Positions 1 to 44,778 of a stretch of 44,778 bases of DNA are shown one piece after another. The stretch lies in NCBI GenBank assembly GCA_003252455.1, contig QKED01000116.1, positions 1 through 44,778 of the forward strand, read 5' to 3'. The translations under genes were made by a program, and so were the position numbers. Numbering within the stretch: position 1 is the first letter of the stretch; each line of letters opens with the position of its first letter. The DNA is from Gammaproteobacteria bacterium. GTDB lineage: Bacteria > Pseudomonadota > Gammaproteobacteria > Thiohalomonadales > Thiohalomonadaceae. The notes beneath the pieces were generated by a model. It saw only the letters and a list, made by a program, of their open reading frames with translations, was not told the DNA's origin and did not search any database.

Positions 1-16
1 CACCGGCCGACCGGTT

Positions 17-135
17 TGCCTGACGGCCATAGCGAGTCGGAACCACCCGATCCCTTCCCGAACTCGGAAGTGAAACGGCTCAGCGCCGATGGTAGTGTGG
101 GGTTTCCCCATGTGAGAGTAGGTCACTGTCAGGCT
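17..135 (+). rRNA. rrf: 5S ribosomal RNA
   Basis: The segment aligns by eye with E. coli 5S rRNA, including the internal stretches GAACTCGGAAGTGAAACG and GCGCCGATGGTAGTGTGG. The ends TGCCTGAC (17-24) and GTCAGGC (128-134) pair to form helix I, which fixes the boundaries to within one or two bases. Bases 1-16 would then be the tail of the 23S-5S spacer and contain the small inverted repeat ACCGG/CCGGT. The rest of the rrn operon lies left of the window. Confidence 0.94.
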
Positions 136-144
136 CTTATTCCT

Positions 145-176
145 AAAAACCCCCATGGAATCCATGGGGGTTTTTT
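145..176 (+). terminator. Rho-independent terminator of the rrn operon
   Basis: A perfect 9-bp stem, CCCCCATGG (150-158) and CCATGGGGG (162-170), with loop AAT, is preceded by five A and followed by six T. It lies 10 nt after 5S rRNA, so it ends the rrn transcript. The A-tract means it could also work on the opposite strand. Confidence 0.92.
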
Positions 177-179
177 GCT

Positions 180-974
180 TTGGTAGTGTCTGTGAACCCG
201 AACTCAATTGCCGAGATACTACAAAGTAGCCTTAGGGCGCTGGTCGAAATCGAGTACATTGAGGAGATCGATTCGACTAATTCTGAACTCAAGCGTCGTT
301 TGAAGCACGACCCCGAGCTGCGTCCGGTGCTGCTGATTGCCGGCCATCAAACGTCAGGACGTGGCCGCTCTGGCAAGGATTGGCTATCAATTCCCAATTC
401 CTCCCTTCTCATGTCATTGTACTGGCCTAGTGGGTTACCCGTGGCCGCCTTTCTTGGTTTACCTCTGGTTGTTGGAATCCTGGTTGTAGAGACCTTATCG
501 AGACTCTGTGGTTTGAGGTTTAGCCTCAAGTGGCCAAACGATATCATCTTGCTTGATGGTAAGTTAGGCGGGATTCTTGTAGAGGCGATTCCACGCAGGA
601 TGAGCACATCACTCGTCATTGGAATGGGTCTGAATTTGAGCAGGCCGACCATTTCGACAGCATTACTCGATCAGCCCATCTCTGCGCTCTATGAGACTGA
701 CTGTGTCGTCGAGCGTGAAAGCGTAGTCGCCGCGTTACTTGATTCTTTAGCAGGAGGGTTGAGTGAGTTTGAGGAATCGGGCTTTGAACACTTTGCTAAG
801 CGCTTTCAACAGTATGATTATTTGTTTGGAAAACTTATCGAGGTTCGTCTTTACTCTGGTGACTCAGTGTACGGTCGAGCCAAGGGAATTGATTCGAGTG
901 GGCGGTTAATAGTCGACATCAATGGAGATTTAGAAGGGTTTGATGTGGGTGAAGTGAGCGTTCGGTCGCAGTGA
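180..974 (+). CDS. birA: Biotin--[acetyl-CoA-carboxylase] ligase, without the DNA-binding domain
   Basis: Activates biotin with ATP and attaches it to the carrier-protein lysine of acetyl-CoA carboxylase. The catalytic domain is intact: DSTN at residues 31-34, the biotinyl-AMP loop GRGRSGKDW at 60-68, KWPND at 117-121 and KLGGILVE at 128-135, then the small C-terminal domain. Only about 25 residues precede the catalytic core, so the winged helix with which E. coli BirA represses the bio operon is missing; this should be an enzyme only. The TTG start at 180 is uncertain: it sits four bases after the rrn terminator T-run, and GTG at 186 and 192 are in-frame alternatives. The stop overlaps the coaX start (GTGA). 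Confidence 0.9.
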   Translation: MVVSVNPNSIAEILQSSLRALVEIEYIEEIDSTNSELKRRLKHDPELRPVLLIAGHQTSGRGRSGKDWLSIPNSSLLMSLYWPSGLPVAAFLGLPLVVGILVVETLSRLCGLRFSLKWPNDIILLDGKLGGILVEAIPRRMSTSLVIGMGLNLSRPTISTALLDQPISALYETDCVVERESVVAALLDSLAGGLSEFEESGFEHFAKRFQQYDYLFGKLIEVRLYSGDSVYGRAKGIDSSGRLIVDINGDLEGFDVGEVSVRSQ

Positions 975-1738
975 ACTATATCTTGTTCGATTTTGGTAAT
1001 ACCGCACTCAAGGTTCGATTGTGTGTAGATAGCGTGCTCTGTGGTGCGTTATCTCGCTATGTGTACAACCTGGAGGAGGCGAGAAGGTTGCACCAATACC
1101 TGACTGAGCTTGTGGCAACACGACCTGGGTTAGTTTGTGTTGTTTGCAGTGTTGTGACAGATTCAACCATCAAACTGATGCTTGGAGATGTGATCGCGAG
1201 GTTGGGTTTTTATTGTGTTCAGCTGCGATCACATGCGATGGCCGGTAAGGTTACCAATGGCTACGCTCAGGCAGAACAACTTGGTGTGGATCGCTGGGCT
1301 GCTATAGTTGGAGCTGCAGGTCGCTATCCAGGACCCGTTGCTGTAATCGACTGTGGTACAGCGATTAATGTGGAGTACATCGACCAAGAGGCTCGATACC
1401 TTGGGGGCATGATCTTGCTGGGCTTGCCAATGTGGGAACGTGCACTGGGCTCGGCTCAGGGTCTCGCTGGTCTCAAATTGGATGACGTCAGCACATACGA
1501 CCATGTAGGTACGACGACAAGAGCTTGCGTCGAGGCGGGGATAAGTGCCCTGTACAATGGGGTGCTGTTGTATGTACTGCAAACTGCTGTAAAAGTACTC
1601 GGTGACGATGTAGTGGTTGTGCTGACGGGTGGGGATGCGGGCCTAATCACCCACACTGACGCACGACTAGTCTACGATCCTGATCTTCTCTTTTACGGAA
1701 TGATGGAGCTAGCGCGTGATGAGATCGCTCGGAAGTAG
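971..1738 (+). CDS. coaX: Type III pantothenate kinase
   Basis: Catalyses the first step of coenzyme A synthesis, phosphorylating pantothenate; the type III enzyme belongs to the ASKHA fold and is known to resist CoA feedback. Visible motifs are the phosphate loop DFGNT (residues 7-11), GVDRW (105-109), the second nucleotide loop DCGTA (127-131), GGMILLG (145-151) and LTGGDA near the C-terminus. At 255 aa it has the family's normal length. The GTG start overlaps the birA stop by four bases, which implies translational coupling. Codon use is clearly less GC-rich than in the genes after 3 kb. Confidence 0.93.
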   Translation: MNYILFDFGNTALKVRLCVDSVLCGALSRYVYNLEEARRLHQYLTELVATRPGLVCVVCSVVTDSTIKLMLGDVIARLGFYCVQLRSHAMAGKVTNGYAQAEQLGVDRWAAIVGAAGRYPGPVAVIDCGTAINVEYIDQEARYLGGMILLGLPMWERALGSAQGLAGLKLDDVSTYDHVGTTTRACVEAGISALYNGVLLYVLQTAVKVLGDDVVVVLTGGDAGLITHTDARLVYDPDLLFYGMMELARDEIARK

Positions 1739-2417
1739 TGTGAATCCCTGGCAATTGCTCATTGGCTTAATTCTCATCAATATCGCGCTATTTATCGCAG
1801 TGCCGAATGCCGACCGTCTAGCCCAGCGAGCGGAATTACTGAATAGGGGCAACGCCCTGTATGACGTGCAAATCTTGCTGTTGGAGGAGGGGGGGGAATA
1901 CATAGGTCAGCCAATCAGCGAACCTATATCCGCGCACGATGAACAACAAGGTGTGTGCTGGCGCCTCACAGGGTTTGCTTCACATGCAGAGGTCGAGCGA
2001 GTGGTCGATACTCTCAAAAGCTTGGAGTATGCAGAGAATCGACAATGGTTGGAGAGTGTTAGTCAAGAGTACTACTGGCTATGGGAGGCACAAGACAGGC
2101 ATGTCTCGAGCGGGCCAGTAAATGGCAATGAAATGGTTGAGATCCCGGGCAAGGGATACTCCTTTGGGGTGTTTCTAAGCCAGATAGAGGCTGACGAGCA
2201 CAGGGCAAAGATGATTCTGTCGGGCGTATCTGCAGCCACGCTGCGAATTGAGCACTACACATTGAGCTTACCGAGAAGCGGCCTGATGCTACGCTTTCCC
2301 GCTGCGCACCGAGCTGAGGTTGCCTCACGGCTTAACAGTCTTGGGGCGGCGGTTGCAAACTTTCGCATCCACGTGGTCAGTGACGTAGGAAAATGCTTTG
2401 AAAGTGGAATGGAGTAG
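1719..2417 (+). CDS. Membrane-anchored SPOR-like domain protein
   Basis: This 232-residue protein has one N-terminal membrane helix (about residues 11-29, WQLLIGLILINIALFIAV) and a periplasmic remainder. The C-terminal half (from about GKGYSFGVFLSQIEA) looks like a divergent SPOR domain, the peptidoglycan-binding module of divisome-associated proteins; I infer this from its shape and from the equivalent gene after coaX in pseudomonads, not from a search. ATG at 1719 follows GGAG at a good distance; an adjacent GTG at 1716 is an alternative. The start lies inside the end of coaX, so the three genes form one unit. Function unproven. Confidence 0.7.
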   Translation: MRSLGSSVNPWQLLIGLILINIALFIAVPNADRLAQRAELLNRGNALYDVQILLLEEGGEYIGQPISEPISAHDEQQGVCWRLTGFASHAEVERVVDTLKSLEYAENRQWLESVSQEYYWLWEAQDRHVSSGPVNGNEMVEIPGKGYSFGVFLSQIEADEHRAKMILSGVSAATLRIEHYTLSLPRSGLMLRFPAAHRAEVASRLNSLGAAVANFRIHVVSDVGKCFESGME

Positions 2418-2431
2418 GTTTAGAGGGAGTA

Positions 2432-2460
2432 TTGTAATAGTCTGTAACCCGTGATAGGAT
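2432..2460 (+). promoter_or_regulatory. Sigma-70 promoter of the tRNA cluster
   Basis: TTGTAA (2432-2437), a 17-bp spacer and TAGGAT (2455-2460) preceded by TGA (an extended -10). The GC-rich discriminator CGCGCAC follows and the first tRNA begins 17 bases downstream. A GC-rich discriminator is the usual mark of stringent, ppGpp-sensitive stable-RNA promoters. Confidence 0.7.
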
Positions 2461-2477
2461 CGCGCACCTTTAAATCA

Positions 2478-2553
2478 GCTGGCGTAGCTCAGTAGGTAGA
2501 GCTGCTGATTTGTAATCAGTAGGTCGGGGGTTCGATTCCTCTCGTCAGCTCCA
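2478..2553 (+). tRNA. tRNA-Thr (UGU)
   Basis: A 76-nt cloverleaf with encoded CCA. The acceptor strand GCTGGCG pairs with CGTCAGC, the anticodon loop is TTTGTAA (anticodon TGT), and the T-arm is GGGGGTTCGATTCCTC. It is the first gene of the cluster, in the same relative position as thrU of E. coli. Confidence 0.95.
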
Positions 2554-2622
2554 AGCGGCATAGAGAGTTAGAAAATTAAGTTGACAAAGAGGTGCAGACC
2601 AACTAAACTGCAGCTCTTTTCC

Positions 2623-2707
2623 GGAGGGGTTCCCGAGTGGCCAAAGGGATCAGACTGTAAATCTGCTGGCTCTGCCTTCGGAGGTTCGAATCCTCCCCCC
2701 TCCACCA
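2623..2707 (+). tRNA. tRNA-Tyr (GUA)
   Basis: An 85-nt class II tRNA with a long variable arm and encoded CCA. The acceptor GGAGGGG pairs with CCCCTCC, and the anticodon stem-loop is CAGACTGTAAATCTG (anticodon GTA). The order Thr-Tyr-Gly-Thr is the conserved gammaproteobacterial cluster. Confidence 0.95.
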
Positions 2708-2752
2708 AATTAGAAGCATGTATTGGCAGCCATAGGCGCCGAGTTGAGGTTC

Positions 2753-2826
<74 letters not shown>

Positions 2827-2843
2827 AAACAGACAGATTCCAC

Positions 2844-2918
<75 letters not shown>

Positions 2919-2972
2919 TTTTCCCCTGTGCATCTCTGCTGTCAAGTGCAGATTTGTATCACCCAGCGATAG

Positions 2973-3020
2973 CCACACGTCTCCTGCCGAGTCACGAAGT
3001 GTAGGGTCGAGTACGTGTGG
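2973..3020 (+). repeat. Inverted repeat in the spacer where tufB is expected
   Basis: CCACACGT (2973-2980) is repeated in inverse as ACGTGTGG (3013-3020), and the stem can extend by CTC/GAG across a one-base bulge. It would form a large hairpin in the precursor RNA between tRNA-Thr and tRNA-Trp. No T-run follows, so it is not a classical terminator; a processing site is possible. Confidence 0.5.
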
Positions 3021-3037
3021 AGCGTGGGTGAGATTTT

Positions 3038-3113
<76 letters not shown>

Positions 3114-3155
3114 TCTTTCGTGACGCGCCGGTAACGGCTAAGGTTGTTGTCATCC

Positions 3156-3503
3156 ATGGCAGATAAAATCAAGCTTTCCCTGGCGTTGATCATCGTAATC
3201 AGTGCCATGGTTGCGTTTTACTCATTTCCGGACCAGTCACTTCTGTTGCGTGTAATCGGCCTGCTTGCTGCTGCGTCGGTTGCCAGTGCTGTGGCTCTGC
3301 AGACCGCACTTGGCCAGAACACCTGGGGTTTTGGTCGCGGTGCAGTGATCGAGGTGCGTAAGGTCGTTTGGCCGACCGGGAAGGAGACCCGTCAGACCAC
3401 CCTCGTCGTCATGGCGATGGTATTGGTGATGGGGCTTATCCTCTGGGTCTTCGACCTGTTCCTTGGCTGGGCCGTCAATTTTCTGACTGGTCTCGGGGGC
3501 TAA
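3156..3503 (+). CDS. secE: Preprotein translocase subunit SecE
   Basis: Essential small subunit of the SecYEG channel that clamps the two halves of SecY. The 115-aa protein has the three-helix form: hydrophobic segments near residues 6-24, 29-49 and 85-110, with the conserved amphipathic stretch EVRKVVWPTGKETRQ before the last helix. ATG at 3156 is preferred over in-frame TTG codons upstream because MADKIKLS begins the conserved protein. Three bases separate it from nusG, with which it forms the usual operon. Confidence 0.95.
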   Translation: MADKIKLSLALIIVISAMVAFYSFPDQSLLLRVIGLLAAASVASAVALQTALGQNTWGFGRGAVIEVRKVVWPTGKETRQTTLVVMAMVLVMGLILWVFDLFLGWAVNFLTGLGG

Positions 3504-3506
3504 GGG

Positions 3507-4040
3507 ATGTCCAAACGTTGGTATGTGGTGCACGCGTTCTCTGGCTATGAGAACCAAGTGAAGCGCTCCCTTGAGGAGCGTATCGCGCGTTATGGCATGG
3601 AAGAGTACTTCGGCCAGGTGCTGGTTCCCACCGAAGAGGTGGTGGAGATGCGCGAAGGCCAGAAGCGTAAGAGCGAGCGTAAGTTCTTCCCCGGTTATGT
3701 GCTGGTCGAGATGGAGCTGAACGACGAGTCGTGGCACTTGGTCAAAGATGTTCCGCGTGTCATGGGGTTTATTGGTGGCACCAGTGACCGTCCCGCGCCA
3801 ATCAGTGAGCGCGAGGCACAGGCTATCATCGACCGCGTTCAGGATGGTGCAGAGAAGCCGCGTCCGAAGATTCTCTTTGAGCCCGGTGAGGTGGTGCGTA
3901 TCATCGATGGCCCGTTCAACGACTTCAATGGCGTCGTCGAACACGTCGATTACGAAAAGAATCGCCTGCGTGTTGCGGTGCTGATCTTCGGTCGCTCTAC
4001 TCCGGTGGATCTCGAATTCGGCCAAGTAGAAAAAGGTTGA
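3507..4040 (+). CDS. nusG: Transcription elongation and antitermination factor NusG
   Basis: Binds the RNA polymerase clamp, raises processivity and links polymerase to Rho or to ribosomal protein S10. The 177 residues contain the NGN domain from [13 protein letters not shown] to about residue 115, and a C-terminal KOW domain with [16 protein letters not shown]. The length is close to E. coli NusG (181). It follows secE by three bases; a long hairpin after the stop suggests that the secE-nusG message ends or is attenuated there. Confidence 0.97.
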
Positions 4041-4050
4041 TCGTTATGAG

Positions 4051-4090
4051 AAGACGCTAGGGGCCGATAGGCCCTTAGCGTCTTTCTATT
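4051..4090 (+). terminator. Hairpin terminator or attenuator after nusG
   Basis: A 15-bp stem (one G-T pair) runs from AAGACGCTAGGGGCC (4051-4065) to GGCCCTTAGCGTCTT (4070-4084) with a GATA loop. The U-tract that follows is interrupted (TCTATTG), so termination is probably partial, leaving read-through into rplK. Confidence 0.65.
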
Positions 4091-4103
4091 GTGTGTCGTA
4101 AAT

Positions 4104-4128
4104 GGGGAGCCGCAAGGCGCTCGAACCC
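4104..4128 (+). promoter_or_regulatory. Candidate L1 autoregulatory site in the rplK leader
   Basis: GGG (4104-4106) can pair with CCC (4126-4128), and GCC (4109-4111) with GGC (4116-4118) across a GCAA tetraloop, leaving an asymmetric internal loop. L1 is known to repress rplK-rplA by binding a leader hairpin with an asymmetric loop that mimics its 23S site. The position just before the AGGAG ribosome-binding site fits; the detailed match to the L1 consensus is not verified. Confidence 0.35.
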
Positions 4129-4142
4129 ACAGGAGTCAAATA

Positions 4143-4577
4143 ATGGCTAAAAAAATTGCGGCCTATATCAAGCTGCAGGTGAAGGCAGGTCAGGCCAATC
4201 CCAGTCCGCCGGTTGGTCCTGCACTCGGTCAGCGTGGCGTCAATATCATGGAGTTCTGTAAGGCGTTTAACGCCCAGACCCAGAGTCTTGAGCCGGGTCT
4301 GCCGATCCCAGTGGTGATTACTGTCTACAGCGACAAGAGCTTCACCTTCATCACCAAGACCCCGCCCGCGTCTATCCTGCTGAAGAAAGCTGCAGGTGTT
4401 AAGTCTGGTAGCGCCGTACCGAACCGCGACAAGGTTGGTAAGGTCACCCGTGCACAGCTCGAAGAGATCGCCAATACCAAGATGCCCGACCTGACTGCGT
4501 CCGATCTGGATGCCGCAGTGCGCACCATCGCTGGTAGTGCCCGTAGTATGGGTCTTGAGGTGGAGGGAGTTGAGTAA
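4143..4577 (+). CDS. rplK: 50S ribosomal protein L11
   Basis: Part of the GTPase-associated centre of the 50S subunit, binding 23S rRNA at the L7/L12 stalk base. It has 144 residues (E. coli 142), with the thiostrepton-region motif [20 protein letters not shown] and the C-terminal rRNA-binding domain. ATG at 4143 follows AGGAGTC; the frame is open upstream but that part is not conserved. Its stop overlaps the rplA start by one base (TAATG), so the two are co-translated. Confidence 0.98.
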
Positions 4578-5269
4578 TGGCTAAGCTGAGCAAACGCGCC
4601 AAGGCGATCGCTGAGAAGATCGAGCATGGCAAGGTCTATGCGATCGACGAGGCCCTGAACCTCCTCAAGGATCTGCCCCGTGCCAAGTTCCTGGAGTCTG
4701 TTGACGTGAGCGTCAACCTCGGTGTTGACCCCCGTAAGTCCGATCAGGTCGTGCGTGGTTCCACTGTGCTTCCCAATGGTACCGGCAAGAGTGTTCGCGT
4801 CGCCGTGTTCACTCAGGGCGCCAACGCCGAAGCCGCCAAAGAGGCCGGTGCCGACATCGTTGGTATGGACGATCTGGCTGCGGAAGTAAAGGCTGGCAAC
4901 ATGAACTTCGATGTGGTCATCGCCAGCCCAGACGCCATGCGCGTAGTGGGCCAGTTGGGCCAGATCCTCGGCCCACGTGGCCTGATGCCCAACCCTAAAG
5001 TCGGCACCGTAACCCCTGATGTCGTCACCGCTGTACGCAACGCTAAGGCTGGCCAGGTGCGCTACCGCACCGACCGCGCTGGCATCATCCACTGCGCCAT
5101 CGGTAACGTCGACTTCAACTCAAGCGCCCTGGAGGAGAACCTCCGCGCCCTGCTGGCTGACCTGAACAAGCTTAAGCCGTCCAGCGCCAAGGGTGTCTAT
5201 GTGCGCAAGATCACCGTTTCTACCACCATGGGTGGCGGTGTTCCCGTTCTGACCACCTCCCTGCTCTAA
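4577..5269 (+). CDS. rplA: 50S ribosomal protein L1
   Basis: Binds the L1 stalk of 23S rRNA near the E site and in enterobacteria also represses its own operon. It has 230 residues (E. coli 234), with the two-domain signature around [26 protein letters not shown] and the C-terminal [12 protein letters not shown] overlaps the rplK stop by one base. A long untranslated leader separates it from rplJ. Confidence 0.98.
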
Positions 5270-5510
5270 AAGCTGGGGAGGGTGCCGGGAAGCCCCGGCA
5301 CAAGGTGACGGCCACCCCTCGGGGTGACGTCGAAGACCGTGGGTGAGCGATGTGCTCTCAATTCCCTCCGGGGGCCCACGCAGACGGTGTCGTCCCAACA
5401 GCCATGTCTGGAGGGCCACCGTTAAGGTGGAGCGGCTTTCGAGCCGCTCTGGTACGCAGAGTCGGTGCGTGTTGAGCGCATCGCGATACCTACCTCAAGA
5501 GGTGATTTCA
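5270..5510 (+). promoter_or_regulatory. Structured rplJ leader (candidate L10-L12 control region)
   Basis: These 241 untranslated bases hold several stable hairpins: GTGCCGGG/CCCGGCAC (5282-5301), CACCC/GGGTG with a CTCG loop (5313-5326), and GAGCGGCT/AGCCGCTC with a TTCG tetraloop (5430-5449). In E. coli the complex of L10 with L12 binds the rplJ leader and represses rplJL translation; a similar role is inferred from position. The rplJ frame stays open through part of this stretch, but that part shows no conserved protein. Confidence 0.6.
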
Positions 5511-6038
5511 ATGGCTCTTAATATCGATCAGAAGAAGGCCATTGTCGAAGAAGTCGCTCAGGTGGCTGGTACTGCCTACTCCGCCGTTGCAGCAGAGTAC
5601 CTCGGCATCTCCGCCGGTAAGATGACTGCCCTGCGTGCCGCTGCACGCAAGGAGAATGTCTACCTGCGTGTGATCAAGAACACCCTGGCTCGCCGCGCAT
5701 TCGAAGGCACTGACTTCGAGTGCATGGGCGACCAGTTGGTGGGGCCGCTGGTGCTCGCATTCTCTATCGAGGATCCGGGCGCTGCTGCACGCGTGATCAA
5801 AGATTTCGCTAAGACCGAAGACAAGCTGGTCGTGAAGATGGTCTCCATCGGCGGGAAGGTATTCCCGGCGAGCGACATCGAGCGCCTGGCCAAGATGCCG
5901 ACGAAGGAACAGGCGATCAGCCTGCTCATGGCCGTCATGAAGGCACCTGTCGAGAAGTTCGTGCGTACTCTGGCAGCACCTCACACCAAGCTGGTACGTA
6001 CCATCGCCGCGGTTCGCGACGCCAAAGAGGCGGCCTGA
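5511..6038 (+). CDS. rplJ: 50S ribosomal protein L10
   Basis: Forms the base of the ribosomal stalk, anchoring L7/L12 dimers through its C-terminal helix and binding 23S rRNA beside L11. It has 175 residues. The start MALNIDQKKAIVEEV is the conserved N-terminus and follows an AAGAGGTG ribosome-binding site; GTG and ATG codons further upstream lie in the structured leader and are rejected. rplL follows after 84 bases that contain a small hairpin. Confidence 0.97.
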   Translation: MALNIDQKKAIVEEVAQVAGTAYSAVAAEYLGISAGKMTALRAAARKENVYLRVIKNTLARRAFEGTDFECMGDQLVGPLVLAFSIEDPGAAARVIKDFAKTEDKLVVKMVSIGGKVFPASDIERLAKMPTKEQAISLLMAVMKAPVEKFVRTLAAPHTKLVRTIAAVRDAKEAA

Positions 6039-6043
6039 GACCG

Positions 6044-6058
6044 CGGGCCGCTGGCCCG
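6044..6058 (+). repeat. Hairpin between rplJ and rplL
   Basis: CGGGCC (6044-6049) and GGCCCG (6053-6058) form a 6-bp stem with loop GCT just after the rplJ stop. There is no T-run. It may stabilise or help process the message so that L7/L12 is made in excess over L10, as the stalk needs; this is inference. Confidence 0.45.
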
Positions 6059-6122
6059 TATCTGTGTGACGAATTCAGACAATTAACCCTAAATCCCAAA
6101 TTCCAATCTGGAGCTTATTACC

Positions 6123-6497
6123 ATGGCTGTTACCAAAGAAGATATCCTCGACGCAATCTCCAACATGACCGTGATGGAAGTCGTTGAGCTGATCGAGGCA
6201 ATGGAAGAGAAGTTCGGCGTGACCGCTGCTGTCGCCGTTGCCGCTGCCGCTGCACCTGCCGCTGCTGCAGAAGCTGCCGAAGAGAAGACCGAGTTCGACG
6301 TCGTCATGACCAGCTTCGGTGAGAACAAGGTCGGCGTCATCAAGGCCGTCCGCGCTATCACCGGTCTGGGCCTGAAGGAAGCCAAGGACATGGTCGAGGG
6401 CGTGCCCTCCACCGTGAAGGAAGCCGCCTCTAAGGATGAAGCCGAGAAGATCAAGAAGGATCTGGAAGAGGCTGGCGCCAAGGTCGAGCTCAAGTAA
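6123..6497 (+). CDS. rplL: 50S ribosomal protein L7/L12
   Basis: Multi-copy stalk protein that recruits and activates translational GTPases. It has 124 residues: an N-terminal dimerisation helix pair (to about residue 35), the Ala-rich flexible hinge (about 37-57) and the factor-binding C-terminal domain with [19 protein letters not shown]. Slightly longer than E. coli (121) because of the hinge. The A/V-rich hinge produces a long spurious open frame on the other strand. Confidence 0.98.
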
Positions 6498-6519
6498 GCA
6501 GTGCCTCGCGTGGCCGAGT

Positions 6520-6559
6520 GTCGGGGTTCGCGCCCCGACCCGGTCCCGGGAAGGGACCG
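6520..6559 (+). promoter_or_regulatory. Two tandem hairpins in the rplL-rpoB spacer
   Basis: GTCGGGG/CCCCGAC (6520-6539) and CGGTCCC/GGGACCG (6541-6559) stand back to back and have no T-runs. In E. coli this spacer carries an RNase III processing site between the stalk genes and rpoB; the paired hairpins are a plausible equivalent. Confidence 0.5.
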
Positions 6560-6589
6560 CAAAGCATACTAGGGATAGTAAGCGAATCC

Positions 6590-6618
6590 GGCTGGTGGCT
6601 GACGCCACCGGCCTTTTT
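6590..6618 (+). terminator. Attenuator upstream of rpoB
   Basis: GGCTGGTGGC (6590-6599) pairs with GCCACCGGCC (6604-6613) across TGAC, ten pairs with one G-T, followed by five T. It has the form of an intrinsic terminator lying 100 bp before rpoB. The E. coli rplL-rpoB attenuator, which lets roughly a fifth of transcripts through, has the same place, so partial termination is the likely role. Confidence 0.8.
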
Positions 6619-6718
6619 ACGCTGTATCGGCGAGAATTCCACCCGCGAGGGGCGAGTGCCCAGTCACCCTACGGCACGCCCTTCGGGGTCATAGTGACAG
6701 ACCAGCTGAGGAACAGAG

Positions 6719-10861
<4,143 letters not shown>

Positions 10862-10923
10862 TCCGTTTGCCGTCACCGACAGCAAACCTGGGCAGACGTC
10901 AACGGACTCTATAGGAGAGGCGA

Positions 10924-15144
<4,221 letters not shown>

Positions 15145-15161
15145 CGAAACTGAGAAATGGG

Positions 15162-15188
15162 CGTACCGCCGTTGACAGCAGCGGTACG
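15162..15188. repeat. Inverted repeat overlapping the str promoter
   Basis: CGTACCGC (15162-15169) is repeated in inverse as GCGGTACG (15181-15188), flanking and enclosing the -35 box of the rpsL promoter. In RNA it would be an rpoC 3' hairpin without a T-run; in DNA it is a symmetrical site that could be an operator. Confidence 0.55.
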
Positions 15189-15201
15189 ATCTCATTACAA
15201 T
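15172..15201 (+). promoter_or_regulatory. Sigma-70 promoter of the str operon (rpsL)
   Basis: A perfect -35 TTGACA (15172-15177), an 18-bp spacer and TACAAT (15196-15201, five of six bases). It lies about 75 bp before rpsL in the rpoC-rpsL gap and should drive rpsL-rpsG-fusA-tuf and onward. Confidence 0.8.
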
Positions 15202-15218
15202 TCCGCTTCTTTATGTGA

Positions 15219-15653
<435 letters not shown>

Positions 15654-15686
15654 TTCTTCGCTCACTGCATCGCTAGATTTAGGTAA

Positions 15687-16163
<477 letters not shown>

Positions 16164-16178
16164 GCGAGGGTCGCAGGC

Positions 16179-18278
16179 GTGCCACGCAAAACACCGATCG
16201 AACGCTACCGCAATGTGGGCATCATGGCCCACATCGATGCGGGTAAGACGACCACGACTGAACGTGTGCTCTTCTATACCGGTGTTTCGCACAAGATCGG
16301 TGAGGTCCATGATGGCGCAGCCACCATGGACTGGATGGAGCAGGAGCAGGAGCGGGGTATCACTATCACCTCTGCTGCTACTACGTGCTTCTGGCGTGGT
16401 ATGGGCCAGCAGTTTGACGAGCACCGCATTAACATCATCGACACCCCCGGGCATGTCGACTTTACCATTGAGGTAGAGCGCTCCCTGCGTGTACTCGATG
16501 GTGCCTGTGCGGTGTTCTGTGCCGTCGGTGGTGTCGAGCCACAGTCGGAGACGGTCTGGCGACAGGCCAATAAATACCATGTGCCACGCCTGGCGTTCAT
16601 CAATAAGATGGATCGCCAGGGCGCCAATTTTCTGCGTGTGGTGAAGCAGATCCGCGACCGTCTCGGTGCCCTTGCGGTGCCGGTGCAGTTGCCCATCGGT
16701 GCCGAGGAGACCTTCCGGGGCGTCGTCGATCTCATCACCATGCAGGCGATCTACTGGAACGAGGCGGATAAAGGGATGACCTTCGAGTCCTCCATGATCC
16801 CCGCTGAAATGCAGGAGCTGGCCGAAGAGTGGCGTGAGCAGATGGTCGAGGCCGCTGCTGAAGCGAACGAGGAGCTGATGGACAAGTACCTGGAGGGGGG
16901 CAGCCTCAGCCAGGACGAAATCCGTTACGGGCTGCGACAGAGGGCGCTGGCCAATGAGCTGATCCCGACCCTCTGCGGCTCTGCGTTCAAGAACAAGGGT
17001 GTACAGGCGATGCTTGATGCCATCGTCTACTATATGCCCTCACCAGTGGATGTACCGGCAATCAGGGGCGAGTTGGACGACGACGAGCGTACTCCAGCCG
17101 AGCGTCACTCGACCGATGATGAGCCCTTTGCCGCCCTGGCATTCAAGATTGCCACCGACCCGTTCGTCGGCAGTCTGACCTTTGTACGTGTCTACTCCGG
17201 GGTACTCAACTCCGGTGAGGCCGTCTATAACCCGATCAAGGGTAAACGCGAGCGCATTGGCCGCATCCTGCAGATGCATGCCAATAGCCGCGAAGAGATT
17301 AAAGAGCTGCGCGCGGGTGACATCGGTGCCTGCGTGGGGCTCAAAGAGGTCACTACCGGTGACTCCCTGTGCGCCATGAATAGTCCGATTATTCTAGAGC
17401 GCATGGAGTTCCCCGAGCCGGTGATCTCTGTGGCCATCGAGCCGCGTACGACTGGGGATCAGGAGAAGATGTCACTGGCGCTGAGTAAGCTCGCGCAAGA
17501 GGATCCCTCCTTCCGTGTGCACACCGACCCAGAGAGCGGGCAGTGCATCATCTCGGGTATGGGCGAGCTGCACCTGGAGATCATCGTCGACCGCATGAAG
17601 CGTGAATTCAAGGTCGAGGCCAACGTGGGTAACCCCCAGGTCTCCTACCGTGAAGGCATCCGTGACGTGGTCGAGAGCGAAGGTAAGTTTATTCGCCAAT
17701 CGGGCGGGCGTGGTCAGTACGGCCATGTATTGCTGAGGGTTGAACCGACGGAGATCGGTTCAGGTTATCAGTTTGTCAACGGTATCGTCGGTGGGACTGT
17801 GCCCAAGGAGTTCATCCCCGCCGTCGATCAAGGAATCAAAGAGCAGATGCGTAGCGGTGTGCTCGGTGGTTACCCCATCGAGGATGTCAAAGTGACGCTC
17901 TACGATGGTTCCTACCATGACGTTGACTCGAACGAAATGGCGTTTAAAATTGCCGGTTCGATGGGGTTCCGCGCGGGCTGTGAAAGGGCCCGTCCCTACC
18001 TCCTCGAACCTGTCATGAAGGTCGAAGTGGTGACACCCGAAGAGTACATGGGTGATGTCATGGGTGACCTCAACAGGCGTCGAGGATTGGTGCAGGGGAT
18101 GGATGATGCACCCGCAGGGAAGATCATCCGGGCCGAGGTGCCTCTCGCCGAGATGTTCGGTTATGCGACCGACCTACGGTCAGCGACCCAGGGTCGCGCG
18201 ACCTACTCAATGGAGTTCACCAAGTATGCCGAGGCACCAGCCAACGTCGCCGCGGCGGTGATCAATAAACATTCGTAA
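16179..18278 (+). CDS. fusA: Elongation factor G
   Basis: GTPase that drives translocation and, with RRF, ribosome recycling. It has 699 residues (E. coli 704), with G1 AHIDAGKT (17-24), G3 DTPGH (88-92), G4 NKMD (142-145) and the domain IV stretch [11 protein letters not shown]. The GTG start follows GAGGG. Unlike its neighbours rpsG and tuf, it uses rare arginine codons (AGG and CGA, for example around 18075 and 16935) and T/A-ending codons freely, which is odd for one of the most abundant proteins and may mean a second EF-G gene elsewhere or a replaced copy. Confidence 0.97.
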
Positions 18279-18312
18279 CTCATCTGTCTTAATAATCACG
18301 AGGTAATATACC

Positions 18313-19503
<1,191 letters not shown>

Positions 19504-19509
19504 TTATTG

Positions 19510-19821
19510 ATGGCTAACCAGAAGATCCGTATCCGTCTCAAGGCCTTCGACCACCGCCTGATCGATCAGTCGGCCCGCGAGATCGTCGAAACCGCCAAGC
19601 GTACTGGTGCTCAGGTCAAGGGTCCCGTGCCCCTGCCCACTAAGAAGGAGCGCTTCACCGTGCTGATCTCACCGCACGTCAACAAGGACGCGCGCGATCA
19701 GTACGAGATCCGTACGCACAAGCGTTTGATGGATATCGTCGATCCGACGGACAAGACCGTCGATGCGTTGATGAAGCTCGACCTGGCCGCCGGTGTAGAC
19801 GTCCAGATTAAGTTGAGCTAA
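19510..19821 (+). CDS. rpsJ: 30S ribosomal protein S10 (NusE)
   Basis: Head protein of the 30S subunit, and the partner of NusB and NusG in antitermination. It has 103 residues, identical in length to E. coli, from [20 protein letters not shown] to VDVQIKLS. Only six bases separate it from tuf, so it must be read from the str transcript; there is no separate S10 leader. An intrinsic-terminator structure follows it, before rplC. Confidence 0.98.
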
Positions 19822-19839
19822 TATATCGCGCTCACTTGG

Positions 19840-19874
19840 CCATCCCGCACCTGCGAAGGTTCGGGATGGTTTTT
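19840..19874 (+). terminator. Intrinsic terminator or attenuator between rpsJ and rplC
   Basis: CCATCCCG (19840-19847) pairs with CGGGATGG (19862-19869); inside it, after a single C/T mismatch, ACCT pairs with AGGT around a GCGA loop. A T5 tract (19870-19874) follows. This is a full terminator structure lying within the S10 operon, and I see no convincing -10 box between it and rplC. Confidence 0.82.
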
Positions 19875-19927
19875 GTTTCTATGCGGCATTGGTCAATCGA
19901 AATCAATGCAGTTTCGGAGTAACAATA

Positions 19928-20569
19928 ATGGCACTAGGCTTGATTGGTAAGAAGCGCGGCATGACCCGCATCTTCACTGATGACGGCGTGTCCACGCCGG
20001 TAACAGTGATTCAGGTAGAAAACAATCGGGTGTCTCAGGTTAAGAGCGTCGAATCTGACGGCTATCAGGCCGTTCAGGTGACCGCTGGTAGCCGGCGCCC
20101 GAACCGTGTTACCAAACCCATGGCTGGCCACTTCGCGAAGGCGGGGATCGAGGCCGGTTCTGAGGTTATGGAATTCCGTATTGAGGGTGACCTCTCAGAC
20201 CTTACTCCCGGTAAGGAGCTTAGCGTTGAGCTTTTCTCCGCAGGGCAGATGGTCGATGTCACTGGCACTACCATCGGTAAGGGCTTTGCGGGTGTGATTA
20301 AGCGTCACAACTTTAGCACCCAAGATGCCTCCCACGGTAACTCGCTCTCGCACCGTGCACCTGGTTCAATCGGTCAGAACCAGAGCCCCGGTCGCGTCTT
20401 CAAGGGCAAGAAGATGGCAGGTCACATGGGTAACAAACAGCGTACCCAGCAGAACCTGACCGTTGCACGCGTGGATGTCGAGCGCGGCCTGATCCTGGTC
20501 AAGGGTGCTGTCCCTGGCCATGAAGGTGGCAGCGTTGTGATCCGTCCTGCTGTCAAGGCAAAGAGCTGA
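19928..20569 (+). CDS. rplC: 50S ribosomal protein L3
   Basis: Early-assembly 50S protein that reaches toward the peptidyl-transferase centre. It has 213 residues (E. coli 209), starting [20 protein letters not shown] seven bases before ATG 19928 fixes the start. The conserved loop [20 protein letters not shown] is present, with the glutamine that PrmB methylates in E. coli. rplD follows after 10 bp. Confidence 0.98.
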
Positions 20570-20579
20570 GGGGTAACCG

Positions 20580-21197
20580 ATGGAACTGAAAACGATTTCA
20601 CCCAGTGGTGAGACCTTGGCTGCCGTCGAGGTCTCCGATGCCACCTTCGGGCAGGAGTTCAACGAGAGCCTGGTGCATCAGGTCGTGGTGGCCTACATGG
20701 CTGCCGCTCGCGCTGGCACCAAGGCCCAGAAGACCCGCTCTCAGGTGAGTGGTGGCGGCGCCAAGCCTTGGCGTCAAAAGGGTTCCGGGCGTGCGCGTGC
20801 CGGTACCATCCGTAGCCCGCTGTGGCGTGGGGGTGGCAAGACCTTTGCCGCGACTCCGCGTGACTACGAGCAGAAGGTCAACCGCAAGATGTATCGCGGT
20901 GCCATGCGCTCCATCCTCTCTGAGCTGGTGCGTCAGGAGCGTTTGGTAGTGGTCGATAGCTTTGCTGTCGACGCCCCCAAGACCAAGCAACTGGTGGGCA
21001 AGCTCAAGGATATGGGCCTGGACAACGTCCTGATTGTCGATAGTGAGATCAGCGATAACCTGTTCTTGGCCTCTCGTAACCTTATCAACGTCGAGGTGTG
21101 TGCCGGCAACCGTATCAACCCGGTTTCCTTGGTGCGCTTCGACAAGGTGCTTATCACCACTGCTGCGCTCAAGCAGGTCGAGGAGGGTCTGTCATGA
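20580..21197 (+). CDS. rplD: 50S ribosomal protein L4
   Basis: Lines the exit-tunnel constriction with L22; in E. coli it also represses the S10 operon at both transcription and translation. It has 205 residues (E. coli 201), with the tunnel loop around [19 protein letters not shown]. Its last four bases overlap the rplW start (ATGA), so the two are coupled. Confidence 0.98.
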
Positions 21198-21493
21198 ATC
21201 AGGAACGTCTGCTGAAGGTCATTATGGCCCCGCACATCTCTGAGAAGAGTGCCACCATCGCTGAGAGCGCTGGTCAGTATGTGTTCAAGGTCAGCCCCGA
21301 AGCCACCAAGCCCGAGATCAAGGCCGCCATCGAGTCCCTCTTTGAGGTGAAAGTCGACAGCGTGCGTGTGGTCAACATCAAGGGTAAGGTTAAGCGCCAC
21401 GGTCAGCGCTTTGGTCGTCGCAACGGCGTCCGTAAGGCCTATGTCAAGCTCGCCGAGGGTCAAAACCTCGAGCTGATGGGCGCTGGCGAGTAA
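21194..21493 (+). CDS. rplW: 50S ribosomal protein L23
   Basis: Tunnel-exit protein that docks trigger factor and SRP. It has 99 residues (E. coli 100), starting [19 protein letters not shown] and carrying the hairpin [21 protein letters not shown]. The start is set by the ATGA overlap with rplD; the frame is open further upstream but unconserved there. Confidence 0.98.
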
Positions 21494-21511
21494 GAGAGGG
21501 GATAAGTAAAA

Positions 21512-22339
21512 ATGGCAATCGTCAAACTGAAACCGACCTCTCCTGGCCGCCGCTTCGTCGTCAAGGTGGTCAATAAGGACCTGCATAAGGGTGCCCCCTA
21601 TGCGCCCCTGCTTGAGAAGCAGAGCAAGTCCGGTGGTCGTAACAATGTTGGTCGTATCACTACCCGTCACCGTGGTGGTGGTCACCGCCAGCACTATCGC
21701 ATGATCGACTTTAAGCGTAACAAGGATGGCATCCCGGCCGTCGTAGAGCGCCTGGAGTACGACCCGAACCGTACAGCACACATCGCCCTGCTCAAGTATG
21801 CGGACGGTGAGCGCCGTTACATCATTGCCCCGCGTGGCGCCCAGGCAGGCGACCAGTTGATGAGTGGTGTGGAAGCACCGATCAAGGCTGGCAACTGCCT
21901 CTCCCTGAGCGACATCCCTGTGGGCTCCACTGTGCACTGCATCGAACTGAAGCCCGGTAAGGGTGCTCAGCTCGCCCGCAGCGCCGGTGCCTCTGCACAG
22001 TTCGTTGCACGCGACGGCCGTCATGCCACCCTGCGTTTACGCTCCGGTGAGATGCGCAAGGTGCTGGTCGAGTGCCGCGCAACCATCGGTGAGGTGAGCA
22101 ACCAAGAGCACTCTCTGGAGAAGCTCGGTAAGGCCGGCGCCAAGCGCTGGCGTGGTGTCCGCCCGACCGTTCGCGGTGTGGCCATGAACCCTGTTGACCA
22201 CCCGCACGGTGGTGGTGAAGGACGTACCTCTGGTGGCCGTCACCCGGTCTCCCCCTGGGGTATGCCCACCAAGGGCTACAAGACCCGCAGCAACAAGCGT
22301 ACCGATGGCATGATCGTCCGCCGTCGCAACAAGAAGTGA
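21512..22339 (+). CDS. rplB: 50S ribosomal protein L2
   Basis: Required for subunit association and peptidyl-transferase activity. It has 275 residues (E. coli 273). The C-terminal motif [19 protein letters not shown] includes the conserved histidine near the catalytic centre. It lies 18 bp after rplW and 15 bp before rpsS. Confidence 0.98.
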
Positions 22340-22354
22340 TAGAGGGTACTAACG

Positions 22355-22633
22355 ATGCCACGTTCTATTAAAAAGGGACCCTTCGTCGATCACCACCTCG
22401 CCAAGAAGGTTGCTGACGCGCTCGATACCAATAATCGTCGCCCGATCAAGACCTGGTCCCGCCGCTCCATGATCCTGCCCGACATGATCGGTCTGACCAT
22501 CGCGGTCCATAACGGTCGTCAACACGTTCCGGTTCTGGTGACTGAGAACATGATCGGCCATAAGCTCGGTGAGTTCGCCCCGACCCGTACCTACAGGGGT
22601 CACATGGCGGACAAGAAGGCTAAGAAGAGGTAA
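22355..22633 (+). CDS. rpsS: 30S ribosomal protein S19
   Basis: Head protein beside S13 that contacts the A-site finger. It has 92 residues, as in E. coli, starting [19 protein letters not shown] and containing [20 protein letters not shown]. Six bases before rplV. Confidence 0.98.
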
Positions 22634-22639
22634 GGGTTC

Positions 22640-22972
22640 ATGGAAACGTCTGCAATTCTGCGTTATGCGCGCGTCTCCCCGCAAAAGGCACGCCTGGTCG
22701 CTGATCAGGTGCGTGGGCTGCCGGTCGAGCGTGCTCTTCAGATCCTTGCCTTCAGCAACAAAAAGAGCGCCGGGATCGTCAAGAAGGTCCTTGAGTCCGC
22801 TATCGCCAACGCCGAGAACAACGACGGCGCCGATATCGACGAGCTCAAGGTTTCGACCATCTGTGTCGATGAAGGCCCGGTCATGAAGCGTGTGCATGCC
22901 CGTGCTAAGGGGCGTGCCAACCGCATCACCAAGCGCACCAGTCACATTCGCGTGACTGTGGCGGAAAAGTAA
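22640..22972 (+). CDS. rplV: 50S ribosomal protein L22
   Basis: Forms the exit-tunnel constriction opposite L4 through a long beta-hairpin ([20 protein letters not shown]). It has 110 residues, as in E. coli. The hairpin shows no deletion of the kind linked to macrolide resistance, as far as can be judged without alignment. Confidence 0.98.
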
Positions 22973-22984
22973 CGAGAGGAAGTC

Positions 22985-23659
22985 ATGGGTCAGAAAGTAC
23001 ATCCGACTGGGATCCGCCTTGGCATCACCAAGGATTGGACCTCCAAGTGGTTCGCCGCCAGCAAAGACTTCGGTGACTTCCTCCACGGTGACCTGAAGGT
23101 GCGCGAGTTCCTTGAGAAGAAACTCGCTGCGGCCTCTGTCAGCCGTATCCAGATCGAGCGTCCCGCCCGCAATGCCCGCATCACCATACATACCGCCCGC
23201 CCGGGCGTCGTGATTGGTAAAAAGGGTGAAGACATTGAGCGCCTGCGTAGCGAGGTCTCTGCGATGATGAATGCCCCGGTGCATATCAACATCGAAGAGA
23301 TTCGCAAGCCAGAGCTTGATGCCACTCTGGTAGCCCAGGGCGTCGCTCAGCAGCTCGAGCGCCGTATCATGTTCCGTCGTGCCATGAAGCGTGCTGTGAC
23401 CAACGCCATGCGTCTCGGTGCACTTGGCGTCAAGATCCAGGTCAGTGGTCGTCTGAATGGCAACGAGATCGCCCGTACCGAGTGGTATCGTGAGGGGCGT
23501 GTGCCGCTTCACACCCTGCGTGCCGATATCGACTACGGATTCGCCGAGGCCAATACCACCTACGGTGTCATTGGCATCAAGGTGTGGATCTTCAAGGGCG
23601 AGGTGATCGACATGGCCGAGGCCGTTGGCGGTGACGCCGACAAGGCCAAGGCGAACTGA
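22985..23659 (+). CDS. rpsC: 30S ribosomal protein S3
   Basis: mRNA-entry protein with helicase activity together with S4 and S5. It has 224 residues (E. coli 233), with the N-terminal [20 protein letters not shown], the KH-domain core [14 protein letters not shown] and the C-terminal domain [15 protein letters not shown] follows GAGAGGAAG. Thirteen bases before rplP. Confidence 0.98.
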
Positions 23660-23672
23660 GGAGGGCGCCTAG

Positions 23673-24086
23673 ATGCTTCAACCCAAACGCACTAAATTCC
23701 GCAAGCAGCACAAGGGCCGCAACCGTGGTCTGGCGCAGTCCGGTAACAAAGTGAGCTTCGGCGAGTATGGCCTCAAGGCCGTCGATCGTGGCCAGCTTAC
23801 TGCCCGCCAAATCGAAGCCGCACGTCGTGCCATGACCCGTCACATCAAACGTGGCGGTAAGATCTGGATTCGTGTCTTCCCCGACAAGCCTATTACCGAG
23901 AAGCCTCTCGAGGTTCGTCAGGGTAAGGGTAAGGGTAACGTTGAATACTGGGTGGCACTGATCCAACCGGGTCGCATGCTCTATGAAATGGAGGGTGTGA
24001 ACGAGGAGATCGCCCGCGAGGCGTTCAAACTCGCCGCCGCTAAGTTGCCCATCCGTACCACCTTCGTAACCCGCACGGTGCTGTGA
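23673..24086 (+). CDS. rplP: 50S ribosomal protein L16
   Basis: Positions the A-site tRNA elbow. It has 137 residues (E. coli 136), starting [19 protein letters not shown], with the [19 protein letters not shown] region holding the arginine that YcfD hydroxylates in E. coli. Its stop shares one base with the rpmC start (TGATG). Confidence 0.98.
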
Positions 24087-24277
24087 TGAACGCGAAAGAT
24101 CTGAGAGAGAAGAGCGTAGAAGAGCTCAACAACGAGATGCTGAGCCTGCTGCGTGAGCAGTTTAACCTGCGTATGCAGGAGGGCACCGGTCAGCTGGCAC
24201 AACCGCATCGCATGAAGGCGGTTCGTCGTGACATCGCCCGTGTGAAGACCATCCTGAACGAAAAGGCTGCATCATGA
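24086..24277 (+). CDS. rpmC: 50S ribosomal protein L29
   Basis: Small helical protein near the tunnel exit. It has 63 residues, as in E. coli, starting [20 protein letters not shown] 24086 overlaps the rplP stop; a GTG one codon earlier is possible but less likely. The last four bases overlap rpsQ (ATGA). Confidence 0.97.
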
Positions 24278-24534
24278 GCGAGCAAGAGAAGGTCACCGGC
24301 ACCCAGACCGGTCGCGTGGTCAGCGACAAGATGGACAAGACCATCACCGTGCTCGTCGAGCGTCAGGTTAAGCACCCGATCTACGGCAAGTACATCAAGC
24401 GTTCCACTAAGCTGCACGCGCATGATGAGAACAACGAGTGCCAAGAGGGTGACATTGTCACCATCGCCTCTTGCCGCCCGCTCTCCAAGAGCAAGTCATG
24501 GCGTCTCGTTAAGATCGTCGAACGCCCCAACTAA
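24274..24534 (+). CDS. rpsQ: 30S ribosomal protein S17
   Basis: Primary 16S rRNA-binding OB-fold protein. It has 86 residues (E. coli 84), with [19 protein letters not shown] and [19 protein letters not shown]. Last gene of the S10 group; a long hairpin and a promoter separate it from rplN. Confidence 0.98.
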
Positions 24535-24555
24535 GCTACAACAACCACTGTTGCC

Positions 24556-24597
24556 TGACCCCGGCCCAAGATAAAAAAGATCTTGGGCCTAGGGTCA
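24556..24597 (+). repeat. Long hairpin between rpsQ and rplN
   Basis: TGACCC (24556-24561) pairs with GGGTCA (24592-24597), and after a small internal loop GGCCCAAGAT (24563-24572) pairs with ATCTTGGGCC (24580-24589): 16 pairs with a 7-base A-rich loop. No T-run follows on the plus strand. It may end or protect the S10 message, and its right arm overlaps the -35 of the next promoter. Confidence 0.65.
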
Positions 24598-24611
24598 TAT
24601 TCTGGTATGAT
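24583..24611 (+). promoter_or_regulatory. Extended -10 promoter of the spc operon
   Basis: TATGAT (24606-24611) is preceded by TGG, making an extended -10, and TTGGGC (24583-24588) stands 17 bp upstream as a weak -35. It lies 63 bp before rplN. The 140-bp spacer is by far the largest within the S10-spc stretch apart from the rpsJ-rplC gap, which supports a separate start here. Confidence 0.65.
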
Positions 24612-24674
24612 TTCGCGCCCTTGAGATGAGGGTTTGGCGGATTCGCCGGGGCAACATGATGCGGAGAGATTGCC

Positions 24675-25043
24675 ATGATTCAAATGCAGACGAAGCTGGA
24701 TGTCGCCGACAACAGTGGCGCGCGTACCGTCCAGTGCATCAAGGTGCTCGGTGGCTCCCACCGTCGCTATGCAAACATCGGTGACATCATCAAGGTCAGC
24801 GTTAAGGAAGCCAATCCGCGCGGTAAGGTGAAGAAGGGCGATGTTTATAACGCTGTTGTCGTGCGTACGGCAAAGGGCGTACGTCGCTCCGACGGTTCAC
24901 TCATCCGTTTTGATGGTAACGCTGCGGTACTGCTCAACAACAAGCTGGAGCCCATCGGCACCCGTATCTTCGGGCCCGTGACTCGTGAGCTGCGCAGTGA
25001 GCGGTTCATGAAGATCATTTCCCTTGCCCCGGAAGTGCTCTAA
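24675..25043 (+). CDS. rplN: 50S ribosomal protein L14
   Basis: Subunit-interface protein of bridge B8. It has 122 residues (E. coli 123), starting [20 protein letters not shown] and containing the [20 protein letters not shown] segment. First gene of the spc group. Confidence 0.98.
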
Positions 25044-25071
25044 GGCTCTTAAAAGAGAAGAGTAGTAGACA

Positions 25072-25386
25072 ATGCGTAAATTGAAAAAAGGTGACGAAGT
25101 CATCGTAATCGCTGGCAAGAACAAGGGTCAGCGCGGTTCGATCGTGAAGATGGTCGGCGACGACAAGGTCGTGGTCGAGAATATCAACATGGTCAAAAAG
25201 CACCAGCGCCCCGTTCCTCAGCTCGGCGTACCCGGTGGCATTATTGAGAGAGAGGCCGCACTGCACATTTCCAATGTGGCTATCTTCAACCCCGCGTCCG
25301 GCAAGGCCGACCGCGTCGGGATCCGGATACTGGAGGACGGTCGTAAGGCCCGCTTCTTCAAGTCCAATAACGAATCAATCGACTGA
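25072..25386 (+). CDS. rplX: 50S ribosomal protein L24
   Basis: 50S assembly initiator with a KOW domain. It has 104 residues, as in E. coli, with [18 protein letters not shown]. The ATG follows AAGAGAAGAG, an AG-rich ribosome-binding site. Confidence 0.97.
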
Positions 25387-25404
25387 GAGCGACGGTAATC
25401 AGGT

Positions 25405-25944
25405 ATGGCAAGGCTGAAAGATTTTTACCGTGACACGGTGGTCAAAGAGCTGACGGAAAGCATGGGCTACAAAAACCCCATGCAGGTCCCGAAGATCACC
25501 AAGATCACCGTGAACATGGGCGTCGGTGAGGCACTGAACGACAAGAAGCTGCTTGAGAGCGCTGTCGCGGACCTCATCAAACTGACTGGTCAGAAACCCG
25601 TCGTTACCAAGGCACGTAAGTCCGTGGCAGGCTTCAAGGTTCGTGAAGGCTGGCCGATCGGCTGTAAGGTGACCCTGCGTAACGAGATGATGTACGAGTT
25701 TCTTGATCGACTCATCGCCATTGCCATCCCACGTATTCGCGATTTCCGTGGTCTAAACCCCAAGTCCTTCGACGGTCGTGGTAACTACAGCATGGGTGTC
25801 AAAGAGCAGATCATCTTCCCCGAGATCGAGTACGACAAGGTCGACCGTCTACGTGGTCTGGACATCACCATCACCACCACTGCTACCAGTGATGATGAAG
25901 GCCGTGCTTTGCTCAAGGCATTCAACTTCCCGTTCAAGTCATAA
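25405..25944 (+). CDS. rplE: 50S ribosomal protein L5
   Basis: Binds 5S rRNA and contacts P-site tRNA. It has 179 residues, as in E. coli, with [16 protein letters not shown] and [15 protein letters not shown]. In E. coli, S8 represses the spc operon at the rplX-rplE junction; the 18-bp gap here is short and I see no obvious S8 mimic by eye. Confidence 0.98.
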
Positions 25945-25955
25945 GGGTCAGGACC

Positions 25956-26261
25956 ATGGCAAAAATTTCCATGATGAATCGCGAGAAGAAGCGCGCCGCT
26001 CTGGTGGAGAAGTATCGCGAGAAGCGTGCTGCGCTCAAGAAAGCAGTAATCAATCCCGAGCTGAGTGAGGAAGATCGTGAGTCCGCGCGCGTTGCCCTGA
26101 GCAAACTGCCGCGCGACTCCAGTGCTTCCCGCCGTCGTAACCGCTGCAACCTCACCGGCCGTCCGCACGGCTATTACCGCAAGTTCGGCCTTGGCCGTAA
26201 CAAGCTGCGTGAGGCCGCGATGCGTGGCGATATCCCCGGCCTGCGCAAGGCGAGCTGGTAA
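25956..26261 (+). CDS. rpsN: 30S ribosomal protein S14, zinc-free type
   Basis: Head protein of the 30S subunit. It has 101 residues, the long form, with the C-terminal signature [19 protein letters not shown]. The CXXC pairs of the short zinc-binding type are missing, so this is the C-minus form, which does not depend on zinc. Confidence 0.97.
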
Positions 26262-26281
26262 GAGTTACAGGAGAGATTACG

Positions 26282-26674
26282 ATGAGTATGTCTGATCCGA
26301 TTGCCGATATGCTGACCCGTATCCGCAATGCGCTGGGCGCCGAGAAGGCCGCTGTCAGCATGCCCGCGTCCAAGCTGAAGGTTGCCATCGCGCAACTCAT
26401 GAAGGACGAAGGCTACATCACTGACTTCAAAGTCGAGGGCGAGAAGAAGCCTGAGCTGAACATTACCCTCAAGTATCATCAGGGCCGCCCTGTTATCGAG
26501 TATTTGAAGCGCGTCAGCCGTCCAGGCCTGCGCAGCTACAAGGGTAAGGATGAACTGCCGAAGGTCTATGGTGGCCTCGGTGTTGCCGTCATCTCGACCT
26601 CACAAGGTCTCGTCACCGACCGTACCGCTCGCAAGAACGGCCATGGTGGTGAAGTGATCTGCTACATCGCCTAA
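26282..26674 (+). CDS. rpsH: 30S ribosomal protein S8
   Basis: Primary binder of the 16S central domain and, in E. coli, repressor of the spc operon. It has 130 residues starting [18 protein letters not shown], matching the E. coli start; a second ATG two codons in is possible. The C-terminus ends with the conserved GGEVICYIA-type sequence. Confidence 0.98.
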
Positions 26675-26688
26675 TTAAGGAGGGCAGT

Positions 26689-27222
26689 ATGGCACGTACG
26701 ATTAAGCCTATCGCTCTCCCCAAGGGCGTGAAGTGTGAGATCACCGGTAGTTTGGTGAAGGTCACTGGTGGGAAGGGCAGCATTGAGATGACCTTCAATC
26801 CTATGATCAATCTCACTGATGATGACGGTGCAGTGAACATTGCCTCCACTAGCCCTGAAGACAAGGCTAGTGACGCACTGCTCGGTACCACCAATGCGCT
26901 GCTGCGCAATATGGTGACGGGTGTGAGCGAGGGCTTCAGCCGTAAACTGGAGTTGGTTGGCGTCGGTTACCGTGCACAGGCACAGGGTAAGAGCCTCAAC
27001 CTCTCTCTGGGTTTCTCTCACCCGGTGGTCTATGAAATGCCCTCCGGTGTCGAGGTTGCAACGCCCACTCAGACCGAGATCGTCATCAGTGGTGTCGACA
27101 AACAGGTTCTGGGTCAGGTTGCCGCAGAGATTCGCGCTTTCCGCCCGCCTGAGCCCTACAAGGGTAAAGGTGTGCGTTACTCCGGCGAGCGTATCATCCG
27201 CAAAGAAGCCAAGAAGAAGTAA
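26689..27222 (+). CDS. rplF: 50S ribosomal protein L6
   Basis: Two-fold-repeat protein near the factor-binding site. It has 177 residues, as in E. coli, with the C-terminal [20 protein letters not shown] signature. A near-perfect ribosome-binding site AAGGAGG stands five bases before ATG. Confidence 0.98.
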
Positions 27223-27232
27223 GGTTTACGTC

Positions 27233-27589
27233 ATGAGCGAAAAGAAAGTTTCCCGTCTGCGCCGCGCGATGCGCGCACGTGCGAAGATCCGTGAGCTGGG
27301 CGTTCACCGTCTCTGCGTGAACCGTACTCCGCGCCACATCTACGCACAGATCATCGCCCCCAACGGCTCTGAGATCGTCTGCGCCGTCTCTACTGTCGAG
27401 AAGGCTGTGGCAGGCGAGTGCAAGGCCACTGGTAACGTCGAGGCTGCTGTGCTGGTCGGTAAGGCCATCGCTGAGAAGGCCAAGGCTGCCGGTATCACCA
27501 AGGTCGCCTTCGACCGCTCCGGCTTCAAGTATCACGGTCGTGTGAAGGCTCTTGCCGACGCTGCTCGTGAAAACGGTCTCGAATTCTAA
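27233..27589 (+). CDS. rplR: 50S ribosomal protein L18
   Basis: Binds 5S rRNA with L5. It has 118 residues (E. coli 117), starting [20 protein letters not shown] and ending FHGR-type ([20 protein letters not shown]). The frame is open for another 92 codons upstream inside rplF, but that part is a shadow; ATG 27233 is the conserved start. Confidence 0.98.
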
Positions 27590-27600
27590 GGGTTAGTACT

Positions 27601-28110
27601 ATGGCAGGCTTTGAACAGACTCAGAACAGCGACGGTTTGCAGGAAAAGCTCATTACCGTTAACCGTGTTGCCAAAGTGGTTAAAGGTGGCCGTGTGTTCG
27701 GCTTCTCCGCCCTGGCAGTGGTCGGCGACGGTAAAGGCAGTGTCGGCTTTGGTACCGGCAAGGCACGTGAGGTCCCTGTGGCCATCTCTAAGGCGATGGA
27801 GAATGCACGCAAGAACATGCGTAAGGTCGACATCACCGACAACGGCACCCTGCAGTATCCCATGAGCGCTGAGCACGGTGCTGCAAAGGTCTACATGCAG
27901 CCCGCCTCCGAAGGTACTGGCGTTATCGCCGGTGGCGCAATGCGCGCCGTTTTCGAGGTGGTTGGCGTACACAACGTTCTCGCCAAGTGCATCGGTAGCA
28001 GCAACCCGATCAACGTGGTGCGTGCCACCATCAACGGTCTGACCGACATGCGCAGTCCCCAAGGGATGGCCAGCAAGCGCGGTAAGAGCGTTGCCGATAT
28101 CCTGGAGTAA
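27601..28110 (+). CDS. rpsE: 30S ribosomal protein S5
   Basis: Accuracy and mRNA-entry protein. It has 169 residues (E. coli 167), with the double-stranded RNA-binding fold core [19 protein letters not shown] and the C-terminal [19 protein letters not shown]. The rplR-rpsE-rpmD spacing is 11 and 3 bp. Confidence 0.98.
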
Positions 28111-28113
28111 ATC

Positions 28114-28299
28114 ATGTCTGACAAGATGGTTAAGCTGACCCTCGTGCGCAGCATGCACGGCCGTATCCCGGGTCATAAAGAGTGTGTGCGTGGCCTCGGC
28201 ATTCGCCGTATGCACCACACCGTCGAGGTAATCGACACCCCTGAGAACCGTGGGATGATCAATAAGGTCTCCTACATGCTCAAGGTCGAGGAGGCCTGA
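28114..28299 (+). CDS. rpmD: 50S ribosomal protein L30
   Basis: Small 50S protein that only part of the bacteria carry. It has 61 residues (E. coli 59), with [19 protein letters not shown]. One base separates its TGA from the rplO ATG. Confidence 0.97.
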
Positions 28300-28300
28300 G

Positions 28301-28735
28301 ATGCGTCTGAATACCCTCAGCCCTAGTGCTGGCTCTAAGCCCAGCAAAAAGCGCCTCGGTCGCGGCATCGGTTCCGGCCTTGGTAAGACCAGCGGTCGTG
28401 GTCACAAGGGCCAAAAGGCCCGTGCCGGTGGCTACCACAAAGTTGGTTTCGAAGGCGGTCAGATGCCCATTCAGCGTCGTCTGCCTAAGATTGGCTTCAC
28501 CTCGCGTATGGCCCGTGACATTGAAGAGGTCCGCCTGAGCGAGCTCGCCACGATTGATGCCGACGTAATCGATATGCTGGTCCTGAAGAACGCTAATGTC
28601 ATCAAGCAGAACACCAAGCGCGTCAAGGTGATCCTCTCGGGTGCCATCGACCGTTCAGTGACCCTGCGTGGTGTTGCCGTGACCAAGGGTGCACGAGAAG
28701 CGATCGAAAATGCCGGCGGTAAAGTAGAGGCCTAA
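28301..28735 (+). CDS. rplO: 50S ribosomal protein L15
   Basis: Late-assembly 50S protein. It has 144 residues, as in E. coli, starting [20 protein letters not shown] followed by the glycine/lysine-rich [10 protein letters not shown] stretch. One base before the secY GTG. Confidence 0.98.
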
Positions 28736-28736
28736 C

Positions 28737-30083
28737 GTGAGCACAAACCGTTCTGCAGTTGCCGATGCATTGAACGCAGGTAAGTTCACTGAACTCAAAC
28801 AGCGCTTGCTGTTTGTGCTTGGTGCACTGCTTGTATTCCGCATTGGTACCCACATCCCGGTACCCGGTATCGACCCAATTGCGTTGGCCAAACTCTTTGA
28901 GGCGCAACGTGGGACGATCCTGGACATGTTCAACATGTTCTCGGGCGGTGCACTGCAGCGCTTCTCTGTGTTTGCACTGGGCATCATGCCCTACATCTCT
29001 GCCTCTATTATTGTTCAGTTGCTCACTAAGGTTTCGCCGAAGCTCGAGCAACTGAACAAAGAGGGCGCATCGGGTCGTCGCAAGATTACTCAGTACACCC
29101 GTCTAGGTACATTGGTACTTGCCACATTCCAATCCTTTGGTGTGGCTGTGATGCTTGAATCGCAGCAGGCCGGTGGGCTGCCCGTCGTTATCGACCCAGG
29201 TATTCTCTTCCGTGTTGTTACGGCGGCAACCCTTGTCACTGGCACGATGTTCCTCATGTGGCTGGGTGAGCAGGTCACCGAGCGTGGCATCGGGAATGGT
29301 ATCTCGATGATCATCTTCGCTGGTATCGTCGCTGGCCTGCCTACTGCCATTGGCGGTACGTTGCAGTTGGTGAGTACCGGTGAGATGAACGCAGGCATGA
29401 TCATCTTACTTTTCGCCCTGGCCCTCGGTGTAACAGCCTTCGTTGTTTATGTCGAGCGCGGACAGCGTCGCATTACAGTTAACTATGCCAAACGTCAGCA
29501 GGGTCGCAAGGTTTTCGCAGCGCAGTCATCGCATCTGCCGCTCAAGTTGAATATGTCCGGCGTTATTCCGCCGATCTTTGCATCAAGCATCATCCTCTTC
29601 CCCGCGACCCTGGGTGGTTGGCTGGGCAATATCGAAGGTATGGGCTGGCTGCAGGACATCGCTTCCACGCTCTCTCCGGGTCAGCCACTTTACGTGTTGG
29701 CCTATGCCGTGGCGATTGTCTTCTTCTGTTTCTTCTATACCGCGCTGATGTTCAATCCGCGCGAAACAGCGGACCAGCTCAAGCGGTCGGGTGCGTTCGT
29801 ACCCGGTATCCGGCCTGGCGAGCAGACCGCAAAGTACATTGATTCGATCCTCGGCAAGCTGACCCTCGCAGGTGCTGTCTATATCACCCTGGTCTGTCTG
29901 CTACCTGAGTTCCTCATCCTCTGGTGGAATGTACCTTTCTACTTCGGTGGGACCTCACTGCTGATTATCGTCGTCGTGGTGATGGACTTCATGGCGCAGA
30001 TGCAGAGCCACTTGATGTCACACCAGTATGAGGGCCTGCTGAAGAAGGCCAATCTCAAAGGCCAGGGTCGCCCAGGTCTGTAA
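28737..30083 (+). CDS. secY: Preprotein translocase subunit SecY
   Basis: Pore-forming subunit of the SecYEG channel, ten membrane helices. It has 448 residues (E. coli 443). Visible are the N-terminal [10 protein letters not shown], the plug region [21 protein letters not shown], and the cytosolic loops [16 protein letters not shown] and [20 protein letters not shown]. The GTG start one base after rplO and the lack of its own ribosome-binding space suggest coupled translation at a lower rate than the ribosomal genes. Confidence 0.98.
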
Positions 30084-30113
30084 CAGTAACCCCTTGTAGT
30101 TTGGAGTTGAGTC

Positions 30114-30230
30114 ATGAAGGTTCGTGCTTCTGTGAAAAAGATCTGCCGTAATTGCAAGATCATCAAGCGCAACGGCACCGTGCGTGTGATCTGTTCTACC
30201 GACCAGCGTCACAAGCAGCGCCAAGGCTAA
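30114..30230 (+). CDS. rpmJ: 50S ribosomal protein L36, zinc-binding type
   Basis: The smallest ribosomal protein, 38 codons, between secY and the alpha operon. The translation begins [20 protein letters not shown] and ends [11 protein letters not shown]. The zinc ligands C11, C14, C27 and H32 are all present, so this is the zinc-dependent (C-plus) form, controlled by Zur in some bacteria through a zinc-free paralogue elsewhere. TTGGAG stands before ATG. It closes the spc group. Confidence 0.96.
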
Positions 30231-30251
30231 GCGCACAACGGCTGGCGGTAC

Positions 30252-30280
30252 TTGCCTGCAGCCGAGTGAATCGTTACAAT
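30252..30280 (+). promoter_or_regulatory. Sigma-70 promoter of the alpha operon
   Basis: TTGCCT (30252-30257), a 17-bp spacer and TACAAT (30275-30280), 62 bp before rpsM. The spacer of 112 bp between rpmJ and rpsM would hold the leader in which, in E. coli, S4 binds a pseudoknot to repress rpsM; I did not establish that fold here. Confidence 0.72.
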
Positions 30281-30342
30281 AGCGTGTTTCACGGCAAGGT
30301 TTACCCCGCCGTCAGTTAAAGAGTTAATGGAGAGTTTCTTCA

Positions 30343-30699
<357 letters not shown>

Positions 30700-30717
30700 T
30701 CCAGCAAAAAGCTAACC

Positions 30718-30748
30718 CGCGGGGCCTAGCCGCTTGCTAGGCCCCGCG
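30718..30748 (+). repeat. Perfect 13-bp hairpin between rpsM and rpsK
   Basis: CGCGGGGCCTAGC (30718-30730) and GCTAGGCCCCGCG (30736-30748) pair perfectly around CGCTT. It is very GC-rich and has no T-run (CACTATTCTTC follows), so it is not a classical terminator. It fills most of a 73-bp gap in an operon whose other gaps are short, and may be a processing, stability or regulatory element. Confidence 0.75.
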
Positions 30749-30772
30749 CACTATTCTTCAGGGCAGTGAATC

Positions 30773-31162
30773 ATGGCTAAACCGACTCCTCGGAATCGCA
30801 AGAAGGTCAAGAAGAATGTGGCTGATGGCATCGCCCACGTCCACGCTTCTTTTAACAACACCATCATTACCATCACCGACCGTCAGGGTAACGCCCTGTG
30901 CTGGGCCACCTCAGGTGGCTCCGGTTTCCGCGGTTCGCGTAAGAGCACCCCGTTCGCAGCGCAGGTTGCTGCCGAGCGCGCGGGTACCACTGCGAAAGAG
31001 TTCGGTATGAAGAACCTCGAGGTGTGGGTCAAGGGCCCGGGCCCGGGTCGTGATTCAGCAGTCCGCGCCCTGAACAACATCGGTTTCAAGATCACCAATA
31101 TCGCCGACGTGACGCCTATCCCGCACAACGGGTGCCGTCCGCCGAAGAAGCGTCGCGTTTAA
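30773..31162 (+). CDS. rpsK: 30S ribosomal protein S11
   Basis: Platform protein lining the mRNA exit. It has 129 residues, as in E. coli, with [20 protein letters not shown] and the C-terminal [16 protein letters not shown], which holds the Asn-Gly pair that becomes isoaspartate in E. coli. Confidence 0.98.
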
Positions 31163-31180
31163 GCCTGGAGGGTATAGAGA

Positions 31181-31807
31181 GTGGCTAGATATATCGGTTC
31201 CAAGTGCCGCCTGTGCCGTCGCGAGAGCGAGAAGCTCTTCCTCAAGGGTGCCAAGTGCTTCTCCAGCAAGTGCCCTATCGAGAGCCGTCCGTTCCCTCCT
31301 GGTCAGCATGGTCAGAAGCGTCAGCGTGTCTCTGAATACGCTCGTCAGTTGCGTGAAAAGCAGAAGCTGCGTCGTATCTACGGTGTACTCGAGAAGCAGT
31401 TCCGCCTCTACTATGCCGAGGCTGATCGTCAGCGCGGTTCCACCGGTGAGAATCTCCTGCGTCTGCTCGAGTCACGTCTCGACAACGTCGTCTACCGTAT
31501 GGGTTTTGGTGCCTCGCGTACCGAGGCTCGTCAGCTGGTGCGCCACAATGGTATCAGTGTGAATGGTAAGAAGGTGAACATCCCCTCTTACCAGGTCTCT
31601 CCCTCCGATGTCATCTCTGTCAGCGCCCGTGCAAATGAGCAACTGCGTGTCAAGGGTGCCCTCGAGATGGCCGCCCAGCGTGACTTCCCCGAGTGGATGG
31701 ATGTCGACGTCAACAAGATGCAGGGCGTCTACAAGGCCTACCCCGATCGCAGTGACCTGCCCGCCGAGATCCAGGAACAGCTCGTCGTCGAGCTCTACTC
31801 CAAGTAA
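31181..31807 (+). CDS. rpsD: 30S ribosomal protein S4
   Basis: Assembly initiator of the 16S 5' domain and, in E. coli, repressor of the alpha operon. It has 208 residues (E. coli 206), with the S4 RNA-binding domain [20 protein letters not shown]. The N-terminal [15 protein letters not shown] with later cysteines looks like the zinc-binding C-plus form. The GTG start is preceded by GGAGGGTA. Confidence 0.98.
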
Positions 31808-31893
31808 GGTCTCAGGCTGCATAAGGCTCGGCCTTAGCAGGGTGCTGATTCAGGGCGTTCGCCTAGTTTGGATACAAATAGTGGGGGCTGTAG

Positions 31894-32898
31894 ATGACGG
31901 GCTCGGTAGGAGATTTGCTTAAACCTCGCCTCGTGGGCGTGCAGAAGGTTGCAGACAACTGCGCCAAGGTGACGTTGGAGCCGCTTGAGCGCGGTTTCGG
32001 TCATACTCTGGGTAGCGCACTGCGTCGCATTCTGCTCTCATCCATGACCGGCGCCGCCATTGTCGAGGCGGAGATCGAGGGTGTACTCCATGAGTACACC
32101 ACCGTTGAGGGCGTGCAGGAGGATGTCATCGAGATCCTCCTCAACCTCAAGGGTGTGGCGATGAAGATGAACGCCCGCGAAGAGGCCCTGCTCACCCTGA
32201 GTAAAAAGGGGCCCGGTATCATCACCGCTGGCGACATCCAGCTCGATCACGATATCGAGCTGATCAACCCTGAGCACGTCATTGCCCACCTGACCAAGTC
32301 CGGTGAGCTGAACATGACCCTCAAGGTTACTAAGGGCCGTGGTTATCAGCCGTCCAACACCCGCGCCGAGGCCGACGACGAGAGTCGTCCGATCGGTCGC
32401 CTGTTGTTGGATGCCTCCTTCAGCCCTGTGCTGCGCGTCGCTTACACCGTCGAGCGTGCCCGTGTCGAGCAGCGCACAGACCTGGACAAGCTGGTCATCG
32501 AGATCGAGACCAACGGTACCATCGAGGCCGAAGAGGCGATCCGCAAGGCTGCTACGATCCTTCAGGATCAGCTCTCAGCCTTCGTCGATCTCGAGGGTCG
32601 TGACGATGCTAAGCCGAAGCAGGAAGAGCCCGAGGTCGACCCGCTGCTACTGCGTCCGGTAGATGACCTGGAGCTGACCGTCCGCTCTGCTAACTGCCTC
32701 AAGGCAGAGAACATCTACTACATCGGTGACCTGATTCAGCGCACCGAGGTAGAGCTGCTCAAGACCCCGAACCTGGGCAAGAAGTCGCTGACCGAGATCA
32801 AGGATGTACTGGCTAACCGTGGCCTCTCCCTCGGCATGCGCCTGGAGAACTGGCCGCCGCCCGGTTTGAAGAAACAGGACGAAGAGAAGGCCAAGTAA
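31894..32898 (+). CDS. rpoA: DNA-directed RNA polymerase subunit alpha
   Basis: Dimerises to scaffold RNA polymerase; its C-terminal domain contacts UP elements and activators. It has 334 residues (E. coli 329), with the N-terminal [20 protein letters not shown], an acidic linker near 245-250 and the CTD with [20 protein letters not shown] and [10 protein letters not shown]. It is 86 bp after rpsD and 52 bp before rplQ. Confidence 0.99.
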
Positions 32899-32950
32899 GC
32901 CCTCTTCGCAGTAAGAATACAGATTTCACGAGAGTTTAAGGAATTTAGCC

Positions 32951-33358
32951 ATGCGTCACCGCCAATCCGGTCGTCAGCTGAACCGCAACAGCAGCCATCG
33001 TAAGGCCATGTTCAAGAACATGGCTGCATCTCTGATCGGACACGAGATGATCAAGACCACTGTGCCCAAGGCGAAGGAGCTGCGCCGTGTGGCCGAGCCG
33101 CTGATCACCCTGGCCAAGGTCGACTCCGTTGCCAACCGCCGTCTGGCCTTTGCCCGTCTGCGCGACCGTGACGCAGTGACCAAGCTCTTCGAGGAGCTGG
33201 GCCCCCGCTACTCTGAGCGTCCCGGCGGTTACCTGCGTATCCTCAAGTGCGGCTTCCGCCCTGGTGACAAGGCCCCTATGGCCTATGTCGAGCTGGTGGA
33301 CCGCCCGATGCCCGCTGAAGCCTCTGGCGAGGCGGGTGCCGAGGCCTCCGCAGAGTAA
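32951..33358 (+). CDS. rplQ: 50S ribosomal protein L17
   Basis: Tunnel-exit-side 50S protein. It has 135 residues (E. coli 127), starting [20 protein letters not shown], with an Ala/Glu-rich C-terminal extension (from about residue 120) that looks dispensable. Last gene of the alpha operon, followed directly by a strong terminator. Confidence 0.98.
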
Positions 33359-33393
33359 CTGCTGCGTGGTCTGGAGACCACGTGGTTGCTAGT

Positions 33394-33424
33394 AAAAAGG
33401 CCGGGTCAGCGACCCGGCCTTTTT
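33394..33424 (+). terminator. Rho-independent terminator of the alpha operon
   Basis: GGCCGGGTC (33399-33407) and GACCCGGCC (33411-33419) form a perfect 9-bp stem with loop AGC, preceded by A5 and followed by T5. A smaller hairpin, GTGGTC/GACCAC (33366-33381), stands just before it. Confidence 0.93.
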
Positions 33425-33489
33425 GCGTCTGTGGGGTCTCCATCCTGAGGCTGGTCTGTATTCACATGGATGGCGTAACGTTCTAAGCG

Positions 33490-34218
33490 ATGAGTATCGT
33501 CTACACCTATACCGACTTTGGCGCGCACGGCCCCTATCTGGCCCAGATGCACACCGCCCTACTGCTGGGGGGTGTGGATAGCCCGGTGCTGCATCTGCTC
33601 AACGATGCCCCCGCATGCAACCCGTACGCCTCTGCCTATCTGCTGGCGGCGCTGTTCACTCACATACCTCAGGGTTCGGTTTTACTCGGCGTGGTAGACC
33701 CGGGTGTCGGCTCTCCGTACAGGCGTCCTCTCTGTATGCAGGTCGGTGGTCGCTGGTTAGTCGGGCCCGACAACGGTCTCTTTTCCCGTGTTGCCGCCTC
33801 AACTCCAGACGTACGGGCCTTCGAGATCCTCTGGCGCCCCGAACGACTGAGCCGGAGTTTTCATGGTCGTGACCTCTTCGCCCCGGTTGTGGCGATGCTG
33901 GCCAAGGGTGTGATACCAAACGTGAGGGAGATCGATGAATGGGTCGGTAGAGAGTGGTCCGATGAGGTAGCCGAGGTGATCTATCTCGACCACTATGGAA
34001 ACGCCTTCACCGGGCTTAAGGCAGCGGCGCACCCGAAACAAGGTTTGGCCATCGCTGGTCAGTGCATCATGCGTGCAGAGACCTTCAGCGACACCCCTGT
34101 CGGTACTCCTCTCTGCTATGGCAACGCCTGTGGACTACTAGAGATCGCCGTCAACCAGGGCCGAGCCGATACGCAGCTAGGTGTGTCGATCGGGACCTCG
34201 GTCACCCTGCTCGATTGA
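33490..34218 (+). CDS. SAM hydroxide adenosyltransferase (DUF62, chlorinase/fluorinase fold)
   Basis: Family members hydrolyse S-adenosyl-L-methionine to adenosine and methionine. The 242-residue protein shows TDFG (8-11), VVDPGVG (68-74), GPDNGL (92-97), [10 protein letters not shown] (123-132) and DHYGN (167-171). D70 and H125 match two of the family's catalytic triad; the arginine that should follow the DPGVG loop is at 78, one residue later than I recall as usual. No halogenase-type insertion is visible, so a hydrolase is far more likely than a halogenase. The last 17 bases overlap uvrA tail to tail, with no terminator between them. Physiological role unknown. Confidence 0.88.
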
Positions 34219-37030
34219 GTAGTGGGCGCAGGAAGCGGCCTGTGTGCGAGTCGGCAAAGTCGCACAGTGCCTCGGGTGTACCACTGAAGATGAGTTGACC
34301 ACCACGCTCGCCGCCCTCTGGGCCCATGTCGAGCAGCCAATCGGCGGTCTTGATCACATCGAGATTGTGTTCGATCACGACCAGGGTATTACCGGCGTCG
34401 CGCAGCCGATGCAGTACGCCGAGGAGCTGTTCGATGTCGTAGAAGTGCAGACCGGTAGTGGGCTCGTCGAGGATATAGAGGGTGTTGCCGGTGTCGCGCT
34501 TGGAGAGTTCACGCGCCAACTTCACCCGCTGCGCCTCGCCACCTGAGAGCGTGGTCGCGCTCTGACCCAGGCGGATGTAGGTGAGACCCACGTCGATCAA
34601 CGTCTGCAGCTTACGCGCGACCGGTGGCACGGGGTCGAAGAAATCGCGTGCCTCCTCTACTGTCATCTCCAGCACCTCGTAGATGTTGCGACCTTTGTAC
34701 TGCACCTCTAGGGTTTCGCGGTTGTAGCGCTTACCCTTGCAGATGTCGCAGGGCACGTAGATGTCTGGCAGGAAGTGCATCTCCACCTTGATCAGCCCAT
34801 CGCCTTGACACGCCTCGCAGCGACCACCCTTGACGTTGAAGCTGAAGCGGCCCGGACCGTAGCCACGTGCACGGGCCTCCTGGGTCCCCGCGAAGAGTTC
34901 GCGGATGGGGGTGAAGAGCCCAGTGTAGGTGGCCGGATTGGAGCGCGGTGTGCGGCCGATGGGGGACTGGTCGATATCGACCACCTTGTCGAACTGCTCC
35001 AAACCGACGATCTCGGCGCAGGGGGCCGGGTCTTCACCGCCGCCGTTAATGGTCAGGGCGGCGTGGCGGTAGAGGGTGTCATTGATCAAGGTCGATTTGC
35101 CGGAGCCTGAGACGCCGGTGACGCAGGTGAACAGCCCTACGGGGATGTCCGCATTGACCCCCTTGAGATTGTTTCCACTTGCCCCGCGAATCGACAGTTG
35201 CCGTGCCGGGTCGGGCTGATAGCGCTCCTCGGGCACCTCAATGGCGCGTTGGCCACTGAGATAGGCGCCGGTGAGCGAGGTCGGGTGGGCGATGATCTCC
35301 GCTGGTGTCCCGGCGGCGACGATCTCGCCACCGTGGCTGCCGGCACCTGGGCCGATGTCGACCACATGGTCGGCCGCGCGGATGGCATCCTCGTCGTGCT
35401 CGACGACGATCACTGTGTTGCCCAGGTCACGCAGGTGAAACAGCGTCTGCAGCAGGCGTTCGTTGTCGCGCTGGTGCAGACCGATGCTCGGTTCATCGAG
35501 GATATACATCACCCCGACCAGACCTGCACCGATCTGACTCGCCAGGCGGATACGCTGGGCCTCGCCACCCGAGAGGGTGTCGGCGCTACGGTCGAGGGTG
35601 AGGTAGTCGAGGCCGACGTTGACTAGGAACGAGAGGCGCTGGGCGATCTCTTTACGGATCTTTTCGGCGATCTCTCCACGCCATCCGGGCAGGGTGAGGT
35701 TGGTGAAGAAGGCCATGGCACGACCGACGGGGAGGGCGCTGAGCTGGCTCAGGTCCTGGTCGGCCACATAGACGTGGCGTGCTGCCTGGTTGAGACGGCT
35801 ACCACCACACTCTGGGCAGCGCTGGAAGGAGAGGAACTTGGCCAGCTCCTCGCGTACCGCGCTCGACTCGGTCTCGCGGTAGCGCCGTTCTAGGTTGGTG
35901 ATCACCCCCTCGAAGGGGTGGGTGCGCGTGTAGCGGTTGCCCTTGGCACCGATATAGGTCATCTCGATCTCGGCCTTACCACTCCCGTGCAGGATCACCT
36001 TGCGGTGCTTAGGGTCGAGCTGCTCGAAGGGGAGGTCGATGTCGAAGCCGTAGTGGTCCGCCAGACTGGTGAGCATCTGGAAGTAGTAGGCGTTACGCCG
36101 GTCCCAGCCACGGATGGCCCCGCTGGCGAGGCTCATCTCCGGGTGACTGACCACGCGCGATTCGTCGAAGAACTGCCGGGTGCCGAGGCCATCACAGCTC
36201 GGGCAGGCCCCTGCCGGGTTGTTGAAGGAGAAGAGCCGTGGTTCGAGCTCGTTTAGCGCGTAGCCGCACTCGGGGCAGGCATAGCGCGCGGAGAACATCA
36301 GCTCGGCGCCAGCGCCCTCCATCGGCACCACCAGGGCGATGCCGTCGGCCAGCTCCAGGCAGGTCTCGATACTGTCGGCCAGGCGCCCCTCGATCCCTGC
36401 ACGCACCTTGAAGCGGTCGATCACCACCTCGATAGTGTGCTTCTTGCGCAGCTCCAGTTCGGGGGCCATGTCCAGCTCCACCACGCTGCCGTTGATGCGT
36501 GCACGCACATAACCCTTGGCGCGCAACTCATCGAGCAGCTGCAGGTGCTCACCCTTGCGCTCGCGCACCACCGGGGCGAGCAGCATCAGCTTGCTCTCCT
36601 CGGGCAGGGCCATGATCTGGTCGACCATCTGGCTCACCGTCTGCGCCTCCAGCACGTGACCGTGCTCGGGGCAGCGCGGCTCACCGGCGCGGGCGAAGAG
36701 CAGACGCAGGTAGTCGTAGATCTCGGTCACCGTGCCGACGGTGGAGCGCGGGTTGTGCGAGGTGGACTTCTGCTCGATGGAGATGGCCGGGGAGAGCCCC
36801 TCGATGTGGTCGATGTCGGGCTTCTCCATCATCGACAGGAACTGCCGCGCGTAGGCGCTCAGCGACTCGACGTAGCGCCGCTGCCCCTCGGCGTAGATGG
36901 TGTCGAAGGCGAGCGACGACTTACCGGAGCCGGAGAGGCCGGTGAAGACGATCAGCTTGTCGCGCGGCAGGTCGAGGTCGACCCCCTTGAGGTTGTGGGT
37001 GCGTGCCCCACGGATGAGTATCCTGTCCAT
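34202..37030 (-). CDS. uvrA: Excinuclease ABC subunit A
   Basis: Damage-sensing ATPase of nucleotide excision repair; loads UvrB on lesions. It has 942 residues (E. coli 940), with two ABC modules: Walker [10 protein letters not shown] (31-39) and GVSGSGKST (about 639-647), signatures LSGGEAQR near 486 and 827, and ILDEPS/ILDEPT Walker B motifs. Zinc modules CPEC...CPSC (about 250-285) and CEAC...CDIC (about 738-766) are complete. The only gene of known function here on the minus strand. I see no LexA box (CTGT-N8-ACAG) in the 109 bp before its start, unlike E. coli uvrA. Confidence 0.98.
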
Positions 37031-37055
37031 GCCGTTTTCCGCTCGGATCCGAACC

Positions 37056-37065
37056 TGCTAATATA
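37056..37065. promoter_or_regulatory. AT-rich -10-like island between uvrA and the MFS gene
   Basis: The GC-rich divergent spacer contains one AT island, TGCTAATATA. Read forward it is an extended -10 (TGC TAATAT at 37059-37064); read in reverse it offers TATATT (37065-37060) for uvrA. Neither has a good -35. It is the only plausible promoter core in the spacer. Confidence 0.4.
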
Positions 37066-37139
37066 CGCCGCGTCCCACACCTCGCGCAAAGTGCCGCGCC
37101 GCCAGCCTACCGCCGGACGTGGCCCATCGGAACGCCCCC

Positions 37140-38513
37140 ATGAACGACCCTCAGATGACCCCGGCGGAGCGTCGCGCCGCCCTCTCTCTCGCCGCCATCT
37201 TCGCCCTGCGCATGCTCGGGCTGTTCATGATCCTGCCGGTCTTCGCCCTCTACGCCGAAGAGCTGCCAGGGGTCACACCGACCCTGGTCGGCCTCGCCAT
37301 CGGCATCTATGGCCTTACCCAGGCGGCGCTGCAGATCCCGTTCGGCATGCTCTCCGACCGTATCGGGCGTAAGCCGGTGATCATCGGTGGTCTGCTGGTG
37401 TTCGCCTGCGGCAGTGTGGTGGCCGCCACGGCGGGGGATATCCACCTGATCATCCTCGGTCGTGCCATTCAAGGCGCCGGGGCCATCGCCGCCGCCATCA
37501 TGGCCCTCGCCGCCGACCTCACCCGCGAGGAGCACCGCGTCAAGGCGATGGGGCTCATCGGCGTCAGTATCGGCATGGCCTTTCTCGCCGCCATGGTGCT
37601 CGGCCCGATCCTCGGTGGTCTCATCGGTGTGCCGGGCATCTTTTGGTTCACCGCCGTGCTCGCGTTGATCGGTATCGGCGTGGTCGCCCTAGTGGTGCCC
37701 GACCCAGCCCACAGCAGCGTGCACCGCGACGCCGAGGCGGTCCCCGCACTGTTCAAAGACGTGTTGCGTGACCCGCAGCTGCTGCGTCTCGACTTCGGCA
37801 TCCTGGTGCTGCACATGAGTCTCACCGCCGCCTTCGTCGCCATGCCCACCGCCCTACGCGACGCGGGGCTCGATGTCGGTCACCACTGGCTGGTGTACCT
37901 GCCGGTGATGGTGTTGGCGATGGGCGCCATGGTCCCCTTCATCATCATCGCCGAGAAGCGACGCAGGCTGAAGCCGGTGGTCATCGGTGCCATCGCCCTG
38001 CTCGGGCTCACCCAGCTGGCGCTTGCCCTCTGGCACCAGTATCTGTGGGTCATCGCCGTGTTGCTGTTTCTCTACTTCACCGCGTTCAACCTGCTGGAGG
38101 CGTCGCTCCCCTCGTTGGTGGCGAAGTTCGCCCCCACCCAGGCCAAGGGCACGGCCATGGGGGTCTACTCCAGTTCCCAGTTCATCGGCGCCTTCATCGG
38201 CGGGGTGATCGGTGGCTGGGCCTTCGGCACCTACCACTACGCCGGACTCTACACCCTCACCGGGCTGCTCATCCTGCTCTGGCTCGCCGCTGCGGTGAGC
38301 ATGGCCAGGCCGCAACACCTCGCCACCCACATGCTGCTCGTCGGCGAGCTGAGCGAGGCCGAGCGCGACGCCATCACCGCCCGCCTGCTCGGTATGGAGG
38401 GCGTGGCCGAGGCGGCCATCAATCCCGAGGACGGCATCGCCTACCTGCGCGTCGACAGTCGCACTGTCGACTATGCCGCCCTCGACGCCCTGGCCCTGCC
38501 GGAACCCACCTAG
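37140..38513 (+). CDS. MFS transporter, YajR-like with C-terminal ferredoxin-like domain
   Basis: A 457-residue inner-membrane permease of the major facilitator superfamily, twelve predicted helices, with motif A GMLSDRIGRKPVI after helix 2 and the start RRAALSLAAIFALRMLG. After helix 12 (ends near residue 390) comes a soluble domain (LVGELSEAERDAITARLL to the end) that looks like the YAM domain of E. coli YajR (454 aa). The substrate is unknown. ATG 37140 is preferred; a GTG at 37119 adds seven unconserved residues. It sits between uvrA and ssb as in pseudomonads. Confidence 0.85.
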   Translation: MNDPQMTPAERRAALSLAAIFALRMLGLFMILPVFALYAEELPGVTPTLVGLAIGIYGLTQAALQIPFGMLSDRIGRKPVIIGGLLVFACGSVVAATAGDIHLIILGRAIQGAGAIAAAIMALAADLTREEHRVKAMGLIGVSIGMAFLAAMVLGPILGGLIGVPGIFWFTAVLALIGIGVVALVVPDPAHSSVHRDAEAVPALFKDVLRDPQLLRLDFGILVLHMSLTAAFVAMPTALRDAGLDVGHHWLVYLPVMVLAMGAMVPFIIIAEKRRRLKPVVIGAIALLGLTQLALALWHQYLWVIAVLLFLYFTAFNLLEASLPSLVAKFAPTQAKGTAMGVYSSSQFIGAFIGGVIGGWAFGTYHYAGLYTLTGLLILLWLAAAVSMARPQHLATHMLLVGELSEAERDAITARLLGMEGVAEAAINPEDGIAYLRVDSRTVDYAALDALALPEPT

Positions 38514-38551
38514 GGTGGACGTGGTGAAGGGTGCGCGTCTGAGCGCGCCCC

Positions 38552-38560
38552 TGTTACAAT
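38552..38560 (+). promoter_or_regulatory. Extended -10 element upstream of ssb
   Basis: TGT followed by TACAAT (38555-38560), 65 bp before the ssb start, forms an extended -10. The expected -35 position (38532-38537) is TGCGCG, a poor match. No LexA-type palindrome is visible nearby. Confidence 0.45.
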
Positions 38561-38624
38561 CGCCGCTCGGGTCAGGACTACCCGCCACCCTATATCGAAT
38601 AACCCAAGACCCAAGGGAGAGCCC

Positions 38625-39110
<486 letters not shown>

Positions 39111-39130
39111 GCCGACACGGCGACGCGCAA

Positions 39131-39164
39131 ACAAGGGCGACCCTCGGGTCGCCCTTGTGCGTTT
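39131..39164 (+). terminator. Hairpin terminator after ssb
   Basis: ACAAGGGCGACC (39131-39142) pairs perfectly with GGTCGCCCTTGT (39147-39158) around CTCG, 12 bp. The following tract GCGTTTATG is T-poor, so it is a moderate terminator; it lies 20 bp after the ssb stop. Confidence 0.7.
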
Positions 39165-39581
39165 ATGAGCCTTGTCGCGGTACACGCAGGTGATGCGGCT
39201 GCAGATCCCCGGCCTCGACACGAGCCGTGCCCTGAGCGCAAGCGGCACCATCGGCGCAGTGACGAGAGGCACGAACAGATTCCAGCCTTGTGCGCGAGGT
39301 GCTGGTGGCGTCGCTGGTCGGGCACGGAGGCGCTGAGCGGCGCCCGGTTCGGTGCGCCATGGCACCATTCCGGCGGCCTGGGCCGAGGGCTTGCTCGGTT
39401 GGGGTGTGCCCATGGGGGCGCCCGATGCGGGTTTGTCGGACGGGGAGGGCGGATTCTCCACTCCGTGATCTACGTCCATGATCCGGCTAGGGGCTCTGGG
39501 GTGTGTGGAGTATGATCCCGGTGCCGTTTTGGCTCAGGGAGTCGGCGCTGTGAGCGCCGCCAGGCGTACCGGGAGTGCCCT
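39165..39581. other. Intergenic stretch without a recognisable gene
   Basis: About 417 bp between the ssb terminator and the transporter operon. A minus-strand frame runs through it, but its translation is low-complexity Pro/Ala/Arg and does not resemble a known family. A TATGAT box at 39511-39516 could be the -10 of the downstream operon, though no -35 is convincing. A short inverted repeat GGCGCT/AGCGCC occurs at 39545-39560. Confidence 0.5.
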
Positions 39582-42152
39582 ATGCAGTCTGTGTTGTCGC
39601 GTGTGAACCGCTTTTTCGAGCTGGCGCCGGGGGTGCTGCTGCCGTTGCGCTGGCCGGTGTTGCTGCTCTTTTTCGCCCTCACCGGGGTGATGCTCTATGG
39701 CATGTTGAGCCAGTTCAGCCTGGATATGTCGCTGGAGTCCTGGTTCGAGGAGGGGGCACCGGCCAAGCGCAACTTGGATCGCTTCCGCGCCCAGTTCGGT
39801 AGTGACGACGGGGTCTATCTGGTCTACGCGCCGAAGGATGGCGACGTCTTCTCGGCGGATTCGCTCCAGCGCCTCGCCGCGTTACACGAGGCGCTGGAGT
39901 CAATCAGACTGGGCCTCGCCGGGGCCGAGTATCAGCAGAGCCCGCTACGGCGTATCGAGCGCATCGACAGCCTCTACAACGCCCGCTACCTCATTGCCGA
40001 GGGTGACACCCTCATCTCACGCAAGCTGATCGCCGGGGCCATGCCGCAGGCTGCGCCGGAGCGCGAGGCGCGTCGCGCCATCGCCAAGGGCCAAGAGACC
40101 TTCGAGCTGGCCTACTACTCGCGCGACTTCCGCTACGGCGGCATACGCCTGAAGACCGACTTCGGCATGGTCCCCGCAGGTGGTGTGCAGGAGGCCGATA
40201 CCGCCGCCGCCCCCGACCTGCTCGCCGGTGACGACCTCCTGCTCGGCAGCGACCCGTTGCAGGTGACGCAGGGTGCCGAGGTGAGCGAGGTGCAGTACGC
40301 CAACATGCAGATGGACGAGTACCTCGACTTCATGCTCGCGCTGCGCGCAGTGACCGAGCGGCCGGAGTTCAGCGACCACTTCCACTTCTACTTCACCGGC
40401 AACGCGCCGATGATGGAGTTCGCCATGCACACCATGGCCCAGGCCAGTGGTCTGCTCGGGCTGATGGTGCTCATCGTCGTCGGCCTGCTCTGGCTGCTGT
40501 TCCACTCCCTCAGCGCGGTGATCTGGCCGCTGACACTGATCCTCGGTTCGGCCATCTGGGCCATCGGTGCGGCGAGCTGGCTCGGCGTCACCTTCTCCAA
40601 CATGGTCTCGCTCACCTTCATGCTGATCCTCGCCGTGGGCATCGCCGACTGCGTGCATGTGTTGAGCGGCTACAACCACTTCCGCCGCGAGGGCCACGAC
40701 CACCGCCGCGCCATGGCCCTCGCGTATCGCAAGACTGGTCTGCCGATCCTGCTCACCACAGTCACTACGATGGCCGGTATGTTCGCCCTCACCGTCAGCG
40801 ACATCCCGCAGATCGGTGTCTTCGGTGTCACCTCCGCACTGGGCGTACTGGGCGCCTTCGTCCTCACCCTCTTCGTACTGCCGGTGATGCTCGACATCTG
40901 GCACCCCTACCGCGAGCGCAACCGGGAGAAGCCGCGCCACTACTGGCTGCAGCCGCTGCTCGACCCCATCCCCGAGCTGGTGGGGCGTGCGCCGCGCACC
41001 ATCGTTGTCGTCTACCTCCTGCTCTTCGGCTTGTTGTTGGCGGGGCTGACGCAGATCCGCGTCGACTCCAACTTCGTCGAGCTGACCCGCGAGGGGAGTG
41101 ATATGCGCACCACCTACGCCCTGGTCGACAAGGTGATGATGGGTGGGCAGAACATGGAGCTGATGATCGACCTGGGTCGGCCCGACGCCTTCAAGGACCC
41201 GCGCGTGCTCGCCACCCTGGCGGCGCTCCAGGCCCATGTCGAGGCGCGCTACCCGGCGTACGTGGCCAAGAGCTTCTCCCTGGCCGACTATGTGGCCGAC
41301 ACCAATCAGGTGATGCACCAGGACAACCCCGACTACCGTCGCATACCGGATGATGCGCGTCTCACCGCCCAACTCCTCTACCTGTTCGACAACGCCAATC
41401 CCGAAGACCGGCGCCAACTGGTGAGCGACGACTACAGCCGTAGCCATATCAGCCTGCAGATGCGCAACGCCGGCTCCTACGAGTACACACGGATCTTTAC
41501 CGAGGTGGAGGCCGAGATGGATCGCCGCTTCGCCCCGCTGCGCGCCGACTACCCGGAGATGCAGTTGCAGCCCACCGGCTCCCTGGCACTGATGATGGAG
41601 CTGCTCGACCACATCAGTTGGACCCAGGTGAAGAGCTTCAGCCTCGCCCTGCTGACCATCACCATCCTCCTCGTGCTGAGCCTCGGCAGCGTGCAGGCCG
41701 GACTCATCTCCATGGTGCCCAACCTGCTCCCCGCCTTCTTCAGCTTCGGCCTGATGGGGCTGCTCGGCGTGCCGCTCGACACCGACACCCTGGTCATCGC
41801 CCCGCTGATCATCGGCATCGCGGTGGACGACACCATCCACTTCGTCGCCCACTACCGGGATGCCTGGTACGAACATGGCGACATCGGGCGGGCCCTGCAC
41901 GCCACCATCCACGAGGTGGGTCAGGCGGTCACCTACACCAGCCTGATCCTCGGCGTCGGCTTCACCGTGCTGATCTTCTCCGACTACCTCGGCCTGGCCA
42001 AGACCGGCATCTTCGGCTCCGCCGCCATCTTCGTCGCCCTCTCGTCGGACCTGCTGCTGCTACCCGCGCTGATCGAGTGGCTCAAGCCGGACCTGGGGCG
42101 CAAGCGCTATCTACAACGCCTGGGCAAGGCCGCTCCCGCCGTGAAGGCGTAA
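39582..42152 (+). CDS. RND/MMPL-family transporter
   Basis: An 856-residue inner-membrane protein with duplicated RND layout: helix 1 (about residues 20-43), a large periplasmic loop, a block of five helices (286-443), helix 7 (470-493), a second periplasmic loop and a final five-helix block (685-836). The likely proton-relay acidic residues stand in the fourth helix of each half: GIADCVH (about 351-357) and GIAVDDTIHF (about 744-753). Sterol-sensing-domain-like cores and lack of a TolC/adaptor gene nearby place it with the MMPL/HpnN-type lipid exporters rather than drug-pump RNDs. It leads a tight operon with a LolA-like protein and an outer-membrane barrel. The substrate is unknown. Confidence 0.88.
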   Translation: MQSVLSRVNRFFELAPGVLLPLRWPVLLLFFALTGVMLYGMLSQFSLDMSLESWFEEGAPAKRNLDRFRAQFGSDDGVYLVYAPKDGDVFSADSLQRLAALHEALESIRLGLAGAEYQQSPLRRIERIDSLYNARYLIAEGDTLISRKLIAGAMPQAAPEREARRAIAKGQETFELAYYSRDFRYGGIRLKTDFGMVPAGGVQEADTAAAPDLLAGDDLLLGSDPLQVTQGAEVSEVQYANMQMDEYLDFMLALRAVTERPEFSDHFHFYFTGNAPMMEFAMHTMAQASGLLGLMVLIVVGLLWLLFHSLSAVIWPLTLILGSAIWAIGAASWLGVTFSNMVSLTFMLILAVGIADCVHVLSGYNHFRREGHDHRRAMALAYRKTGLPILLTTVTTMAGMFALTVSDIPQIGVFGVTSALGVLGAFVLTLFVLPVMLDIWHPYRERNREKPRHYWLQPLLDPIPELVGRAPRTIVVVYLLLFGLLLAGLTQIRVDSNFVELTREGSDMRTTYALVDKVMMGGQNMELMIDLGRPDAFKDPRVLATLAALQAHVEARYPAYVAKSFSLADYVADTNQVMHQDNPDYRRIPDDARLTAQLLYLFDNANPEDRRQLVSDDYSRSHISLQMRNAGSYEYTRIFTEVEAEMDRRFAPLRADYPEMQLQPTGSLALMMELLDHISWTQVKSFSLALLTITILLVLSLGSVQAGLISMVPNLLPAFFSFGLMGLLGVPLDTDTLVIAPLIIGIAVDDTIHFVAHYRDAWYEHGDIGRALHATIHEVGQAVTYTSLILGVGFTVLIFSDYLGLAKTGIFGSAAIFVALSSDLLLLPALIEWLKPDLGRKRYLQRLGKAAPAVKA

Positions 42153-42171
42153 CCCCTCAAGGAGAAGACGC

Positions 42172-43047
42172 ATGATGAAAGCCCACACCCTCTGGTCTCT
42201 GCTGCTGTTAATCCCCGCCCTGGCCTGTGCCAGTGAAGACGCCCGCACCATCATGGAGAAGGTCGACGCCCAGCAGCGCGCGGTGGCCGACGGCACTCTC
42301 ACCCGCTCGCAGCTGTCGAGCTGCAAATTCGGTCTCAAGGATAAGGCGGTCGCCTGCGTCGAGGAGCCGCGCGTGAAGCGTATGGAGTCGACCTCACGCC
42401 AGCTCGGCGCCGATAAGAAAGACAGCCAGAGCATCGCCATCCTGTTAGAGCCCGCCAGCGAGCGCGGCATCGGCATGCTCACCTACACCTATGCCGACGA
42501 GAGCAAGGAGACTGAGTCCTGGCTCTACCTCTCCGCCCTCGGTCGCGTCAAACGCATGGTCAGTGGTGCGGCGGAGGACCAAGAGCCGGTCTCGCTGTTC
42601 GGCTCCGAGTTCTCCACCGAGGATATGGAGAACGGCAAGACCGATGAGTACCGCTACCAGATCCTCCAGGAGGGCGACTACGACGGCACCCAGGTGTGGG
42701 TCATCGAGGGGCTGCCCAACGAGGCGCGCCTGCGCAAGAGCCGCTACAGCAAGATCTACTTCTGGATCGACAAGGCGCGTTACGTGCCGCTTAAAGTGCA
42801 GGCCTACGACAAGCGCGGCCAGCTCTTCAAGCGCATCCTGTTCCGCGACATCCAACAGCTCGACGGCCTCTGGCTCGCCCGCGACCTTACCCTGCTCAAC
42901 GTGCAGACCAGCCGCCTCTCCACTATGCGCACCGAGGCGATCGCCCTGCACGTAACCCTCGACGACGACTTCCTCACCCAGCGGACCCTTACCGACTTCG
43001 CCTACCGCGAGCGCGAGCTGGAGCGGCTGCGCGCGCAGTTCCAGTGA
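42172..43047 (+). CDS. Periplasmic outer-membrane lipoprotein-sorting (LolA-like) protein
   Basis: A 291-residue protein with an N-terminal signal peptide (MMKAHTLWSLLLLIPALACA, cleavage likely before SEDAR; the cysteine lies in a poor lipobox context). The mature part shows the half-barrel pattern of the LolA/LolB-like superfamily, with WLYLSALGRVKRM and SLFGSEFSTEDM typical of proteins annotated as outer-membrane lipoprotein-sorting, which usually sit next to RND exporters. It probably carries a hydrophobic cargo across the periplasm. ATG at 42172 and 42175 are both in frame; AAGGAG (42159-42164) precedes. The stop overlaps the next gene by four bases (GTGA). Confidence 0.8.
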   Translation: MMKAHTLWSLLLLIPALACASEDARTIMEKVDAQQRAVADGTLTRSQLSSCKFGLKDKAVACVEEPRVKRMESTSRQLGADKKDSQSIAILLEPASERGIGMLTYTYADESKETESWLYLSALGRVKRMVSGAAEDQEPVSLFGSEFSTEDMENGKTDEYRYQILQEGDYDGTQVWVIEGLPNEARLRKSRYSKIYFWIDKARYVPLKVQAYDKRGQLFKRILFRDIQQLDGLWLARDLTLLNVQTSRLSTMRTEAIALHVTLDDDFLTQRTLTDFAYRERELERLRAQFQ

Positions 43048-44285
43048 GTCGCGCCATGCCGCGTCGCGGCCTGTGGCTCTGGCCGCTCGGTGCTTGCTGT
43101 CTGGTCACACAGGTCCTCGCTGAGGATCTGCTTGGCGCAGACAGCCTCGACCTATTGGCAGAAGAGCCCCTCACCCTGGCGGCGCCCGCCGAGGCGCACG
43201 AGGCACACTGGAGCGACGGCCTCAAACTCACCTTCGAACAGAGCCAAGGGCAGAACCAAGACGCTACCTACCTCAAGCGCAGCCGCCTGCGCCTGGAGTA
43301 CGAACAGGGCTGGGGCGACGGCTGGTTCGTGCGTCTCGACGGGCGCTACACCCACTACTGGGCCGACGACCTCCAGGCCACCCTGCGCGGCGAGGCCTAC
43401 GACCACAGCGAGGTGCAGGAACTCTGGGCCCAATACAGCGCCGGGGCCTGCGCCTACAAGGTCGGCAAACAGCGCCTGGTCTGGGGTGTGGTCGACGGCA
43501 CCTTCGTGGTCGACGTCATCACCCCCCTCGACTACACCGAGCCGTTACTCACCGACTACGCCAACCTGCGCCTCGGCCAAGAGATGCTCCTCGCCGACTG
43601 CTTCGCCGGGGCCTGGCAGGGTCAGCTCTTCTACCTCCCCGAGGCGCGCCTCGACCGCGTCAGCCACAGCGGCTACGGCCTGCCCCTCGACACCGGCGCC
43701 GAATACGGCGCGCGCCTCAAAGTGAGCGACTCCCTCGGCGAACTGAGCCTCTACGCCGCCCACCTCTACGCCAACACCCCAACGCCCGTCACCACCGCCC
43801 CCGGCCTCGCCGTGGCCGAATACGACCTGCTCGGCCTCAGCACCACCCTGGTGCACGAGAGCCTCATCGGCCAGATCGACCTCGCCCTCAAGCCCGATCA
43901 GTGGTACCCGCTGAGCAACCAGCGCCGCGACCGCCTCGATGTCGCCATCGGCCTCGAATACGTCACCGCGAGCAACCACAACCTCAACGCCGGTGTGATG
44001 TGGAACCAGTGGGACAACCCACCCCCCAGCAGCGACGACAGCTCCCCCCTCTACACCCTCGGCTGGCGCCAGAGCTACCTGCACGACACCCTCGCCATGA
44101 GCCTGCTCGCCTACCGCGCCGACCAGCCACGCTTCTGGGCCGTCAACCTCCTCGCCGACTATCAGTGGGATGACCATTGGAGTGTGGCCGGTGCGTTGGG
44201 TGTGGCTGACTTTGCTACAGGAGTTACCACGCCGTTCGGAACGAATGAACGGTCGGTGAGTGTGACGGTGACGGCGACTTATTAA
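43044..44285 (+). CDS. Outer-membrane beta-barrel protein, DUF1302-like
   Basis: A 413-residue protein with a signal peptide (cleavage probably after LVTQVLA) and repeated amphipathic strands ending in an aromatic residue (SVTVTATY), the mark of an outer-membrane barrel. YKVGKQRLVWGVVDGTFVVD resembles the conserved segment of DUF1302-type barrels often found beside MMPL exporters. The GTG start overlaps the previous stop; an ATG at 43056 is an alternative. Odd: codons up to about 44160 end almost always in C, then the last 41 codons switch abruptly to T/G endings, as if the 3' end came from elsewhere. Confidence 0.75.
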   Translation: MSRAMPRRGLWLWPLGACCLVTQVLAEDLLGADSLDLLAEEPLTLAAPAEAHEAHWSDGLKLTFEQSQGQNQDATYLKRSRLRLEYEQGWGDGWFVRLDGRYTHYWADDLQATLRGEAYDHSEVQELWAQYSAGACAYKVGKQRLVWGVVDGTFVVDVITPLDYTEPLLTDYANLRLGQEMLLADCFAGAWQGQLFYLPEARLDRVSHSGYGLPLDTGAEYGARLKVSDSLGELSLYAAHLYANTPTPVTTAPGLAVAEYDLLGLSTTLVHESLIGQIDLALKPDQWYPLSNQRRDRLDVAIGLEYVTASNHNLNAGVMWNQWDNPPPSSDDSSPLYTLGWRQSYLHDTLAMSLLAYRADQPRFWAVNLLADYQWDDHWSVAGALGVADFATGVTTPFGTNERSVSVTVTATY

Positions 44286-44433
44286 GATTGCCTCGCCTTG
44301 GATGATATGAGCAAGGGCGCTTTCGCCACCAGACCACACATATATGTATAGCCGACGTCATTATTTGCAAATGCTTAACTACGCTAGTTCTATTTGAATG
44401 ATGCTATGTGGAAACTTATAGGAGGATGATGAG

Positions 44434-44700
44434 GTGGGGCAGTGGATTTATCCTTTTAAGGGAAGAAACAGATCAAGTGCCACCACACAAAACTTCCTTT
44501 GGCGTAGTGGGTCAGTTTATGTGATGGACAATCATCGTGCTGCGTTGTGGTGTTGGGTTAAAGAGTTAGAAAATCAGACTCGATATGATCTAATTCATAT
44601 AGATAGGCATCATGATTGCGCTAGTGTTGCTGGTAATCTCAGGCATCCCCTCATATTTTCAAATAATGCCAAAAATTTGCTTATAGACGGTCTGGGCTGA
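44434..44700 (+). pseudogene. UPF0489 / peptide-arginase-like protein, N-terminal fragment
   Basis: An 88-codon frame, far shorter than the family's usual length of well over 200. VYVMDNHRAALWCW (28-41) and LIHIDRHHD (53-61) match the start of UPF0489 proteins; D57-x-H59-x-D61 is the arginase-type metal motif. Some family members (OspR) convert peptide arginine to ornithine. After residue 85 the sequence stops at TGA and base composition changes, so the gene is probably cut by an insertion or rearrangement. GTG 44434 follows a perfect AGGAGG (44420-44425). AT-rich, unlike the genes to its left, which suggests transfer. Confidence 0.6.
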
Positions 44701-44778
44701 GATAAGCTCTGAGAATTTCTCCATCAGAGGCCGTAACCACTCCTCCGGCATTCTCGGGATCTTGTCGTACAGCATGCA
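44659..44778 (-). CDS. Unrecognised partial reading frame at the window edge
   Basis: On the minus strand a frame enters from the right edge and ends with TGA at 44661-44659. The 39 visible codons include YDKIPRMPEEWLRPLMEKFS, followed by ELISAQTVYKQIFGII. The first 28 or so look like real protein; the last ten lie antisense in the UPF0489 fragment and may be a chance extension. I do not recognise the family; a transposase or a neighbour truncated by the same event are both possible. An in-frame ATG lies at 44775-44773. Confidence 0.35.
   Translation of the reverse strand, partial: CMLYDKIPRMPEEWLRPLMEKFSELISAQTVYKQIFGII

Follow-up and report, generated by a model that had tools for sequence, protein, structure and literature searches.

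A three-gene operon for an RND pump, a LolA-like carrier and an outer-membrane barrel as a probable envelope-spanning transport route

Introduction

Apart from LPS and lipoproteins, how hydrophobic molecules pass through the Gram-negative periplasm is only partly understood. Several gene sets in the literature, cited throughout from the portions of the papers available, combine an inner-membrane transporter with a LolA-type protein and an outer-membrane protein. AmeABCD of Castellaniella defragrans (PMC6394551) encodes together an HAE3 RND transporter, a periplasmic protein of the LolA superfamily and a DUF1302 outer-membrane protein. In Pseudomonas putida, PP_0765 (DUF1302), PP_0766 (DUF1329), PP_2018 and PP_2019 likewise provide a barrel, a LolA-type protein and an inner-membrane transporter with linked phenotypes, and the authors predict that PP_0766 contacts both the barrel and PP_2018/PP_2019 (PMC10866462). 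Thalassolituus oleivorans TOL_3187, with MMPL and LolA-like domains, is induced 42-fold on the alkane n-C28 and has a predicted porin next to it (TOL_3187/TOL_3188; PMC6304351). The same gene types recur in the Bacteroidota operons PG1175-81 and that of P. intermedia (PMC10434189), and a motor, a LolA-like carrier and an outer-membrane barrel have been proposed to export a non-polar ligand in Borrelia (BBJ23-29; PMC13078400).

Here we describe a locus of this known but little-studied kind in a gammaproteobacterium of the Thiohalomonadaceae. The arrangement thus has precedents, some with phenotypes, and our search of the open-access literature, with most subscription papers outside its range, found no paper treating the RND/PF17131/barrel set as one characterised system. 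Each precedent differs from the present locus. AmeABCD has four genes including one for a COG4447 periplasmic protein, its LolA part is DUF1329, and its phenotype is monoterpene tolerance; the P. putida set is split into two gene pairs by locus number, has an extra periplasmic protein and is linked to growth on Tween 20; and in T. oleivorans the RND and LolA parts form one protein induced on n-C28. All three are likened here by description, not by sequence. The Bacteroidota operons differ in the preceding ABC ATP-binding proteins, a TetR regulator and induction by low iron, and the Borrelia system in its MacB-like ABC motor, Omp85 barrel and extra TPR proteins.

Results

The window, by which we mean the whole 44,778-nucleotide stretch of DNA analysed (contig QKED01000116.1, assembly GCA_003252455.1), carries the three genes close to its end, the contig stopping 493 bp past the barrel gene (Table 1). 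ORF positions confirm the tight tandem that a first-pass annotation of the sequence had described, with 19 bp between the RND and LolA_like genes and a 4-bp overlap between the LolA_like and barrel genes. A COG4447-type gene is absent among these three contiguous ORFs. A consensus scan for promoters (positions 39050-44778) and terminators returned none of either and is uninformative.

Table 1. Coordinates of the three genes and of selected residues in the window
Feature	Position	Strand	Details
RND transporter, MMPL type	39582..42152	+	856 aa; Pfam MMPL match; ~12 TM segments
TM4 acidic residue D356 of RND	40647..40649	+	aligned RND residues
TM10 acidic pair D749/D750 of RND	41826..41831	+	aligned RND residues
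Secreted LolA_like (PF17131) periplasmic carrier	42172..43047	+	291 aa; Pfam, predicted fold
Cys51 codon, LolA_like carrier	42322..42324	+	aligned LolA_like rows
Cys62 codon, LolA_like carrier	42355..42357	+	aligned LolA_like rows
Outer-membrane barrel, remote DUF1302 relative	43044..44285	+	GTG start, 413 aa; 18 strands in model
Codons of barrel residues 141-148 (GKQRLVWG)	43464..43487	+	contains invariant G141, W147, G148

The first protein matches Pfam MMPL with an E-value of 6.5e-35 (PF03176, 121.1 bits against a curated cut-off of 20.5). Judged by sequence it is a relative of the HAE3 subfamily and not a member by the TIGR00921 model, scoring 223.5 bits where the cut-off is 351.9. NCBIfam models of the HpnN and MmpL lipid transporters also match at significant E-values but far below their family cut-offs, the two HpnN equivalog models giving 158.8 bits (cut-off 751.85) and 104.3 bits (cut-off 1100). 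HpnN (6wu0) is the best solved relative by sequence, MmpL3, MmpL4, Patched and NPC1 are among the further matches, and the closest named relative is an RND from a Hahella sp. MAG (66% identical over the best segment). The count of TM segments comes from hydropathy peaks merged by eye, and two periplasmic loops span approximately residues 44-280 and 493-685. Both acidic relay motifs noted in the first pass are indeed there: the TM10 pair is nearly universal (D749 in 111/111 and D750 in 102/111 aligned RNDs), although D356 in TM4 is kept in only 59 of the 111, as compared with 25 of the 27 from the closest subfamily.

The middle protein belongs to LolA_like (1.7e-45; PF17131, 155.4 bits against a curated cut-off of 30), with a further match to DUF1329 (1.3e-16). 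Its predicted structure (pLDDT 91.1) indicates with high confidence a LolA fold: the best solved matches are 9tp6 (Z 29.9; rmsd 1.9 over 240 aligned residues), 4z48 (Z 29.5) and 3bk5 (Z 28.1), and E. coli LolA entries score Z 10.4-12.2. The proposal of a secreted LolA-like half-barrel as the middle component stands, the signal peptide being judged by eye. Support for a hydrophobic cavity, which the first-pass annotation made a condition of the joint system, is indirect and comes from the fold and from a hydrophobic groove described for LolA3 of Porphyromonas gingivalis, the nearest relative with a solved structure (PMC13103446). In the sequence, alternation of hydrophobic residues along the strands hints at such a cavity for some strands only, and the pocket of Flavobacterium johnsoniae LolA3 is reported to be more polar (PMC11885536). 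Cys51 and Cys62 occur together in 26 of 106 LolA_like rows and in 23 of 26 subfamily rows; this pair, typical of the subfamily, could form a disulfide in a beta-hairpin.

The third protein has no significant Pfam match of its own, and DUF1302 in particular does not match at E<=0.01 or E<=1. It is nevertheless related to DUF1302, as first suggested, by homology if not by its own score. The same genome encodes another barrel, in the cassette C27, that is a clear DUF1302 protein (3.5e-27, above the cut-off) and is 26% identical to the window barrel (E 2e-18); this similarity makes the window barrel a DUF1302 (PF06980) homologue, if a remote one. DUF1302 also matches 33 of 41 aligned barrels at E<=1, and the closest relative (44% identical) reaches 19.5 bits, below the 23.2 cut-off. 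A search of the barrel profile against solved structures gave no matches by sequence. The model has 18 strands and a fold close to those of Wzi, Occ proteins (Occ porins) and AlgE.

The idea that the three genes form a joint system is supported by how widely they recur together. A search with only the RND as query gave 80 loci, of which 57 have LolA_like and 51 LolA_like plus barrel, anywhere in the locus; LolA_like is missing from 23, some of which are short contigs. The RND and LolA_like genes lie within 500 bp of each other in 51 of the 80 loci, 45 of which also have the barrel, and all three genes are within 500 bp of each other in 45. In the closest subfamily (31 loci, chosen by us) LolA_like occurs in 28 and LolA_like plus barrel in 25. 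Across 57 LolA_like loci, a same-strand RND lies within 3 kb in 33, and by the thresholds used 15 lack an RND and an ABC permease alike in their vicinity. Judged by record titles, loci with this order and spacing come from several phyla; the RefSeq record of Prevotella nigrescens (NZ_CP082843), for instance, has MMPL, lipoprotein-sorting and DUF1302 genes in the same order with gaps of 11 and 1 bp and a middle protein 27% identical to that of the window, but with ABC ATP-binding proteins preceding the trio. Moreover, RND and LolA_like are sometimes one protein: two fusions from two genomes (L186, 1069 aa; L189, 1042 aa) each sit beside a barrel gene. The barrel-family protein next to L186 is 49% identical to a trio barrel, and that next to L189 is less closely related, with a DUF1302 score of 18.8 bits that falls short of the cut-off and 25% identity to the L186-side barrel over 195 residues. 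An apparent LolA-barrel fusion in another genome (G165, a 718-aa frame) turned out to be an open reading frame called too long.

The genome itself encodes sister cassettes whose carrier and barrel are of the same kind, driven by an RND in C27 and by a MacB/FtsX-type ABC in C77. This is what one would expect if different motors served one common type of shuttle; the ABC-driven cassette resembles the Borrelia system. Clustering of 255 neighbouring ORFs from the 31 subfamily loci gave no cluster present in more than nine loci, so the cargo is not readable from the neighbours. In the nine-locus cluster, dehydrogenase-like proteins are grouped together with polyketide synthases. Two further clusters, each from seven loci and judged by eye to be symporter-like and oxidoreductase-like, probably reflect local synteny. 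Two trio relatives sit inside polyketide synthase clusters; in Fulvivirga imtechensis AK7 the RND gene lies within such a cluster. These cases give the best hint of a cargo, by neighbourhood only, and suggest that the module might be used to export hydrophobic natural products. The hopanoid analogy of the first-pass annotation finds no support here: hopene cyclase (PF13243) has no match in the genome, which is 99.72% complete, and the control is positive in two of 14 named genomes. Hopanoids are therefore an unlikely cargo in this organism.

Discussion

Our main reading, to which we give a probability of about 0.6, is that the three genes encode one envelope-spanning route for a hydrophobic cargo between the two membranes. 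The soluble LolA-like half-barrel would load the cargo in its groove and carry it across the periplasm, and the 18-stranded barrel would receive it and pass it into, or out through, the outer membrane. We infer physical hand-over, an outward direction and the hydrophobic nature of the cargo. Such a route would be akin to the Lol pathway, but driven by another motor and ending in a porin-like exit, unlike the continuous tunnel of AcrAB-TolC. Classical tripartite efflux of the HAE1 type can be set aside, as the partners here are a LolA_like protein and a barrel modelled with 18 strands, not a membrane fusion protein and a TolC-type channel. More tentatively, and with the odds somewhat against it, LolA_like and a DUF1302-type barrel may form a general, motor-independent shuttle that plugs into an RND or a MacB/LolCDE-like ABC pump and exports dedicated lipids and polyketides; the genome would then run three such lines (C16, C27 and C77), and that of the window would belong to a separate subfamily, in which the Cys51/Cys62 pair staples the carrier and the cargo is a surface lipid of its own.

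Could the trio instead expel toxic external hydrophobics such as solvents, terpenes or dyes, and not a lipid made by the cell? This has been proposed for AmeABCD, whose deletion lowers monoterpene tolerance (PMC6394551), and the degrader precedents (AmeABCD, the PP_0765 set and TOL_3187) can be explained equally well by efflux of, or access to, external hydrophobics and by export of a lipid that the cell makes. TetR-type regulators, found in 18 of the 57 LolA_like loci and 17 of the 80 RND loci and adjoining both the trio of the closest relative and the C27 cassette, are also in keeping with detoxification. However, the trio itself has no COG4447-type gene, and the two relatives within polyketide biosynthesis clusters suggest a dedicated endogenous cargo there, so we regard detoxifying efflux as unlikely.

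An inward or retrograde route, in which hydrophobic nutrients enter through the barrel and the carrier and RND hand them on or recycle lipids, seems to us rather improbable. The P. putida genes are required for growth on Tween 20, for which the authors suggest substrate transport (PMC10866462), and the n-C28 induction of TOL_3187/3188 (PMC6304351) would fit uptake too. Against this, export is the annotated function of MmpL3 and MmpL4 among the matching RND relatives, and it is also favoured by the polyketide-cluster cases; HpnN carries the name of a hopanoid transporter, and Patched and NPC1, for which direction is not settled thereby, match as well.

A specialised, RND-powered parallel to Lol for particular lipoproteins has a very low probability. 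The LolA fold speaks for it, as do relatives annotated 'outer membrane lipoprotein-sorting protein' and the MacB/FtsX-type ABC motor of C77, which is also the type of motor that drives the Lol pathway. Yet LolA3 of P. gingivalis, the closest relative with a solved structure, is reported to lack both the arginine of LolA and the leucine of LolB and to bind LolB-PG only very weakly (PMC13103446), and in F. johnsoniae, deletion of lolA3 is reported to leave gliding and amylase secretion unaffected (PMC11885536). Finally, some RND and LolA_like genes do occur without the others, but chance juxtaposition of three unrelated genes has a negligible probability, because the order is conserved across several phyla by record titles, the spacing in relatives is tight and RND-LolA fusions exist.

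For the envelope-spanning route that we favour, capturing the cargo on the carrier is a straightforward experiment, the module being widespread and compact and the carrier model being of high confidence with solved relatives. In a plasmid collection, the LolA_like protein was matched in 13 of 72,556 records, all at less than 60% identity.

Locus organisation and conservation of the trio

The RND transporter, LolA_like carrier and outer-membrane barrel that the first-pass annotation had grouped as one envelope-spanning system form a tandem, all on the forward strand at 39582-44285, with the claimed gaps of 19 and -4 bp. No convincing gene was seen in the ~470 bp between the SSB gene and the trio. 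The window ends at 44778 with contig C16, which it spans whole, and G+C drops from 0.64-0.67 within the trio to 0.44 downstream, where 44286-44778 is probably a truncated or foreign insert. An ORF near the contig end (44434-44700) matches the N-terminal part of UPF0489 only (2e-7). Far upstream, five tRNA genes (Thr, Tyr, Gly, Thr, Trp) cluster at 2478-3113.

Genes of the trio, their upstream neighbours and the related cassettes of the same genome (window coordinates unless a locus is named)
Feature	Coordinates	Strand	Remark
MFS gene	37119-38513		upstream of the trio
SSB gene	38625-39110		upstream of the trio, after the MFS gene
RND transporter	39582-42152	+	tandem trio
LolA_like protein	42172-43047	+	19-bp gap after the RND gene
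Barrel	43044-44285	+	4-bp overlap with the LolA_like gene
C27 cassette	4385-9737 of L013 (C27:22000-36000)		TetR, RND, LolA_like, true DUF1302 barrel
C77 cassette	2447-8103 of L015 (C77:32000-43000)		ABC ATPase, MacB/FtsX-type permease, LolA_like, barrel-family gene

A neighbourhood survey had been suggested as a check on the conservation of the trio, and in ours the trio recurs. Named genomes were probed with an RND profile built from three sequences. Among the best 80 loci, out of 572 relatives confirmed, LolA_like is present anywhere in the locus in 57, together with a barrel in 51, and is missing from 23; RND and LolA_like lie within 500 bp on one strand in 51/80, and in 45 of those 51 the barrel does so too. 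Within the subfamily closest to the window's RND (31 loci, excluding L129, L130, L133 and L138, which are interleaved in the list but more distant at ≤34% identity), 28 have LolA_like and 25 LolA_like plus barrel. Record titles of these best 80 loci include Gammaproteobacteria, Desulfobacterales, SAR324, Sulfurovum and Bacteroidota, and in Prevotella nigrescens the annotation names the same three gene types. Approached from the carrier, 28 of 56 genomes match LolA_like (own genome counted), and the 57 places matched in genomes other than the own one were all fetched: a same-strand RND lies within 3 kb in 33, RND plus barrel in 26, an FtsX-type ABC permease in 10 and neither motor type in 15, some of these being short contigs. 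Across the class, PF17131 is matched in 141/229 genomes, over cut-off in 123.

L187 has the order LolA-barrel-RND and encodes, at 6129-8507, a 792-aa protein that looks barrel-like by eye, with a long, repetitive N-terminal extension. On plasmid p1 of Pseudoalteromonas rhizosphaerae, MMPL and LolA_like genes adjoin gamma-mobile-trio recombinase genes with no annotated barrel beside them, possibly a mobile copy.

Properties of the three proteins

The window's RND matches MMPL (PF03176, 121 bits), and HAE3, HpnN and MmpL models below their cut-offs; among solved structures, HpnN (6wu0, 5khn) is nearest to it in sequence, ahead of Patched and MmpL4. A hydropathy scan, with peaks merged by eye, gives ~12 TM segments and two periplasmic loops of ~240 and ~190 residues. 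The acidic relay motifs first read from the sequence are borne out by D749/D750 of TM10 and D356 of TM4. In an alignment of 111 RNDs, limited to matches of 740-960 aa that reached E<1e-60 in one or other survey, D749 is present in 111, D750 in 102 and D356 in only 59, so the relay is real in the window's RND but its TM4 half is not constant across the wider family; the 27 closest-subfamily rows have D749 in 27, D750 in 27 and D356 in 25.

The middle protein is indeed LolA-like, both by its PF17131 match (155 bits) and by a predicted fold that matches LolA structures. Its AlphaFold2 model (pLDDT 91.1, 49 sequences) is closest to the Porphyromonas gingivalis protein LolA3 (9tp6; Z 29.9, 240 aligned residues at rmsd 1.9), followed by the DUF1329 protein 4z48 (Z 29.5), the Vibrio protein 3bk5 (Z 28.1) and NE2245 (3buu; Z 21.3), with E. 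coli LolA entries below these (Z 10.4-12.2). Helices reportedly shield a hydrophobic groove in P. gingivalis LolA3, which is described as missing LolA and LolB signature residues and binding LolB very weakly (PMC13103446). A cysteine pair, Cys51/Cys62, which may form a disulfide, is present in 23 of the 26 aligned rows of the window's subfamily, and in 26 of the 106 LolA_like proteins (230-345 aa) in the whole alignment.

No significant Pfam match was found for the window barrel itself, which is 44% identical to the barrel of the closest relative (a Hahella MAG). Its proposed DUF1302 likeness holds through 26% identity to the C27 barrel of the own genome, a clear DUF1302 protein, and through DUF1302 matches at E≤1 in 33/41 aligned barrels. 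The model has 18 strands (pLDDT 84.5; low confidence at residues 1-12, 20-52 and 208-211) and resembles Wzi (Z 22.8), Occ/OprD porins and AlgE (~Z 21).

Two motor types and RND-LolA fusions

The own genome holds two further cassettes, on C27 and C77. The C77 barrel-family gene matches Wzi weakly, below cut-off, and after it come genes for a histidine kinase and a LytTR response regulator. That one kind of carrier-barrel pair goes with two motor types, RND and ABC, is the strongest hint that the periplasm is crossed by a carrier rather than a tunnel.

Transporter and carrier are also found fused. A 1069-aa frame in L186 and a 1042-aa frame in L189 (genome G401) each contain MMPL and LolA_like domains; the former adjoins a 400-aa gene that lacks a Pfam match but shares 49% identity with a trio barrel, the latter a 413-aa gene whose DUF1302 match is weak and below cut-off. 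Among the matches listed in a 398-genome survey, the genes are separate in most relatives, at least seven rows cover the two parts only by crossing an in-frame stop, and at least one row besides G401, in G365, apparently covers them uninterrupted. Losing a single stop codon suffices for such a fusion, and assembly errors are possible. These two surveyed genomes agree with the published TOL_3187, an MMPL plus LolA-like protein reported as 42-fold up on n-C28 alkane and adjoined by a predicted porin, TOL_3188 (PMC6304351).

Precedents and possible cargo

The earlier analogy to hopanoid transport is unlikely to apply here, because no hopene cyclase was found in the own genome. Aryl-polyene clusters that carry MMPL and LolA genes are known. 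Precedents include AmeABCD, linked to monoterpene tolerance (PMC6394551); PP_0765/0766/2018/2019, linked to growth on Tween 20, for which the authors report AlphaFold contacts (PMC10866462); related Bacteroidota operons reported as induced by low iron (PMC10434189); and Borrelia BBJ23-29, described as a predicted ABC-driven system (PMC13078400). The window trio therefore belongs, with good support, to an already known but under-studied kind of system.

In two subfamily loci, RND and LolA_like lie inside polyketide synthase clusters, which we take to be of the trans-AT type. Fulvivirga imtechensis AK7 has PKS, HMG-CoA-synthase and enoyl-CoA-hydratase genes upstream of the trio and two acyltransferase genes downstream; in Massilia rhizosphaerae, a 2329-aa PKS frame ends 8 bp before the RND frame, followed by LolA_like, ketoacyl synthase and HMG-CoA synthase, with no barrel detected in the cluster. 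In the Hahella relative, TetR and an MlaD (MCE) domain protein lie directly downstream (11941-13303 of L106). Neighbourhood association in these 3/31 subfamily loci, those with Pfam-annotated neighbours, points to a lipid-like cargo.
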